A stretch of DNA of 64,000 nt, taken from positions 2,480,001 through 2,544,000 of the forward strand of contig NZ_LT629781.1 in assembly GCF_900105685.1 (NCBI RefSeq), given 5' to 3'. Source of the DNA: Verrucomicrobium sp. GAS474. GTDB taxonomy: Bacteria; Verrucomicrobiota; Verrucomicrobiia; Methylacidiphilales; GAS474. Below are positions 1-64,000 of this stretch, piece after piece (position 1 is the stretch's first letter; every line of letters starts with the position of its first letter). Under the pieces are notes generated by a model. The model had not been told where the DNA came from. It searched no databases and saw nothing but the letters and a program-made list of their open reading frames with translations. Position numbers and translations under genes: made by a program.

Positions 1-32
1 AACCTTTTAAATAAGGTTCCGGGGCTTTTAGT
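1..32 (+). terminator. Partial intrinsic terminator at the window edge
   Basis: The first bases form an inverted repeat (AACCTT, spacer TTAAAT, AAGGTT). The right arm continues as CCGGGG and is followed by a T-rich tract. The matching CCCCGG of the left arm would lie just outside the window, so this looks like the 3' half of a rho-independent terminator for a gene to the left. Its right arm, GGTTCCGGGGCTTTT, is nearly the same as that of the terminator at 16187-16227. The stretch from 33 to 229 holds nothing I can assign. Confidence 0.5.
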
Positions 33-229
33 TAGTGAGTGCTACAGGCCTTCCGAATTCCCATTCTCGCAACGCAGCGTTCCGAAGAGCTATTTCCTCA
101 TGCTGGGACTAATGGGCGATGCAGTCAGGTTCCTCATCGCGGGCTCAAATTCAATAAGAGGAAATGGGAGGGAAAAAGAACTCAATCCCCATTTCGACAA
201 TCTGCGGATCGATACGGCGGAGGCGCCGT

Positions 230-1378
230 TCATTGCGCGCGGCGAAAGCGCTTGCGATAGGCGGTGGGGGTCATGTCCTCGGCCTTGCGGAAGGTGATGA
301 AGAAGGTGTTGAGGTGGGGGTAGCCGCTTTGACGCGCGATCGAATCGATCTTGTCGTCGGTCTCGGCCAGCCGTTTCCTGGCAAAATCGAGACGCGCAGA
401 GCGGAGCGCTCCACCCGGCGTGGACCCGAGGTGCTCGACGAAGGCGTCATGGAGGCCGCGGAGCGACATCCCGGCGGCCTCGGCAATTTCCCCGACCCCG
501 ACCGGCTCGGCGAAACGGTTCGCGATGAAACGAAGCCCCTTGGCGACGCCGGGATGGGCGACGGCGAAGATGTCGCTGCTCTTGCGGGTGATGACCCGGG
601 CCGGGGCGATGCGCAGGGGGCGGGAGGTTTTTCTCTCTCCCCGCATCAGCAGGTCGAGCAGGGCCGCCCCCTGGTAGCCTTGCTCCTCGAGGTTCGTGTC
701 GACCCCGGAGATCGATCGGTGCTCCCCGCCGACGGAGAGGAGATAATCCTCGATGCCGACAATGGCCACGGCATCGGGGACGGGAATGCCCGCCTCCTCG
801 CAGAGTTCCTGGACCTCGACGGCGAGGGTGCCGTTCGCGGCGAAGACGGCGATCGGCTTCGGCAGGCGGCGAAGATGGGCCAGAAGCCACGCGCGGCGTC
901 GGGGCCACTCGTCCCGTCCGCGCTTGTTTTCCCTGGCCTTGTGCCAGCGCAGCCATTGGGGGGTGTGGCCCCCGGCTTCCAACGCCCCTACAAAAGCCTC
1001 TCCGCGCTGCTCCTGGGACCAATTTTCGAGGTCGCTGTAGAAAAGGAAGTGTCGGAAGCCGCGCGATAGGAAATGCGCCGCGACGAGGCTTCCCGTCTTC
1101 GCATGATCCTGGATCACGCGGGCGAAAGGGAGGTGGGGACGGCGCATGCTGAAGTCGACCGTCGGCCTCTTCACTGAGACGACGAAATCGGCGAGGTCGT
1201 CCCCGGCGGCCAGCCAGGCGAGGACGCCGTCCCCCTGCCATCCCCACGGGATCACTTTCTCGTGAATGATGCTGTGCGCGGCAAGATGCCAGCGGTGCTG
1301 TGCCGCGTAGGCCGCGATGCCTTTCAGAAGGCGATGATCATACCAGCCCAAGGCCAGGAGAACGTTTTTCTGTTTCAT
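230..1378 (-). CDS. XylR-type regulator (LacI-like ligand domain + AraC HTH)
   Basis: A 382-residue DNA-binding regulator, probably cytoplasmic. Residues ~5-270 look like a LacI/periplasmic-binding-protein-type sugar sensor, with 'AVFAANGTLAVEVQELCEEAGIPVPDAVAIVGIEDY'-type segments (~170-215) typical of this fold. Residues ~278-380 form an AraC/XylS double helix-turn-helix ending in the usual signature (SGYPHLNTFFITFRK, then MTPTAYRKRF). This architecture is that of XylR-like regulators, which are very numerous in Verrucomicrobiota. It is divergent from the tagaturonate epimerase gene with only 77 bp between them, so control of that gene by a uronate-derived sugar is the natural inference. 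The true ligand is unknown. Confidence 0.85.
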   Translation of the reverse strand: MKQKNVLLALGWYDHRLLKGIAAYAAQHRWHLAAHSIIHEKVIPWGWQGDGVLAWLAAGDDLADFVVSVKRPTVDFSMRRPHLPFARVIQDHAKTGSLVAAHFLSRGFRHFLFYSDLENWSQEQRGEAFVGALEAGGHTPQWLRWHKARENKRGRDEWPRRRAWLLAHLRRLPKPIAVFAANGTLAVEVQELCEEAGIPVPDAVAIVGIEDYLLSVGGEHRSISGVDTNLEEQGYQGAALLDLLMRGERKTSRPLRIAPARVITRKSSDIFAVAHPGVAKGLRFIANRFAEPVGVGEIAEAAGMSLRGLHDAFVEHLGSTPGGALRSARLDFARKRLAETDDKIDSIARQSGYPHLNTFFITFRKAEDMTPTAYRKRFRRAQ

Positions 1379-1455
1379 GGAAAAGGTTTAAAATGCCGTT
1401 TAATCAATAATAGATGCAGAAATCGGCAATTACAACGCGATCGTGAAGGGGCAGG
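1379..1455. promoter_or_regulatory. Divergent promoter region between regulator and uxaE-like gene
   Basis: A 77-bp AT-richer gap between two divergent genes that must hold both promoters and any operator. A purine-rich GGGGCAGG lies directly before the plus-strand ATG at 1456 and can serve as its ribosome-binding site. No clear -35/-10 pair or dyad was recognised. Confidence 0.45.
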
Positions 1456-2763
1456 ATGAAATCCAAACCGCTTCCTTCCATGCCCACTTCCCAACCGCTT
1501 GCTTCCGTCGCCCCCATCAAGAAAATCGGCCGCTTTTCCCTCGGAATGGGGGACCGCTTCGGACGCCAGGGCAAAGCCCAGCTCCAGGCGGTGGTGAATG
1601 CCCGGAACGCCGGAATCGAGGTCGAGCCTGTCTGGAACAAATCGAACCGCGAGCACACGCTGATCGGCACCGAGCCGGGCAGCGTCCGCACCGAGGCCCG
1701 GGAGGCCGTCGTGGCGCTGGGATGGGACGGCGCTTTTCACGTCGATGCCGACCACATCAACCTCGGCAACGTCGACCGCTTCATCGAGGCGAGCGATTTC
1801 TACACCATCGACGTGGCCGACTACACCGGGAAGCCCGCGAGCGATGACGACATTGAAGCCTTCGTCTCGGAGAACGACCGCTACCTGGGCGCGCTGACGA
1901 TTCCCGGCATGGCGGCGCCGCTCGCCATCGACGAGGCCCTCCTGCGGGCGACGGCGAAGAAGTTTCTCTGGGCGATGCAGGAGGCGGGCCGGATCTATCG
2001 CCATATCGCCGAACGCAAGGCGGAGCCCTTCGTGACCGAGGTCTCCGTCGACGAAACCGACTCGCCCCAGACGCCGGTCGAGTTGTTCCTCATCCTCGCG
2101 ATGATCGCCGGGGAAGGGATTCCGGTTCAGACCATCGCCCCCAAATTCACTGGCCGCTTCAACAAGGGAGTCGATTACGTCGGGAATCTCGCGCAGTTCG
2201 AGAAGGAGTTCGACGAGGACCTCCATGTCGTGGCCTTCGCGATCCGGGAATTCGGCCTTCCCGCGACACTCAAGCTCAGTGTCCATTCGGGGAGCGACAA
2301 ATTCTCGATCTACCCGATCATCAATCGCCTCGTTCACCGGCATGGAGCGGGTCTCCACGTGAAGACGGCGGGGACGACGTGGCTGGAGGAGGTCATCGGG
2401 CTGGCCGAGTCGGGCGGGGCGGGTCTTGGACTCGCGAAGACGATCTACAAGCAGGCCTTCGGGTATTTCGACGAACTCGTCGCGCCCTATGCCACGGTCC
2501 TCGACATCGACAAGGGGGCGCTGCCGTCGATCGACGAGGTCGAGGGATGGACGTCCGAGCAGTATGTCGCCGCCCTGCGGCACGATCCGGCCTGCCCCGG
2601 TTACAATCCGCACTTCCGGCAGTTCATCCATGTCTCCTTCAAGATCGCCGCGAAGCTCGGGACGACGTACCTCGACGCGCTGACGGAGAATCGCGCGATT
2701 ATCGCGCGCAATGTCACCGACAATCTTTTCCGCCGGCATCTCCTGCCCATTTTCGGGAAATAG
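1456..2763 (+). CDS. uxaE: Tagaturonate epimerase family protein (UxaE-like)
   Basis: A 435-residue cytosolic enzyme resembling tagaturonate 3-epimerase, which interconverts D-tagaturonate and D-fructuronate. This links galacturonate (pectin) breakdown to the glucuronate branch. What I see: an opening 'IGRFSLGMGDRFGRQGKAQL', followed by acidic and histidine-rich segments (HVDADHINL ~95-103; LSVHSGSDKFSIYP ~275; HVKTAGTTWLEEV ~300) that would suit a metal-dependent sugar epimerase. Length fits the family. The assignment rests on recognition of overall sequence, and no structure-based residue check was possible. Divergent from a sugar-sensing AraC-type regulator. Confidence 0.75.
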   Translation: MKSKPLPSMPTSQPLASVAPIKKIGRFSLGMGDRFGRQGKAQLQAVVNARNAGIEVEPVWNKSNREHTLIGTEPGSVRTEAREAVVALGWDGAFHVDADHINLGNVDRFIEASDFYTIDVADYTGKPASDDDIEAFVSENDRYLGALTIPGMAAPLAIDEALLRATAKKFLWAMQEAGRIYRHIAERKAEPFVTEVSVDETDSPQTPVELFLILAMIAGEGIPVQTIAPKFTGRFNKGVDYVGNLAQFEKEFDEDLHVVAFAIREFGLPATLKLSVHSGSDKFSIYPIINRLVHRHGAGLHVKTAGTTWLEEVIGLAESGGAGLGLAKTIYKQAFGYFDELVAPYATVLDIDKGALPSIDEVEGWTSEQYVAALRHDPACPGYNPHFRQFIHVSFKIAAKLGTTYLDALTENRAIIARNVTDNLFRRHLLPIFGK

Positions 2764-2811
2764 GAGTGGTGCCTCCCTGTCGCTCGGAAGTCGAGAGGCG
2801 GTGGGCGGAAG

Positions 2812-3978
2812 CTATCTTTTTCTGAGCAGGTCGATTCTTGCCGCGAGGGCATCGGCTCCGGCGCGGAGGGTTTCTTCTTTCTTGGCGAAGTGGAAGCGGA
2901 CGTAGCGTTGGACCGGCTCGCGGAAAAAGCTTGAGCCTGGCACGCCCGCGACGCCGCCGTTTTCGGCGAGCTTCAACGCGGCTTCGGTGTCGTCCTTGAA
3001 GCCCAAGGAGGAGATGTCGAGGAGGACGTAGTAGGCCCCCTCGGGTTCGGTGAAGGGGAGGCTGGTCGAGCGGAGGGCTGCCTGGAACAGGTCCCGCTTC
3101 GCGGTGTATTCCCGTGTCAGGCCCGCGTAGTAGTCGTCGCCGAAGCCGAGGGCGGCGACGGCGGCTTCCTGGAGCGGGGCCGCCGCGCCGACGGTGAGGA
3201 AATCGTGGACCTTCCGTGCCGACTCGATGAGCTTCTCGTGGGCGGCGACGTAGCCGAGCCGCCACCCGGTGATGGCGTAGGTCTTCGAGAGGGAACCGCA
3301 GGTCAGCGTCCGCTCGAACATGCCGGGCAGGGTCGCAAAGGGGATATGGGTATGGGGTGCGTAGACGATGTGCTCGTAGACTTCGTCGCTCAGGACGAAG
3401 GCGTCGTGCTTCTCGGCGAGGGCGGCGATGTGGAGGAGCTCCTCGCGGGTGAAGACCTTGCCGGAGGGGTTGGAGGGGTTGCAGAGGACGAGGGCCTTGG
3501 GCTTCTGCGCGAAGGCTTTCTCCAGTTCTTCGGGATCGAAGCGGAAGTCGGGAGGATGGAGGGGGACGTAGATCGGCTCGGCCCCGCAGAGGATGGCGTC
3601 GGCGGCGTAGTTCTCGTAGAAGGGAGAGAAGACGATCACTTTGTCGCCCGGATTGCAGGCCGTCATCATGGCGACCATCATCGCCTCGGTGCTGCCGCAG
3701 GTGGCGACGAGATGGCGTTCGGGATCGATCGGCAGACCGGTAAAGCGGGTGATCTTGCGGGCGAGCGCCTCGCGGAAGTTCTGGGCCCCCCAGGTGATCG
3801 AATACTGGTGATGGGGGCCGCGGATGGCCCGGGCGAGGGCCTCGACGAGCGCCTCGGGCGGATCGAAGTCGGGGAATCCCTGGGCGAGGTTGATGGCTCC
3901 GTGCTGCTTGGCGACGCGGGTCATCTTGCGGATGACCGATTCGGTGAAGCCTTCGAGGCGGCGGGCGGGAAGGGGCAT
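2812..3978 (-). CDS. PLP-dependent class I/II aminotransferase
   Basis: A 388-residue fold-type I aminotransferase similar to methionine/kynurenine/aromatic aminotransferases (MtnE/YbdL-like). Visible features: N-terminal 'INLAQGFPDFDPP' (30-41), the CNPSNPSG motif (166-173), the SDEVYEH cofactor segment (197-203) and SLSKTYAITGWRLGY with the Schiff-base lysine K232. It transfers an amino group between an amino acid and a 2-oxoacid. Substrate specificity cannot be read from sequence. It lies 37 bp downstream of the serine acetyltransferase gene on the same strand, so it may belong to the sulfur cluster as a methionine-related aminotransferase, but this is only contextual. Confidence 0.85.
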   Translation of the reverse strand: MPLPARRLEGFTESVIRKMTRVAKQHGAINLAQGFPDFDPPEALVEALARAIRGPHHQYSITWGAQNFREALARKITRFTGLPIDPERHLVATCGSTEAMMVAMMTACNPGDKVIVFSPFYENYAADAILCGAEPIYVPLHPPDFRFDPEELEKAFAQKPKALVLCNPSNPSGKVFTREELLHIAALAEKHDAFVLSDEVYEHIVYAPHTHIPFATLPGMFERTLTCGSLSKTYAITGWRLGYVAAHEKLIESARKVHDFLTVGAAAPLQEAAVAALGFGDDYYAGLTREYTAKRDLFQAALRSTSLPFTEPEGAYYVLLDISSLGFKDDTEAALKLAENGGVAGVPGSSFFREPVQRYVRFHFAKKEETLRAGADALAARIDLLRKR

Positions 3979-4015
3979 CGCGCAGTTTAACGAACGGGAC
4001 GAATCGGTGTCATCC

Positions 4016-4939
4016 TTATATGTGCCATTCGAGCGGGGCCGATTTCTTGTGGGCCGCCCGGGTCTTGTCGAGGATCGAGAGCTGCTTGGCCTCCTGGACG
4101 ACGAGGGAGTTGGCCGGGACGCTGTGCATGAGGAAGACGTTGGCCCCGATGGTGGAGCCCGCGCCGATGACGGTTTCCCCGCCGAGGATCGTCGAGTTCG
4201 GGTAGACGGTGACGCCGTCCTCGACGTCGGGGTGGCGCTTGCCTCCCTTCACGATGTTGCCCTCGTCGTCCTTCGCGAAGCTCCGCGCGCCGAGGGTGAC
4301 GCCGTGGTAGAGCTTCACCCTGTTGCCGATCCGGCAGGTCTCCCCGACGACGAGGCCGGTGCCGTGGTCGATGAAGAAGTGGGTGCCGATGGTGGCGCCG
4401 GGGTGGATGTCGATGCCGGTGCGGCTGTGGGCCCACTCGGTCATCATGCGGGGGATGAGGGGGACGTCGGAACGGTAGAGGCGGTGGGCGAGGCGCTGGA
4501 TCGCGATGGCCTCGATGCAGGGGTAGGAAAGGATGATCTCCTCCCGGCTGAGGGCGGCGGGATCGCCCTCGAAGGCGGTCTCGATGTCGGTGTGGAGGAG
4601 CTGCCGGATGTCGGGGAGGGTGCGGCAGAATTGCAGGAGGATCGGCTTGGTCTTGCCGGTGGGGCGGTGGGGATCGCCGATGCGGACGCTCTTGCGGATC
4701 TGGGTTTCGAGGCGGCTGACGACGCTCGAGATTCGTTCGTTGGTGAGGTCGAAGATCGAGTGCTGGTGGACGGCGTCGTGGTCGTGGAAGCCGGGGAAGA
4801 GGATCTGGAGGAGATCCTCGCAGATGCCGCCGACGGCCCGCTTCGACGGCATGTTGTGGGTGTCGCGGTTGTTGAGACCGCCGAGCTTCTCGTAGGAGGC
4901 GACGACCTCGCTCACCACCTGTTTCCATGCGTCGTCCAT
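4016..4939 (-). CDS. cysE: Serine O-acetyltransferase (CysE/EpsC type)
   Basis: A 307-residue cytosolic enzyme making O-acetylserine from serine and acetyl-CoA, the committed step of cysteine synthesis. An alpha-helical N-terminal half (1-165) precedes a left-handed beta-helix with hexapeptide repeats: GIDIHPGATIG (175-185, candidate catalytic H179), FIDHGTGLVVGET (189-201) and YHGVTLGAR (211-219). The ~300-residue length and long N-terminal domain match the EpsC/SAT variants common with desulfurases. It is 58 bp downstream of the desulfurase gene on the same strand. Serine acetyltransferase is a known neighbour of desulfurase encapsulins, which supports a joint role in the cysteine/sulfur economy. 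Confidence 0.92.
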   Translation of the reverse strand: MDDAWKQVVSEVVASYEKLGGLNNRDTHNMPSKRAVGGICEDLLQILFPGFHDHDAVHQHSIFDLTNERISSVVSRLETQIRKSVRIGDPHRPTGKTKPILLQFCRTLPDIRQLLHTDIETAFEGDPAALSREEIILSYPCIEAIAIQRLAHRLYRSDVPLIPRMMTEWAHSRTGIDIHPGATIGTHFFIDHGTGLVVGETCRIGNRVKLYHGVTLGARSFAKDDEGNIVKGGKRHPDVEDGVTVYPNSTILGGETVIGAGSTIGANVFLMHSVPANSLVVQEAKQLSILDKTRAAHKKSAPLEWHI

Positions 4940-4997
4940 CTCTATGGGAAGGATAGGTTTTTAGGGCGCTGAAAAGCGGGGTGTTCTCGAAGAGGAA

Positions 4998-6671
4998 TCA
5001 GCCTTTGCGGCGGAAGGAGTGGAGGGCGCGGACCAGCGTGTCGACCTCGGTCCGCGTGTTGTAGAACGCGAGGGAAGGGCGGACGGTCTGCTCGACGCCG
5101 AAGCGGCGCAGCGCGGGCTGGGCGCAGTGGTGGCCGGAGCGGACGGCGATGCCGTGCTGGTCGAGGTATTTGCCGACCTCCTCGGTGGAGACGCCGCGAC
5201 CGTTTTCAAAGACGAAGGAGAGGACGCTCGCCTTGTTCGCGGCGGTGCCGATGGGACGGAGGCCGGGGACGGTAGCGAGGCCCTCGGTGGCGTAGACGAG
5301 GAGGTCGTGTTCGTAGGCCGCGATGGCGGGCATGCCGAGGCCCTGGAGGTAGTCGATGGCGGCGCCGAGGCCGACGACGTCGGCGATGTTCCCGGTGCCG
5401 GCCTCGAACTTGTTCGGGATGCCCTGGTAGACGGTCTTCGTGAAGGTGACGTCGGCGATCATGTTGCCGCCGCCCTGCCACGGGGGCATCTGCTCCAGCA
5501 GCGCCGCCTTGCCGTAGAGGACGCCGATGCCGGTCGGGCCGAAGATCTTGTGGCCCGAGAAGACGAAGAAATCGGCCCCCATCGCCTGGACGTTGACCGG
5601 CATGTGGGGGGTCGACTGAGCGCCGTCGACGAGGACGGGGACGCCGTAGGCGTGGGCGATGGCGATGACCTGCTCGACGGGGTTGACGGTGCCCAGCGCG
5701 TTGGCGACCTGGGTGATCGAGACGAGTTTGGTGCGCGGCCCGAGGAGGGCGGCGAACTGGTCGAGGAGGAGCTCGCCCCGGTCGTTGATGGGGGCGACGC
5801 GGAGCACGGCCCCGGTCTGCTGGCTCAGGAGCTGCCAGGGGACGATGTTGGCGTGGTGCTCCATCGTGGTGACGACGATCTCGTCGCCCGCGCCGATGTT
5901 CTGCCGTCCGTAGGTCTGGGCGACGAGGTTGATCGCCTCGGTGGTGCCGCGGACGAAGACGATCTCCTTCGCGTCGGCGGCGCCGAGGAAGCGGCGGACT
6001 TTCTCGCGGGCTCCCTCGTAGAGGTCGGTCGAGCGGGCGGCGAGGGTGTGGGCGGCGCGGTGGATGTTCGAGTTGTCGTTCGCGTAGTAGCGGGAGATGG
6101 CGTCAAGGACGACCTGGGGCTTGTGGGTGGTGGCGGCGTTGTCGAGCCAGATGAGGGGCTTGCCATTGACGCGCTGGTGGAGGGCGGGGAAATCGCGGCG
6201 GACGCCCTCGACGTCGAAGGCGGCGGGAGAGTGCGGAAGGGACGATGCGGGGACGAGGTCGCCGGGGAGGAAGTAGAACTCGCCCGCGGAGGATTGCGGC
6301 GCGGCGCTCTTGCCGGGCGTGGCTGGGGCGGGGGAGATCCCGGAGGGCGAGGAAACGGAACGCCCGGAGCGGAAGTCGTAGGGGAAGGCGTTCGGCTCGT
6401 CGCGGAAGCACTGGGGCTCGCCGAAGTTCTCGCCCCCCGTTCCGGAGGGGACGGCGGGGGCGGAGGCTTCCGGAGCCGAGGCGGGGGTGACGCCGGAGTG
6501 GACCGGCGGGGAAATCTCCGAGGCGCCGCTCGGATAGGCGTTGCCGATCCCGACGGGGGTCGGCAGACCGGGGCCTGGGGAGGGCACCGCCGCTCCCCGG
6601 TCCGCCGAGAAGATCTCGGCGGCGAGGCGGGCGATGAGGTCGTTGTCGATTTCGCCGGGGGAGGTGCTCAT
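4998..6671 (-). CDS. SufS-type cysteine desulfurase, likely encapsulin cargo
   Basis: A 557-residue PLP enzyme that converts cysteine to alanine plus enzyme-bound persulfide. Residues ~152-557 are a complete class II (SufS/CsdA) desulfurase: FDVEGVRRDFPAL (start), EHHANIVPWQ with H273, VDGAQSTPH with D349, FSGHKIFGPTGIG with PLP lysine K375, and RSGHHCAQP with catalytic C516. Residues 1-150 are an extra domain rich in Pro, Ala, Ser and Gly, with a short predicted helix at 10-22. Ordinary SufS (~405-415 residues) lacks this. Cargo desulfurases of family-2 encapsulins, such as that paired with SrpI in Synechococcus elongatus, carry exactly such a disordered N-terminal loading domain. The shell gene ends 9 bp upstream on the same strand. 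Confidence 0.93.
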   Translation of the reverse strand: MSTSPGEIDNDLIARLAAEIFSADRGAAVPSPGPGLPTPVGIGNAYPSGASEISPPVHSGVTPASAPEASAPAVPSGTGGENFGEPQCFRDEPNAFPYDFRSGRSVSSPSGISPAPATPGKSAAPQSSAGEFYFLPGDLVPASSLPHSPAAFDVEGVRRDFPALHQRVNGKPLIWLDNAATTHKPQVVLDAISRYYANDNSNIHRAAHTLAARSTDLYEGAREKVRRFLGAADAKEIVFVRGTTEAINLVAQTYGRQNIGAGDEIVVTTMEHHANIVPWQLLSQQTGAVLRVAPINDRGELLLDQFAALLGPRTKLVSITQVANALGTVNPVEQVIAIAHAYGVPVLVDGAQSTPHMPVNVQAMGADFFVFSGHKIFGPTGIGVLYGKAALLEQMPPWQGGGNMIADVTFTKTVYQGIPNKFEAGTGNIADVVGLGAAIDYLQGLGMPAIAAYEHDLLVYATEGLATVPGLRPIGTAANKASVLSFVFENGRGVSTEEVGKYLDQHGIAVRSGHHCAQPALRRFGVEQTVRPSLAFYNTRTEVDTLVRALHSFRRKG

Positions 6672-6680
6672 GCCGGGCTC

Positions 6681-8114
6681 TTAGACGTAGTCGTGGTAGC
6701 GGCCGACGACGACGTTATCGAGCCGCGCGATGGCGTCGTCGGTGAGGACGGAGGCGGAGAAATACCGGGTGACGAGGTGCGAGGCGATCGAGTTCTCGTC
6801 GGTCCCCATGTAGCGGACGGAAAGGCCGGGCTCGACCTCGCCGGGGACGCCCGCCTTCTGGAGGCCGACGACGCCCTGCTCCGCCTCGCCGACGCGGAGG
6901 AGGAGGATGCTGGTGGTGCCGAGGTTGTCGTCCGGGGTGGTCCGCCCGTCGATGAGGAGCTTGTCGCTCGGGACGAGGGGGACGCCGCGCCACGTCAGGA
7001 AGGGCGAGCCGAAGAGGCTGACCGTCGGCGGCGGAACGCCCCGGCGGGTGCATTCGCGGCCGAAGGCGGCGATCGCCTTCGGATGGGCGAGGAAGAACGC
7101 GGGCTTCTTCCAGACCTTGGAGAGGAGCTCGTCGAGGTCGTCCGGGGTCGGCGGGCCGCTCCGCGTCGGGATGCGCTGGGAGGGGGCGACGGTGTTGAGG
7201 AGGCCGAAGTCGGCGTTGTTGATCAGTTCCCATTCCTCCCATTCGTTGACCGACTCGACGGTGAGGCGGACCTGCTCCTTCAGCTGGTCGATCTTGTTGC
7301 TGTAGAGATCGGTGACCCGGGTGTGGGTGCGGAGGACGGTCTGGATGGTGCTGAGGTGGTATTCGCGGGGATCTTCCTCGTAGTCGACGAAGGTGGTGGG
7401 GAGCTGCGGCTCGCCGCCCTGGACGATGCGGAGGTCGACGACGCTCTCGCCGTGCTCGTTCGAGCGGGCGAGGGCCTCGCGGCGCGCGGCGACGGAGGCC
7501 TCGATCTCCTTGCGGAGCGAGGCGTGCTTCTTGAGGTGGGCCTCGAACCTGGGACGGTCAAGCGCGAGGAGGATCGAGCCGGCGAGGGCCTTCACGGCGG
7601 GAAGCGCGGCGACGTCGCCGAGGAGCGCGTCGGCACCGAAGAAACTGCCGGTCCCGAAGAGATTCTGCCGCAGGCGGATGCCCTGGGGGCCGTCGACGGA
7701 AAGCTCGACCTTGCCGTCGGCGACGATGTAGAGCTTGCCGTTTTTGCCCGCTTCCCCCTCCTTCACGAAGGTCTGCCCGGCGGCGTGGCGCTCGACGGAG
7801 AAGAGGTCGGCGAGGTCGGCCAAGGCGGCGTCGCTCACGGAGGCGAAGAGGGGGATGCCGCGCAGGCTGGCGGCGTCGACGCGGGACTTCGCCCCGTCGG
7901 CGACGACGCGGAGGTGGCCGGGAGCGCCGACGAGGATCTTGCGGCGGTTGACGCGGTAGACGCCGCCGTCGACGTTGATCCAGGGGAGGAGCTTCGGGAG
8001 CCAGCGGGGCGTCCGCGCCGCGTTCTGCGGGACGGTCACCGTGGCGGTGGCGAGATTGCGGGCGGCGGCGGCGCTCAGGCTGAGCTGGGGGACGGAAACG
8101 GGCGATGTACTCAT
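6681..8114 (-). CDS. Family-2 encapsulin shell protein with cyclic-nucleotide-domain insert
   Basis: A 477-residue HK97-fold nanocompartment shell protein. The N-terminus (10-58; LPWINVDGGVYRVNRRK) and C-terminal ~220-477 match SrpI-like encapsulins: a helix with QLPTTFVDYEEDPREY, the extended loop, FFLAHPKAIAAFG, and a final GRYHDY. Inserted at ~84-210 is a Crp-like cyclic-nucleotide-binding fold (LRGIPLFASVSDAALADLADLF ... FFGADALLGD ... LLALDRPRF), which places it in the cNMP-domain-bearing family 2B type. The phosphate-binding cassette is degenerate: the usual FGE and PRAA positions read FGADALLGDVAALPAV, so the Glu and Arg that contact the ligand are missing. It precedes the desulfurase gene by 9 bp. 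Some databases label such proteins Crp/Fnr regulators, but there is no DNA-binding domain. Confidence 0.93.
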   Translation of the reverse strand: MSTSPVSVPQLSLSAAAARNLATATVTVPQNAARTPRWLPKLLPWINVDGGVYRVNRRKILVGAPGHLRVVADGAKSRVDAASLRGIPLFASVSDAALADLADLFSVERHAAGQTFVKEGEAGKNGKLYIVADGKVELSVDGPQGIRLRQNLFGTGSFFGADALLGDVAALPAVKALAGSILLALDRPRFEAHLKKHASLRKEIEASVAARREALARSNEHGESVVDLRIVQGGEPQLPTTFVDYEEDPREYHLSTIQTVLRTHTRVTDLYSNKIDQLKEQVRLTVESVNEWEEWELINNADFGLLNTVAPSQRIPTRSGPPTPDDLDELLSKVWKKPAFFLAHPKAIAAFGRECTRRGVPPPTVSLFGSPFLTWRGVPLVPSDKLLIDGRTTPDDNLGTTSILLLRVGEAEQGVVGLQKAGVPGEVEPGLSVRYMGTDENSIASHLVTRYFSASVLTDDAIARLDNVVVGRYHDYV

Positions 8115-8311
8115 GGGACGAAAAACCTTTCTGTTGCGGACTACAGTTAAGGCAATCGTTCCCAGGTGGGATCGGACTGCGGCGTTGCGAAAATCGAGGG
8201 CGGACGCCTGTGGACAGGTCGTGTTTTCCTAGCAGGAGCGCCGTGGGGCGCAAGGGAAAAATCTTATAAGGTGTTTGTTTTCAATCGAATACAAATCTAG
8301 CGGAAAAATGG
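8115..8311 (-). promoter_or_regulatory. Intergenic region upstream of the encapsulin gene
   Basis: The 197-bp gap before the encapsulin is the widest within the minus-strand sulfur cluster. On the minus strand it contains an AT-rich stretch with TATAAG at 8263-8268, usable as a -10 box, and no good -35 at standard spacing. This hints that encapsulin-desulfurase-serine acetyltransferase form their own transcription unit with a leader of ~140 nt. No riboswitch fold was recognised. Confidence 0.35.
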
Positions 8312-8839
8312 TCAAGAGGCGCGGTTCCACGGGAGCCGGGCGAGGAGCAGGCCGAGGCCGCACCAATCGGTGGCGCCCGCGAAGACGAGGCCGACGCCGA
8401 CGAAACCGGAGAGCAGGACGAAGAGCGGCGAGACGAGCCAGGCCAGCACGACGCCGAGGACGACGAGGGAACCCGCCGCGATCCGGATCTGGCGTTCCAG
8501 GCTGATGACGCCGCCCGCGCTCCGGGTCACGGGGAGGCCCGCCTTTTCCCACGCCGTGATCCCGCCTTCGATGACGACGGGATGGCGGAAGCCTCCGAGG
8601 CGGAATTCCTCCGCGGCCTGCCGGGCCCGCCGCCCGCTCGCGCACAGGAGATAGATCGGGGTCTCGAGGGAGACGCCCGCCGCAGCGACGGCGTCGGGGT
8701 TGAGGCGGTCGAGCGGAAGGTTGCGGGCCTGGGGAATGTGAACGCTTCGGAATTCGCCGGGCGTGCGGACGTCGAAGAGGGGGAGGCCCGGATGGGCTTC
8801 GAGGAGGAGGGCGAGGTCGGCGGGGGAGAGGGTCGACAT
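8312..8839 (-). CDS. Rhodanese-like protein with C-terminal membrane domain (YgaP-like)
   Basis: A 175-residue sulfurtransferase. Residues 5-105 are a rhodanese domain: LFDVRTPGEFRSVHIPQARNLP (21-42) and the active loop LLCASGRRAR (64-73) with persulfide-carrying C66. Residues ~118-170 hold two hydrophobic helices and ATDWCGLGLLLARLPWN, as in the DUF2892 part of YgaP, so the enzyme faces the cytosol from the inner membrane. An in-frame reading continues further upstream, but the ATG at 8839 begins a rhodanese-like N-terminus and sits 7 bp after the preceding gene, so I use it. Rhodaneses accompany encapsulin-desulfurase loci, and this one could pass persulfide sulfur to or from storage. Confidence 0.88.
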   Translation of the reverse strand: MSTLSPADLALLLEAHPGLPLFDVRTPGEFRSVHIPQARNLPLDRLNPDAVAAAGVSLETPIYLLCASGRRARQAAEEFRLGGFRHPVVIEGGITAWEKAGLPVTRSAGGVISLERQIRIAAGSLVVLGVVLAWLVSPLFVLLSGFVGVGLVFAGATDWCGLGLLLARLPWNRAS

Positions 8840-8846
8840 GTAGGCT

Positions 8847-11207
8847 CTAAGTGAAGGTGATGAAAAGCGGGGAGGTCCAGGCCTTGGCGTCGTCCCGCTC
8901 CCGTCCGAAGAGGTGGAGGGGAAGGAAGCCGAAGGAGGCGTTGCCGGGGGCGACGGTGAACGTGCCCGCGATGTCGATCGGAAGGGGGGCCTCGGTGATG
9001 CGCTCGATTTCGAGGAAGAGCTCGGCCCCGGGGAGATCGCGGCGGAGGGAGGACGCCTTCCCCTCGGCCCATTCGCGGCCCGAGATCGCGATCTCGGCGC
9101 GGGGGCACTCTTTCCAGGGGTTGCGGTCGAGGGGGCTCCCCGTCTTGTTGAAACCGTCGATCTCGACCTCGACGCGGATCGTCGCGGCGGCGAGATCGGA
9201 GAGATCGAATTCGACCCCGTCGGCATCGCCGTAGGTCTCGCTGGCGAAAGTGATCTCGCGCTCCCCGGTCTGGGCGGCCTGTTCCTCGGGGTGTTCGAGC
9301 CCGAACGCGCGGACCTGCCTCAGGGTGGCACCCTCGACGGTGATCTTCCCGCGCCAGACGGCCCACCGATAGCGGTCCTTGATCCGCGCCCCGCCCCAGG
9401 TGACACGGAGGCGGCGGGGGGAGTAGCCGAGCTCGGCATGGAGATTGCGGATGAGGGGGGAGCCGGCGTGGTCGCGGAGCTCGAGCCGTTCCCATCCGGT
9501 TCGGCCGAGGAGGCGGTAGGCGACTTCCAGGGGCTCGCTCCCCGCATGGGCGAAGGCGTCGCCCTGGCGATGGGGGCCGCTCCGGAGAAGGGCCACGTTG
9601 CGCTCTCCGGTCGTCGCCCAGGTGTGGCGGGCCCGGAGGGCGGCGGCGATGTCGGCGCGTTCCAGTTTCTCCGACAGGATGCCGGTCAAGCCGCCCCGCG
9701 CACCGAAGACCGAGACGCCGGGAGCGCCGCCCCCGGGGCGTCCCCGGTGCTCGTCGCCCGCCGCGCTGGCACCGAGCTGCCAGCCGCGAGAGAGGGCGTC
9801 GCGGTAGAACCAGTCGAAGTGGCCCCACGAGGAGGCGATCTCGATCAGGCGGTCGAGCCCGGGATGGTGCCAGTCGAGGATCGCCCGCCGCCCGCCGACG
9901 TGGGGGATGAAGAGAAAATCCTCCGGCTGGTCGGCGTAGGCGGCGTAGAGTTCGGAGAGGGGCCAGCGGCCCGGGATCTGTTCCCGCGCCGTGGTATCCT
10001 CGTTCCACTCGAAGGAGCGGAGGGAGCGGCCCGCCGCGTCGCGGGGGAAGCGGATCTCGTCGCCGAGGAAGACGACGTTGTGGTCGCCGCCCGCGGCGGA
10101 ACTGCCGCACCATTCGGTGCCGGGGAAGACGACGAATTTCCCTTCCTGATGAAACGTCCGCGCCAGGGCGACGGCCTCATTCCACCGGTCCTCGCGGATT
10201 TGGAAGTCGTTCACGGTGTATCCGAGGACGTCGAGGGCGGCGGCGTCCCGGGCGTAGGCGAAGTTCCGCTCGGTCGAATTGGTACCGACGGTGTCGTGGG
10301 AGTGGACGTGCAGATCGGCGAACCAGGCGCGGGGGACGGCGAGCCCGGCCTCGACGGTGACCGGGGCGGTCGAGGCGAGCCCCTCTTTCGGGGCCGTGGC
10401 GCGAAGGGAGAACGTTCCGGCATCGGGGAAGAGGGCGATGCGGCGGAGCGCGCTTCCGGGAAGGGAGGGAGCGGGGGCGGTCTCGCCCCACGTGCCGCCG
10501 TCGAGGTGGAGTTCGAGGGAATCGACCGTCGCCAGATTGCCCCAGCGGTCTTCGGCGCGGACGTGGAGGGGAACGGGTTCGCCGGCGCGGACGAGGCGGG
10601 GGGTCGTCACTTCGAGGCGCGTGGCCGGGCCGCTCGCGATGTCGAGGACGACGTCCCCCGGGACGGCGGCGAAGCGGGAGGTTCCCGCCGTGTCGACGTA
10701 AGCACGGAAGCGGAAGGCCTCCTCGACGAAGGTCTGGATGCGGGTGCCGGGCCCGCCGAAGCGGCGGTCCCCGGCGCGGATCCGGATGACGTCGCCCGGC
10801 TTCAGGTAGCCGTCGACGACGTCGACGAGGATCGCCTTTTGGTAGGGGCGCTCGTGGCCCTTCTGGTCGAAGCGGACCTTCAGCTCGCGGACGGTGGCGG
10901 GGCTTTCGCCGGGAAAGGGGGGGCGGGAAAGGAGTTCGGCGGAGAGGTAATCGGCCGCCGCCGGATCGGCGGTCTGGAAGAGGGACCAATCGGAATAGAA
11001 CCGGAAGGCGATCTTCAGCCAGCCGCCGTCGGCGAGGGCCGCCGCGCCGACCTCGTAATCGAAGACCAGCTCGACGACGCTCCCCGCCTCGACCCGCCGC
11101 CCGTGATGGGCGGAGGTCAGCCGTCCCAGGAACGGAAGCCCCGCGATGTATCCGGGCAATCCGGCGGGGGCGATCCCGCCGGGGCGGGTGGGAAGGGGCG
11201 TCGTCAC
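8847..11207 (-). CDS. PHP/DUF3604-like metallohydrolase of unknown substrate
   Basis: A 786-residue protein. The first ~285 residues look like beta-rich domains (immunoglobulin-like segments such as RLEVTTPRLVRAGEPVPLHVRAEDRWGNLA). A PHP-type metal-binding core follows, beginning WFADLHVHSHD (D298, H300, H302, H304), with GTEWCGSSAAGGDHNVVFLG, PHVGGRRAILDWHHPG and AAGDEHRG supplying further His/Asp ligands. The C-terminal ~200 residues are again beta-rich. DUF3604 proteins share this HVH motif and overall plan, but their substrates are mostly unknown. No signal peptide is evident. It lies between the ABC transporter and rhodanese genes (16-bp and 7-bp gaps), so it may act on an imported sulfur compound. 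That is inference. Confidence 0.65.
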   Translation of the reverse strand: MTTPLPTRPGGIAPAGLPGYIAGLPFLGRLTSAHHGRRVEAGSVVELVFDYEVGAAALADGGWLKIAFRFYSDWSLFQTADPAAADYLSAELLSRPPFPGESPATVRELKVRFDQKGHERPYQKAILVDVVDGYLKPGDVIRIRAGDRRFGGPGTRIQTFVEEAFRFRAYVDTAGTSRFAAVPGDVVLDIASGPATRLEVTTPRLVRAGEPVPLHVRAEDRWGNLATVDSLELHLDGGTWGETAPAPSLPGSALRRIALFPDAGTFSLRATAPKEGLASTAPVTVEAGLAVPRAWFADLHVHSHDTVGTNSTERNFAYARDAAALDVLGYTVNDFQIREDRWNEAVALARTFHQEGKFVVFPGTEWCGSSAAGGDHNVVFLGDEIRFPRDAAGRSLRSFEWNEDTTAREQIPGRWPLSELYAAYADQPEDFLFIPHVGGRRAILDWHHPGLDRLIEIASSWGHFDWFYRDALSRGWQLGASAAGDEHRGRPGGGAPGVSVFGARGGLTGILSEKLERADIAAALRARHTWATTGERNVALLRSGPHRQGDAFAHAGSEPLEVAYRLLGRTGWERLELRDHAGSPLIRNLHAELGYSPRRLRVTWGGARIKDRYRWAVWRGKITVEGATLRQVRAFGLEHPEEQAAQTGEREITFASETYGDADGVEFDLSDLAAATIRVEVEIDGFNKTGSPLDRNPWKECPRAEIAISGREWAEGKASSLRRDLPGAELFLEIERITEAPLPIDIAGTFTVAPGNASFGFLPLHLFGRERDDAKAWTSPLFITFT

Positions 11208-11223
11208 GGAAGGCGCGCTCGGC

Positions 11224-12156
11224 TTATTCGGCGAAGCGGATGACCGGGAGGTTCTTGCTGAGGCCGAAGTCGACGAGTTCCTGCGCGCGCTTCGCGACGA
11301 AGGCGCGGAGATCGGGCGAGGCGGAGAGGTCGACCTTGGAGGGATCGGAGGCCCCGGCGTAGACGGGATTTTCGGCGGCGATCTTCTCGACGAGGGCGGG
11401 TTCGAGGCGGAGGGTTTCGCCGAACCAGGCGGAGGCTTCCTTCGGGTTCTTCGCGACGAAGACGACGGTTTCCTTCAGGGCGGCGACGAAACGCTTCGCG
11501 GCGTCGGGATTCTCCTTCAGCCATTCGGTCCGGCCGATGACCCAGAGCTGGTGGGGCCAGCGGACGATCTCGCGGGCGCCCTTCTGGGTGAACTTGTAGA
11601 GCTGCGGCTGGCGGAGGAGGACGCCGTCGGCGAGCTTCTGCTCGAGGGCGGCGGGCTGCTCGTTCGGCGGGACGTTGATGAGGGTGACGTCCTTCGCGGG
11701 GTCGAGCCCGGCGGCCTTCAGCGAGGAGAGGAGATCGACGTGGGAGTCGGTCCCGAAGGCGACGGCGATCTTCTTTCCCTTGAAGTCGGCGAGGGTCCTG
11801 AGCGGGCTGTCGGCGGGGACGACGAGGCCGTGGGCCGAGGTGCCGAGGACGGCGACGACCTCGACGGCGTCGGGCTGCTTGGCGACGTAGTTCGCCGTCG
11901 GGACGACCGAGGTAAAGGAGAGGTCGATGCTCTTCGCGGCGAGGGCTTCGACCTGGGGAGGGCCGTATTGGAAGAAGGTCGACTGGACGGCGAGGCCGTG
12001 CTTCTTCGCGATGCCGCTCTTGTCGAGGGCGAGGGCGATCTCGCCGTGGAGGGCGGTGGCGTAGCCGTACCGGACGGGGACGGCGGTCTCTTCGGCGCGG
12101 GCCTGCGCCTGGAAGAGCAGGGCGGAGGCGAGGAGGAGGGGGAGGAGGCGTTTCAT
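11224..12156 (-). CDS. ABC transporter substrate-binding protein, sulfonate/taurine type
   Basis: A 310-residue periplasmic binding protein of the SsuA/TauA/NMT1 family. The N-terminal ~22 residues (MKRLLPLLLASALLFQAQARAEE) are a signal peptide with an AxA cleavage site. The body shows family features: YGYATALHGEIALALDKSGIAKKHGL, the AAKSIDLSFTSVVPTANY pocket segment, GLVVPADSPLRTLADFKGKKIAV and AWFGETLRLEP. It would capture aliphatic sulfonates, taurine or related ligands; the exact ligand cannot be told. The permease and ATPase genes lie directly upstream in the same operon. Confidence 0.85.
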   Translation of the reverse strand: MKRLLPLLLASALLFQAQARAEETAVPVRYGYATALHGEIALALDKSGIAKKHGLAVQSTFFQYGPPQVEALAAKSIDLSFTSVVPTANYVAKQPDAVEVVAVLGTSAHGLVVPADSPLRTLADFKGKKIAVAFGTDSHVDLLSSLKAAGLDPAKDVTLINVPPNEQPAALEQKLADGVLLRQPQLYKFTQKGAREIVRWPHQLWVIGRTEWLKENPDAAKRFVAALKETVVFVAKNPKEASAWFGETLRLEPALVEKIAAENPVYAGASDPSKVDLSASPDLRAFVAKRAQELVDFGLSKNLPVIRFAE

Positions 12157-12213
12157 GGGAGGAGAGGGGGGTGGGTGACTCGGGCGGTGGTGGGAGTCGG
12201 TTTGGTTTTGGGC

Positions 12214-12996
12214 TTAGCGGAGATGTCTCCAAGGAAAGAGGACCCGCTCGAGCCGTTCGAGGCCGACGGTCATGGCGGTGCCGGTGATCGCGATGACGAT
12301 CATGCCGACGAAGACGCGCGGGGTTTCGAGCTGGATGCGGTTCAGCTGGATCATGTAGCCGAGGCCCGATTGGGCGGCGACGAGCTCGGCGGTGACGACG
12401 GCCATCCACGACTGGCCGAGGCCGATCTTCAGCCCGGTCCAGACGGCGGGCAGGGAGGAGGGGAGATAAACCCGGGTGAGGAGGGTGAGGCGGCCCGCGC
12501 CGAGGCACCTCGCGGCGCGGAGGTATTGGGGCTCGACGGAGAGGGCCGCGCCGAGGGTGTTGATGAAGACGGGGAAGAAGGCGGCGAGGGCGGTGATGAA
12601 GCAGCCCGAGGCGTCGCCGATGCCGAACCAGAGGATCGCCATCGGGATCCAGGCGATGGGGGGGATCGGGCGGAGGAGGGAGACGACGGGGAGGAGGAGC
12701 CAGCGGAGCGGGGTGATCGCGCCCATGGCGAGGGCGAGGGGGACGGAGAGCCCGGCGGCGATGCCGAAGCCGAGGAAGACCCGGCGGAGGCTCGCGCCGA
12801 GATCGCCGAGGAGGGTGCCGTCCTTGACCAGGTCCCCGACGCTCGCCGCCACCTCCCAGGGGGAGGGGACCAGGATGGCGTTATGGAAGGCGAGGGCGAC
12901 GGCGCTCCACCCCCCGAGGAAGAGAAGGATGCCCGTCCCGCCGAGGAGCCAGGGGCCGAGGCGGCGCCAAAGGAGGGAGCGCGTCTTCCCGCTCAT
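12214..12996 (-). CDS. ABC transporter permease, SsuC/TauC type
   Basis: A 260-residue inner-membrane permease with about six hydrophobic helices and the EAA-type coupling loop (AARCLGAGRLTLLTRVYLPSSLPAVWTGLKIGLGQSWMAVV) that meets the ATPase. Typical of sulfonate/nitrate/taurine importers (BPD_transp_1). I start it at the ATG at 12996, whose ATGA overlaps the stop of the ATPase gene. A longer in-frame reading further upstream only shadows that gene. Confidence 0.88.
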   Translation of the reverse strand: MSGKTRSLLWRRLGPWLLGGTGILLFLGGWSAVALAFHNAILVPSPWEVAASVGDLVKDGTLLGDLGASLRRVFLGFGIAAGLSVPLALAMGAITPLRWLLLPVVSLLRPIPPIAWIPMAILWFGIGDASGCFITALAAFFPVFINTLGAALSVEPQYLRAARCLGAGRLTLLTRVYLPSSLPAVWTGLKIGLGQSWMAVVTAELVAAQSGLGYMIQLNRIQLETPRVFVGMIVIAITGTAMTVGLERLERVLFPWRHLR

Positions 12997-13868
12997 GACG
13001 TCTTTCCTTCCGCAGGGCCGAAGTTCTTCAGGCTCTCCTCCCGGATGAGGGCGAAGAGTTGTTCGTGGAGCTCGAGGTAGGCGTCGCTGCGGCGGACGGC
13101 GAAGCCGCGGGGACGGGGGAGATGGACGGCGAAATCGCCCCGGACGGCGTTCGGCCTCACGCCGAGTACGACGACGCGGTCGGCGAGGTAGATCGCCTCG
13201 TCGATGTCGTGGGTGACGAAGACGACGGTGTGCCGCCACGATTCCCAAAGGGAGAGGAGCTGCTCCTGCATGAGGAGGCGGGTCTGGGCGTCGAGGGCCC
13301 CGAAGGGCTCGTCCATGAGGAGGAGGGGCGGCTCGATGGCGAGGGCGCGGGCGAGGCCGACGCGCTGCTGCATCCCGCCGGAGAGCTGGGTCGGGTAGTG
13401 ATCGGCATAGGCGCCGAGGCCGACGAGGGCGAGGTGACGGCGGGCGGTGTCGAGGGGGTGGGGGCGCTTGAGGTTGCGGAGGCCGAAGGCGACGTTCTCC
13501 AGGACGGTCATCCACGGGAAGAGGGAGTGGTTCTGGAAGACGACGGGGCGGCGGGCGCTCGGCTCCCGGACGGTCTCGCCGTCGACGACGGCGCGGCCCG
13601 CGCTCGGCGGCTGGAATCCGGCGAGGACGTTGAGGAGGGTCGACTTGCCGCAGCCCGACGGCCCGAGGAGGGCGACGAACTGGCCCGGAGGGACGACGAG
13701 GTCGATGCCGTCGAGGGCCGCCACCGTCCGTCCGCTGGTCCCGACGGGCCGTTTGCCCCGGGCGGGGAAATGGACGGCGACCCCCTCGACGCGGATCGCG
13801 CCGGTGGGGACGGCGGCGGTTGCGGCCTTGTCGGCGGGGAGGGGGGCGGAAGCGAGGGTGAGGGACAT
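12993..13868 (-). CDS. ABC transporter ATP-binding protein, SsuB/TauB type
   Basis: A 291-residue ATPase with Walker A GPSGCGKST (69-77), Q-loop FQNHSLFPWMTVLENVAFGL, signature LSGGMQQRV, Walker B LLLMDEPFGALD and the H-loop VFVTHDIDEA. These are diagnostic of the nitrate/sulfonate/taurine importer group. Start chosen at the ATG at 13868 because the alignable domain begins shortly after. The stop overlaps the permease start by 4 bp, which implies translational coupling. Confidence 0.9.
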   Translation of the reverse strand: MSLTLASAPLPADKAATAAVPTGAIRVEGVAVHFPARGKRPVGTSGRTVAALDGIDLVVPPGQFVALLGPSGCGKSTLLNVLAGFQPPSAGRAVVDGETVREPSARRPVVFQNHSLFPWMTVLENVAFGLRNLKRPHPLDTARRHLALVGLGAYADHYPTQLSGGMQQRVGLARALAIEPPLLLMDEPFGALDAQTRLLMQEQLLSLWESWRHTVVFVTHDIDEAIYLADRVVVLGVRPNAVRGDFAVHLPRPRGFAVRRSDAYLELHEQLFALIREESLKNFGPAEGKTS

Positions 13869-13912
13869 GGCGGGCCGGGCGTTGACGCGTGGGCGGGGTG
13901 CGGTGCTTGCGG

Positions 13913-15076
13913 TTAGAGGACGAGTTCGGTCGCGGTGTAGCGGCGCTTCACGGCGAAGTACTCTTTCCACCGGCGCGGCGCGCGCTGGCCGGAGATGAAT
14001 TCGGCATCCCAATCGAGGACTTCGGAGAGGGTCGGGGCGGGGACGGCGGTTTCCTTCCAGAGGCCCCGGCGGCGGCGTTCCTCGCGCTGGTCTATGAGCC
14101 AGTCGTTGAGGCTCTCGTAGACGACGTGGCCCTCGGGGGCGTCGAGGGTGGCGGCGCGGATCCGGCTGTCGTGCTCGAGGTAGAGGGCGGCGTCCTGGAC
14201 GGAGGGGACCGCACCCTCGACCTCGACGGCGTAGCCGAGCTCGCGCAGGGCCCCGCCCGCGACGCCCGCGAAGATCTCCTGGTCGTGGAGGCTGAGGTGG
14301 CGGCGGTAGAGGCCGATGTAATCGGAGGAGACGGGTTGGCCGAGGGGCTTGTGGTCCCGGGTCTTGCCGCGCCGTTGGGCGATCTCGCCCCGGTGGAATT
14401 CGAGGATCTGCGGCTCGTAGGCCTCGCCGAGGAAGGCCGCGACCTCGCGGAGGACCGGCTCGGGATCGGCGGCCAGCTTCTCGTAGGAGACGTCGAGCCA
14501 CGTTGCGGCGGGGAGTTCCCTCCGCAGTTGCGCGGCGACCTCGTGGGTCCGCTTCCAGACGACGGCGGCGGCGTAGGCGTTGCGGGGGCCGAAGGCGGAA
14601 CGGAGCTGCTCGACGGCGATGTCCCGTCCGTCCCGGACGAGGTTGATGATCTTCGCCCCGGGGAAGTCGGCGAGGATCTCGCGGACATAGAAGAGGTTGT
14701 GGGGCGTCTTCTCGCCCCAGCGGGGCTTGTTCACCGCGGCGGCGTACCGTTCGAGGATCACCCGGTAGGCCTCGGCGAATGTCGGGGCCTGCGTCGCCGC
14801 GACGAGCTCGTCGACGATGGTGGCTGGATTGAGCGGGAGGCCGAAGAAGGGAGTCTTCAGCCCGAAGATCATCTCCGAGACGAGGGTGCGGAAGTGGGCC
14901 GGTTTCGTCAGGTCGCCGTAGGTGTGGAGGTAGGCGCGGAAGCGGGGGTAATACCACGCGACCTCCGGGACGGCGAGGCGGCTGTGGTGGCCGAGGATCG
15001 CCATCAGGAGGGTGGTGCCGGAACGCTCGCTGCCGACGATGAAGAAGGGGGCGGTAGAGGGGGAGGACTGGCTCAT
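13913..15076 (-). CDS. Sulfotransferase family protein
   Basis: A 387-residue PAPS-dependent sulfotransferase-like enzyme. The 5'-phosphosulfate loop reads FIVGSERSGTTLL (12-24). The 3'-phosphate motif is LVRDGRDIAVEQLRSAFGPRN, preceded by RWGEKTPHN, as in the Sulfotransfer_1/3 group. It would move sulfate from PAPS to an acceptor, but the acceptor is unknown. First gene of the minus-strand sulfur cluster, 44 bp upstream of the ABC ATPase. Its presence beside import genes is unusual, since sulfotransferases consume rather than supply sulfate. Confidence 0.85.
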   Translation of the reverse strand: MSQSSPSTAPFFIVGSERSGTTLLMAILGHHSRLAVPEVAWYYPRFRAYLHTYGDLTKPAHFRTLVSEMIFGLKTPFFGLPLNPATIVDELVAATQAPTFAEAYRVILERYAAAVNKPRWGEKTPHNLFYVREILADFPGAKIINLVRDGRDIAVEQLRSAFGPRNAYAAAVVWKRTHEVAAQLRRELPAATWLDVSYEKLAADPEPVLREVAAFLGEAYEPQILEFHRGEIAQRRGKTRDHKPLGQPVSSDYIGLYRRHLSLHDQEIFAGVAGGALRELGYAVEVEGAVPSVQDAALYLEHDSRIRAATLDAPEGHVVYESLNDWLIDQREERRRRGLWKETAVPAPTLSEVLDWDAEFISGQRAPRRWKEYFAVKRRYTATELVL

Positions 15077-15338
15077 GAGAATGCGTTGAACGGAGAGTAA
15101 TCAATAAATCTATTATGTCTATAGATTTATAATATTAATTCTTAAGTGATTGGTTATGAGGTGATTTTAATCATAGGAAATGACTGCTGCTTTAAATTCT
15201 CCCAAAAGGAGAGCCTGATCGGTCCCGGAAAAGGGGTCGCTTTGTAGGGGGAATCATTCAGATTGCCACTGCCATGCGCTTTGCCGCGCCCGGCCCGACG
15301 CGGTTCCCGCCACATAAACAACCAAGGAGTGATAGACG
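15077..15338. promoter_or_regulatory. AT-rich divergent promoter region with an 8-bp inverted repeat
   Basis: The 262-bp gap between the sulfur cluster and the hydrolase is clearly richer in A+T than its flanks. It contains a perfect inverted repeat AAATCTAT-N7-ATAGATTT (15106-15113 and 15121-15128), 30-52 bp before the sulfotransferase start: a candidate operator or promoter element. A smaller stem TCTCC/GGAGA is at 15198-15212. For the plus strand, CAAGGAG (15322-15328) is a good ribosome-binding site for the ATG at 15339. I could not fit any known SAM or other riboswitch here. Confidence 0.45.
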
Positions 15339-16160
15339 ATGAGCATGATCACGGTGAAGGACGGTACGCAGATTTTCTACAAGGATTGGGGCACGGGGCA
15401 GCCTCTCTTTTTCCATCACGGCTGGCCTCTTTCCGCCGACGATTGGGATACGCAGATGATGTTCTTCCTGGCGAAGGGGTATCGGGTTATCGCCCATGAC
15501 CGCCGCGGGCACGGGCGTTCGACGCAGACGTCGCGAGGGCACGACATGGACACGTACGCCGCCGACGTGGCCGCGATCGTCGAGGCCCTCGATCTCAGGA
15601 ATTCGGTCCACATCGGTCACTCGACCGGCGGCGGCGAGGTGACTCGCTACGTCGCCCGCCACGGAAAAGGGCGGGTGGCCAAGGCCGTCCTCGTCAGCGC
15701 GATTCCGCCTCTTTTCATGCAGACGGAAAAGAATCCGGACGGCGTGCCGAAGGCGGTGGTCGACGGGATCCGCGACGGCACGGCGAATCACCGGTCGCAG
15801 TTTTACAAGGACATCACCATGCCGTTCTACGGTTTCAATCGTCCCGGTGCCGTGATTTCCGAGGGGATTCGCGAGAATTGGTGGCGGCAGGGCATGATGG
15901 GGGCCGCCATCGCGCAGTATGAATGCATCCGGGTCCTTTCCGAAACCGAGTTCTACGACGACCTGGCGATCATCGATATTCCCGTGCTGGTGATGCATGG
16001 GGAAGACGACCAAATCTGTCCCTTCTCCTCGACGGGAGCGAAATCGGTGAAGCTTTTAAAGTACGGCCAGCTGAAAACGTATCCCGGATTCCCCCATGGC
16101 ATGCCGACGACGCATGCGGGGGAGATCAACGCGGATCTCCTCGCATTCATTCAATCCTGA
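15339..16160 (+). CDS. Alpha/beta hydrolase (non-heme chloroperoxidase/arylesterase type)
   Basis: A 273-residue cytosolic hydrolase. Family marks: FFHHGWPLSADDWD (24-37), HDRRGHGRS (53-61), nucleophile elbow GHSTGGGE with S95, acid candidate D224 in MHGEDDQICPF, and H253 in GFPHGMPTTHA. The series matches cofactor-free haloperoxidase/esterase enzymes that can act as perhydrolases. Physiological substrate unknown. A strong ribosome-binding site (AAGGAG) sits before the ATG, and a terminator follows 26 bp after the stop, so it appears monocistronic. Confidence 0.88.
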   Translation: MSMITVKDGTQIFYKDWGTGQPLFFHHGWPLSADDWDTQMMFFLAKGYRVIAHDRRGHGRSTQTSRGHDMDTYAADVAAIVEALDLRNSVHIGHSTGGGEVTRYVARHGKGRVAKAVLVSAIPPLFMQTEKNPDGVPKAVVDGIRDGTANHRSQFYKDITMPFYGFNRPGAVISEGIRENWWRQGMMGAAIAQYECIRVLSETEFYDDLAIIDIPVLVMHGEDDQICPFSSTGAKSVKLLKYGQLKTYPGFPHGMPTTHAGEINADLLAFIQS

Positions 16161-16186
16161 CCCGATTCCGTTGAGGTGAGGGGAGA

Positions 16187-16227
16187 GCCCCCGGAACCCG
16201 ATCAAACAGGGTTCCGGGGGCTTTTCT
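16187..16227 (+). terminator. Intrinsic terminator after the alpha/beta hydrolase
   Basis: A perfect 13-bp stem (GCCCCCGGAACCC / GGGTTCCGGGGGC), a 9-nt loop and a T-rich tail (CTTTTCTTT). Its right arm closely resembles that of the truncated terminator at the start of the window. Confidence 0.9.
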
Positions 16228-16346
16228 TTGGCGGGCATCGATCCGGATGGGGCTCGTGATCGACATTGGGAGGGCATATGGGCAGGGTGGCGGGGCGCGT
16301 GTCGGGCGAATGCGGTTCGATAGGGCGCGCCCCCAAGGAATTGAAC

Positions 16347-17435
16347 ATGTCCGTCCCCTCCAGGAAAACCCGGTCGAGCAAGCCCGATGCGATCTATGCC
16401 GTGCTTCGGGGGCGGATCGACTCGGGGCATTGGGGCGTCGGGGAGCGCCTGCCGACCGAGATCGAGCTCGCCTCCGAATTCCAGTGCAGCCGGACGTCGG
16501 TCAGCAAGGCCCTCTCGCTTTTGTCCCTTGCGGGGCTGGTCGGCCGCCGGACGCGCGACGGGACCCGCGTCCTGCCCCCCTCGGCGGGGAAGATGCTCGA
16601 CGCCCTCGCCTTCATCTATCCCAACGAACGGCACGAAGGAGTCTGGCGCACGGTCTGCGGGTTCCAGGAGGCCGCCTTCGGGGCCCAGCGGCGGACGTTG
16701 ATGCTGCCGACGGGGACCGACTTCCGGAAGGGGGCCGAGATCATCGGCCGCCTGGGGGAATTCGACGTGAAGGGGGCGGTGCTGCTGCCCACGTTCCAGG
16801 CGGAACGGGACCATACCTATTACGTCCAGATGCTCCACGCGTGCCGCCTCCCCATCGTCCTGGCGGAGATCAACCTGCCCGGCGTCCTGCGGCCCGCCGC
16901 GGTGCCCGATGGCTTCCATGCCGGGTACGAGGTGACGCGCCATCTCCTCAAGCGGGGACTGAGGAAGATCGGTTTCCTGGCGAATTTCTCGTGGGCGCCC
17001 CTCACGCGCGACAAGTATCTGGGCTACCGGAAGGCGATGGAGGAGGCCGGCCTCGACGGGAACTCGGCCCGGGTCCGCCAGGAGGCCGAAATGACGCCCC
17101 GGTTCGACGATCCGCTGCGGGAGCCGACCGAAGTCGCCGAACGGTACCTCGCGGAGCAATCGGACGTGAAGGCGGTCGTCTGCGCGAATGACTATCTGGC
17201 CCTCGGCCTGATCGCCGCCGCGAAGCGAAGGAAGATCCGGATTCCCCAGGCGATGAAAGTCGTCGGGATCGACGACTTCCGGGCCGCCGCCCCGGCGGGG
17301 CTCACGACCTACCGGATTCCCTACGAGGAAATCGGCCGCCAATCGTTCGCGCTGCTGGAGCGGGCGCTTGCGGGCCACCCCGAACCGAGTGAAATCCAGG
17401 TGCGCGGCGAACTCGTCGTCCGCGAGAGCGCCTGA
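16347..17435 (+). CDS. GntR/LacI-hybrid transcriptional regulator
   Basis: A 362-residue regulator. Residues ~12-80 form a GntR winged helix (DAIYAVLRGRIDSGHWGVGERLPTEIELASEFQCSRTSVSKALSLL). Residues ~90-362 form a LacI-type sugar-binding domain, with VVCANDYLALGLIAAAKRRKIRIPQAMKVVGIDDF near the end. Start chosen at 16347 because AAGGA lies 7 bp upstream; an earlier in-frame ATG would add 27 unconserved residues. It ends 15 bp before the GH74-GH5 gene on the same strand, suggesting it controls that polysaccharide hydrolase in response to an oligosaccharide. Confidence 0.87.
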   Translation: MSVPSRKTRSSKPDAIYAVLRGRIDSGHWGVGERLPTEIELASEFQCSRTSVSKALSLLSLAGLVGRRTRDGTRVLPPSAGKMLDALAFIYPNERHEGVWRTVCGFQEAAFGAQRRTLMLPTGTDFRKGAEIIGRLGEFDVKGAVLLPTFQAERDHTYYVQMLHACRLPIVLAEINLPGVLRPAAVPDGFHAGYEVTRHLLKRGLRKIGFLANFSWAPLTRDKYLGYRKAMEEAGLDGNSARVRQEAEMTPRFDDPLREPTEVAERYLAEQSDVKAVVCANDYLALGLIAAAKRRKIRIPQAMKVVGIDDFRAAAPAGLTTYRIPYEEIGRQSFALLERALAGHPEPSEIQVRGELVVRESA

Positions 17436-17450
17436 GCGCCTTCCTTTGTC

Positions 17451-20400
17451 ATGGGCAAACTCTCTCAAGCCTGGGTCCTCGCCCTCTTCTTCTGCCAGGC
17501 GACGGCGTTTTCGTCCGACCTCAGCGGAAGCTATGAGTGGAGCCGGATGAAGATCGGCGGCGGCGGCTTCGTCGTCGGGATGAGTTTCAATCCCGGGGAG
17601 AAAGACCTCCTCTATGTCCGTACCGACGTCGCGGGAGCCTACCGCTGGAATGCCCCCACGGCATCATGGAAGCAGCTGGTCACCTCGGCGAGCCTTCCGC
17701 CCGAGTACGTCGGCTACGGCAAATATGCGGGAGTCGACAGCCTCGTCGGGGCCCCCGGCAAGCCGGAGGTCGCCTACATGGCCTTCGGGGGCCAGCCCTA
17801 CGGCCTCGTCGCCGGGCAGGTCTTCCGGAGCACCGATCGCGGCGACCATTGGCAGCCGACCCGTTTCAGGGAAACCGGGGTCAAGCTCGAGCCGAACGGG
17901 GAGGGGCGGTTGGAGGGGGAACGGCTCGCCGTCGATCCGGCGAACGAGAACGTCGTCTACTTCGCCTCGATTCAGGACGGCCTGTGGTTCACCGAGGACG
18001 GCGGCGGGAAATGGAGCAAGGTCGCTGCCGTCCCCGCCGGAAAGCCCCCGCATGGGGTGACGACGATTCTCTTCGACAAGAAAAGCGGGACGACCCAGGC
18101 GGCATCGGGTGCGAGGACGAACACGATCTATGCGACGGTCGAGGAGGGGGGCGTCTTCCGCAGCGCCGACGCGGGGGCGACGTGGAGCAAGATTTCCGAC
18201 GGGGCGGCGGGCGATGCGGGGAAGCCGCGCGACGCCACGATCGGACCCGACGGCACCTATTACGTCGTCTACGACAGCGTCAAGGGGGGGGTCGGGTCGC
18301 TCTGGAAGTACGGTCCGGGCGCGAACCCCTCCGGCGCCTGGACCGAGATCACGCCCCCCGCGCCGAACGGCGGCAAGGACAAGTCCTACGGGGCGATCTC
18401 CGTCGATCCCTTCGATCCGAACCACGTGGTCGCCATGATCAACGGGGGGAAAACCTTCGTCTCCTTCGATCAGGGCGCGACCTGGACCTACCACCTGTTC
18501 CGCCTCGAAAGCCCGAACATCGAGTGGATGGGCAAGCAGGCCAACTATTACCTGAGCACCGGCCAGCTGGCCTTCGATCCCTTCGACAAGGGGAAAATCT
18601 GGTATGCGGAGGGCTTCGGCGTCTGGTGGACGCGCGATCTCTCGCCCGCCCAGATCGCCTGGCGCTCGGAGAGCGAGGGGATCGAGGAGGTGTGCGGCAA
18701 CGACGTCATCGCCCCGCCCGGGGGGAAGCCGGTCGCCGCCATGTGGGATGTCGGGGCCTTCTACTTCGACGATGTCGACCTCTACACGGCCCGGCGTTCC
18801 CAGCCCGGCTTCATGTCGGCCTGGGCGCTCGACTGGTGCGCGAGGGATCCCAAGTTCATCGCCGGGGTTTTCCGCAGCCACCTCGATTTCGTCCCGAAGG
18901 CGAACTCGAGCGGTTTCTCGACCGACGGCGGGAAGACGTGGACCCGCTTCGCCGCCCTCGAAAACGGGACGGCGCCGAAGGAACTCGAATACGGCGTGAT
19001 CGCCGTCTCGGCCTCCGATCCCGATCACCTCGTCTGGTCCCCTTCCGCGAAGAAGCTTCCCTACTACACCGCCGACCGGGGCGCGACCTGGAAGCAGGCG
19101 ACCCTCGGAGGCCCCTCCGAGACCGGCTTCAATTCCCACCCGATGTCGACGAAGCCCCTCTGCGCCGACCGCGTCGCGCCCGACACCTTCTATCTCTACA
19201 CGCCGCAGGCCGGCCTCTTCCGCTCGACCGACGGCGGAGCCTCTTTCTCAAAGGCCGGCAATCCGGTTGCGAACAAGTGGGGGCCGATGCTGAAAGCGAC
19301 CCCCGGCCATGCCGGGGATCTCTGGTTTGCCGCGGGCGACGAGGCCGGCCTGTTCCACTCCACCGACGGCGGCGCGACCTGGACCCGCCTTCCCGCCCTG
19401 CGCGCGGCGGCGAACATCGGCCTCGGCAAGGCGCAGGCCGACGACGGCTATCCGACGCTTTACGTGGCGGGAAACGTCGCCGGGGAGTGGGGCCTCTTCC
19501 GTTCCGTCGACCAGGGGGCGAGCTGGGACAAGCTCGTCGATTATCCCGTCGGCATCTTCGACGCCATCGACGCGATGGACGGGGACAAGGATCTCTTCGG
19601 CCAAGTCTACGTCGGTTTCTCCGGCTCCGGCTTCGCCTACGGCAAGCCCCGCGCCGCGGCGGCGCAGGCCGCTCCGGCGGGGGAGGGGCTCACCCAGGCC
19701 GGGGTGACGGCCCAAATGGGGCGGGGCCTCAATCTGGGCAATTTCCTCGAAGCCCCCCATGAGGGAGCCTATACCGACGGACGGGTGCTGCAGGAGGACG
19801 ATTTCGCGCTGATCCGGAAGGCGGGATTCAAGTCGATCCGCGTCCCCATCTGCTGGGTTTCTCGCCTCGGCCCGGCTCCCGATTACACGATCGATCCGGC
19901 CTTCCTGAAGCGGGTCGACTGGGTCGTCGCCCAGGCGAAGAAAAACGATCTCACCGTCGTCCTCGACTATCATAACGACGATGCCCTGGACAAGCAGCCC
20001 GACGCCAACACCGGCCGTTACCTCGCCACCTGGAAGCAGATCGCCGAGCATTACAAGGACGAGCCTTCCAGCGTCTACTTTGAGCTTTTCAACGAGCCGA
20101 CGCCCGAGATGGGAGCCGACCGTTGGAACGATATCCTCGCGAAGGCGCTCGCCGTCGTCCGCGCCAGCAATCCGACCCGGACCGTCGTGATCGGCCCGGT
20201 CGCCTGGAACAACATCAACCGGCTCCCCGACCTCGTCCTCCCGCTGCGGGACCGGAATCTCCTCGTCACCGTTCACTTCTACTATCCGATGGAATTCACC
20301 CATCAGGGGGCTTCCTGGGTCGGGGGGAGCGAGAAGTGGCTCGGCACCCCCTGGCTCGGAACGGAGAAGGAGAGGCAGAATATCGTGTGGCAGTTCGGGA

Positions 20401-20633
20401 ACGCGGCAGGATGGGCGGAGGAACGCCGCCGCCCGATCTTTGTCGGCGAATTCGGCTCGTTCGAGAAAGGCGATCTCGCTTCCCGCGTCCGCTGGACCGC
20501 GTTTGTCGCCCGGACGGCCGCATCCCACGGCTTCACCACCGCCTACTGGGAGTTCTGCTCCGGCTTCGGCGCGTACGACCCCGTCGCGCGGGAATGGCGG
20601 CAGCCTCTTTTGGAGGCGCTCATGGGGGAATGA
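17451..20633 (+). CDS. Secreted GH74-GH5 fusion glycoside hydrolase
   Basis: A 1060-residue exported enzyme. Residues 1-~21 are a signal peptide. Residues ~28-735 form the two-propeller GH74 (xyloglucanase-type) module, with repeated sialidase/BNR 'STDGGATW'-like motifs. The two catalytic Asp candidates are D59 in LYVRTDVAGAYRW and D433 in AAMWDVGAFYF. After a short Ala/Pro linker (~736-747), residues ~748-1060 are a GH5 cellulase-type barrel: GRGLNLGNFLE, acid/base E882 in FELFNEPT and nucleophile E1000 in FVGEFGSF. All four catalytic positions are kept, so a bifunctional beta-glucan/xyloglucan-degrading enzyme is plausible. It lies just after a GntR/LacI regulator. Confidence 0.87.
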   Translation: MGKLSQAWVLALFFCQATAFSSDLSGSYEWSRMKIGGGGFVVGMSFNPGEKDLLYVRTDVAGAYRWNAPTASWKQLVTSASLPPEYVGYGKYAGVDSLVGAPGKPEVAYMAFGGQPYGLVAGQVFRSTDRGDHWQPTRFRETGVKLEPNGEGRLEGERLAVDPANENVVYFASIQDGLWFTEDGGGKWSKVAAVPAGKPPHGVTTILFDKKSGTTQAASGARTNTIYATVEEGGVFRSADAGATWSKISDGAAGDAGKPRDATIGPDGTYYVVYDSVKGGVGSLWKYGPGANPSGAWTEITPPAPNGGKDKSYGAISVDPFDPNHVVAMINGGKTFVSFDQGATWTYHLFRLESPNIEWMGKQANYYLSTGQLAFDPFDKGKIWYAEGFGVWWTRDLSPAQIAWRSESEGIEEVCGNDVIAPPGGKPVAAMWDVGAFYFDDVDLYTARRSQPGFMSAWALDWCARDPKFIAGVFRSHLDFVPKANSSGFSTDGGKTWTRFAALENGTAPKELEYGVIAVSASDPDHLVWSPSAKKLPYYTADRGATWKQATLGGPSETGFNSHPMSTKPLCADRVAPDTFYLYTPQAGLFRSTDGGASFSKAGNPVANKWGPMLKATPGHAGDLWFAAGDEAGLFHSTDGGATWTRLPALRAAANIGLGKAQADDGYPTLYVAGNVAGEWGLFRSVDQGASWDKLVDYPVGIFDAIDAMDGDKDLFGQVYVGFSGSGFAYGKPRAAAAQAAPAGEGLTQAGVTAQMGRGLNLGNFLEAPHEGAYTDGRVLQEDDFALIRKAGFKSIRVPICWVSRLGPAPDYTIDPAFLKRVDWVVAQAKKNDLTVVLDYHNDDALDKQPDANTGRYLATWKQIAEHYKDEPSSVYFELFNEPTPEMGADRWNDILAKALAVVRASNPTRTVVIGPVAWNNINRLPDLVLPLRDRNLLVTVHFYYPMEFTHQGASWVGGSEKWLGTPWLGTEKERQNIVWQFGNAAGWAEERRRPIFVGEFGSFEKGDLASRVRWTAFVARTAASHGFTTAYWEFCSGFGAYDPVAREWRQPLLEALMGE

Positions 20634-20703
20634 TCGCCTTCTGTTTTCCGGGAGGGATGATACGAAAAACTGGAGCCCTCGGCGTTTAGTGGTAACTTGA
20701 GCC

Positions 20704-21969
20704 ATGATGATGCCTCCGATCAGCGGGAGCGAGCTCGACCGCCTCCGCGTCCTCCGGGAATACAAGATCCTCGATACCCCGCCCGAGAAGATCCTCGACG
20801 ATGTCGTCACCTTGGCGGCCTATATTTGCGGGTCGGACATCTCCCAGGTCACCCTGGTTGACGAAGACCGGCAGTGGTTCAAGGCGTCGTTCGGCATCGA
20901 GGCGACCGAGACGCCGCGCGATTTCTCGTTCTGCGCCCATGCGATCCAGCAGCCCGACATTTTCATCGTCCCCGACGCGACGCAGGACGACCGCTTTGCC
21001 GACAATCCCCTCGTGACCGGGGAGCCGGGCATCCGCTTCTATGCCGGATCGCCGCTCATCACTCCGGAGGGACATGCCCTGGGGACCCTCTGCGTGATCG
21101 ACCGGACGCCCCACCGGATGACGCCGGAGCAGAAGAGCGCCTTGACCGTCCTGAGTCGCCTGGTGATGACCCACCTGGAGATGCGGAACCAATCGCGCGA
21201 ATTGGCTCGGCTGAACGAGGTGCTCAGCGGCAAGACCCGCGAGCTGGAGCGCGCGGCGACCCTGAAGAACCGCTTCCTGGCGAACATGACCCATGAATTG
21301 CGGACCCCCCTCAACTGCATCATCGGCTTTTCCGAGATCCTTTCCGACGGGGGCGCCGGCCCGGTCAGCGCCGACCAGAAGGGCCATCTCGACGACATCC
21401 TGGCGAGCGGCCGCCACCTGCTCGAACTGATCAACGACCTCCTCGACATCGCGAAGATCGAGGCGGGGAAGATGAGCCTCTTCCCCGAGGCGTTCTCCCT
21501 GCCGGAGGCGATCCGCGAAGTCTCCTCCGCCGTCAATCCCCTCGTGCAGAAGAAGGGGATCACGCTGGCCGCCGCTCTCGCGCCCGAGGTGAAGGGGGTG
21601 GTGCTCGACAAGAAGCTGTTCAAGCAGGTCCTCTTCAACCTTCTTTCCAACGCGATCAAGTTCACCCCCGAGGGCGGGAGGGTCGAGCTCAACGTCGCCC
21701 CGGTCGGGGAGGGACGCTTCTCGATGGCGGTGCGGGACACCGGTATCGGGATCAAGCCGGAGAACCTCGCCCGGCTCTTCAAGGAGTTCGCCCAATTGGA
21801 GGACGACCAGTCCCGGCAGCATCAGGGAACGGGATTGGGGCTCGCCCTGAGCCGCAAGATCGTCGAGATCCAAGGGGGAACGATCACGGCCGCCAGCGAG
21901 TTCGGAAAGGGAAGCCTCTTCACTGTCGAGCTCCCCCGCGTCACCTCGGAATCCCTTGCTTTAAGCTGA
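20704..21969 (+). CDS. GAF-domain sensor histidine kinase
   Basis: A 421-residue soluble kinase without membrane helices. Residues ~10-165 are a GAF sensor domain (ERDFSFCAHAIQ-like FSFCAHAIQQPDIFIVPDA). A short coiled coil (~168-185) leads into HisKA, with phospho-acceptor H197 in [13 protein letters not shown], and a HATPase_c domain with N box LLSNAIKF, G1 VRDTGIGI and G2 [11 protein letters not shown]. No receiver domain and no adjacent regulator gene, so its partner is not visible here. The signal is unknown; a small ligand or redox cue is usual for GAF sensors. Confidence 0.9.
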   Translation: MMMPPISGSELDRLRVLREYKILDTPPEKILDDVVTLAAYICGSDISQVTLVDEDRQWFKASFGIEATETPRDFSFCAHAIQQPDIFIVPDATQDDRFADNPLVTGEPGIRFYAGSPLITPEGHALGTLCVIDRTPHRMTPEQKSALTVLSRLVMTHLEMRNQSRELARLNEVLSGKTRELERAATLKNRFLANMTHELRTPLNCIIGFSEILSDGGAGPVSADQKGHLDDILASGRHLLELINDLLDIAKIEAGKMSLFPEAFSLPEAIREVSSAVNPLVQKKGITLAAALAPEVKGVVLDKKLFKQVLFNLLSNAIKFTPEGGRVELNVAPVGEGRFSMAVRDTGIGIKPENLARLFKEFAQLEDDQSRQHQGTGLGLALSRKIVEIQGGTITAASEFGKGSLFTVELPRVTSESLALS

Positions 21970-21980
21970 AGCGGGGAATG

Positions 21981-22010
21981 AGGTTGACGTACGTTTTTTT
22001 TGATCAACCT
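21981..22010 (+). other. Stem-loop in the gap before the M29-like peptidase
   Basis: AGGTTGA and TCAACCT form a 7-bp inverted repeat with a 16-nt loop that contains eight T residues. It may be a weak terminator for the kinase gene or an operator. The next gene's ribosome-binding site (AAGGT) lies right after it. Confidence 0.35.
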
Positions 22011-22017
22011 TTAAGGT

Positions 22018-23163
22018 ATGTCGTCCGCCTACCCCCAGTTTCCCGAGTTCAGCCTTTCCCGCCTTTTGACCACTGTCTTCGCGCCCAAGGGCGGCGAACG
22101 GGTCGCCATCCTGATCGACCTCCCCGATCCCCGCGGCGTCCGGGACTTCGCCTTCCTCTCCGATCCGGCGTTCCCGATCCAGCGGAAGGCCTATGAGGTC
22201 TTCTACGAAGGGCTGAAGAACGGCGGCCTGGCCGAATTGAACTTCAAGGGGGGCGACTTCTTCGCCTACGAGATCACCGGCGGCAGCAACCTCGACATGT
22301 CGGACGAGGCTTACGCCCCTTCCGGCGCGAAGCTCAGCCTCGCCAAGGATGTCTACCCGAATTACGACCTGATCCTCTGCGTCTCGACCTACTCGGCGAC
22401 GGCCCCGCTCACGGCCTTCGCGAAGCAGTACGGCTTCCGGGGGGCGACGCTCCACGGCCTCAACGACATCATCCTCCAGACCGGCCTGGCCGTCGATTAC
22501 AACGAGGTCAGCCGCCAGGCCGAAAAGCTCCGCCTGGGGATGACGAAGGCCGACCGCTTCGAGATCGATTACGAGTTCGCGGGGAGGAAGGCGACTCTCG
22601 TCCTGGAAACGGCGAAGCAGGAAGCCCAGAAGAGCCACGGCCTCTGCCGCGGCCCCGAGGCCGACATCGCCAACCTGCCCGCCGGGGAAATCTATTACGT
22701 CCCGGCGGGGGCCGAAGGCCAGTTCCCGATGTGTTACGAGGACGGCACCCTCGGCCTCATGGACGTGAGCGGCGGGCGGATCAAGAAGGCGACCCTGATC
22801 CAGGGCAATGCGGAAACGATCGAGGAACACAATGCGAAGCTCCAATCCGATCCCGTCACGGGGGAGCTCGGCGAACTCGGCTTCGGGACCCAGGTGCTCC
22901 CCGTCTCGGGCCGCGACATCCAGGACGAGAAGGTCCTCGGCACCCTCCACGTCGCCACGGGCCGGAGCGACCATCTCGGCGGCAAGCTGACCCCGGACAA
23001 ATTCGCCGTGGCGAAGAACGCCACCCATGACGACATCCTCTTCTCCCCGGAGAAGACCCCCGGCGTCGTCATTCCCGAGGTCCGGATGGTCCGCGACGGG
23101 AAGACCGTCGTCGTGATCGAGAACTTCCGCCCCGCCCCCTACCTCCAGGCGCTGCTGAACTAG
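22018..23163 (+). CDS. M29-like metallopeptidase (aminopeptidase T type)
   Basis: A 381-residue protein, probably cytosolic. The C-terminal half shows the ordered metal-site motifs of M29 aminopeptidases: VTGELGELGFGTQ (~280), DEKVLGTLHVATGRSDHLGG (~303-322) and the NATHDDILF segment (~337-345). The N-terminal half is alpha/beta and less recognisable. M29 enzymes remove N-terminal residues from peptides, but many distant members have unproved function. ATG at 22018 has AAGGT 3-8 bp upstream. It abuts the methyltransferase gene with no gap (stop at 23163, next ATG at 23164), so the two are surely co-expressed. Confidence 0.65.
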   Translation: MSSAYPQFPEFSLSRLLTTVFAPKGGERVAILIDLPDPRGVRDFAFLSDPAFPIQRKAYEVFYEGLKNGGLAELNFKGGDFFAYEITGGSNLDMSDEAYAPSGAKLSLAKDVYPNYDLILCVSTYSATAPLTAFAKQYGFRGATLHGLNDIILQTGLAVDYNEVSRQAEKLRLGMTKADRFEIDYEFAGRKATLVLETAKQEAQKSHGLCRGPEADIANLPAGEIYYVPAGAEGQFPMCYEDGTLGLMDVSGGRIKKATLIQGNAETIEEHNAKLQSDPVTGELGELGFGTQVLPVSGRDIQDEKVLGTLHVATGRSDHLGGKLTPDKFAVAKNATHDDILFSPEKTPGVVIPEVRMVRDGKTVVVIENFRPAPYLQALLN

Positions 23164-23904
23164 ATGGCCTCGTTCTACGAGAGCGACCGGGCCGTCGCCG
23201 AATACCTCCTCTTCCATTACGGAGAGGGGACGTACCCCGTCCCGCCCGGTTCCGAAGGGGCGCTCGGCTTCCCCGCGCGGTGCGCGGCGCTCTTTGCGCC
23301 GCGCGGCCCGGAAGCCCGCGCCCTCGATCTCGGGTGCGCCGTGGGGCGCTCGACTTTCGAGATGGCTCGGCAGGGAGGGACCGTGCTGGGGATCGATTAC
23401 TCGGCCCGATTCGTCGAGGCCGCCGAGGTGTTGCGGACGGAGGGAGAGATCTCCGTGGAAATCGCCGAGGAGGGCGACCTGGCCCGTCGTGTCGTCCTGA
23501 AGCGGCCCGAGGTCGATCCGGCCCGGGTGGCGTTCCTGCGGGGCGATGCGCTCGCCCTTCCCGATCTCTCTCCGTTCGATGCTGTCCTCGCCGCGAACCT
23601 GATCGATCGGCTCGCCGATCCAGCCCGGTTCCTGGCCCGGCTGCCCGCCTTGGTCCGACCGGGAGGAGAGCTCGTCCTGACCAGCCCCTATACGTGGCTG
23701 GAGGACTACACGCCGCGCGACAAATGGCTCGGCGGATTCGTCCGGGACGGCGTTCCGGTCGGCACCCGGGAGAGCCTGGAGCGCCTTCTCGCCCCTGCCT
23801 TCGAGCTGGTCCGCGCCGTCGATCTCCCGTTCCTGATCCGGGAGCACGCCCGGAAGTTCCAATGGAGCATCGCCGAGGCGACCCTCTGGCGTCGCCGGGA
23901 ATAA
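23164..23904 (+). CDS. Putative 4-mercaptohistidine N1-methyltransferase (OvoA C-terminal type)
   Basis: A 246-residue SAM-dependent methyltransferase. Motif I is LDLGCAVGRS (54-63). The family-specific parts are the N-terminal AEYLLFHYGEG (12-22) and LEDYTPRDKWLGG (~179-191), which mark the methyltransferase domain found at the C-terminus of OvoA and as free-standing proteins. It would methylate 5-thiohistidine to give ovothiol A, a thiol antioxidant. The sulfoxide synthase (OvoA N-terminal domain) and OvoB are not in this window. It directly follows the M29-like peptidase and precedes a redox-stress operon on the other strand. Confidence 0.75.
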   Translation: MASFYESDRAVAEYLLFHYGEGTYPVPPGSEGALGFPARCAALFAPRGPEARALDLGCAVGRSTFEMARQGGTVLGIDYSARFVEAAEVLRTEGEISVEIAEEGDLARRVVLKRPEVDPARVAFLRGDALALPDLSPFDAVLAANLIDRLADPARFLARLPALVRPGGELVLTSPYTWLEDYTPRDKWLGGFVRDGVPVGTRESLERLLAPAFELVRAVDLPFLIREHARKFQWSIAEATLWRRRE

Positions 23905-23923
23905 GGGCGCGTGGAGAAATAAT

Positions 23924-23970
23924 AAACCGCCGCCGCCAGGGTGACCCGGCGACGGCGGTTTGTTTTGTTT
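23924..23970 (+). terminator. Intrinsic terminator after the methyltransferase gene
   Basis: AAACCGCCG pairs with CGGCGGTTT around an inner partly paired GCC...GGC segment, followed by TGTTTTGTTTT. It lies between convergent genes and ends the M29-methyltransferase transcript. Confidence 0.85.
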
Positions 23971-23991
23971 TGGACGGGATCGGGATCGACC

Positions 23992-24414
23992 TTAGGCGAC
24001 CGTCAGCGTGACCGGGATGTTCCCGCGGGTGGCGTGGGAGTAGGGGCAGACGATGTGGGCCTTCGCGGTCAACTCCTCGACGACCGATTTCTCGACGCCG
24101 GGGACGTGGACCGTCAGCTCGACCTCGAGGCCGAAGCCCTGCTGGTCGTCCCGCTTGCCGATGCCGACGCTGCCGGTGACGGTCGATTCGGCCGGAATGG
24201 CGACTTTCGCCTGGCTGGCGACGAACTTCAGCGCGCCGAGGAAGCAGGCGGAATAACCGGCCGCGAAGAGCTGTTCGGGGTTCGTTCCCGTGCCGCCGCC
24301 GCCGCCGAGTTCCTTCACGGTGGAGAGGGTCACGGAGAGCTTGCCGTCGTCGGTCGCGGCCTTGCCTTCACGGCCGCCGGTGGCGGAGGCTTGGGTCTTG
24401 TAGAGGATATTCAT
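23992..24414 (-). CDS. ohr: Organic hydroperoxide resistance protein, Ohr/OsmC family
   Basis: A 140-residue thiol peroxidase that reduces organic hydroperoxides. It begins with the family signature [15 protein letters not shown], contains [18 protein letters not shown] with the first catalytic cysteine (~C56) and ends with the second cysteine in [20 protein letters not shown]. Last gene of an apparent minus-strand operon with DUF5069 and an Rrf2 regulator (33- and 44-bp gaps). Confidence 0.95.
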
Positions 24415-24447
24415 GGTATGGATGGGGTGGGGATGGGGGTTGGGTGA

Positions 24448-24906
24448 TTAGGCCTTGCCGCCGAAGCTGACATGATCGTCGAGATCGAGGAAGTCGAACC
24501 ACGTCTTGATATCTTCCCGCGTTTTCGTGAATTGGCCAACCTTCTCGGCGAAGAAGCCGAGGGTTTCGGCGTCGCTGTCGGGGCCGCGCTTGTCCTGGTA
24601 AGTGGACCAGGCTTCGATTTCCCACGGGGTGCGGGGGGTCTTCGCGTTCGCGTTCAGCCATTCGAGGATCTCCCCGTCGCCCTTGCCGGCGGCGAGTTCC
24701 TTCGAGAGGGCGGCGGGATCGAACCCGATGAACTTGATGATGTGCTGGTCGAGGCCGCAGTCGTAATGATATTCGCCGTTCTTTCCGGCGAGGACGGCGC
24801 GGCCCTTGTCGAGCATGCGGGGCAGGATGGCGTAACCGCCGAGACGGCTGCGGGGGCTCCGGGGCGGGCGCTGGGTGAGGTCGAAGGAGGCGATGGGGGT
24901 GCTCAT
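24448..24906 (-). CDS. DUF5069 family protein
   Basis: A 152-residue soluble protein of the DUF5069 family, seen mainly in Verrucomicrobiota and Planctomycetota. Recognisable parts: FDLTQRPPRSPRSRLGGYAILPRMLDKGRAVLAG and YHYDCGLDQHIIKFIGF. Function unknown. It sits between an Rrf2 regulator and Ohr, a context that suggests a redox- or peroxide-related role. Confidence 0.8.
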   Translation of the reverse strand: MSTPIASFDLTQRPPRSPRSRLGGYAILPRMLDKGRAVLAGKNGEYHYDCGLDQHIIKFIGFDPAALSKELAAGKGDGEILEWLNANAKTPRTPWEIEAWSTYQDKRGPDSDAETLGFFAEKVGQFTKTREDIKTWFDFLDLDDHVSFGGKA

Positions 24907-24950
24907 GTTGGTTTGGTTTGGGGTTGGGGAAAGGGGGGGGCCGGGGGGGC

Positions 24951-25373
24951 TTATCCCGCCTGGATCGTCGCGATGACGTCGGCGAGGGTGGTTTTACGGA
25001 GGCTCGCCTCCACCGCGTTCTGAGCCTTGTCGAGGATGCCCTGGAGGGCGGCATGGATGTGGCAGCTGACGGCGCACCCCTTCATGGGGGGGTAGGAGTG
25101 GATCGCGAAGGCCTTCGGCGGCTCGACGGCGCGGTAGATGTCGAGCAACGAGATCTCCCGAGGCCGCTTGGCGAGGACGCAGGTCCCCGTCTTGCCGCGG
25201 GTGGTGCGGATCAGGCCCGCCTTGGAGAGCTTCGCCACCGTCCGGCGGACGAAGCTGGGACTGGCGTTGACGCTCTTGGAAAGGGTCCCCGAGGTGAGGT
25301 CCTTCCGGGAGGAACACCCCAGCCCGCTCATGAGATGGACGGCAATGGAGAACTGGGTGTTCACGGCGGCCAT
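24951..25373 (-). CDS. Rrf2 family transcriptional regulator
   Basis: A 140-residue DNA-binding protein. Winged helix at ~8-80 (FSIAVHLMS, SKSVNASPSFVRRTVAKLSKAGLIRTTRGKTG), then LLDIYRAVEPPKAF. Cysteines C20, C65 and a CAVSC pair near 100-104 could sense thiols or bind a metal/cluster. Their pattern is not that of IscR (C-x5-C-x5-C), and it is closer to YwnA-like members. First gene of the Rrf2-DUF5069-Ohr operon, so it likely autoregulates and controls peroxide defence. Confidence 0.88.
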   Translation of the reverse strand: MAAVNTQFSIAVHLMSGLGCSSRKDLTSGTLSKSVNASPSFVRRTVAKLSKAGLIRTTRGKTGTCVLAKRPREISLLDIYRAVEPPKAFAIHSYPPMKGCAVSCHIHAALQGILDKAQNAVEASLRKTTLADVIATIQAG

Positions 25374-25453
25374 ATTGAAACTATAATCGTAACAAATAAA
25401 AAAGCAAGGGGGAAGATTCGTTTTTAGGGATTGTGAGGAAAGAAAGGGTTCGT

Positions 25454-26533
25454 ATGCTGGCGGGGTTCCCGTCCCGCATGAAGATTGCCCTCGATACCTC
25501 GCACCTCTTTATCGCCCGGGAAGGGATTGCCCGCTATCTGCGGGGCCTGCTGAAGGGTTTCGCCACGGTGGGAACGCCCGGGATGGAGATCGAAACCGTC
25601 GCGTGGCCGGTCGAGAATTTCGGATTCCAGCAGCCGCTGCGGGCGATGAAGACGGCTTACCGGGAAGGGATCTGGGGACGGATCATCGCGCCCGTCGCGC
25701 TGCGCCTTCAAAAATTCGATCTCCTCCACTCCCAGGGCGATATCATTCCGCCCTCCCTTTTTCCGAATCAGGTCATCACCCTGCACGACCTCGCTCGCCT
25801 CCGCTTCCCCCAATTCATGCGCCCCTGGAACCGCCTCATGGCGGGGAATCGCCTTTCCTACCTCCATCAGGCGCGGCGGATTCATTGCATCAGCCATTTC
25901 ACCGCCGATGAGGCCCACCGCTTGCTGGGTATTCCCTTGTCGAAAATCGAGGTGATTCACCTCGGGGTCGATGCCCTGCCGGTCGAAGAGCCGACCGACG
26001 CTTTTCGGGCGACGATTCCCGAATCCTATTTCCTGTTCGTCAGCGCCCTGAAGCCGAACAAAAACATCCGCCTGCTGCGGGAGATCTATCTCTTGGCGGA
26101 AAGCCGGAGCATCGCTCTTCCTCCGCTCCTGCTGGTCGGAGCGAGGATGGAAGGGTGCATGAGCGAGGGGACGCCTCCCGCTTCGTGGAAGTTCCTGGGA
26201 CATGTCTCCGATGCCACGCTCGGATGGCTATACTCCCGGGCGGAGGGGCTCCTTTTCCCCAGCCTGTACGAGGGCTTCGGCTTTCCGCCCGCCGAGGCGA
26301 TGCGCCTGCGCTGCCCCGTCCTGTGCGGCCGGGTGGCCAGCCTGCCCGAAGTCTGCGGAGAAGGGGCCTTTTACTCCGAGTTGAGTCCCGAGCCCTTTCT
26401 GGAGACGATGCGCCAGGTGCTTTCCGAGCCGAATCAAAGGGAGGACAAGGTCGAGGAGGGCTATCAGCACAGCCTGGGCTTCTCCTGGGAAAAGTGCGCG
26501 CGGGAGCATCTCGAACTCTACGCCTCGGTCTGA
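25454..26533 (+). CDS. Glycosyltransferase family 4 (group 1)
   Basis: A 359-residue cytosolic glycosyltransferase of the GT-B fold. The C-terminal donor domain shows LFVSALKPNKNIRLL, FLGHVSDATLGWLYSRAEGLLFPSLYEGFGFPPAEAM (EX7E-like) and VLCGRVASLPEVCGEGAFY. I use the ATG at 25454, preceded at 6 bp by AAAGG. A GTG seven codons earlier and the ATG at 25478 (where conservation seems to begin) are alternatives. Opens the polysaccharide locus. Confidence 0.87.
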   Translation: MLAGFPSRMKIALDTSHLFIAREGIARYLRGLLKGFATVGTPGMEIETVAWPVENFGFQQPLRAMKTAYREGIWGRIIAPVALRLQKFDLLHSQGDIIPPSLFPNQVITLHDLARLRFPQFMRPWNRLMAGNRLSYLHQARRIHCISHFTADEAHRLLGIPLSKIEVIHLGVDALPVEEPTDAFRATIPESYFLFVSALKPNKNIRLLREIYLLAESRSIALPPLLLVGARMEGCMSEGTPPASWKFLGHVSDATLGWLYSRAEGLLFPSLYEGFGFPPAEAMRLRCPVLCGRVASLPEVCGEGAFYSELSPEPFLETMRQVLSEPNQREDKVEEGYQHSLGFSWEKCAREHLELYASV

Positions 26534-26551
26534 ACCTCGGCCCCTTCGCTT

Positions 26552-28087
26552 ATGGAACGCGTTCCCTCTTCCCGAAAGAATTGGTTTGGTCTCATGGCGC
26601 TCTTGGGCCTGATCGTTCTCTGGGCGGGAACGATGTTCTTCCATCTCTACCGGTTCACCTTCTCGGCGATCGATTCGTGGGCTTACTTTGCCCCGGCCGT
26701 CTTTGCGAAGGGACCGGGCGATCTGAACATGCCGCTTCTGGGGGCCTTTGAGGGAAGCCACGCGTGGGGCTTGAATTGGCCGGGAGGACTCCTGATCGAC
26801 TCGCTCTTTGTCCCGTTCCTCCCGAAGATTCCCGTCCTCTACACGCTTCTCCACATCGCCGAATGGTTCGCCGTGTCCTGCGCGACGGCGGCCTGGGTCC
26901 GGACGCGGACGCCGGGGACGCTTCCCGTGATCGCCGCCTTCTTCCTCGCTCTCTTCGACCGCAATCTTTTCGACATCGCCTGGTTCGAGCGGCACGAGTT
27001 CTTCTGCTGCCTGGCGGTGCTCGGCGTCGTTTACGGCCTCTGGAAATCACGGGAAGGAGAGAAGGGCAAGACGCCTTATGCCCTCCCTGTTCTCGGCCTT
27101 TCCTTTTTCCTCCTGCCGCTCCTTCAGCCGACCCTGTTGTTGGCGGGAGGGGTGCTGTTGTTCCTGCTGTTCGTCTTCCATTTTTGGCAGGACAGGAAGA
27201 AGCTGACGCTGCGGAGCGTCCCCGGGGTGCTCTGGCTGAGCCTGATTTCCTACGTCTTCGGGATCGGCGGTTTCTTCCTCTATTATCGGCCCGGTTCCGA
27301 AGTGCTGGCTAGCCTGCTCGACCATCTCCATTCGACCCCGGCCAACGCCCATTCGGACGGGCGGTTTTTCTTCGGAAAAACCTTTCTGCTGCGGATGCTC
27401 GAGCCGGGTTTTTTCTCGGAAAACCTCGTCTTCCTGGGGGCGTTGGCCGCCTGCGCGGTCGCCGCAGGACGGGCGATCCGCTCCCGCACCTTCCCCAAGG
27501 CCTGGAGCCCCTTTTCCCTCACGGCGGTCTTCTTCCTCGCCCTTCTCGCTTTCGCCCAGTCGACGCAGAACGCCTTCTACATGGTGTTGGCGACGCCCTT
27601 TTCGATCGCGCTCTGCTGCTGGGGGATCATGGCTCTCGAAGGAAAGGGGAGGCCGATGGTGCTGCTCGTCCTCTTCGTCGTCCTCGGAAGCCTCCAGACG
27701 GTCTACTACATCGCCCGGACGCGCTCCATGGAGCGGGCCGGTTGGCCCGATTTCCGGCGGGAAGCCGCGGCTCTCGTCGACGGATTGCCCGAGGCGCACC
27801 TGATTCTGATCCCCCCCGCCTTGTGGCAGGAGGCCATCTCCCGTCCGAATCAGTTTGCGATGAGTACGCTGCCCTACCATGCGAGCGCCGCCCATTGTCT
27901 GCGCTACGAAGCGGAGGTGCGCGCCCACCTCCTTCCCGGGGACCTGCTTCTCACCGATCGCCTCCAGGAACATCCTCCCTACACGGAGGTCGATCCCGCC
28001 CAGTGGGAAAAAATCGGGGAGAGCAAGTGCATCTATTTCACCTATAAGGAAAAGGGCTTCGACATCACCGTGTGGCGTCATCGGTAG
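26552..28087 (+). CDS. Multipass membrane protein, GT39/ArnT-like
   Basis: A 511-residue inner-membrane protein with about ten hydrophobic helices. An early periplasmic loop with SAIDSWAYFAP and NWPGGLLIDSLF recalls the first loop of polyprenyl-phosphate-dependent GT-C glycosyltransferases. The C-terminal ~120 residues are soluble. I cannot name the family firmly, but its place between two glycosyltransferase genes fits a GT-C enzyme or membrane assembly factor. The stop overlaps the following in-frame region by a few bases. Confidence 0.6.
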   Translation: MERVPSSRKNWFGLMALLGLIVLWAGTMFFHLYRFTFSAIDSWAYFAPAVFAKGPGDLNMPLLGAFEGSHAWGLNWPGGLLIDSLFVPFLPKIPVLYTLLHIAEWFAVSCATAAWVRTRTPGTLPVIAAFFLALFDRNLFDIAWFERHEFFCCLAVLGVVYGLWKSREGEKGKTPYALPVLGLSFFLLPLLQPTLLLAGGVLLFLLFVFHFWQDRKKLTLRSVPGVLWLSLISYVFGIGGFFLYYRPGSEVLASLLDHLHSTPANAHSDGRFFFGKTFLLRMLEPGFFSENLVFLGALAACAVAAGRAIRSRTFPKAWSPFSLTAVFFLALLAFAQSTQNAFYMVLATPFSIALCCWGIMALEGKGRPMVLLVLFVVLGSLQTVYYIARTRSMERAGWPDFRREAAALVDGLPEAHLILIPPALWQEAISRPNQFAMSTLPYHASAAHCLRYEAEVRAHLLPGDLLLTDRLQEHPPYTEVDPAQWEKIGESKCIYFTYKEKGFDITVWRHR

Positions 28088-28095
28088 ATCCGGCT

Positions 28096-29136
28096 ATGAA
28101 GCGCCTTCTGCTTTTGGAAAATCACCGCCTCGGGGACGCAGTGATGAGCCTCCCGTTTTTACGCGGCGCGACGGAGGCCGGATGGGAGGTCCATGCGGGT
28201 TCCTCGACGGCGGCCCGTGCCGTCTATGAAACGGTCCTTCCTCCGGAGCGGATCGTGACGTGGGACCGCTCGGTCGACTCGTTCCGGGCCTTGCGCCGGA
28301 TCGGTGCCGAGGCGGGCGTCTCAGTCTGGGCCGACGTCAGGGATCACCTGTTGCTCCGCCTGCTCGGCATCCCGCGCCGGATCGGGTTCCCCATGAACCG
28401 GCGGAACTACTACGCGAACCACTTGGCGTGGCGGCAACGGAGCCTCCGGATCGGGCAGGCGCTCCAGGGAGCCTGCCGTCTGGGCGGCCTGCGGCTGCTG
28501 ACCGACAGCCTGCAGCGGACCGATTACTCCCAGCATCACGTGGCCGACTGGGGCCAGATCGCCGCGGAAATCGATTTCCCCCTCCGCCTCGAAGCCCCCT
28601 GGCTCGACCTTCCGCCCCTTCCTCTTTCCGACGCGGCGGAGCAGTTCCTCCGCGATCATGCGGGGGAGGGGATCTGGGTTCTCCACCCCGGGGCGTTCCA
28701 GCCGGGGAAGCGGTGGCCCCATTACGCGAGGCTGGTGCGGGAACTCTTCGAGCCGAGGGGTATCCCGCTGATCGTGGTGGAGACGCCCGAGGCGGCTCCG
28801 ATTCCGTTGAGTTCCCCCAACAGCCTGGCCTGGCCGGTCGAATCGCTCGCCGCCTTTTTTCAGCTGGTCTCCCGATGCGACTTCGTGTTGTGCAACGATT
28901 CCGCCGCCTCCCATGTCGGGGCGGCCTTGGGGAAGCGGGTCTTGACCGTCTTCGGCTCCGGCTCGTCCGATTGGTTCGCCCCCTACGCGCCCGGGGCAGT
29001 CGTCTTCGAGTCTTCGGCCTGCCCGGTCCGGCCCTGCTTTGATCGATGCGTCCAGCCTTCTTTCCTTTGCCTGGAGGGGGTTTCGTTTGAAACCGTGGCG
29101 GCGGGGGTCGAGCGCGCTCTCGCATCGACCAATTGA
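28096..29136 (+). CDS. Glycosyltransferase family 9 (heptosyltransferase-like)
   Basis: A 346-residue GT-B enzyme. N-terminus LLLLENHRLGDAVMSLPFLRGA is the GT9 acceptor-domain start; VLHPGAFQPGKRWPHYARLVREL and FVLCNDSAASHVGAALGKRVLTVFGSG form the donor-binding part. It would add a heptose or related sugar to a lipopolysaccharide core or other glycan. ATG at 28096 is 8 bp after the stop of the upstream gene. Confidence 0.87.
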   Translation: MKRLLLLENHRLGDAVMSLPFLRGATEAGWEVHAGSSTAARAVYETVLPPERIVTWDRSVDSFRALRRIGAEAGVSVWADVRDHLLLRLLGIPRRIGFPMNRRNYYANHLAWRQRSLRIGQALQGACRLGGLRLLTDSLQRTDYSQHHVADWGQIAAEIDFPLRLEAPWLDLPPLPLSDAAEQFLRDHAGEGIWVLHPGAFQPGKRWPHYARLVRELFEPRGIPLIVVETPEAAPIPLSSPNSLAWPVESLAAFFQLVSRCDFVLCNDSAASHVGAALGKRVLTVFGSGSSDWFAPYAPGAVVFESSACPVRPCFDRCVQPSFLCLEGVSFETVAAGVERALASTN

Positions 29137-29181
29137 TTCCACTTGCCCCGGCATGCCTCGGATGTGACTATTGTAAAGGAT

Positions 29182-30216
29182 ATGTCTGATGCGAAAGTGA
29201 AAGTGCTGGTCACGGGAGCAGCCGGATTTATCGGTTCCCATATTTGCCGCCACTTGATCCGGGAAGGATGCCAGGTGGTCGCCTTGGACGATCTTTCGGG
29301 CGGCTTCGCCGACCACGTCCCCCCCGAGGCCGAATTCGTCCGGGGCTCGATTAATGACGAGGCGCTGATCAACGACCTCTTCGCCACCCACCGCTTCGAG
29401 GAAGTCTATCACCTGGCCGCCTACGCCGCCGAGGGCCTGAGCCACTTCATCAAGCATTTCAATTACACCAATAACCTCCTCGGGAGCGTCAATCTGATCA
29501 ACGCCTCGGTGAATCACGGCGTGAAGCTCTTCGTCTTCACCTCGTCGATCGCCGTCTACGGACGGAACCAGCTGCCGATGCGGGAGGAACTCGTCCCCGC
29601 CCCCGAAGACCCCTACGGCATCGCGAAGTACGCCGTCGAGCTCGACCTCGCCGAGAGCCACGAGATGTTCGGCCTGAACTACGCCGTCTTCCGCCCCCAC
29701 AACGTCTACGGGGAACACCAGAACCTCGGCGATCCCTACCGCAACGTCATCGGCATCTTCATGAACCGCATCCTGCGCGGGGAGCCGCTCACGATCTTCG
29801 GCGACGGAACCCAGACGCGGGCCTTCTCCTACATCGACGACGTGGCGCCCGCCATCGTCTCGGTCCGCCACCGCCCCGAGGCCTGGAACCAGGTCTTCAA
29901 CGTCGGCGCCGACACCCCCTACGAGGTCCGCCGCCTGGCCGACGTGATCGCCGCCGATTTCGGCGTGAAGACCCCCGAGATCCAGTTCCTCCCGGCGCGG
30001 AACGAGGTCGAGCACGCCTATTGCAGCCACGAGAAAATCCGCCGCTTCTTCCCCGAGACCGCCCGCGCGGCGACCCTCGAGGAAGGCGTGGCGAAGATGG
30101 GGGCCTGGGCGCGGAAAGTGGGCTCCCGCGAGGGGCAGCCCTTCGGCAAGATCGAGGTCCCGAAGAACATGCCCCCCAGCTGGGCGGCCCTCACCCTGAA
30201 TCAGGCGCGGAAATAA
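29182..30216 (+). CDS. NAD-dependent nucleotide-sugar epimerase/dehydratase
   Basis: A 344-residue extended short-chain dehydrogenase. It shows the Rossmann motif VTGAAGFIGSHICRHL, the YHLAAYAAEG segment, the active site with S/T in FTSSIAVYG and an apparent YGIAKY (Y-x3-K), then FGDGTQTRAFSYIDDV. Typical of UDP-glucose/GlcNAc 4-epimerase relatives that supply sugars for surface polysaccharide. Start set at 29182, with AAAGGA just upstream; an earlier in-frame ATG adds 13 unlikely residues. Confidence 0.88.
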   Translation: MSDAKVKVLVTGAAGFIGSHICRHLIREGCQVVALDDLSGGFADHVPPEAEFVRGSINDEALINDLFATHRFEEVYHLAAYAAEGLSHFIKHFNYTNNLLGSVNLINASVNHGVKLFVFTSSIAVYGRNQLPMREELVPAPEDPYGIAKYAVELDLAESHEMFGLNYAVFRPHNVYGEHQNLGDPYRNVIGIFMNRILRGEPLTIFGDGTQTRAFSYIDDVAPAIVSVRHRPEAWNQVFNVGADTPYEVRRLADVIAADFGVKTPEIQFLPARNEVEHAYCSHEKIRRFFPETARAATLEEGVAKMGAWARKVGSREGQPFGKIEVPKNMPPSWAALTLNQARK

Positions 30217-30226
30217 TCGAAGTCCC

Positions 30227-31345
30227 GTGAAAATCGCCATCCTCGGCCTCCGCGGCCTTCCCTCCACCTATAGCGGCTACGAGGCCTTCGTCTCCGAGCT
30301 CGCCCCGCGCCTCGTCGCCCGCGGGCACGAGGTCACCGTCTATTGCCGGTCCAGCCTCTTCCCCGAAAAACCGGCGACCTGGCAGGGCATCTCCCTCCGC
30401 TACGTCGCCAGCCTCGAGCACAAGATCACCAGCACCCTCTCGCACTCCTTCCTGAGCCTCGCCGACGCCTCCCTGCGCGGCTTCGACGTCATCCTCGTGG
30501 TGAACGCCGCCAACGGCATGTTCGGCTTCATCCCCCGCCTCCTCGGGTGTCCCTCGGTCCTGAACGTCGACGGCATGGAGTGGCTCCGTCCGAAATGGAG
30601 CCCCACCGCCCGCTTCGTCTTCAAGAACTCGGCCCGCCTCGGTTGCCTCTTCTACAACCGCGTCATCACCGACGCCGAGGAAATGCACCGGCTCTACGCT
30701 CAGGAATTCGGCATCGACACCGATTACATCGCCTACGGCGCGAACATCGAGACCTCCGAGCATCCCGAAGTCCTCGCCCGATACGGCCTCACCTCGGGCG
30801 GCTACTATCTCATCGCGAGCCGCCTCGTCCCCGATAACAACGCCGACCTCATCGTCCGGGAATTCGTCGCCTCCGGATCGGACAAGATCCTAGCCATCGC
30901 CGGCGGGGCCGACTATCGCGGGAACACCGTCGAGCAGGCCTTCCTCACCCGCCTGAAGGCCATCGCCAACGACCGGGTCCGATTCCTCGGCCACGTCGGC
31001 GAGACCGGCCACGTGAAGGAACTCCACTGCCACAGCTTCGGCTACATCCACGGACATCAATTCGGCGGCATCAATCCCTCCCTCCTGAAGGCCCTCGGCT
31101 ATGGCAACTGCGTCCTCGCCCTCGACACTCCCTTCAACTCCGAAGTCCTCGCCGGGGGCGACTACGGCCTCCTCTGGAACAAAAGCGAAGGCCATCTCGC
31201 CTCCCAGATCCGCAAAATCGAGGGCGATCCCGCCCTCCGCCAGACCTTCTGCTCGAAGGCCCCCGAACGGATCCGGGACCAGTTCACCTGGGACAAAATC
31301 ACCTCCCAGTACGAAACCCTCTTCGCCCGCCTGATCGCCCGGTGA
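30227..31345 (+). CDS. DUF1972-type glycosyltransferase
   Basis: A 372-residue GT-B enzyme starting at GTG. KIAILGLRGLPSTYSGYEAFVSELAPRLVARGHEVTVYCR is the hallmark of the DUF1972 rhamnosyl-/glycosyltransferase group. The donor domain has YYLIASRLVPDNNADLIVREF and GYIHGHQFGGINPSLLKALGYGNCVLA (EX7E equivalent). Its last bases overlap the start of the next gene. Confidence 0.88.
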   Translation: MKIAILGLRGLPSTYSGYEAFVSELAPRLVARGHEVTVYCRSSLFPEKPATWQGISLRYVASLEHKITSTLSHSFLSLADASLRGFDVILVVNAANGMFGFIPRLLGCPSVLNVDGMEWLRPKWSPTARFVFKNSARLGCLFYNRVITDAEEMHRLYAQEFGIDTDYIAYGANIETSEHPEVLARYGLTSGGYYLIASRLVPDNNADLIVREFVASGSDKILAIAGGADYRGNTVEQAFLTRLKAIANDRVRFLGHVGETGHVKELHCHSFGYIHGHQFGGINPSLLKALGYGNCVLALDTPFNSEVLAGGDYGLLWNKSEGHLASQIRKIEGDPALRQTFCSKAPERIRDQFTWDKITSQYETLFARLIAR

Positions 31346-32454
31346 GTCGCCTCCTCCCAGAGACCTTCCGCAGCCGGGCCAACTACGCTCTGGCCTTGGC
31401 ATCGGAGGCCCTGCGACCGGCGCTCTGGGCCATGGGACGCCTCCTGGCCGGCTCCCCGCTTCCCCGGAAGGAATGGAAACGGGGCGTCCTCATCGGGGCC
31501 GACCACATCGGCGACATCCTCTACCGCACCGCCGCGCTCCCCACCCTCGCCGCCGCCACCCCCGGCTGCGCCTGGAGCTGGTTCGCCGGTCCTCCCTCCC
31601 ACGAAATCATCGAGGCCGATCCTGTAGTGAATGGGCGATGTGTGCTGCTTCCAGATGGGGTTGAAGAAACACGCTTTTCTCAATTGGTAACTAAGTTGAG
31701 AGAGGGGAAATATGATGTCGCCGTATGCTACGATACGGGGCGCTATTGGAAGTTTCTCCTGGCCGCAGCCTGTGCGGGAATCCCAACCCGTGTCGGTTAC
31801 ACGCATAAAGGCTTCTCGGGATTGGTCACGTATCCGATCCAAATCCATTGGCCACAGGCCTTTTCAGCCTATTTCCGCGATCTGGTCTCTCAACTCGCGG
31901 AGGTTTCCGTGGCTCGAGACCTTCGCCCCCGCCTTTCATCGTCGATGGAGAGCAGGGCAGTCGCCACCCGTTTTTGGGAGGAAAAAGGGTTGTCTGAAAA
32001 AAAGAGGGTCTTGGCCTGCGCTTTCTTTACCCGACAGAAAAATGCCGGCGAACGTTTTGCCGATTTCGCCGAAGTGGCGCGACGAGTGCAGGCGCGCACC
32101 GGCATTTCTCTTTGCTTTCTGGCTTCGGCTTCGGAACGGGAGGAATTGGAGTTTCAGATGCGAAAAGAATCGTTGTCAGGGATCATCGCTGCAGGAGAAC
32201 TGGGGCTCCTCGCTGCAGGGGCTTTGCTGCAAGGGTGTTCGGCTCTTTTGGCTACCGATTCAGGTGTGCGTCATCTCGGTAACGCCGCCGGAATCCCTGT
32301 CGTATTTCTAAGGAATCTCGGGAGCCATCGAATCGAGACCGGAGCCTACTCCGATACGGAGATCGATGCGACTCGCACCGACGGCACCGGCCTGGATATC
32401 GAAAATGCAGAGCGCGTGCTTTGCGAGATCATGGAGGCGGGAAAAGTATCGTGA
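31342..32454 (+). CDS. Glycosyltransferase family 9, compositionally mosaic
   Basis: A 370-residue GT9 enzyme (GVLIGADHIGDILYRTAALPTLAAA at the start; ALLATDSGVRHLGNAAGIPVVFLRNLGSH near the end). It starts at a GTG that overlaps the previous stop. The first ~90 codons use the C/G-ending codons of the host. From about 31,620 the codons abruptly favour A/T endings (TTG, AAA, GGA), and this continues through the following genes. The reading frame is intact, so the gene looks like a recombination junction rather than a frameshifted remnant. Confidence 0.85.
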   Translation: MSRLLPETFRSRANYALALASEALRPALWAMGRLLAGSPLPRKEWKRGVLIGADHIGDILYRTAALPTLAAATPGCAWSWFAGPPSHEIIEADPVVNGRCVLLPDGVEETRFSQLVTKLREGKYDVAVCYDTGRYWKFLLAAACAGIPTRVGYTHKGFSGLVTYPIQIHWPQAFSAYFRDLVSQLAEVSVARDLRPRLSSSMESRAVATRFWEEKGLSEKKRVLACAFFTRQKNAGERFADFAEVARRVQARTGISLCFLASASEREELEFQMRKESLSGIIAAGELGLLAAGALLQGCSALLATDSGVRHLGNAAGIPVVFLRNLGSHRIETGAYSDTEIDATRTDGTGLDIENAERVLCEIMEAGKVS

Positions 32455-33428
32455 AACCCCGTGTCCTCATCGTCCGCACCGATCATTTGGGTGACTGCTT
32501 ACTGACCACTCCCTTGATCCGCGCCCTTTCCCAAGGTGGATATGCTGTTGATATTCTTTTTCCGGCAGCCTTTTTGGATCTATTTGCATCCAATCCCCAT
32601 ATCGAAAAGGCAATGCCTCTCGATATTTCCTGGAGGAGTCGGGTGTTGCGTCTGGCTGCCACCTTACGTGAAGGAAAATACGATCTCCTACTCTTGCCGA
32701 ACGCGTCGCCTTGGCAGGTGACTCTTGCCGGATTGCTGTCGGGAATTCCAAAGCGAATGGCGATGTGGGGAGGCATCTGGGGGCGTCTTGCCGGTTATCG
32801 TTGCCTAAGATCGGGTATCGAAAGTGCCCCCAGGCCCTATGCGGAAATTCTTCTCGATATGGCACGAGCATTGGATATTCCGATCGGCCATGCGAAACCC
32901 GAAATTTTCTCCACTCACAAAAGGAAATCCCTCGGCGGCTCTTTGCGTGTCGGAATCCATCTGGGAGCAGGAGGGAGCGCCTGCAATCTGGCGCCTTCAG
33001 CTTATGCCGAGCTCGCCTCTTTTATTTTGACCGAAACCGATTGGGAAATTGTGCTTACCGGCACCAAGGACGAGCAGCGATTGTTGGAGACTTGGCCACA
33101 CACGCTTCGCTCTTCGATTCGGGTGCGAAATGTCATGGGAGGAGCGCTCGAGGATTTGTGCCGGGAAATCACCTCATTGGATTTGCTGATCATCTCATCG
33201 ACGGGACCTCTCCATATTGCAGCCGCTCTGGAAGTGCCGACGCTGAGTCCCTTTTGTTCCCGCCCCGGATTGAGCCCTTTGGTGTGGGGAAATCAAAACG
33301 AGAATGGATCGGCCCTTGTCTCGCCGCTCGATCTGTGTCGGTGTGTCGGGAGCGGATGCTATTGTGATTTTTCAGGGAAAATCACCCCGCGTGATCTTTT
33401 TGACCATGCCCGATCGATCCTGGGTTGA
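32451..33428 (+). CDS. Glycosyltransferase family 9
   Basis: A 325-residue GT9 (heptosyltransferase-like) protein: KPRVLIVRTDHLGDCLLTTPLIRALSQGGYAVDILFP at the N-terminus and LDLLIISSTGPLHIAAALEVPTLSPFCSRPGLSP at the donor site. Starts with GTG overlapping the previous TGA (GTGA), which indicates translational coupling. It lies within the low-GC segment. Confidence 0.85.
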   Translation: MKPRVLIVRTDHLGDCLLTTPLIRALSQGGYAVDILFPAAFLDLFASNPHIEKAMPLDISWRSRVLRLAATLREGKYDLLLLPNASPWQVTLAGLLSGIPKRMAMWGGIWGRLAGYRCLRSGIESAPRPYAEILLDMARALDIPIGHAKPEIFSTHKRKSLGGSLRVGIHLGAGGSACNLAPSAYAELASFILTETDWEIVLTGTKDEQRLLETWPHTLRSSIRVRNVMGGALEDLCREITSLDLLIISSTGPLHIAAALEVPTLSPFCSRPGLSPLVWGNQNENGSALVSPLDLCRCVGSGCYCDFSGKITPRDLFDHARSILG

Positions 33429-33469
33429 GATTGCGGCTTTCTTTTCAAAAAGCTCTAGAAGCAGAGAGA

Positions 33470-34771
33470 ATGAATACTTCTTCCGAGCGGTCTAATTTCG
33501 CCCAAAGAGGGGCGAAGGGTGCTGCAGGACGTTTTACCTGGCTGTTCTTTTTTCCCCAGCCGATTCGCTTTTTCCTCGTCCGCTTTGGGGTGGATCTGTG
33601 GCATGCCAGCCAATTTGTTCTTTTTCTTTTAGTCGATGCCTTGCTTCTCGTTTTTGTTCGGAAGGGAGATTCGGGTGCCGTTCTTCTCGTTAAAATGGGC
33701 GAACTGGGTGATTACGTTCTGTTTCGCAACTTTCTAAAAAGCGTCCGAGATCATCCCGCTTATAAAGGAAGGAAGATCGTCCTTTGTGCCAACATTCATC
33801 TCAGAAGCCTTGCAGAAGCTCTCGATAGAGAATGGGTGGACGCATTTGTATGGGTTGATTTCAGAGCCTTTACGGCCAATCCGTTCACTCGCTTCCGGAC
33901 CCTCCGCCGTTTGAAGCTCCTGGGTGCGGCAGTGACTCTCAACCCCGTTTACTTGAGAAGCCTTGTGGGATCGGACGCTCTTGTTCGTGCAAGTTGTGCA
34001 AATGAACGAATCGGCTTTGCTTCTCAACCAGCTGTCCCGATATGGAGCGAGAAAACGGGTAAAATTCTTTGGAATCCGCGATGGCATCAGGCGATCGGCG
34101 ATCGCTTCTACACTCGATTGCTTCCAAATCCGTCTCCTCTCTTCGACTTTGAAATAAACCGAATCTTCTTTGAAAGCGTGTTAACGGGAACGCTGCTGCC
34201 CAGGCGTCCCTTCCTGGTGCCGGCTCCCGTCGAGGTTCCTTTACCGACGGGCCCTTTTGCCGTTCTTTTGCCTGGGGCGGGCGAGCGATTTCGAGAGTGG
34301 CCGGTCGAGAATTTCAGCGCGGTTGCCCGTCACCTGCGTGAACGTTATCATCTAGCCATTGTCGTGACAGGAACAGGCGCGGACCGCGCGAAAGCCGAGA
34401 GAATCGCCCTTTCGGAGGACTCCCTGCTGGATTTGACAGGCAAGCTATCTCTCCTTCAGCTTGCGGTGCTGCTTTCACGAGCTGCCATCGTCATCGCCAA
34501 TGATTCGGGCGGCATTCATTTGGCCGCCGCCCTAGGTCGACCCGGCGTGGGTATCGCCACGAGATCTGGTCTGGTCCATTTCCATCCCTATCCGCCAGCG
34601 GTGGGCCATACTATCCGTTTCGCCTATCCTCGTTCGTTGCAGGAAGCAATCTCGCCCGAAGCCTACCTCGCGGCGCATGAACATCTTCCCCATCTCTTTG
34701 CATCCGAGGTTGAAGTTTCAGCTGTCATTCGAGAGGTTGACGAATGCCTCCAAGATTTTTCAGGCGCTTAA
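33470..34771 (+). CDS. Membrane-anchored glycosyltransferase family 9
   Basis: A 433-residue protein. A hydrophobic stretch at ~30-70 (FFLVRFGVDLWHASQFVLFLLVDALLLVFV) should anchor it, followed by a GT9 domain with LLVKMGELGDYVLFRNFLKSV, FAVLLPGAGERFREWPVENFSAVARHL and AIVIANDSGGIHLAAALGRPGVGIATRSG. The ATG at 33470 is preceded by AGAGAG; a TTG at 33425 overlapping the previous stop is a possible alternative. Low-GC segment. Confidence 0.82.
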   Translation: MNTSSERSNFAQRGAKGAAGRFTWLFFFPQPIRFFLVRFGVDLWHASQFVLFLLVDALLLVFVRKGDSGAVLLVKMGELGDYVLFRNFLKSVRDHPAYKGRKIVLCANIHLRSLAEALDREWVDAFVWVDFRAFTANPFTRFRTLRRLKLLGAAVTLNPVYLRSLVGSDALVRASCANERIGFASQPAVPIWSEKTGKILWNPRWHQAIGDRFYTRLLPNPSPLFDFEINRIFFESVLTGTLLPRRPFLVPAPVEVPLPTGPFAVLLPGAGERFREWPVENFSAVARHLRERYHLAIVVTGTGADRAKAERIALSEDSLLDLTGKLSLLQLAVLLSRAAIVIANDSGGIHLAAALGRPGVGIATRSGLVHFHPYPPAVGHTIRFAYPRSLQEAISPEAYLAAHEHLPHLFASEVEVSAVIREVDECLQDFSGA

Positions 34772-34813
34772 AGGCTCTCGGCGATCCCGGGGGCTTGGAG
34801 ATGCCGTGCAAGC

Positions 34814-36280
34814 TTAGCGTGTGATTTGAAAGAAGAGTTTCAAGTACGCCGCGGCGCGCCAATTTAACCCTCGAATTCCGCGAAGAACAATCCACCAATC
34901 ATTGAAGCAAAGGGGGACGATGCCGAATGCCAATATTAATCCCCACATGCCAAAATGGGGTGCAAGCAGAAGGCTGGCCGCTACGACGCCGATTCCGGTC
35001 AAGAGAAACGGGATCAAAATCGGCATCGTGTTCTCGGATACGATCAGAGTGCCATACTGATGGTAGTGCATTTCGAGAAAATAAAAGAAAAGGAGTGTTC
35101 CCAAAAGAGGCGTAGGGAGTAGGGGAGTCTTTGTTCCGATAGCTGAGAGGATCGACCCTCCTAGGAACAAGGCGGATAGCGCGCCCGCTAGATAGAGAGC
35201 GACCATCAAACGCATCCTGCCAGAAAAAAGCCGCGCGATGTCGTCGAGGCGGTTTTGAGCGCGGAGTTGATGGATCAGGGGAAACTTTACTTGAACTCCA
35301 ATGAGGCTGACGGAAGCGATGAAGGCGGACACCTGCATTGATAGTCCGTAAGAGGCTGTCTGAGCCAGTCCCAGGAAGGCGCTGCAGATCAGCGTGTTGG
35401 CATTAAGGATTGCATATCCAGCAAGGCTCACTAAGCCGTTGCGCCACGACATCGGCCACAACGTTTGCAGCAACGCGCGGTCCACCCCGGCAAAAGAAGG
35501 CACCCCGACCATTCCTTCCTGGGTCAGGGCCCGGAACCAAAGCCGCCCTCCTTGGCGCTGAATCAGTCCTAAAAGAAGCTGGCCCAGCACAAGGGACCAG
35601 AGACCTAGATGACATGCCAGCCCGATGGCGATGACTCCATAGTTTGCTGCCAGCGACAAGACATACAGTTGCTGGGCCTGACGAACGCCGTTAATGCCTG
35701 AAAGAAGTGCGGGCCAAAGCGATCCGGACATGTTCAATGCCGTCGACAGGGAAAAGATAATCCATGCCCCCCTCAGAGAGGTTCGGGCATGAAGGCTTTC
35801 TGTCTGATGCCAGATCCACCAACTTCCCAAGGTAAGCATTGCCAGCAGCGTAATACCGGCCAAAATGCGGTAGTAGAAAGACATGGTTGAAGTAAGTCGC
35901 GAGAGCAACGCGAAATTCGGAGGCAAGCCCATGGCTCTATCTTTTCCGGTTTCGCCCTCAATCGTCTTGAGTCCCTCCGGCTGAAGTTCTTGGGCACCGC
36001 CCCATACATAGGCGACGGCCCTCGTCATCGTCGGATTGAAGCCGAGATCAAGAAGTCCTGTCAGTGATCCGACTGAGAGGAAAACATACCAAAGTCCAAG
36101 CACTTCGGGCTGGAGTGTCCGAATGATAAAGGGAAGAACGAATAGAAGCGCCCCTACCCGAAAGAACGTTGCAGCAAGACTCCATGCAGATGCTGACTGC
36201 GCGATGCGCGTGGAAAGTCTATGCAAAAGCTGTTTGCTATTATCGGAGCCGCGAGGGAGCGGGTAAGTGGGCTCGCTCAT
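34814..36280 (-). CDS. Polysaccharide flippase-like membrane protein (Wzx/MATE-type)
   Basis: About 488 residues with some 12-14 hydrophobic helices and the MOP-superfamily opening 'RVGALLFVLPFIIRTLQPEVLGLWYVFLSVGSLTGLLDLGFNPTMTRAVAYV', typical of O-antigen/repeat-unit flippases. The only minus-strand gene inside the polysaccharide locus. The start is unsure: ATGs at 36280 and 36289 and a TTG at 36316 are in frame, and none has a clear ribosome-binding site. Low GC like its neighbours. Confidence 0.82.
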   Translation of the reverse strand: MSEPTYPLPRGSDNSKQLLHRLSTRIAQSASAWSLAATFFRVGALLFVLPFIIRTLQPEVLGLWYVFLSVGSLTGLLDLGFNPTMTRAVAYVWGGAQELQPEGLKTIEGETGKDRAMGLPPNFALLSRLTSTMSFYYRILAGITLLAMLTLGSWWIWHQTESLHARTSLRGAWIIFSLSTALNMSGSLWPALLSGINGVRQAQQLYVLSLAANYGVIAIGLACHLGLWSLVLGQLLLGLIQRQGGRLWFRALTQEGMVGVPSFAGVDRALLQTLWPMSWRNGLVSLAGYAILNANTLICSAFLGLAQTASYGLSMQVSAFIASVSLIGVQVKFPLIHQLRAQNRLDDIARLFSGRMRLMVALYLAGALSALFLGGSILSAIGTKTPLLPTPLLGTLLFFYFLEMHYHQYGTLIVSENTMPILIPFLLTGIGVVAASLLLAPHFGMWGLILAFGIVPLCFNDWWIVLRGIRGLNWRAAAYLKLFFQITR

Positions 36281-36652
36281 AACGATCATTTGAAAATAGA
36301 AGCGACGGATGTTCAAGGCAAGGTCTGTTCATTTTCAATTTCGAACGTTGCGGCATACGGAACGTACTCCTCGAAACGGGTTCGGAGTCGTCGATCGTTG
36401 AAACGGACATGGCTCTCTCCTGAGCCTTGTCCTAGCTCGGACTGTTTCAGTGCGTAGACGAGTTGCTTTTTAGGGGGGAAGTCAATGGCAAGCCTCCATG
36501 AATCCCGCGAAGAGGAGGTGTGATGACGGAAAACATTGGGATCGCGGTCTTTCTTGTCAAAGAGCAGGGAACGGAGAGAATGAGGAAGGCTAAATCGAAG
36601 ATATTGGGCCTCGATTTGTAGCACTTATTGAATATCCGAAGCGATTCAGATC
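36281..36652. other. Intergenic stretch between divergent flippase and polymerase genes
   Basis: About 370 bp of low-GC DNA holding the divergent promoters. A 103-codon reading frame on the minus strand (36313-36624) opens with GTG, has no recognisable domain and no good ribosome-binding site, so I do not call it a gene. No terminator or repeat was found. Confidence 0.4.
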
Positions 36653-38134
36653 TTGATTACACCCAGCCAAATTCGAGATTGGTTCATCATCTTTCTGAGC
36701 ATGGTTCTGGCTTGCTATGTCGCGACCCAGATCGCCGACGGGGGCTTGGCCTCTTTCTTCCCTTTGCTGGGAATCGGCATCGGAGTGGTATGGGTGTTTT
36801 TTGGCGGGAGCGTCTGGTGGCTTCCCTTGTTCGCGGGAATGGGAATCGGAGGGGTGTTTTATTTTGGTTTCAAGGTCCATCCATTCGAGGTTGGTTTCTT
36901 TCTTTCCTTGGCGGCGGCGCTGCCCCTGATCGCGATGCGGGCGGGTCAACCGCTTGCGCATCGCTCTTTGCCCCGCGGGTTGCTGCTTTTCTTGTTCTTC
37001 ATCTGCCTTGAAGCAGGGTTTTCATGTGCTCGTTTCAGCGGAGGAAGCACCCGGGATATGGGGTCAATCCTTAGGATTTATCTGAAGGAGTTTTGGGCTC
37101 CTTTTTTTCTCCTGGTTTTTTATTACTACGGAAAGAGCCGGTTCATCGCGGTGGGGTTCTATGTGCTGGAATTCACCTATTTGATTCGTTTGCTCATTGG
37201 GATGGTTGCCGTCTTTATCCCGAATTTCACCTACCTGCCGGGAGTGAATATGATTCTTCCTGCCTCTGGGGTAAACGGCACCGACGATCTCCGGGCTTCG
37301 GGATTGGGGCTCGCGATGGTTGCAATGATGATGAGCTTTTATCAAAAAGGATGGCTATTTTCCATGCTCCAACGACTGGCTTTTATCGTTGCGCTCATTG
37401 GAGTTGGATTTGGAGGCGGTCGTGGGACGTTGGTTGGATTGCTGATGGCAGTGGTCTTGTTTGCACTTTTTTCCCGAAGGAAATCGATGCTTTGGGGAGC
37501 GGCGGTATTGATCTTCGCGATCATTTGTCTTCTCAATCTGAAGCCAGAGTTGATGGATGGTTTGAATCCTAAAATTCAACGCACGGCTTCCATTCTGATC
37601 GTTAATTTTGAAGGAGTTCGTGGAACCGAATTCGGCCAGACGAAGGAGGGATTGGAGGGGGATCTGAGTACGAATGACTGGCATCATCGCCTGGCTCAAA
37701 TTGGTCGGGAAAGATGGACGGCGAATCTTCCGAATTTCCTCTTCGGAACGGGCATCCGTTCTTATGATGAAACTGCCCTCAAGGAACCCGATCCCAAGGT
37801 GCAGTTTGCTCTCGCTTTGAACTCTTCGGCGGATACTGCGGCCTATGAGGACGGGCTGTGGACGGTTCTAGCGACGTCCGGGCTGGTGACGCTCGTTTTT
37901 TACGTGGTTCTTTTTGGAGGATTTATCAGGAAAATTATCGAGCTTTCTCCCATCATGGGGCGGACGCCATTCGGTCGCTCACTGGTCTTTCTCTCGACAT
38001 TTGTGATCGTCGATTGGGTTGCCTTTTGCTATTGGCAGGGTGGCTTCCCGTCGTATGAATTGATGGTTGTTGGGGCGACGGTCGTCTATCTTCAGGATTA
38101 CGAGGCGGAATTCAAGGCGAAGGAGGAGGCATGA
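36653..38134 (+). CDS. O-antigen ligase/polymerase-like membrane protein
   Basis: A 493-residue integral membrane protein with ~11 hydrophobic helices and a large periplasmic loop at ~305-395 (QRTASILIVNFEGVRGTEFGQ ... NDWHHRLAQIGRERW ... FLFGTGIRSYDE). The GFGGGRGTLVGLL segment before the loop is the usual signature of the Wzy/WaaL O-antigen polymerase-ligase group. It starts with TTG at 36653; the ATG at 36701 is an alternative. The ATGA at its end overlaps the exosortase start. Confidence 0.8.
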   Translation: MITPSQIRDWFIIFLSMVLACYVATQIADGGLASFFPLLGIGIGVVWVFFGGSVWWLPLFAGMGIGGVFYFGFKVHPFEVGFFLSLAAALPLIAMRAGQPLAHRSLPRGLLLFLFFICLEAGFSCARFSGGSTRDMGSILRIYLKEFWAPFFLLVFYYYGKSRFIAVGFYVLEFTYLIRLLIGMVAVFIPNFTYLPGVNMILPASGVNGTDDLRASGLGLAMVAMMMSFYQKGWLFSMLQRLAFIVALIGVGFGGGRGTLVGLLMAVVLFALFSRRKSMLWGAAVLIFAIICLLNLKPELMDGLNPKIQRTASILIVNFEGVRGTEFGQTKEGLEGDLSTNDWHHRLAQIGRERWTANLPNFLFGTGIRSYDETALKEPDPKVQFALALNSSADTAAYEDGLWTVLATSGLVTLVFYVVLFGGFIRKIIELSPIMGRTPFGRSLVFLSTFVIVDWVAFCYWQGGFPSYELMVVGATVVYLQDYEAEFKAKEEA

Positions 38135-39141
38135 AAGATCGATTTCTAGTGTTTTGCAAAACTCCGTGGATGGCGGCCTTTCAGGTGGCGATCGCCTTTT
38201 TAGGGCTGTATTTCTTTCTTCCCTATCTCGTCGGGTACAGTGCCCAACGAGATACCGTCTTCCGGAGCATCTGGAGCGGGGCTTGGGTCTATGATCAGGG
38301 GGAGTGGCGGTATTGCTTCTTTGTTCCGGTGATCGTTTTCTGGATGGTCTGGTCGAGGCGTGAGGGGTGGGCGGGGTTTGTTCCGGTGCCGGCGCGGTCG
38401 GCGGTTTGGCTTTCGATGCTGGGGGCCTCTCTCGGGCTTTACTGGATCGGCTATGTGGTCGGCGTGAGTTATGTGGGGGATCTTTCCTTCCATCTGTTCA
38501 TCGGGGCGATGATTCTCGGTTTCCTGGGGGTGGAAGCGTTCCGGCGGTTGCTCTCTCCCTGGCTGTTCCTCCTGTTCGTCTATCCGATGCCGTTCCTCGA
38601 CAACATGGTGGCGTTTCCGCTGCGGATGGTGATGACGAGCGTCGCCCACGTGGTCCTCTCGCTCATGGGGCTGGCCAATGTCCAGGTGGGAACGGCGATT
38701 CTTTCGGCGCCGAAGCCTTTTCAGGGGATCGGCATGGGGGAGGTCTTCAGCATCGACGTGGCCGATCCGTGCAGTGGGATTCGCTCGCTCTTCGCGCTGT
38801 TGATGATGGCGGCCCTGTATGGATATTTCACGTTGCCGGGCGGCTGGCGACGGGGGGCGTTGGTGGCGCTGGCGGTGCCGCTGGCCCTGATCGGGAATGT
38901 GGTGCGGATCGTCCTCCTGGTGTTCGGGGTCCTGATCGGCGGCGCTCCGTTCGCCATCGGAACGCTCGAGCAGCCCTCGATGTTCCATGAGGGGGTCGGT
39001 CTGGCGGTCTATGGGGTGGCGTTGGGAGGCCTGGTTCTTTCCGCCGGATTGCTCGATCGGGTGGGACGCCGGAAAAAAGGAGGGAAGCCGTCCGATCCCG
39101 CGCCGACTCCGGCACCCGATCAAGGGAATCCGACGGCGTGA
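38131..39141 (+). CDS. xrt: Exosortase/archaeosortase family transpeptidase
   Basis: A 336-residue inner-membrane protein with ~8 helices and the complete exosortase catalytic triad: C214 in DPCSGIRSL, R259 in GNVVRIVLL and H286 in SMFHEGVG. Exosortases process PEP-CTERM-type sorted proteins, often with exopolysaccharide export. It is translationally coupled to the polymerase-like gene before it and to the recombinase gene after it (4-bp overlaps on both sides). GC content climbs back to host level within its first ~90 codons. An EpsI-like partner is encoded 15 kb away at 54569-55264. Confidence 0.92.
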   Translation: MKDRFLVFCKTPWMAAFQVAIAFLGLYFFLPYLVGYSAQRDTVFRSIWSGAWVYDQGEWRYCFFVPVIVFWMVWSRREGWAGFVPVPARSAVWLSMLGASLGLYWIGYVVGVSYVGDLSFHLFIGAMILGFLGVEAFRRLLSPWLFLLFVYPMPFLDNMVAFPLRMVMTSVAHVVLSLMGLANVQVGTAILSAPKPFQGIGMGEVFSIDVADPCSGIRSLFALLMMAALYGYFTLPGGWRRGALVALAVPLALIGNVVRIVLLVFGVLIGGAPFAIGTLEQPSMFHEGVGLAVYGVALGGLVLSAGLLDRVGRRKKGGKPSDPAPTPAPDQGNPTA

Positions 39142-40118
39142 AGGATCGGGAGCCCAGTCCGCCGGCGCATTCCGATGCCCCTCCTGACCCGCTGGTCGTC
39201 CGGTTCCTCTCCCACCTGCGCGATCCGAAGAACGCCTCGGAGAACACGATCCGCAATTACGGGCGCGCCCTTCGCGAGTTCCGCGAGACGATGCGGATTG
39301 CCGATTGGGTCGCGGTCCGTCCCGATGCCTGCCGGGCCTGGCTTTACCGGCTCACCCGGGAGGGGAAGCATCGCCCCGCCTCGATCCGTCTCCGCTTCGC
39401 GGCCCTACGCTCCTTTTTCACCTGGGCGCAGCGGGAGCGCCTGGTCCCGGAGAATCCGGCCAAGGGCATCCCCCTTCCGAAGCTGCCGCGCCGCCTGCCG
39501 CTCTTCCTGACGACCGACCAGATCGCCCGCCTCCTCGCCGCGCCGAGGGAGAAGTGGGTGGCCTTGCGGAAGCAGGCCGAGGCCGGTGGGAGGAAGCGCC
39601 CGGGCCGGGCCTGGGAGGAATGGCAGGAGGCGCGGGACACGGCGTGGCTGGAACTCTTCTACGGCGCGGGGCTCCGCATCGGCGAGTTGACGACGCTCGA
39701 CGTCGTCCGTTACGACCGGGCCAGCGGCGTCGTCCGGGTCGTCGGCAAGGGACGGAAGGAGCGCCTCTGTCCCGTCGGCGAGGTGGCGGCGGAGGCGATC
39801 GACCGCTACCTCCGTCTGCGGCCCTTCGCGGAGGAGACCCATCCCCGGCTCTTCCTCTCGGCCCGGGGCGCGGCGCTGACTCCCCGCGCGATCCAGCTGG
39901 CCCTGAAGGAATTCCTGATGATCGCGGGACTCGATCCGAAGCTTACCCCGCACAAGCTCCGCCACACCTTCGCCACCCATCTCCTCGACTACGGCGCCGA
40001 TCTGCGCAGCGTCCAGGAGCTCCTCGGTCATGCCCAGGCGACGACGACCCAGATCTACACCTCCGTCTCGACGGAGCGGATGAAGAAGGCCTACCGCAAG
40101 GCCCATCCCCGGGCCTGA
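39138..40118 (+). CDS. xerC: Tyrosine recombinase XerC-type
   Basis: A 326-residue site-specific recombinase. A SAM-like core-binding domain (18-108) precedes a catalytic domain with all key residues: R180 in GAGLRIGE, K204, H272 and R275 in HKLRHTFATH, H298 in LLGHAQ, and Y307 in IYTSVS. Size and domains match the housekeeping XerC that resolves chromosome dimers, rather than a phage integrase. About 30 extra residues at 137-168 (KWVALRKQAEAGGRKRPGRAWEE) are unusual. Starts with GTG overlapping the exosortase stop. Confidence 0.88.
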   Translation: MKDREPSPPAHSDAPPDPLVVRFLSHLRDPKNASENTIRNYGRALREFRETMRIADWVAVRPDACRAWLYRLTREGKHRPASIRLRFAALRSFFTWAQRERLVPENPAKGIPLPKLPRRLPLFLTTDQIARLLAAPREKWVALRKQAEAGGRKRPGRAWEEWQEARDTAWLELFYGAGLRIGELTTLDVVRYDRASGVVRVVGKGRKERLCPVGEVAAEAIDRYLRLRPFAEETHPRLFLSARGAALTPRAIQLALKEFLMIAGLDPKLTPHKLRHTFATHLLDYGADLRSVQELLGHAQATTTQIYTSVSTERMKKAYRKAHPRA

Positions 40119-40137
40119 CCCGTCTTTCGGCATCTCC

Positions 40138-41283
40138 CTATTTGGAGGCGGGCCGGGTGAGGTCGGCTTCCCGCAGCTTCTGCGGCAGCCCGATCCCGGG
40201 CTTTTGCGTCTTACCCCCCATGTTCTCCAGCGGATACTGGGCGAAGGTGTAGGAGATCGATCCGGCGGCGAAGCAGACCGCCACGATTGCCAGGACGATC
40301 GCGAGACGAGGGCTCCCCTTTTTTTCCAGTTTCTTTTCTTCGGGAAACTCCCCCCCGGCGGCCTCGGAATGGGTCAGCAGCTCGGCCGTCGTCATGCTCA
40401 GCAGGCAATATCCGATGAAGTAGGCAAGGCCGATGCAGGGGATCGAGCGGGTCGCTTCCTGGGACTTCAACGCATAAAGGGCCAGCAGGACGCCCGCGAC
40501 GAAGACATCGGCCATCGACCATTTGCCGATCGAGTGGAGGATGTGGCCGATCTTCCGGTTCAGCTCCCTCGAGGGAGAGGCGGTCACGAAGAAGCTGAGG
40601 CCTGCCTTGGTGAGGGGCGTCAGGATGCTGAAGAGGAAGAGGAATCCGCCGATCACCCAGTGGCCTGAGGTGAAGAGCTCCCGGATGATGACGGCGATCC
40701 CCCGCACCTCGTGCTGGAGGACGAACTTCAGATGGCCCGCCTCGATCGGGATGCTCGGGGCCGTCCAGATGATCATGGCGGGAGCGAGGATGCCGATCAT
40801 GAAGAAGACGACGGAGATCCCGGTCAGCGAGGCGAGGACCCAGCGGGCCGTGAAGCTCCGTTCCAGGAGGATCACCGCGATGGCATAGAGCAGGCTGGCG
40901 TTCAGGAAGAAGCACGACCACCAGGCCGCCGCGGAAGCCTCGTGCCCGACGGTCTTCACGAGGTGGGGCACCTCTGAATTGAGCGCCGCCGACGATTCCT
41001 CCGAGGTGGGCAACTCGAAGGTGTGCCGCGCCGGGGAGGCGAGGAAGGTGCCCAGGATCGGATGATGCTTGGTATATTGGTCGAGCGCCTGCGAGCCCTC
41101 GTTCTGGAGGTTGTGGAGCTTCAGGATCTGCTCGATGGCGTGGGTCGAAGCCTGGGAATGGGCGATGATGCTCCACGCGGAGACCGTTGCCATTGCGATG
41201 TAGAGAAGGGCGAGGGGAGCGATGACCCCGTTCTGGCGAAACCAGGAGGGGATCGATCGCGGCGGTAGCGGGCGTCGGGTCAC
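40138..41283 (-). CDS. PqiA-like (paraquat-inducible protein A) membrane protein
   Basis: A 381-residue inner-membrane protein with ~7-8 helices. The signature HILHSIGKWSMADVFVAGVLLALYALK is that of the PqiA domain, whose members work in envelope lipid homeostasis with MCE proteins. No MCE partner lies nearby. A large soluble loop (~30-125) precedes the helices. It is divergent from the transglutaminase operon. Confidence 0.78.
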   Translation of the reverse strand: MTRRPLPPRSIPSWFRQNGVIAPLALLYIAMATVSAWSIIAHSQASTHAIEQILKLHNLQNEGSQALDQYTKHHPILGTFLASPARHTFELPTSEESSAALNSEVPHLVKTVGHEASAAAWWSCFFLNASLLYAIAVILLERSFTARWVLASLTGISVVFFMIGILAPAMIIWTAPSIPIEAGHLKFVLQHEVRGIAVIIRELFTSGHWVIGGFLFLFSILTPLTKAGLSFFVTASPSRELNRKIGHILHSIGKWSMADVFVAGVLLALYALKSQEATRSIPCIGLAYFIGYCLLSMTTAELLTHSEAAGGEFPEEKKLEKKGSPRLAIVLAIVAVCFAAGSISYTFAQYPLENMGGKTQKPGIGLPQKLREADLTRPASK

Positions 41284-41415
41284 CGATCAAAATACCATCG
41301 ATGCGCCGAAACGCCATGGCCCGCCCGGGCTTCCCGCCCTAATTCGTTTGACGTAAAGGCAATAATCGACGCTTTTGCTTGTTAACCTCGGGCTTTTTCT
41401 TTACCCAGAGAGGGC

Positions 41416-44067
41416 ATGAGAGGACGTTTTGAGCGGATCCTGGGGCTCGCGATTCTCTTGCCGCTGATGGCGGCTCCCGACCTTCTCCGGGCCGAATCTC
41501 GGGCGCTCGTCGTCGCCGGTCTTTCGGGTGGGGGAAGCGACCAGGAGCTCCTTCAATCCCTCGCGCAAAAGACGAAGCAGGGTCTCGTCCAGCGCGGTTT
41601 TGCCGATGCCAACGTCGTCGTCCTCGGCATATCAGAAAAGGAAAAGGCGAACCGCGCCGCCGTCCTCGCCGCCCTGGGTGCGGCCCGCTCCCTGAAGCCC
41701 GGCGACGAGTTCTGGCTTGTCCTCCTCGGCCATGGCGGGCGCGACGCCGAGGGCGGTCCGCTCTTCCAGCTCTCCGGCCCCCGCCTCGCCGCCGCCGACC
41801 TGAAGGGCGCCCTCGATGCGATTCCGGCGCGGCAGTTCGTCTTCGTCGGGAGCGAGGAGAGCGGCGGCTACGCCTCCCTCCTCCTCCAGCCCAATCGGAC
41901 CGTCCTCACCGCCACGCGGGGGGAAGGGGAGGTGAACCAGCCCCGCTTCCCCGAAGCCTGGGTCGCCTCGCTCCTGGAGGGGCCGGGCGATCCGCCCGCC
42001 GCGATCGCCGCCCGGGCCTCGGAGAAGGTCGAGCAATACTACGCGCAGAACCAGCTGGCCCGGGGTGAGCACGCCCGCCTCGGCGATGCGGCGAGCGGGA
42101 AAATCCTGGAGGCTCCATTCGGTGTCGACGGAACGGCGAAGTCGGCGCAGGCCGACGCGCGGCCCGGGGCCGACGGGCCGACCCGGCTGATCACCGCTTC
42201 CGACATCGAGATCCCGATCCGCGATCCGAACGCCGAGTGGGAGACCCACTCCCCGACCGCCGAGAACAAGAATCTGATCGCCGCCGCCGCCAAGGCCCCG
42301 AATCCCGAAGGCTACGCCGCCGTGATGCTGGAGAAGCGGCTCGCCTATTCGGTCGATGCCGACCGGACGACGGAGCGGGTCTACTTCCACCGCGTCTACC
42401 TCGCCCGCGAGGAAGGGGTCGAGGCCTGGTCGAATTACCTCCTCCCCCAGGCCCCGCCCGCGACGACGACGAAGCTCCAGGTCGCCCGGGTGATCGAACC
42501 CGACGGCTCCTCGATCGTCTTCAATCCCGCCAAGCTGCCCGCGGCGAGCGATTGCTCCTCCGGCCTCTGCGGGGCGCAGACCGTCGTCTACCTCCCGCAG
42601 GTCCGCGCTGGCTGCGTCGTCGAGATCGGGTACAAGACCCGGGAACTGCTCGACGCGACGCTCCCGGAGTTCAGCGCCGAGATCCCGCTCCAGGAAAACG
42701 CCCCCGTCCTGAAGACGACCCTCGTCGTCCGCGTCCCCGAGAAGCAGCCGTTTCAGGTCCGCCTGAACAACCTCCCCGGCCCGCCCTCCAATCCCGAGGC
42801 CCAAAACGGTTGGAAGACGACGTCGTGGGCCCTGGGGCCGCTCGAGCCGCTCTCCCCCCTCCCGTTCGATCCGCCCCGCCGCGAGTTCGCCGTCTGGCTC
42901 GGCCTCACCTCGTTCCGCTCGTGGGACGACTTCGCCCTCTGGTACCGTCGGCTGGCGCAGGGTTCCGACGTCATCGACGAGACGGTCCGGAAGAAGGCGA
43001 AAGAACTCGCCGCCTCCGCTCCCGACCGCGCGGGCCGGATCAAGGCCGCTTACAGCTTCGTCTCCGCGCTCCGCTACGTGGCGGTCGAGATCGGCGTCCA
43101 GGGCTTCCGCCCCCGCACCCCCGCCACCGTCCTCGCGAACCGCTACGGCGATTGCAAGGACAAGGCGAACCTCCTCTCCGCCCTCCTCACCTGCATGGAT
43201 ATCGAGGCCTATCCGGCCCTCGTCAACCGGGGCTCCTCGACCGACGTCACCTTCCCCTCGTGGCAGTTCAATCACGCGATCTGCTTCGTCCCGAAGCCGA
43301 AGCGGGCCGAGGCCGGGCAGGCGGACGACCTCTGGCTCGACGCCACTGACGGCATCGCTCCGTTCGGGATTCCCGCCCCCGGCGATGTCGCTCGCTCCGC
43401 CCTCGTCTTCTACAAGGATGTGGCGAAGTTCCAGACCGTGACCCTCCCTCCCGGGGCCGCCTCGGCGAGCGGGAGCGTCGAGGAATGGGACCTCCGCGAC
43501 AACGGCACCGACGGCTGGACCGGCACCGTGAAGTCGACCCCCTCCGGCCTGACCGATTACGAGCGCCGGGCCGGGCTGCGCGGGGCGACGCCCCGGCAGC
43601 GGCGGAACGTCGTCGCCTCGATCTTCTCGGAGCCCTTCCCGGGTGGCGACTTCTCCACCTTCACCTGGGGGAACCCCGACGATCTCTCGACGCCCATGGT
43701 CCTTCAGGCGGCGGTGACGTTGTCTGCCGCTCCAGGGCATCTCCCTGCGGCCGGGGCGGGCCATTGGCTCGCCGCCTTCGCCGAGGCCGACCGGGAGCGG
43801 CCCATGCTCCTCAACGACGGCCAGCCGCTCCGTTTCCGCCAGGTCATCCGCTACCACTTCGCCCAGCCCCGGGAGGGAACTCCTCCCGCGCCGTTCTCCG
43901 TCCAGGCGGGCGGGGAGGCCCTCTCCGTCACCTGGACCCTCCGCGATGCGAAGACCTGGGAGCGCGAGGCCGTCCTCGACCTCCGGCAAACCCGCATCGC
44001 CCCCGCCGATTACCGCTCCATCCGCCGCGCCTTGAAGGACTGGGCTGTCGCTCTCCAACCCCTTTGA
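41416..44067 (+). CDS. DUF3857-transglutaminase protein with an N-terminal pseudo-caspase domain
   Basis: An 883-residue exported protein with a signal peptide to ~27. Residues ~28-210 resemble a caspase/C13-type fold: LLVLLGHGGRD (H106) is present, but the motif expected as D-x-C-x-S-G reads FVFVGSEESGGYAS, with E148 in place of the nucleophile. This domain is therefore probably non-catalytic. A DUF3857 domain follows (~300-470). The transglutaminase-like core has all three catalytic residues: C580 in YGDCKDKANLL, H620 in FNHAICFV and D642 in LWLDATDG. First gene of a seven-gene operon with MoxR and DUF58. Confidence 0.82.
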   Translation: MRGRFERILGLAILLPLMAAPDLLRAESRALVVAGLSGGGSDQELLQSLAQKTKQGLVQRGFADANVVVLGISEKEKANRAAVLAALGAARSLKPGDEFWLVLLGHGGRDAEGGPLFQLSGPRLAAADLKGALDAIPARQFVFVGSEESGGYASLLLQPNRTVLTATRGEGEVNQPRFPEAWVASLLEGPGDPPAAIAARASEKVEQYYAQNQLARGEHARLGDAASGKILEAPFGVDGTAKSAQADARPGADGPTRLITASDIEIPIRDPNAEWETHSPTAENKNLIAAAAKAPNPEGYAAVMLEKRLAYSVDADRTTERVYFHRVYLAREEGVEAWSNYLLPQAPPATTTKLQVARVIEPDGSSIVFNPAKLPAASDCSSGLCGAQTVVYLPQVRAGCVVEIGYKTRELLDATLPEFSAEIPLQENAPVLKTTLVVRVPEKQPFQVRLNNLPGPPSNPEAQNGWKTTSWALGPLEPLSPLPFDPPRREFAVWLGLTSFRSWDDFALWYRRLAQGSDVIDETVRKKAKELAASAPDRAGRIKAAYSFVSALRYVAVEIGVQGFRPRTPATVLANRYGDCKDKANLLSALLTCMDIEAYPALVNRGSSTDVTFPSWQFNHAICFVPKPKRAEAGQADDLWLDATDGIAPFGIPAPGDVARSALVFYKDVAKFQTVTLPPGAASASGSVEEWDLRDNGTDGWTGTVKSTPSGLTDYERRAGLRGATPRQRRNVVASIFSEPFPGGDFSTFTWGNPDDLSTPMVLQAAVTLSAAPGHLPAAGAGHWLAAFAEADRERPMLLNDGQPLRFRQVIRYHFAQPREGTPPAPFSVQAGGEALSVTWTLRDAKTWEREAVLDLRQTRIAPADYRSIRRALKDWAVALQPL

Positions 44068-44090
44068 CCTCCCCTCACTCCACCCCACCC

Positions 44091-45149
44091 ATGCCCAACG
44101 AACTCCTCACTCCCGAGCCGAACGTCGCCCCGAACTCCAGCCTGAATCCGGTCGCCAACGCCGAACCGACCGCCGCCGACGTCGAGCTCCTCCGCACCGT
44201 TCCCGAGCGCTATCGCCTCCTCAAGGCCGAGCTCGGGAAGCGGATCATCGGCCAGGATATGGTGATCCGGGACCTCTTCGCGGCGCTACTCGTGCAGGGG
44301 AACGTCCTCATGGTCGGCGTCCCCGGGCTGGCGAAGACCCTTCTCGTGAAAAGCCTCGGGGAAACCCTCTCCCTCAGCTTCAACCGGATTCAGTTCACCC
44401 CCGATCTCATGCCGAGCGACATCACCGGCACCGAGATCATCGAGGAGACGAGCGACGGGCGGCGGGAGTTCCGCTTCATTCCCGGCCCGATCTTCGCGAG
44501 CCTCCTCCTCGCCGACGAAATCAACCGGACCCCGCCGAAGACCCAGGCCGCCCTCCTGGAGGCGATGCAGGAACGGCGCGTCACCGTCGCCGGGAAGACC
44601 TACGACCTTCCTTCGCCCTTCTTCGTCCTGGCGACCCAGAATCCCATCGAACAGGAGGGAACCTATCCGCTTCCCGAGGCGCAGCTCGACCGCTTCATGT
44701 TCAACCTCGTCCTGAAGTATCCCTCCCGCGCCGAGGAGGTCCGCATCCTCCTGGAAACGACGCGCGGGAGCGACGGCCCCCTTTCCCCCGTCCTGGCCGG
44801 GGCCGACATCGCCGCCCTCCAGCAGGCCGTCCGCCACATCCCCGTCCCGGCCTCGGTCGCCGAATATGCCGTCGACCTCGTCCAGGCCACTCGGCCCGGG
44901 CCCGGGACGGGAGCCCCCGACGTCGTCCAGAAATACCTCCAGTGGGGGGCCGGTCCCCGGGCCTCGCAGTATCTCGCGCTGGCGGGGAAGGCGCTCGCCG
45001 TCCTCGACGGGCGATTCAACGTGGCGCGGGAAGACATCGCCGCCGCCGCGCCCCTCGTCCTCCGCCACCGCCTCATCACGAACTACCGCGCCGAGGCCGA
45101 CAAGGTCACCTCCGACACCGTCATCGAGAAGCTCCTCGCCCGGGGCTGA
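44091..45149 (+). CDS. MoxR family AAA+ ATPase
   Basis: A 352-residue ATPase, chaperone-like, with Walker A GVPGLAKT (76-83), Walker B LLLADEINRTPPKTQAALLEAMQE, sensor 1 LATQNPIEQEGTYPLPEAQLDRF and a lid domain. MoxR proteins remodel or activate partners with VWA domains, and such partners are encoded just downstream. ATG at 44091 begins 23 bp after the transglutaminase stop. Confidence 0.93.
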   Translation: MPNELLTPEPNVAPNSSLNPVANAEPTAADVELLRTVPERYRLLKAELGKRIIGQDMVIRDLFAALLVQGNVLMVGVPGLAKTLLVKSLGETLSLSFNRIQFTPDLMPSDITGTEIIEETSDGRREFRFIPGPIFASLLLADEINRTPPKTQAALLEAMQERRVTVAGKTYDLPSPFFVLATQNPIEQEGTYPLPEAQLDRFMFNLVLKYPSRAEEVRILLETTRGSDGPLSPVLAGADIAALQQAVRHIPVPASVAEYAVDLVQATRPGPGTGAPDVVQKYLQWGAGPRASQYLALAGKALAVLDGRFNVAREDIAAAAPLVLRHRLITNYRAEADKVTSDTVIEKLLARG

Positions 45150-45181
45150 TTCCCGGCTTTCTCCGCCTCCTCCGCCCTGCC

Positions 45182-46132
45182 ATGACCGCCGTCCCCGCCA
45201 CCGTCTTCTCCTCCGCCCCGCGTCCTGGGGGTGAGGTCGACATGGGGCTCCTGGCCGATCTCCCCGGGCTGGAGCTCCAGGCGCGGTGCGTCATGGACGG
45301 CTTCCTCGCCGGGCGGCATCGGAGTCCGCGCCAGGGATCGTCGGTCGAGTTCGCCGAATACCGGAGCTACCAGTTCGGCGACGATCCCCGCCGCATCGAC
45401 TGGCGGCTCTACGGACGGACGGAGCGCCTCCACGTGAAGCGCTACGAGGAGGAGACCCAGCTTCGGGTCATCCTGATCCTCGACGCCAGCGCCTCGATGG
45501 ATTACCGCTCCCGCGAGGGGCTGCTCACGAAGCTCGATTTCGCCCGGATCACCCTCGCCGCCACGGCGCTCCTGGCGAAGCGGCAGCAGGACGCCTTCGG
45601 CCTCGCCGTCGCCGGGCCCGCGCCCCTGGAGGTCCTCCGCGCCCGCTCCTCGGCCCCCCATTGGCGGACCTTCCTCGGGCGGCTCCAGGGGGTCGAGACG
45701 GGCGGCGAGGTTCCCCTCGCGGCGACGCTGGAGGAGATCGCCGAGACCCTGCCCCGCCGTTCCTTGGTCGTCATCGCGAGCGATTTCTACGACGAGACCG
45801 AGGCCCTCGCCGGGGCCCTCCGACGGCTGCGGCACGACCGGCACGACGTCGTCGGCCTCCAGATCTGCGATCCCTTCGAGCTCGATTTCGCCCTCGACGC
45901 GCAGGGGACCTTCGTCGACCTCGAAAGCGGCCAGCGCCTCCTCCTCGATACCGAGGCGGTGCGGGCCGGATACCTGGAACGCTTCGGTGCCTTCCGGGCC
46001 GAGCTGGCGGCGACGTTCCGCGACGTCGGGGCGGGATTCGAGACTCTCTCGACCGCCCGGGCTCCCCTGGACGCGCTCACCGCCTACCTCGCCATTCGAC
46101 AGGGTGGGCAGGGCGGGGAGGGGAGGCGATGA
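45182..46132 (+). CDS. DUF58 (VWA-like) protein
   Basis: A 316-residue soluble protein. SSVEFAEYRSYQFGDDPRRIDWRLYGRTERLHVKRYEEE is the DUF58 signature, followed by a VWA-like metal site LILDASASMDY. DUF58 proteins are regular partners of MoxR ATPases. The ATGA at its stop overlaps the next start. Confidence 0.9.
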   Translation: MTAVPATVFSSAPRPGGEVDMGLLADLPGLELQARCVMDGFLAGRHRSPRQGSSVEFAEYRSYQFGDDPRRIDWRLYGRTERLHVKRYEEETQLRVILILDASASMDYRSREGLLTKLDFARITLAATALLAKRQQDAFGLAVAGPAPLEVLRARSSAPHWRTFLGRLQGVETGGEVPLAATLEEIAETLPRRSLVVIASDFYDETEALAGALRRLRHDRHDVVGLQICDPFELDFALDAQGTFVDLESGQRLLLDTEAVRAGYLERFGAFRAELAATFRDVGAGFETLSTARAPLDALTAYLAIRQGGQGGEGRR

Positions 46133-48219
46133 GCTGGCTCCTTCCCGGCTTCCTCGCGGGGGCGCTCGCCATCGGCCTCCCCATCGCCCTCCACTTTCTG
46201 CGGAGCAAGCCGACCGTCGTGATCCCGTTCCCGACCCTCCGCTTCCTCGGCCCCACCGCGCTGCGCGAGACGAAACGGAACCGGCTCCGCCGCTGGCTCA
46301 CCCTGCTGCTCCGGTGCCTCGCCATCGCCCTCCTTGCCGCAGCCTTCGCCCGCCCCTTCTGGGCTTCGACCCCGTCGGGCGGCGGGAAGGCGGTCCTCGT
46401 CGTCGTCGATAATTCGATGAGCATGCAGGCCTCGGGACGATGGGAATCGCTGAAGAGCCAGGCCGTCGCCGCCCTCGACGGCCTCCAGCCGGGAGACCGC
46501 GCCGGGGTCCTCCTGATGAATCCCTCCTCCCAGTGGCTCGTCCCCATGGGGGACCAGACCGAGGCGGCGCGGAACGCCCTCCGCGCCCTCCAGCCCGGTT
46601 ACGAGACGACGCGCTGCCAGGGCGCGCTCCGGCTGGCGGGCGATGTCCTCTCGCGGCAGCCCGAGAAGGAGAAGCGGCTTTTCTGGATGTCGGACGAGCA
46701 GCGCCTCGGCTGGGCCGGGACGAATTTCGGCCAGGCGCTCCCTCCCGGCGTGAAGCTGAACCTGACCGCCCCCCGTCCCGAACCGGCCTCCCAGGCTGCC
46801 ATCACCGGCGTCACGATCAAGGGAGAGGCTCCCGCCTTCCAGGCCGAGGTCACGATCCGCCTCTATACACCCGCCAGCGAAGCCCGGGAGCGGACGATCA
46901 CGATCTTTGAGATGGGGAGCGCCGGAAAAGTCGTGGGAAAGAAGACCGTCTCCCTCAACGGCAGGGAACCGGCCTCCTTCACCGTCCCGCTCGATCTTCC
47001 GCCGGGGCCCTCCGCCCTGCCCGCGGGCCTTCGCGTCGAACTCGATCCCGATGACCTTCCCGCCGACGACCGTTTCTATCTCAGCCTCGGCGGCGGCGGG
47101 CAGAATGGCCTCTCGGTCTCGCTCGACGCCGTCCCGGGGGTCGATTATCTCGCCCACGCCCTCCATGCCGCGAAGCTTCCGGCAGGCGCGCCGCAGGCCC
47201 AGGCCCTGCCAGGCGGGGAAGCGGAATGGCCCCGGGGGATCGCCGTGCTGCGCGGAGAGGAGGCTTTCCTCCCTCCCCAGGCGGCGAAGCTGGAACGCTT
47301 TCTCCGCAACGGCGGCTCCCTCTGGATCTTCGCCGACGGCGGACCGGCCCAGGCAGGCTGGCTGAAGGCGCGGGGAGTCGTCATCGAGCCCCTGCCCCTC
47401 TCTCCCCCGGCCTCCGATCCGGCTTCGGCCGGCGATCCCCGGCATCTGCGCGATTGGGACCCGGAGCATCCGCTCCTCGCGGCCTTCGTCCATGAAAGCC
47501 TCCTGCCCCTCCTCCAGGCCGAGTTCCGCCGCCCCTACGCCCTCCGCGTCTCCCCCGCCGCCGCCGACCGGATCGCCGCCTGGGACGAGGGCAGCCCGGC
47601 GGTAGTCGAGTTGAGCGCGGCGGGCCCGGCCGGGCCGGGTGCATCGGCTGGCGGGCGGATCTTGCTTTGCGGCTTCGGCTTGAGCCGGGAGGAAACCGAT
47701 TGGCCGATGAAGGCCTCATTCGTCCCCTTCGTCGATCAGGCCATCCGCTGGCTGGCCGCCGCCCGGGAGGGGCGTCGCGCCTGGCAGATCGGCGAAACCA
47801 TCCCGCTTTCCCTTTCCCTCGGGGCGGGGGAGGGGAAGGGTTCGGCCTCCTCGCTCTGGACCGCCCTCGATACGCCCCGCCCCGTCCCGCCACAGCGGGT
47901 CGGCAACGCGGTCCGCCCCACCGTCCCCGGCCTCTATCGTTATGACGCCGGGGACGGGACGCCTTCCCGGATCTTTGCGGTCAACGTCCCGACCGAAGAA
48001 TCGGACCTCGCCCCCTGGCCCGAATCCGAGGTCGAAAGGCTGACCTCGCTCCAATCGAAAAAAGAGGCCGAGGCCGCCGCCGCGCCCTCCGTCGCCACCA
48101 CCCGGCTGAGCGACGAGACCGAGGAAGCCCGCCAGCGTTTCTGGTGGTGGCTCATGGCCGGGGCCGCCCTCTGCCTCCTCGGGGAACTCACCCTCGCCAA
48201 CCGGACCTCCGCCTCATGA
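46129..48219 (+). CDS. BatA/VWA-type membrane protein
   Basis: A 696-residue protein. The N-terminal double transmembrane module (FLAGALAIGLPIALHFLRSKPTVVIPFPTLRFL and WLTLLLRCLAIALLAAAFARPFW) is the TIGR02226-type BatA start. A VWA domain follows, with metal site VVVDNSMSM; the canonical D-x-S-x-S reads D-N-S-M-S. A long periplasmic region, including a glutamine-amidotransferase-like part (~340-560), and a final C-terminal helix complete it. It sits between DUF58 and DUF4175-like genes with 4-bp overlaps. Confidence 0.82.
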   Translation: MSWLLPGFLAGALAIGLPIALHFLRSKPTVVIPFPTLRFLGPTALRETKRNRLRRWLTLLLRCLAIALLAAAFARPFWASTPSGGGKAVLVVVDNSMSMQASGRWESLKSQAVAALDGLQPGDRAGVLLMNPSSQWLVPMGDQTEAARNALRALQPGYETTRCQGALRLAGDVLSRQPEKEKRLFWMSDEQRLGWAGTNFGQALPPGVKLNLTAPRPEPASQAAITGVTIKGEAPAFQAEVTIRLYTPASEARERTITIFEMGSAGKVVGKKTVSLNGREPASFTVPLDLPPGPSALPAGLRVELDPDDLPADDRFYLSLGGGGQNGLSVSLDAVPGVDYLAHALHAAKLPAGAPQAQALPGGEAEWPRGIAVLRGEEAFLPPQAAKLERFLRNGGSLWIFADGGPAQAGWLKARGVVIEPLPLSPPASDPASAGDPRHLRDWDPEHPLLAAFVHESLLPLLQAEFRRPYALRVSPAAADRIAAWDEGSPAVVELSAAGPAGPGASAGGRILLCGFGLSREETDWPMKASFVPFVDQAIRWLAAAREGRRAWQIGETIPLSLSLGAGEGKGSASSLWTALDTPRPVPPQRVGNAVRPTVPGLYRYDAGDGTPSRIFAVNVPTEESDLAPWPESEVERLTSLQSKKEAEAAAAPSVATTRLSDETEEARQRFWWWLMAGAALCLLGELTLANRTSAS

Positions 48220-51200
48220 GCCTGCCGCGCCTCCCCTTCCAGGATTCCCCCTCCCATCCCGTCGAGCGGATGCTGAAGCGCCGTCATCGCACGGGCCGCT
48301 GGCTCCCGGCGCTCGCCGCCCTTTCGCTCGGCCTCGGCGGCACCCTCGCCGCCGTCTGGGTCGCCCACGGCCATTCCAATCCGGGCCGGGTCGATGCGGT
48401 CTGGGGGGAGGGCCTCGCGCTCACGCTGGTCGCCGTCGTGGCGGGGATCGCCTACGGTCGTCGTCGGCATCAGCCCGCCCGCACCGCCGCCGCCCTCGAC
48501 GAGGCCCTCCACGCGAAGAATCGGCTCGAGGCCGCATCCCAGCTGACGGGACGCGATCACGCCCTTGCCGAGGCCCAGCGCGAGGAAACCGCCGCCTTCC
48601 TCCAAAAGGAATCGCCCCGCGCCCTCCGCCCCGGCCTCGATTGGGTCGTCGGCCTCGCGGGGACGGCGGCGGCGCTCCTCCTCTTCCATGCGGCGACCTT
48701 CACCGTATGGGAACTCCGCGCCCCCCATGCGAAGGAGCCGCAGGCGAGCCCGGCCAACGCCCCCCAGGCCGAGATCGCCTGGCGCTCCCCCTCGGCGGAG
48801 ACCAAGGCCTCGCCGATCGACGAGGTCTCCCTCCGCGCCGCCGCCACCTCGACGACCGGGCTCGATACCCTCCGCCTCGAGGTCGAGGTCAACGGCGAGC
48901 CGCGCAAGACCATCCCGCTCGCCCCGTCGGCGATCAAGGAAGGGAAGGTCGACCTCTCCCTCCCCCTCGACCTCGACGAGCTCGAGCTCCAGCCCTACGA
49001 CATGGTCTCCTACTACCTGGCCGGAATGCGGGTGACGCCGAAGCCCTCCGTCCCGCCCCTCGCCGCCACCGTCTCCCCCGTCCAGTTCATCCAGATCCGG
49101 CCCTTCCACGACGACGCGAGGGTGGGGCAGGGGGGGGCGGGAACCAGCTACAACCTCGTCGTCGAGCTGAAGTCGGCCCAGCTCCGGGTGCTCAAGGAAA
49201 ACTTCACCCTCGCCCATGCCGACATCGCCCGGGAGAACCCGGCGTGGCGCGACGAAAACAGCCGGGTCGGCGCGGAGCAGGATGCGCTGGCCCGGAAGAC
49301 CGCCGAGGTTGTCGAGAAATTCACCCAGGACGGCCTCCCGGCCCAGATCGTCTACCTCCTCCAGCAGGCCCACGACTTCATGCCGCCCGCCTCGAAGCAG
49401 ATCCTCGCCGTCAAGAACACCGAGGCCCTCTCCGGCCAGGGCAAGGCCTTGGCCGCGATCACCGAGGTCGAGAAATACTTCACCAAGGTGATCGCCCAGG
49501 GAGGGAAGGGGAGCGACAAGACCAAGGCCGCCGATCCCTTCAAGGACGCCCAGAAAATGGAACTGCCGAAGCGGCAGGATACCCCCGCCGGGATGCTCGA
49601 AAAACTGGCAAAGGAACAAGGCCGACTCGCCGACGAGTTGTCGGGCAAGGCACCCCAGCCGACTCCCTCGGCGGGCTCGGCGTCCACTTCGGCGTCGTCC
49701 GGAACGGCGGCTGCGTCGTCGCCGACCACGGCCAATGCACCGGCCCCGGCCCTCCCCCCTCCCGCGATCAAGCCGGGGATCGAGGCCGAGACCTTCACCG
49801 GTACCCCTTCCGAACGGCAGACCCTGGTCAGCCAGGGCATCTCCTCCCTCCTCAACGGGAAGAAGCTTCCCGATCCCGTCACGGCCCACCTCGACCGGGC
49901 CCGCCTCCAGGCCCTCGCCTCGCTGAAGCAGCTCGACGCCGGGGACAACGCCCGGGCCCGCGAACCGGCCTCGGCGACCGCCGCCGCCCTCCAGGCGGCG
50001 CTCGACGAGATGAACAAAGAGGGACAGGAACAGGCGAAGAAAGACCTGGCCGATGCCCAGTCTCTCCTCAACGACGCGGCCCAGAAGGCCGCGCAGGCGG
50101 GCGATCCCGCCAAGGCCGATTCGGCCCAGGCCGCCGCCGAAAAGGTGAGCGAGGCCCATCAGCGCCTCCAGGAGGAGGCGTCGAAGCAACAGGAAACCGG
50201 TTCGGCCAAACAGGCGCAGAAGTTGAACGACCTTGCCGACTCTGTCGCGGCGAGTCAGGCGAAGCGCGATCTTCAGGAATTGAAAGCCCTCGGCGAACAG
50301 GCGAAGGCGGCGACCCTTTCCGGCGATGTCCAGGCGATCCCCGCTCTCCAGGCCAAAGCGGCGCAGGTCTCGGCCCGCCTGCAGAACCTCGCCGCCGAGG
50401 CCGCGCGCAAGGCCCAGGACGGAGCCCCACAAGGGGCCGAACTCGCCCAACTCGCCGCCGGGCTCGAACAGAGTCGCGCCACCCTCGCCCGCCTGGCGGC
50501 GGCCTCCGCCTCCACCACGGGAAAGAGTCCCGCCCCCGGCGCCTCCCCAGGCAAGGACGGAGCAGGGAAGGGAACCGACCCCGGCAAAGGCCAAGGCACC
50601 CAGCCCGGCCCAGGCCAGCAGGGAGAGGGCCAGGGAGAGCAAGGCAAAGGCCAAGGCCAGCAAGGTCAAGGCCAGGGCCAGGGCGATGGCGCTTCCCCTG
50701 CCGAGGACGGTCAAAAAAAGGAAACGCCCCCCGGCAGCGGTTCCGGTCCCAATTCCAGCGGCGATGGAAAAGGCAGCGGCGGCGGCTTGAATCCCGGAGG
50801 CCGTGGCTTGGCCGCGATGTCGGCGGCGCAGCGCGATGAAATCGCCCGCACCGTCCAGGCCGAGCTTCGCAGCCAGCTCCAGCAGGCCGAGGCGCTCCTT
50901 CAGCCGCACCAGGAGAGCGCCGCGCCCGTCACTCCCGCCGGAAAGACCCCTCCGCCCACCTCACCTACGGGGACGACCGCGAGCGGCACCGCCGCCATGC
51001 AGACGCTGAAGAAGACCCTGAGCGACAACTATGCGCCTGTCCTCGTTCCCTACGAGAAGATCGCCCCGCCGCTCGACGACCTCATTCGCTGGATCCACTC
51101 GGAGATGGCCAAGGCGACGCGGCAGGAACTCCTCTCGACCGACGATCCCGCCCGCGCCCCCGCCGCCTATCGCGACGCCGTCGCCGATTACTTCGAGCGT

Positions 51201-51269
51201 CTCTCGAAGGATTATGACCGGGCCTCCGCACCGCCCCCCACCCCGGCAGCCAAGCCGGCCGCGCCATGA
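48216..51269 (+). CDS. DUF4175-like coiled-coil membrane protein with Gln/Gly-rich tract
   Basis: A 1017-residue protein. Two N-terminal hydrophobic helices (~28-50 and ~65-80) and one at ~150-165 anchor it. Beta-rich segments (~180-310) follow, then long Ala/Gln/Lys-rich helical regions with coiled-coil character (~480-770) and a low-complexity Gly/Gln/Pro/Lys tract (~790-870). DUF4175-like proteins hold the same place in MoxR-DUF58-VWA operons. Role unknown; it may be a stalk or scaffold in the envelope. Overlaps both neighbours by 4 bp. Confidence 0.7.
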   Translation: MSLPRLPFQDSPSHPVERMLKRRHRTGRWLPALAALSLGLGGTLAAVWVAHGHSNPGRVDAVWGEGLALTLVAVVAGIAYGRRRHQPARTAAALDEALHAKNRLEAASQLTGRDHALAEAQREETAAFLQKESPRALRPGLDWVVGLAGTAAALLLFHAATFTVWELRAPHAKEPQASPANAPQAEIAWRSPSAETKASPIDEVSLRAAATSTTGLDTLRLEVEVNGEPRKTIPLAPSAIKEGKVDLSLPLDLDELELQPYDMVSYYLAGMRVTPKPSVPPLAATVSPVQFIQIRPFHDDARVGQGGAGTSYNLVVELKSAQLRVLKENFTLAHADIARENPAWRDENSRVGAEQDALARKTAEVVEKFTQDGLPAQIVYLLQQAHDFMPPASKQILAVKNTEALSGQGKALAAITEVEKYFTKVIAQGGKGSDKTKAADPFKDAQKMELPKRQDTPAGMLEKLAKEQGRLADELSGKAPQPTPSAGSASTSASSGTAAASSPTTANAPAPALPPPAIKPGIEAETFTGTPSERQTLVSQGISSLLNGKKLPDPVTAHLDRARLQALASLKQLDAGDNARAREPASATAAALQAALDEMNKEGQEQAKKDLADAQSLLNDAAQKAAQAGDPAKADSAQAAAEKVSEAHQRLQEEASKQQETGSAKQAQKLNDLADSVAASQAKRDLQELKALGEQAKAATLSGDVQAIPALQAKAAQVSARLQNLAAEAARKAQDGAPQGAELAQLAAGLEQSRATLARLAAASASTTGKSPAPGASPGKDGAGKGTDPGKGQGTQPGPGQQGEGQGEQGKGQGQQGQGQGQGDGASPAEDGQKKETPPGSGSGPNSSGDGKGSGGGLNPGGRGLAAMSAAQRDEIARTVQAELRSQLQQAEALLQPHQESAAPVTPAGKTPPPTSPTGTTASGTAAMQTLKKTLSDNYAPVLVPYEKIAPPLDDLIRWIHSEMAKATRQELLSTDDPARAPAAYRDAVADYFERLSKDYDRASAPPPTPAAKPAAP
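50584..50691 (+). repeat. Low-complexity coding repeat (Gly-Gln/Lys-Gly-Gln)
   Basis: Imperfect 6- to 12-bp units built on GGCAAAGGCCAAGGC / GGCCAGGGC encode runs of G-Q, G-K and G-E in the DUF4175-like protein. This is a protein-level linker rather than a CRISPR or intergenic repeat, and it is likely to vary in length between strains. Confidence 0.7.
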
Positions 51270-53689
51270 GTTTCCCTCCCTCCCTCACCGGCACCGCGTG
51301 GGAATGGCAGTTCGGCGGCTTCCTCCACACCCTCCCGCCCCTCTGGGGCTGGACGATCCTCGGCGTGGCCGCCGTTATCGGGACGGGGGCGGTGTTTCTT
51401 TCCTACTTCCGTTCCCTGCGCCCCCTTCCGTTGCCGCAGCGGCTCGCCCTCATCACCCTCCGTCTGACGCTCCTCTTCGCGCTCCTCCTCTTCCTCGCCA
51501 ATCCGGCCCGCGTCGAGAGGAAGCGACTCGATCTTGACGCGCAGCGCCCCCTTGCCGTCCTCATCGACCGGTCCGCGAGCATGGAGGAGGCCGACAACCG
51601 CTCCGAAACCCGCCTCCAGAATGCGGCGAAGGCCTGGAACCAGCTTCGCCCCGAAGCCGAGGAGGCCTATCGCCACCTCGCCTACTTCCGCTTCGGGACC
51701 TCCCTCTCGCCCGCCTCCGGTCCCGAGGAAGCCTTCGCCCCGACGACCGCCGGGGCCGAGACCCATCTCTACTCGGCCCTGCAGGAATTGTTGAAGAACG
51801 CCCCCGCGGGCGGCTACGGCGGGATCGTCTGCCTCACCGACGGCCTCGACACCACCTCGGCGGCGGTCGCTCCCGTCGTCGCCGCCGCCCTTCCGGCGGG
51901 AACGCCCCTTTACTTCGTCGTCGGGAGTAACCGGACCCCGGTCCGCGAGGCCTGCTTCCTGCGAGAGATCAAGGTGCCGCCCGTCGCCCTCCGGCGCTCC
52001 CTCTTCCACTTCGAGGCGCTCCTCCACGTCACCGCCGCCAAGGCGGGAACCTGCCCGGTCACCCTCCGCAACGGGGAGACGGTGCTGGAGTCCCGCAACG
52101 TCCCCGTCCGCTCCGGGCTGAACATGATCCCGCTTTCCTTCGACGTCACCGCCGCCGATCCCGGGACGATGGCGCTCGATCTCCAGGCGGGGAACGAAGG
52201 CGGCGGGATTCTCCAGGACCGGGCCGGGGCCGACGTCCGCGTCGTGGAGCAGCGGGCCGTCCGTGTCCTCTTCTATCAGGGCGCGATGCAGTGGGGATAT
52301 AACTTCTTCGTCTCCGCGTTGAGGGACGATCCCGGCTTCCGCCTCGACGCCATCCTCCACCCGGCCGAAAACGTCCGGACCACCTTCAGTCAGGAGGGCA
52401 ACGACGTCCCGCCCGAACTCCCCGACCAGGTCGAGCCCCTGAAGAAGTACGACATCGTCGTCCTCGCCCACGTCTATGCCGACCGTATTTCCCAGGCCCA
52501 GCAGAAGGCCCTCGCCGATTACGCCCGGGGTGGCGGCGGCATCCTCTTCGTCGCCCCCGACGACGCCTCCAGCCGTCTCTTCACCGGGACCGCCTTGGAA
52601 CAGATGCTCCCCGCCGTCTTCGAGCCGCCCCCGACGATCGACGCGGCGACCGAGGCCGAGCTCCGTTTCCGGGACAAGATGAAGGCGCTCGGCGGCTCGA
52701 ACGGGAAGCAGGAAAGCGCCTTCGCCGCCGAGGTGATGGAGACGCAGAAGCTTCCGGTCCTCCTCGGCTTCGCCGTTCCCGAAGGGCTCCGCCTCTCCCC
52801 GCTGATCGCCACCCTGGGCGGCCTCGGTAGCGCGGGGAGTGGCGGGAGTACCCCGAACGATCGTCCCATGTTCACCGATTACACCCGCCTGAAGGGAGCG
52901 AAGGCCGGGGCCGAGATCCTCGCCGTCCATCCGAGTGATCGGGGGGCGACCGGCGCCCCGCGCGTCCTCATGGCCCGGCAGACCTTCGGTCGCGGCGCCG
53001 TGACTCTCCTGGCCACCGATCTCCTCTGGCGCTGGAAGATGTCGCTCCCTCCCGACAGCCGCCGTGTCGAGACCTTCTGGCAGCAGCTCCTTCTCGCCCT
53101 CGCGGCCCCGCCGCCGGTCGGCCTCCATTTCGTGAAGCAGGCCTCCTCCTTTGCGCAGGGGAAGGCGGCGGCCCTTCGTCTGGAAGGGGGAACCTCGCCC
53201 TCCGTCACCGCCCTTTCTCCGTCCAACCGCCGCGTCCCGCTCGCCGTCGCCGAGACGGGAGCGGGCGGGTGGACCGCCTCCTTCCAGCCCGACGAGCCGG
53301 GCCGCTGGCAGATCCGCGCGGAATCGGCCGTCGCCCCGGGAGCCGATGCCGCATCCCAAACCGCGCCTGAAAATGCTCCCGAAGCCGCCCACATCGACGC
53401 CTTCGTCTCCGACGCCACGACGACCCAGGAACTCTCCGGCCAGCCGCCCGACATCGAAGGCCTCCGCCACCTCGCCGAGGCGACCGGCGGGACCCTCCTC
53501 GAAAGCGGTACGGGATTGCGCTCGTCGAACGAGACCGCTCCTTCATCGGGCGACGGGGGGAGGGGATTGGGCGGCCTGCCCGCCGTCGAGCGGGTCGTCC
53601 CCCTCTGGGACCGGCAATGGCTCCTCGCCTTCTGCCTCGTCCTCTATGCCGTCGAGCTTCTCTGGCGGAGGCGCCGCCGCCTCCTTTGA
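51266..53689 (+). CDS. VWA/glutamine-amidotransferase-like membrane protein
   Basis: An 807-residue protein with two N-terminal helices (~30-48, ~60-80), a VWA site LAVLIDRSASMEEA (~96) and a class I glutamine-amidotransferase-like domain (~350-600) without an obvious catalytic Cys. The C-terminus ends in a helix (LLAFCLVLYAVELLWRRRRRLL). Such proteins close the BatA-type MoxR clusters of Planctomycetota and Verrucomicrobiota. Overlaps the previous gene by 4 bp. Confidence 0.8.
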   Translation: MSFPPSLTGTAWEWQFGGFLHTLPPLWGWTILGVAAVIGTGAVFLSYFRSLRPLPLPQRLALITLRLTLLFALLLFLANPARVERKRLDLDAQRPLAVLIDRSASMEEADNRSETRLQNAAKAWNQLRPEAEEAYRHLAYFRFGTSLSPASGPEEAFAPTTAGAETHLYSALQELLKNAPAGGYGGIVCLTDGLDTTSAAVAPVVAAALPAGTPLYFVVGSNRTPVREACFLREIKVPPVALRRSLFHFEALLHVTAAKAGTCPVTLRNGETVLESRNVPVRSGLNMIPLSFDVTAADPGTMALDLQAGNEGGGILQDRAGADVRVVEQRAVRVLFYQGAMQWGYNFFVSALRDDPGFRLDAILHPAENVRTTFSQEGNDVPPELPDQVEPLKKYDIVVLAHVYADRISQAQQKALADYARGGGGILFVAPDDASSRLFTGTALEQMLPAVFEPPPTIDAATEAELRFRDKMKALGGSNGKQESAFAAEVMETQKLPVLLGFAVPEGLRLSPLIATLGGLGSAGSGGSTPNDRPMFTDYTRLKGAKAGAEILAVHPSDRGATGAPRVLMARQTFGRGAVTLLATDLLWRWKMSLPPDSRRVETFWQQLLLALAAPPPVGLHFVKQASSFAQGKAAALRLEGGTSPSVTALSPSNRRVPLAVAETGAGGWTASFQPDEPGRWQIRAESAVAPGADAASQTAPENAPEAAHIDAFVSDATTTQELSGQPPDIEGLRHLAEATGGTLLESGTGLRSSNETAPSSGDGGRGLGGLPAVERVVPLWDRQWLLAFCLVLYAVELLWRRRRRLL

Positions 53690-53740
53690 TCCTTTCTTCC
53701 TCCTTTCCCCCACGCTAACCTCAAGAGACTCCCCCCGCTT

Positions 53741-54550
53741 ATGCCCGACCTCTCCCGGCAAGAATTCCTCCGCCTGATGGCCTTCGGCGGCGCTTCCTTC
53801 CTCGGCCTTCCGACGCTCCGCTCGCTGGCCCAGCCGTTCCAGGTTCAGGACCCGGCCGCGCCCCGGGGCCTCGTCGCTCCGTGGAGCCGCCTCAAGTTCA
53901 ATTGCGACAACGGCGGGGCCCTCGACGACGACGATTGGTCGGTCCACCCGAACGGCGACCTCAACCTCCTCGACGGCATCCGGGATCAGGCCGGGATCAA
54001 CGTCACGCGGCATTGGAACGTCGCCGAGATTGCCTCGATCGACACGATGACTCCGTTTCCCTTTCTCTTCATGCATGCGGAGCTTCCCCCCGAGTTCGCC
54101 GATTCCGAGCGGCAGAACCTGCGCGATTACCTCCTGCGGGGCGGCTTCCTCTTCGCCGAGGATTGCGTCATCGGCAAGGGACGAAGCCACCAGGGCAATC
54201 GCGGCGATCTCTTCTTCCAGCGGATGGCGGCGGAGCTGCCGAAGATCGTCCCCGAGGCGAAGTTCGAGAAACTCCCCTTCGACCATCCCGTCTTCCACTC
54301 CTTCTACCACATGAAGAACGGCATGCCCCACATGCAGGGGAAGCCGTGGGGCCTCCACGGCCTCACCTTGAACGGGCGGGTGCTGGCGGTCCTTTCCCCC
54401 TCGGACAACCATTGCGCCTGGACCAACGGCGACGCCTGGTTCGGCCACGAGAAGCAGCAACAGGCGATCCAGATGGGGACGAATATCTACGTCTACGCGA
54501 TGACGCAGACCGGCCAGGCGACGCCGGGTGTCCCCGGGCCCCAAGTCTAG
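53741..54550 (+). CDS. DUF4159 family protein
   Basis: A 269-residue exported protein. N-terminus SRQEFLRLMAFGGASFLGLPTLRSLAQ looks like a signal sequence, Tat-like in layout but with only one arginine. The DUF4159 core includes KFNCDNGGALDDDDWSVHP, FPFLFMHAELPPEFADSERQNLRDYLLRGGFLFAEDC and a C-terminal GTNIYVYAMTQ. DUF4159 often ends MoxR-DUF58-VWA operons. Function unknown. It begins 51 bp after the previous stop. Confidence 0.85.
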   Translation: MPDLSRQEFLRLMAFGGASFLGLPTLRSLAQPFQVQDPAAPRGLVAPWSRLKFNCDNGGALDDDDWSVHPNGDLNLLDGIRDQAGINVTRHWNVAEIASIDTMTPFPFLFMHAELPPEFADSERQNLRDYLLRGGFLFAEDCVIGKGRSHQGNRGDLFFQRMAAELPKIVPEAKFEKLPFDHPVFHSFYHMKNGMPHMQGKPWGLHGLTLNGRVLAVLSPSDNHCAWTNGDAWFGHEKQQQAIQMGTNIYVYAMTQTGQATPGVPGPQV

Positions 54551-54568
54551 ATCAGCCCAGGGGCCTCC

Positions 54569-55264
54569 CTATCGGGGCGGATCCTGAAACGTCGGGAGCG
54601 CCCCGGCGATGAATTGCCGCAGCATGTCGAGGGTCTGCTCGGGATTTTTCCCGCCGGGAACCAGTCCTTCGGTGATCGGGGCGAGGACATAGACATAGGC
54701 CCAGCGATGGTTCCGGTGATGGACCACCCGATCCCAGCTGGTCAGCCAGATCCGCCGCCAGTGGAGCGGCGTCGTCACCCCGTCGCCGACATACCAATAA
54801 AGAAGGTAAGCCCGGAGGGTGACCTCGGTGCCGTCTTTCAGGCGGATAGGGCGGGTGATCGTGAGGCGGGTCGCCTTGAGGTCGGGGCCCGCGTCGGCAA
54901 GGGGGATCGGGACGATGTCGGAGGCCTTGATCGTCCAGCCCTGGCCGGGGAGGCAGATCTCCGGGCGATGGATGCTCCGCTTCTCCGCCCCGGCCAGGAC
55001 GATGCTGGCGAGGATCGCCTCGCCCGTGAAATTCTGATACCGCTTCCGGACGATCTGGGTGTCGGGGGGGAGGATCTTTTTTTCCGCCTCGGAACTCGGC
55101 TCCGTCTGGCCGCTCCAGAGGCCGACTTGGTCGGGGAGCAGGAGGCGGACTCCCGCGTGGGAACTCTCGTTGGGCGGCGAGGTGAGAAGGCAGAGGGCGA
55201 CGGTAAGGCCCGAAAGGGCGAGGACGGCCAGGGAACGGAGCAGCAGAGTCCGGGAAAGATCCAT
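54569..55264 (-). CDS. epsI: EpsI-like exosortase-associated protein
   Basis: A 231-residue protein with one N-terminal membrane helix (LRSLAVLALSGLTVALCLLTS). The conserved EpsI segment RSIHRPEICLPGQGWTI (~94-110) and the YWYVGDGVTT part are present. In many bacteria EpsI is fused to, or adjacent to, an exosortase. Here it is separate and 15 kb from the only exosortase gene in the window, convergent with the DUF4159 gene. Confidence 0.82.
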   Translation of the reverse strand: MDLSRTLLLRSLAVLALSGLTVALCLLTSPPNESSHAGVRLLLPDQVGLWSGQTEPSSEAEKKILPPDTQIVRKRYQNFTGEAILASIVLAGAEKRSIHRPEICLPGQGWTIKASDIVPIPLADAGPDLKATRLTITRPIRLKDGTEVTLRAYLLYWYVGDGVTTPLHWRRIWLTSWDRVVHHRNHRWAYVYVLAPITEGLVPGGKNPEQTLDMLRQFIAGALPTFQDPPR

Positions 55265-55331
55265 TGGATCAAACGATCATGTCCTGAACCGAGGCAAACC
55301 GCAACTCGGGAGAGAGCGGTATTTTATCGAC

Positions 55332-56509
<1,178 letters not shown>

Positions 56510-56513
<4 letters not shown>

Positions 56514-59500
56514 AGGGAGGGAGGGAGGCAGCCTTCGATCAGCTGCCGCATTTGTTTGATGCTGAAAGTGTCGGCCAGCCCGCGCAGCTTCGCGACGAGC
56601 GGGGAAAAGGCGGGATCCTGCGCCGCGTGCTCCTCCGCCGCCTTCATGAGGAGCTTCACGTCCCCCTTGCGGGCGAGGTCGAGGAGCCGTTCCCCGATCT
56701 CCTTCGGCAGCGGGGGGAGGTCGGCGGAAACGGCGGCGGGCGCGAGGGAGGCGGCGGCGTTGGCGGTCGGCGTCGCCGTCGGGGAGGGGACCTCCTCGTT
56801 CTCGTAAATCCAGTCGATGGCCGGAAGGTAGGTGCGGAGGCAGGCGAGGAGGACCCGGAGGTCGACCGGCTTCGGGACGCAGTCGTTGCAGCCCGCCTGG
56901 CGGCTCTTCGCGGTGTCGAACTCGAAGATGCTCGCCGAGACGGTGATGATGACGAGGTCCTTCGACGCCGGATTGGCGCGGATCTTCCGGGTCATCTCGA
57001 AGCCGTCCATGACCGGCATGACGAGGTCGGTGAGGACGATGTCGGGCTTCTCCTCGGCGATCCGGAGGAGGGCGTCGGCCCCGTTCTCCGCCTCGACGGT
57101 CGTGAATCCGAGCGGTCCCAGCATCTCGGCCAGGACGGAGCGGTTTTCCCGGCGGTCGTCGACGATCAGGATCCGGGCGCGGGGGCCGCGGTAGCCGACG
57201 ATCTCGCGGCTTTGCTCCACCGCCGGGGGCCGGTCGGCCGCGACCTCGGGCAGGGCGATCTCGAAGGAGAAGGTGCTTCCCTTGCCGAGCTGGCTCCTCA
57301 CCTCGATGCGCCCGCCCATGAGGGGGACGAGGCGCTGGCTCAGGGCCAGGCCGAGGCCGGTCCCCTCGGCGTTCCGCTGGGAGTTCGAGACCTGGCTGAA
57401 GGGCTGGAAGAGGAGGTCGATCTTCTCCTCGGCGATGCCGATGCCGGTGTCCTCGATCGAGAACCGGATCTGGGAGCCCTCGCCGCGCGTGACGTGGAAG
57501 CCGACGCCGCCGTGGTCGGTGAATTTCACCGCGTTGCCGAGGAGGTTGATCAGCACCTGGCGGAGCCGCTTCTCGTCGGCCCGGATCGTCCGGGGGAGGT
57601 TCTCGGCGAGGTGCTCGTGGAAGGCGATCTTCTTCTCCGTCGCGCGGATGCGGACGATGTTGCAGATCGTCTGGAGGAAGTTGCGGAGGTCGAAGTCGGT
57701 CGGCTGGAGCTCCACCTTGTCGGCCTCGATCTTGGAGAGGTCGAGGATGTCGTTGATGAGGGTCAGCAGGTGTTCCGCCGACTGGTGGATGACGGCGAGG
57801 CCCGAGCCGATCTTCGGCGTCAGCTCCGGGTTCCGCTTCAGGATCTGGGTGTAGCCGAGGATGCCGTTGAGGGGGGTGCGGAGCTCGTGGCTCATGTTCG
57901 CGAGGAACTGGCTCTTCGCCTGGCTCGCCTTCTCGGCGTGCTCCTTCGCCTGGCGGAGCTCGGACTCGATCTGGAAGCGGGTCTCCTCGATCTGGTGCCG
58001 GAGGGTGACGTCGACGACGGTCCCCTCGTAGTAGAGGATCTTCCCGGCGGCGTCGCGGACGGCCCGGGCGTTCTCGGAAATCCAGATCTTCCGCCCGTCC
58101 CGGTGGTAGACCTCGGAGACGAAGTCGAGCACCTGGTTGTGCCTCTCCAATTGCTCGCGGAACTCGGTGCGGCGGGTCGGATCGACGTAGAGCCGTTCCT
58201 GGATGTCGGCGATGTTCTCGATCAGGGCGGCGCTCGACTCGAAGCCGTAGATGCGGGCCAGGGCGAGGTTCGCGGCGAGGTAGCGCCCCTCGGGCGAGGT
58301 CTGGAACATTCCCTCGACGGCGTTCTCGAAAACGTTGCGGAAGCGGGCCTCGCTCTCCTTGCGCCGCGCCTCCTCCTCCCGGGCCCGGGCGCTCTCCTCC
58401 TTGGCCTGGACGTATTCCCCGCGCAGCCGCTCGGTCACGGCATTGAAGGCGCGGACGACGCCGCCCAGCTCGTCCCGGGTCTCGATCTCGATGACCTCGT
58501 CGTAATCCCCCCGCGTCATCCGGCCCGTGGCGTCGCGGATGCTGGCGACGGTCCGCATCACGGCGAAGTAAAAGGCGGTGAAGAGGGAGCCGGCGAGGAA
58601 GAGGAGGATCCCCGTCACCGTGAGGACGAGGAGGCGGCGCTTCTGGAATCCCTCGATGCGGTCTTGGAGCAGGTGGTCGAGGCATTCGGCGGCCTGCTTC
58701 CAGAACTGCTGCCCGGCGAGGACGACGCGGCGTCCCTCCATGTCGACGTCGGCGGGCTTCGCCTGGATCCGCTCCGAGGTCAGGAATTGGCGGCGGCAAT
58801 AGGCGTCGTAATCCTCCAACGCCTGGAGGTTGTCGATGAGGACGGGGTGGACGTTCTTTTCGAGCCGCCTCGTCTCGTCGCTGGCGAAGGCGATCTCCAT
58901 CCCCGTCTCGAGGTCGGTGCGGAGGGAGCGGAGGACCCCCAGCCGGACGGTCAGCGCCTCCTGTTGCGAGGGGGTGATCTGCCCGGCCCGGGCGAATTCG
59001 GCGCACAGGGCGCGGGTGCTGGTGAGGAGCTCCTGGATGCGGGGCCATTTCAGGACCGTGGCGTCCATGAGGTAGTAGCTGGAGAGGTCGGGATCGAGGA
59101 TCAGGTTCGAGCTGTCGCCGACGTGGGAGAGCAGGGCCCGCCCGTCCGAGGAGAGGTCGGCAAAGAGGACCTGGACCTGGGGCTGCGTGAGGCGGGTGGT
59201 GGTCGCCTCCTTCTGGAGGGAGTTCCAGTTCTGCTCGAGGACATGGAAGAAATGGCCCGTCTGCAGGGGCTCGTCGAAGCGTTTCTCCACCTCCTTCACC
59301 CGGTCGAAGGCGGCCCGCATCTCCTCCAGCTTCCGGATCAGCGAGGGCCGGGCCTCCGGCTGCTGCGCGAAGGCGGCGGCGGCGCTCCCGGCCTCGCCGT
59401 TCAGGACGATGAATTCCTGGAGGGGCCGCAGGTAGGCGGTGCCGAGGAGCTCCATCCGGGCGAACTGGATGCGCTGGTAGATCTCGACGTTGAAGAAGTA

Positions 59501-59641
59501 AAGCAGGAGGCCGAGCGGGAGGAGGAAGAACGCGCTGATCAGGGCGAACTTCTGCGGGTACTTCAGCCGGTTCATCAATTGCCCCAGGAACGGAACAGCC
59601 CACGGCGCCCGGACGGGTCCCTGAGATGGTGAAGAATTCAT
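56510..59641 (-). CDS. Membrane hybrid sensor histidine kinase with PAS and receiver
   Basis: A 1043-residue inner-membrane kinase. A first helix (~33-50), a periplasmic sensor (~55-335), a second helix (~338-365), HAMP (~366-420), PAS/PAC (~440-560), HisKA with H585 ([18 protein letters not shown]), HATPase_c (N box [18 protein letters not shown]) and receiver [14 protein letters not shown]...[14 protein letters not shown] (~850-965). A ~75-residue tail of helices replaces a typical HPt domain, and I see no clear phosphotransfer His in it. Ends overlapping the REC-kinase gene; divergent from a LytTR regulator. Confidence 0.9.
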
Positions 59642-59885
59642 GAGAAGAAGAGTTGCCGTGGTTTACCTCGACTTGCCGCCTGAGTATTTAAACTTAGAAA
59701 GCCGTTTTACTGTATAGAGCGATTTCTCTCCGTGTCGATCCCCGGAACACGGTTCCGATTGGATTGGCGAAGAAGATGAACCGGGGCTCAAAGTGGATCA
59801 ATCGGGTGATATTCAAAACAAAAAAGGAAAAAAAGCATTTTTTGGTTTGTAATTTTCCCTCCGTACCAGCGTTATACGCACCGCG
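59642..59885. promoter_or_regulatory. AT-rich divergent promoter region
   Basis: About 244 bp between the kinase genes and the LytTR regulator, noticeably AT-rich (for example AAACAAAAAAGGAAAAAAAGCATTTTTTGG at ~59815-59845). It must carry both promoters. LytTR proteins bind direct repeats, but none was clear by eye. Confidence 0.4.
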
Positions 59886-60614
59886 ATGAAACGGGTCCTC
59901 AAAGCACTGCTGGTCGACGACGAAGAGATGAACCACAAGATCTTGAAGGTTCTCCTCAAGGGCTATCCTGAAATCGAGATTATCGGCACCGCCTCCACGC
60001 TCGCCGAGGCGGAGCGTTTTGCCGCCGGGCACCGGCCCGACCTCATCTTCCTCGACATCCACCTGAAGGAGGAGAACGGCTTCGATCTCCTCTCCCGCCT
60101 TTCCTACGCGCCGCAGGTGATCTTCGTCACCAGCCACATCACCTACGCCGTCCGGGCCTTCGAGATCGACGCGGTCGATTACCTGATCAAGCCGGTCACC
60201 ATCCCGCGCCTCGACCAGGCCCTCGCCCGCCTCCGCCGCCGGACCGTCGAAACCCCTTCCTCCGAGCCCGCCGAGAGCGACGACGTCATCATCCAGCGGG
60301 AATCGGGCCGCCTCCACGTCATCCCGGTGGCGAAGATCGTCGCGATCGTCTCCGAGGGGAACTTCACCCGGGTCTACCTCCAGGGCGGGGAGGTCCTCTT
60401 CCTCTGCCGGATGATCGGGGAGTGGGAACGGATGCTGCCGGCCCACACCTTCCTCCGGGCCGACCGGACGGCCCTCTTCAATCTCAGCTGCGTGCGGGCG
60501 GTGACCTCCCTTTCCCGGAACCTCTCCTCCGTCGTCGTCGACGGCCTCGAGGAACGGTTCGAGTTGGGCCGCGCCGGATCGACCCGCCTCCGCGAAGCAC
60601 TCCGCTCGAACTAG
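59886..60614 (+). CDS. LytTR-family response regulator
   Basis: A 242-residue two-component regulator. Receiver ~6-120 with D57 (LIFLDIHLKEENG) and K (YLIKPVT). The LytTR DNA-binding domain spans ~140-240 (VIPVAKIVAIVSEGNFTRVYLQGGE, HTFLRADRTALFNLSCVRAV). Similar to AlgR/LytR. Divergent from the two kinase genes, which may supply phosphate to it. The stop codon lies in a stem-loop (60611-60632). Confidence 0.92.
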   Translation: MKRVLKALLVDDEEMNHKILKVLLKGYPEIEIIGTASTLAEAERFAAGHRPDLIFLDIHLKEENGFDLLSRLSYAPQVIFVTSHITYAVRAFEIDAVDYLIKPVTIPRLDQALARLRRRTVETPSSEPAESDDVIIQRESGRLHVIPVAKIVAIVSEGNFTRVYLQGGEVLFLCRMIGEWERMLPAHTFLRADRTALFNLSCVRAVTSLSRNLSSVVVDGLEERFELGRAGSTRLREALRSN

Positions 60615-60632
60615 GTCGTTAACACGACCTAG
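60611..60632. repeat. Perfect 9-bp inverted repeat at the regulator's stop codon
   Basis: CTAGGTCGT and ACGACCTAG with a TAAC loop; it includes the TAG stop. No T-run follows, so it may be an mRNA 3' stem or a protein site. Confidence 0.6.
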
Positions 60633-60651
60633 GCGCGGCTCCTTGGAGTGG

Positions 60652-60677
60652 CTCCTCTTTGCGGAGGAGGACTTTTT
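60652..60677 (+). terminator. Probable intrinsic terminator after the LytTR gene
   Basis: CTCCTC and GAGGAG with a 6-nt loop, followed after GAC by TTTTT. The stem is short, hence moderate confidence. Confidence 0.55.
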
Positions 60678-60740
60678 ACGCATTTAGACCTCGTTTTTTG
60701 GCCTTCTTTCGCAAAGTGCGGGGAGGGGGTTTTGCCGGGA

Positions 60741-60750
60741 TGCAAAATGC
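60741..60750 (+). promoter_or_regulatory. Candidate activator site TGCAAAATGC upstream of csbD
   Basis: This 10-bp box also occurs, identical, at 62473-62482 before the NtrC-type gene. It lies 81 bp upstream of the -24 element at 60832, a distance usual for enhancer sites of sigma-54 activators. A dyad TTTTGC-N6-GCAAAA (60730-60747) overlaps it. Confidence 0.5.
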
Positions 60751-60831
60751 GAGGAGGCCTCTTCCCCTCAGGCCAATGGAGATTTTCATAAGATTTTCAT
60801 TATCAACATCTTTGTCGTTTGGGAAGGAGGC

Positions 60832-60847
60832 TGGCACGGTTCGCGCA
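60832..60847 (+). promoter_or_regulatory. Candidate sigma-54 promoter (-24/-12) of csbD
   Basis: TGGCACGGTTCGCGCA has the invariant GG (60833-60834) and GC (60845-60846) exactly 10 nt apart, as sigma-54 requires. The -24 half is a full TGGCACG match; the -12 half reads GCGCA instead of TTGCA. The start codon is 92 bp downstream. It shares TGGCAC-N3-TCGCGCA with the promoter at 62336-62351. Confidence 0.6.
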
Positions 60848-60938
60848 CCCTTAGTCACAAGAAGCGCGGTTCCCAGATCCTCAGTCGGGAGTACGCGCCC
60901 TGTTTGGAACAACCAAAACAACGAAAGGCATCACCGAC

Positions 60939-61139
60939 ATGAACGCGCAAACCATCAAGGGCAATTGGAACATCACCAAGGGCCGCCTCAAGCAGGCCTT
61001 CGCCCACCTCACCGACGACGATCTGACCTATGTGGAAGGCCAGGAAGACGAGCTCATGGGCCGCATCCAGCGCCGCACGGGCCGGACCCTCGACGAGATC
61101 GAGAAGTTCTTCGACGACTCGGCCCGCAAGACGAAGTAA
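60939..61139 (+). CDS. CsbD family stress protein
   Basis: A 66-residue soluble, charged, helical protein: QTIKGNWNITKGRLKQAF and YVEGQEDELMGRIQRRTG are the CsbD family marks. CsbD proteins rise under general or osmotic stress; their biochemical role is unknown. First gene of a two-gene unit with the DUF1328-like gene, behind a candidate sigma-54 promoter. Confidence 0.92.
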   Translation: MNAQTIKGNWNITKGRLKQAFAHLTDDDLTYVEGQEDELMGRIQRRTGRTLDEIEKFFDDSARKTK

Positions 61140-61165
61140 ACCCCAAGAAAAACAAGGAGTCTTTT

Positions 61166-61354
61166 ATGCTCGGTTCCGCTGTCCTGTTGGTTCTCGTTGC
61201 GGTGATTTCCGCCCTCGCCGGTTGGACCGGCATGGCGATCGGTGCGGCCTGCCTCGGGCAGGTCTGTTTCGGGATCTTCCTCGCCTCGGAAATGTCGGAG
61301 CCCCTCCGGCGTCCTTCTCCCCGGGATCATGCGCGGCTCCTGCCCGCGCGCTAA
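61166..61354 (+). CDS. Small DUF1328-like membrane protein
   Basis: A 62-residue protein (too short to be conspicuous) starting at ATG 61166 with AAGGAG 6 bp upstream. Two closely spaced hydrophobic segments (LGSAVLLVLVAVISALAG and AIGAACLGQVCFGIFLAS) recall the DUF1328/YtjA family, often encoded beside CsbD. The tail is Arg/Pro-rich. It follows csbD by 26 bp and precedes a terminator, so it is co-transcribed with it. Confidence 0.7.
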   Translation: MLGSAVLLVLVAVISALAGWTGMAIGAACLGQVCFGIFLASEMSEPLRRPSPRDHARLLPAR

Positions 61355-61377
61355 GGGAGCCGAGCCCCTAAAAGAAG

Positions 61378-61407
61378 AACCCCGCCCAATCGGCGGGGTT
61401 TCTTTTT
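61378..61407 (+). terminator. Intrinsic terminator after the csbD unit
   Basis: AACCCCGCC and GGCGGGGTT pair around CAATC, followed by TCTTTTT. Textbook form. Confidence 0.9.
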
Positions 61408-61455
61408 GTCTTTTTTTTCAACGGCTCAGCGAGCCAAAAAAAAGAGGTCCGCCGA

Positions 61456-62103
61456 TCAGGGCAGATTGGGGATCTGGTTGAAGACCCGCATGCGGAGATC
61501 GGCCCAGACGAGCGCATGGTGGCGGAGGAGGCGGCTGCGGGAAGGGCTGTCGTCATGTTCCGCCAAGGTCTGCAGGAGGCAGGTGCCGTAGGAGAGCCCC
61601 TCGTATTGGCTGAGGAGGAGTTCCTTTTCAAACACGGGACGGCTTCCGCCGAGGATCTGCTTCTGCTTGTGGTCGGCGATGGCCTTGCGGGTCTCTCCTT
61701 CCAGGGGAGGGAGGTCGGTCGCGCCGTAGGGATGGAGGCCGCCGTCGCGGAACGAGGCGAGGTCGGTCTGGAGGGCCTTGGCGGCCTCGGCGATCGCCTT
61801 GATCGTTTCCTTCAGGGCAGGGGAGCCGCTCTTGATGAAGAAGACCTTGTCGACGTTCGACTCGTCGTCGACCAGCGAGGAAAGAAGGGCATAGCCCTCC
61901 CGCAGGTCGCGGGGCTCTTTCTCGGGGAAGAAGCGGGCGCCGCGCGTCTTCTCCTGCTGCGTGGAGACCGAAGGCTTGGAACCGGGGGCGGTCTCGGCCC
62001 GGAGGCCGACCGGGAGGATGAGCAGCGACAGGGCGAGGGCCGTGGCACCGCTCCGCTGACCGGCCCGGCGGGCCGCGCAGATCAGCGGAAGGCTATGGAT
62101 CAT
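61456..62103 (-). CDS. Secreted protein of unknown function
   Basis: A 215-residue protein with a signal peptide (GATALALSLLILPVGLRAETA, cleavage after ~36). The mature part is largely helical (LREGYALLSSLVDDESNVDKVFFIK, LKETIKAIAEAAKALQTDLASF, HALVWADLRMRVFNQIPNLP). I do not recognise the family. It begins 21 bp after the lmo0937-type gene on the same strand, so it belongs to the same transcript and perhaps the same stress response. Confidence 0.75.
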   Translation of the reverse strand: MIHSLPLICAARRAGQRSGATALALSLLILPVGLRAETAPGSKPSVSTQQEKTRGARFFPEKEPRDLREGYALLSSLVDDESNVDKVFFIKSGSPALKETIKAIAEAAKALQTDLASFRDGGLHPYGATDLPPLEGETRKAIADHKQKQILGGSRPVFEKELLLSQYEGLSYGTCLLQTLAEHDDSPSRSRLLRHHALVWADLRMRVFNQIPNLP

Positions 62104-62124
62104 GGGGAGGGAGCTTCGGTTGGC

Positions 62125-62271
62125 TTAGGGTCTCCGGCCGCGGATCACCCGCAGGAGGATCATGATGATGGCCAGCACCAGCAGGAGGTGGATGAATCCG
62201 CCCAGGGTGTAAGAGCTGACCAGGCCGAGGAGCCAGAGAATGATGAGTACGATAGCGATGGTTTCGAGCAT
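62125..62271 (-). CDS. lmo0937-type (DUF5670) small membrane protein
   Basis: A 48-residue protein: ETIAIVLIILWLLGLVSSYTLGGFIHLLLVLAIIMILLRVI, two hydrophobic helices, ending RGRRP, a strong match to the lmo0937 family of small stress-associated membrane proteins. ATG at 62271 with AAAGGA upstream; longer in-frame readings further up are not credible. Co-transcribed with the secreted unknown gene behind the candidate sigma-54 promoter at 62336-62351. Confidence 0.88.
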   Translation of the reverse strand: MLETIAIVLIILWLLGLVSSYTLGGFIHLLLVLAIIMILLRVIRGRRP

Positions 62272-62335
62272 AAGATCCTTTCGATTCTGCGGGGTTTGAC
62301 AGGGGGGAGACGCAGTCGTCTCTCGCAAGGAGAGG

Positions 62336-62351
62336 TGCGCGATGTGTGCCA
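62336..62351 (-). promoter_or_regulatory. Candidate sigma-54 promoter of the lmo0937-type gene
   Basis: On the minus strand this reads TGGCACACATCGCGCA, with GG and GC 10 nt apart. It differs from the csbD element only in the three bases after TGGCAC. It lies 64 bp upstream of the start codon at 62271. Confidence 0.6.
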
Positions 62352-62472
62352 AGAAGACCGAGCGCCCCTTAACTCGATGGCAGGGAGGGAATTGGAGGGA
62401 AAAGAGGTCCGAGGAAGCGTGACCGAGGCCGTGCAATCGGCAAGAAATAAGAGACTTCTTTCTACAGGGTGT

Positions 62473-62482
62473 TGCAAAATGC
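62473..62482. promoter_or_regulatory. Candidate activator site between the divergent stress and NtrC-type genes
   Basis: TGCAAAATGC, within the perfect dyad TTGCA-AAA-TGCAA (62472-62484). It is 83 bp upstream of TGGCACG at 62566 and 121 bp from the -24 element of the minus-strand promoter, so one site could serve both directions. Confidence 0.5.
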
Positions 62483-62565
62483 AATAAGCAGGCGATGGTA
62501 AGGAAGGTTGCCTTTCCTCTCCGGGGTATTTTTTAAAGAGAGGGACCTCTGGGCGACCCGGGGGG

Positions 62566-62581
62566 TGGCACGAAATATTCT
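62566..62581 (+). promoter_or_regulatory. Possible weak sigma-54 promoter of the NtrC-type gene
   Basis: TGGCACGAAATATTCT: a perfect -24 half, but the -12 position reads TC in place of the invariant GC. It may be a weak or decayed site, giving possible autoregulation of the activator. Confidence 0.35.
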
Positions 62582-62636
62582 CATTCTAACAGAGAAAAAC
62601 CGTCCCCTTGATCCCTTGCCTCCCTCACACCGCCCT

Positions 62637-63998
62637 ATGAAAATCCTGATTGTCGACGACGAGAAAAACATCCGCACCTCGACCAGCCTCGCGATCCAGA
62701 GCGAGGGGCACGAGCCTGACGCGGTCGACAGCGGCCGGATCGCCCTCATGAAGATGGCCGAGGAGCCCTACGACCTCGTCTTCCTCGATCTGCGGATCGG
62801 AGAGGAGGACGGCCTCGAAGTCCTCGACTCGATCGTGAAGCTCTTTCCCAACGTTCCCACCTGCGTCTTCACCGCCCACGCCTCGATCACCTCCGCCGTC
62901 GAGGCGATGCGTCGGGGCGCGTTCGACTATCTCGAAAAGCCCTTTACCCCCGGCCAGCTCCGCAACATCGTCGGCATGGTCGAGCGGATGCGGAAGCTGA
63001 ACCAGCGCGTCAGCGACCTGGAGCAGCAGGTCTCCGTCCAGTCGCCGACCGTCGAATACGTTTCCGAGGACCCCGCGATGGCGAAGGTGATGGACGTCCT
63101 CAACCGGACGGCCGGGACCAAGGCCGCCGTCCTCATCCTCGGCGAGAGCGGCACGGGCAAGAGCGTCCTCGCCCGCTACGTCCACGACCACAGCGAGCTG
63201 AAGGACAAGCCCTTCGTCACGATCAGCTGCCCCAGCCTCTCCCGCGAGCTGCTGGAGAGCGAGCTCTTCGGCCACGTGAAGGGGGCCTTCACCGGCGCGG
63301 TGAAGGACACCTGGGGCAAGGTCGACGCCGCGAAGGGCGGCACCCTCTTCCTAGACGAGATCGGCGAGCTCCCCCTCGAGATCCAGCCGAAGCTCCTCCG
63401 CCTCCTCCAGGAGCGCCAGTACGAGCGGGTCGGCGACAACAAGACCCGGACCGCCGACGTCCGCGTCATCGCCGCCACCAACCGGAACATGGAGGAGTGC
63501 GTCCGGGAGAAAACCTTCCGCGAGGATCTCTACTACCGCCTCAACGTCATCTCGGTCACCACGCCGCCGCTGCGGCACCGGGCGGTCGACCTCAAGCGGT
63601 TGAGCCAGAATTTCGTCCGCTTCTTCGCGAAGCAGATCCGGCGGCCGGTGAAGGAATTCAGCCCCCAGGCGCTCGAACGGATCCTCGCCTATCCCTGGCC
63701 GGGGAACATCCGCGAATTGCGGAACGCCATCGAGCGGGCCGTCATCCTCGCCCAAGGGACCACCATCGAACTGAGCGATCTCCCCGAGCACCTCAGCGCG
63801 AAGCAGGAGCGCCGCGAGCTGATGCCCGGCTCCCCTGTCACGTTGGAGGAGCTCGAGTTCGAGCACATCCGCCTCGTCGTCGAACGGGCGGAGAACCTCG
63901 AGTCGGCCGCCCGCACCCTCGGCATCGATCCGGCCACCCTCTACCGCAAGAGGAAGAAGATGGATCACCTCCTCGCCGAGCCCGCGCCGAGCTCCTGA
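62637..63998 (+). CDS. NtrC-family sigma-54-dependent response regulator
   Basis: A 453-residue activator, close in layout to AlgB. Receiver 1-120 with D51 (LVFLDLRIGEEDG) and K (YLEKPF). The sigma-54 interaction AAA+ domain has Walker A GESGTGKS (~170), GAFTGA (216-221), LFLDEIGEL and the arginine-finger region. The C-terminal Fis-type helix-turn-helix (AARTLGIDPATLYRKRKKM) ends near 450. Start set at ATG 62637, where the receiver begins. No kinase gene is adjacent within the window. Divergent from small stress genes with sigma-54-like promoters. Confidence 0.93.
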   Translation: MKILIVDDEKNIRTSTSLAIQSEGHEPDAVDSGRIALMKMAEEPYDLVFLDLRIGEEDGLEVLDSIVKLFPNVPTCVFTAHASITSAVEAMRRGAFDYLEKPFTPGQLRNIVGMVERMRKLNQRVSDLEQQVSVQSPTVEYVSEDPAMAKVMDVLNRTAGTKAAVLILGESGTGKSVLARYVHDHSELKDKPFVTISCPSLSRELLESELFGHVKGAFTGAVKDTWGKVDAAKGGTLFLDEIGELPLEIQPKLLRLLQERQYERVGDNKTRTADVRVIAATNRNMEECVREKTFREDLYYRLNVISVTTPPLRHRAVDLKRLSQNFVRFFAKQIRRPVKEFSPQALERILAYPWPGNIRELRNAIERAVILAQGTTIELSDLPEHLSAKQERRELMPGSPVTLEELEFEHIRLVVERAENLESAARTLGIDPATLYRKRKKMDHLLAEPAPSS

Positions 63999-64000
63999 TT

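Follow-up and report, generated by a model that had tools for sequence, protein, structure and literature searches.

Organization of the Locus

The window analyzed here is a stretch of 64,000 nt from Verrucomicrobium sp. GAS474 (GCF_900105685.1, contig NZ_LT629781.1, 2,480,001-2,544,000, forward strand). Among its genes is one for an 883-aa protein of composite domain structure, in which the following features were recognized:

41416..44067, + strand: 883-aa protein made up of a pseudocaspase, DUF3857, a transglutaminase-like core, and a C-terminal, mostly beta region (ORF, Pfam, model)
41491..42129, + strand: caspase/legumain-fold domain, aa 26-238 (AlphaFold2 and structure comparison)
41731..41733, + strand: His106, at the catalytic His position just after strand 3 (alignment and model)
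41854..41856, + strand: Glu147, at the catalytic Cys position just after strand 4 (alignment and model)
42067..42069, + strand: Glu218, nearly invariant whether the domain is fused or standalone (alignment)
42364..42849, + strand: DUF3857, aa 317-478 (Pfam, E 7.2e-12)
43153..43155, + strand: Cys580 of the transglutaminase-like triad (31/31 fused relatives)
43273..43275, + strand: His620 of the triad (31/31 fused relatives)
43339..43341, + strand: Asp642 of the triad (31/31 fused relatives)

The original prediction described a caspase-like domain with an HG motif (H106) and a Glu in place of the nucleophile in FVFVGSEESGG; the reading frame and these residues are all present as given, the motif spanning aa 141-151 and the Glu being residue 147, and no Cys within the motif of the window protein fills the nucleophile position. 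The hydrophobic N-terminus is likely a signal peptide, and the protein is probably secreted. Pfam names nothing in the first 240 residues, and NCBIfam names nothing in the protein, the caspase domain included.

In the remainder of the protein, DUF3857 scores 46.1 bits against a Pfam cut-off of 24.6, while Transglut_core (aa 527-598) falls below its own (18.6 versus 23). The Cys-His-Asp triad and transglutaminase-like fold of DUF3857-transglutaminase proteins are nevertheless found in the model and alignment, and the triad is intact, as had been claimed. The best Foldseek match of the full-length model is the DUF3857-transglutaminase BDI_1141 (PDB 3kd4; E 1.4e-29, 597 columns), whose chain of 505 aa, unlike the window protein, would seem to leave no room for an extra domain of caspase fold.

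The genes that follow on the same strand encode components of a MoxR/VWA system:

44091..45149, + strand: MoxR AAA+ ATPase, the next gene (AAA_3, 9.7e-63)
45182..46132, + strand: DUF58 protein (Pfam)
46129..48219, + strand: protein with BatA N-terminal and VWA_2 domains (Pfam, NCBIfam)
48216..51269, + strand: 1017-aa protein with no Pfam match (ORF), provisionally termed DUF4175-like
51266..53689, + strand: 807-aa VWA-like protein (VWA_2 and ThuA matches weak, below cut-off)
53741..54550, + strand: DUF4159 protein (Pfam)

With the start codons chosen in this analysis, 23 bp separate the pseudocaspase gene from moxR, 32 bp separate moxR from the DUF58 gene, and 51 bp lie between the genes for the 807-aa and DUF4159 proteins; the BatA-VWA, 1017-aa, and 807-aa genes each overlap the preceding gene. 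A DUF3485 gene lies beside the operon (54569-55264, - strand), and upstream of it is a gene for what we take to be an exosortase-like protein (38131-39141, + strand).

Predicted Fold of the N-Terminal Domain

An AlphaFold2 model of the domain, built without templates from 14 sequences of the caspase domain (that of the window protein plus 13 taken from the 14 loci of an all-phyla pattern scan), has a mean pLDDT of 90.2 and a pTM of 0.88. Legumains head the Foldseek ranking (7fql_E, E 3.7e-8), metacaspase 9, MALT1, and caspases 7 and 9 appearing lower down, and VIA-align superposes the model on Arabidopsis metacaspase 4 (6w8r_A) with a Z of 20.0 over 200 residues and on legumain (4nol_A) with a Z of 19.5 over 185 residues; among the 50 matches listed, clan CD structures give Z values of 16.9-20.0 over 178-200 residues. 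Because fold prediction and structure comparison both support a caspase fold, the likeness to caspases goes beyond an HG that could occur by chance. The proposed caspase-type fold and its N-terminal placement were thereby borne out, whereas the length of ~180 residues suggested for it was too short, the domain extending to about residue 238.

The full-length model (pLDDT 81, pTM 0.62) places strand 3 at aa 98-104 and strand 4 at aa 139-145, and hence His106 and Glu147 just after them, where they occupy the positions of the clan CD dyad. The domain has in common with the clan CD peptidases (legumain, C13; metacaspase and caspase, C14) the predicted caspase/hemoglobinase fold, the His after strand 3, and the C-x-S-G register, but the His-Cys dyad is incomplete: His106 is present, whereas the catalytic Cys of the clan is replaced by Glu147 in the window protein and never occurs among 109 relatives. 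The relationship is scarcely visible to sequence searches. Neither Pfam C13 nor C14 matches the 883-aa protein at E up to 1, and Peptidase_C13 matches 7 of 50 relatives at that threshold (best 3.8e-5). Searched against solved structures, the domain sequence found nothing significant (best E 0.32, GSU0716), and neither did the 50-domain profile (best E 0.15, a designed-type chain).

The Nucleophile Position Among Relatives

Relatives were collected by genome searches within the phylum of the window, together with the all-phyla pattern scan, which reached the fused type only. A six-domain profile matched in 88 of 384 genomes of the class (E 1e-4) and a 50-domain profile in 42 of 387 genomes of the phylum (E 1e-3), both counts including some distant outgroup proteins. 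All of the listed profile-search matches but one, plus the 14 pattern-scan loci, were aligned to one profile (130 rows); removal of 10 duplicates and one truncated row left 109 family rows (at least 38 bits) and 10 outgroup rows (below 38 bits), the cut having been set in this analysis across a thin gap (38.6 to 34.5 bits). Although the search seeds were Cys-less, a profile match does not hinge on a single residue, and relatives with Cys did surface below the cut.

At the nucleophile column, the 109 unique relatives carry S (65), T (12), A (10), P (6), R (5), N (4), E (3), G (3), or D (1), and Cys in none; a near relative that kept the Cys, for which an alignment of homologs had been proposed, is therefore rejected. 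The His column holds His in 94 of the 109, namely in 20 of the 31 relatives fused to a transglutaminase and 74 of the 76 that stand alone. Glu147 itself is not the important residue, as Glu is found in 3 of the 31 fused members. In contrast to the family, 7 of the 10 lower-scoring outgroup rows have His and Cys, three of these seven being near-copies from one genome; their motifs include DACNSGG in L186 and DCCESGS in L189, and the column is gap-free at the motif (VVRIDA[C]NSGGFV in outgroup L186 against FVFVGS[E]ESGGYA in the window protein). A quick tree splits nine of the 10 outgroup rows from the rest (SH-aLRT 98). The Cys-bearing L207, on a very long branch (2.38), groups with the large family at an unresolved fork, so that a single loss of the Cys is not established. 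Very large proteins with a caspase-like domain, of which L187, L189, L205, L206, and L125 keep His and Cys and the related L188, L203, and L204 have lost both, were also seen; their open frames are of 1146-2798 aa, some being cut by contig ends.

Conservation lies elsewhere in the domain. Across the fused sequences (31), conservation at the nucleophile column ranks 166 of 204, with nine residue types, and that at His106 ranks 74. The 30 most conserved positions include G105 (31/31), E218 (30/30 aligned), R123, L124, A166, T167, and E172, the last three being identical in 26, 25, and 22 members, respectively. Residues 166-172 follow strand 5 and so correspond to loop L5, which is, with L1 or helix 1, L3, and L4, one of the regions described as inhibitor-binding in family C14, TbMCA2 excepted (PMC4357240). 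Judged by how strands and loops follow one another, the conserved residues of the fused forms would line one pocket.

The standalone forms carry further motifs. An EF-hand-type loop (DLDKDGQTSLLE and similar) occurs in 69 of the 76, where shuffled sequences would give 0.34, and a second motif of D-x-N/D-G-D type in 57 of 76, where they would give 0.96; neither occurs in any of the 31 transglutaminase-fused members. Pfam EF-hand_5 matches 7 of 50 members, weakly. The standalone forms are accordingly predicted, from these motifs, to bind calcium.

Layouts and Gene Linkage

The 109 members occur in three layouts, 31 being fused to DUF3857-transglutaminase, two to an ECF sigma factor, and 76 standing alone, and 105 of them have a hydrophobic segment ahead of the domain. 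The window domain is 35-52% identical to nine fused relatives. ECF fusions are rare. Both distinct ones (L131:8113-9642 and L135:8104-9630, the latter from the same genome as L054) comprise an ECF sigma factor, with Sigma70_r2 and r4 above cut-off, a hydrophobic segment, and a Cys-less caspase domain in one protein, and their genes lie directly before moxR. L137, counted as standalone, shows no more than a weak sigma region 4 match. In L140 (1995-2921), one ORF holds part of a caspase domain and DUF4159, either through a deletion fusion or an assembly error.

Linkage to the MoxR/VWA genes holds across these layouts. A core gene of the set is present on the same strand for 27 of the 31 transglutaminase-fused members, both ECF-fused members, and 72 of the 76 standalone members. 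For three of the four fused members that lack one (L134, L138, and L185), the sequence piece is short or truncated; the fourth, L110, is on a long contig with no core gene in the fetched stretch and is a true exception. No core gene was found in the fetched stretches of the standalone L093 and L200. The gene for moxR lies 0.5-2.2 kb downstream (center to center, same strand) of 24 of 31 transglutaminase-fused and 2 of 2 ECF-fused members. Standalone genes follow directly after a VWA-like gene in 64 of 76 cases, the gene in that position in other genomes being a relative of the 807-aa protein of the window, and precede moxR directly in eight; two of the remaining four begin at a contig end. VWA-type proteins may cross-match in these counts, because the gene labels rest on profiles built from hits in these very loci. 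For 20 standalone loci with extra upstream sequence, MoxR was present in 11 and not found in nine.

As to number per gene set, the 130 fetched loci contained no second such ORF, these loci being at most 19 kb, so that far genes are often outside. The transglutaminase-fused genomes of the class have one match each genome-wide by the six-domain profile search; in G188, G244, G288, and G366, all of which have standalone members, there are two each, and G537 has one transglutaminase-fused and one standalone member in different places. In the genome to which the window belongs, the C13 and C14 profiles found no active peptidase, and no active caspase partner is therefore proposed.

Distribution

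Within the order the domain is patchy, occurring in 6 of 62 genomes at E 0.01, and the same search found none in two other genomes of the genus. By their titles, the records reached by the pattern scan are from Verrucomicrobia, Spartobacteria, Opitutaceae, Puniceicoccaceae, and a Methylacidiphilaceae MAG. One record (L136, G039) is titled as betaproteobacterial, probably wrongly, as its genome is placed by search in the same order as the window. A plasmid search found one standalone relative on a Gemmatirosa plasmid (53% over 138 aa), adjoining VWA-like, DUF4159, MoxR, DUF58, and BatA genes, so the standalone form exists in at least one other phylum. This relative (L250:11811-13681) is split across two overlapping reading frames.

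Comparison With Known Systems

Bacterial caspase-fold proteins lacking the His-Cys dyad have been described as pseudo-orthocaspases, in which Tyr and Ser replace His and Cys and of which 90% are in Alphaproteobacteria and Cyanobacteria (Klemencic et al., 2019, PMC6426788). The window family resembles them in lacking the dyad but differs in mostly keeping the His and in being tied to one gene set, in a search nearly confined to its own phylum. The window domain itself has no C14 match, and its dyad positions hold His and Glu instead of the Tyr and Ser of a pseudo-orthocaspase p20 domain.

In MoxR-vWA ternary conflict systems, too, a single cluster brings together a MoxR AAA+ protein, its vWA partners, and domains of the caspase superfamily (PMC7159879). 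The MoxR and vWA pair is common to both; unlike the conflict systems, the window operon has a caspase fold without a nucleophile, placed after a hydrophobic N-terminal segment, and partners of the BatA, DUF58, DUF4159, and DUF3857-transglutaminase types. Pfam names no VMAP, iSTAND, FtsH, or beta-propeller third component in the operon. The window MoxR passes the bpMoxR cut-off (34.7 versus 27), but AAA_3 scores far higher, and anti-phage models (PADLOC) gave no match here. The literature searched, mostly without subscription papers, yielded no description of the family treated here and no mention of DUF4159.

Functional Interpretation

With about even confidence, we read the N-terminal domain as a non-catalytic, exported module for ligand binding, docking, or sensing within the MoxR/VWA system. 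On this reading, the caspase/legumain-fold domain would be exported together with the transglutaminase-like enzyme, would bind a ligand through the former substrate groove by loops L3 and L5, and could present the bound peptide or protein to the neighboring transglutaminase or to the VWA proteins, and would in this way supply the ligand-binding or docking function of a MoxR/VWA (BatA) machine linked to the membrane. Such a module accounts for the data better than a functionless remnant or a regulator dedicated to the transglutaminase, because in the fused forms the catalytic site varies while Glu218 and parts of the groove loops are fixed, and because linkage to the same genes persists irrespective of the attachment. 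A purely binding role would not require the His, and its retention in most fused and nearly all standalone forms speaks against one. Also counting against the reading are the nine extended standalone loci in which MoxR was not found, the members L110, L093, and L200, for which the fetched stretches contain no core gene, and the two genomes of the genus that lack the domain.

The original prediction of a dead caspase joined to a live transglutaminase in a MoxR-VWA operon thus stands as regards fold, triad, and operon, but the fusion on which it centered is one of several layouts. The domain also stands alone beside VWA-like or moxR genes and is carried by an ECF sigma factor in two members, which makes the MoxR/VWA gene set a likelier partner for it than the transglutaminase itself; a substrate-binding or regulatory role, as first suggested, is what we infer for it. 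A more ambitious version, advanced tentatively and with rather less confidence, is that this caspase-fold lineage is a non-proteolytic receptor of a periplasmic MoxR/BatA machine, with one exported pseudocaspase per gene set and an output that changes with the attachment, be it a transglutaminase-like enzyme or a sigma factor anchored in the membrane, or with a standalone form that binds calcium and has a fixed His and usually a Ser.

Bat-type MoxR/VWA operons are widespread, and to our knowledge their substrates are mostly unknown. A MoxR/VWA-linked pseudocaspase with a changing fusion partner would point to a component that recognizes substrate or signal, and offers a small soluble domain with which that substrate or signal might be fished out. 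The family also represents a sizeable group of bacterial caspase folds that lack the protease residue and are mostly missed by common profiles.

Among other explanations, the domain could be a cis-acting autoinhibitory or positioning element of the transglutaminase-like enzyme, comparable to a prodomain and without a separate role. Its place directly N-terminal to DUF3857-transglutaminase in 31 of 109 members, all with an intact triad, agrees with this, but 76 members stand alone and two are on a sigma factor, mostly beside the same genes, and we consider the explanation unlikely. That the domain is a drifting, functionless relic is less likely again: both dyad columns do vary in the fused forms, yet the fold is confidently predicted, near-invariant non-catalytic residues persist among relatives of the identity given above, and the domain is retained in fused, standalone, and sigma-factor forms.

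The standalone relatives could instead be active through a His-Ser dyad, the transglutaminase-fused ones being degenerate. In the 64 that follow a VWA-like gene, His is present in all, Ser in 55, and E218 in 60 of 61 aligned, and the nucleophile column is far better conserved (rank 44 of 209) than in the fused forms. Ser is found at the column in 60 of the 76 standalone forms overall; the other 16 have A, T, or P, and 15 of these keep the His, which shows that the His is kept without the Ser. We know of no caspase-fold enzymes with a Ser nucleophile and regard this explanation as improbable, though standalone forms with their fixed His and frequent Ser may retain some chemistry. Recruitment of another nearby nucleophile is very improbable: Ser149 of the S-G motif is conserved in 24 of 31 fused members and 60 of the 64 standalone members after a VWA-like gene, but the same Ser accompanies the Cys in outgroup L186 (DACNSGG) and so has a structural explanation, and Cys residues within six positions of the site among the 109 members (-2 in 12, +1 in 6, -3 in 5, -1 in 2, and -6 in 1) are scattered, most members having none.

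Returning to the reading as a binding or docking module, a sensing role would be expected where the standalone forms carry a calcium-type loop and where the domain is joined to an ECF sigma factor through a hydrophobic segment, and the latter arrangement is possibly a membrane-anchored signaling device in one protein. The sigma-plus-hydrophobic half of this fusion recurs in 107 of 196 genomes (E 1e-20), with at least seven copies in the richest genome. Among the matches listed, most stop before query residue 300, a few reach 305-358, and the query's own gene alone spans the caspase domain. The open frames of such matches, for example L211-L229, are of very different length, and it therefore seems that their C-terminal domains are swapped.
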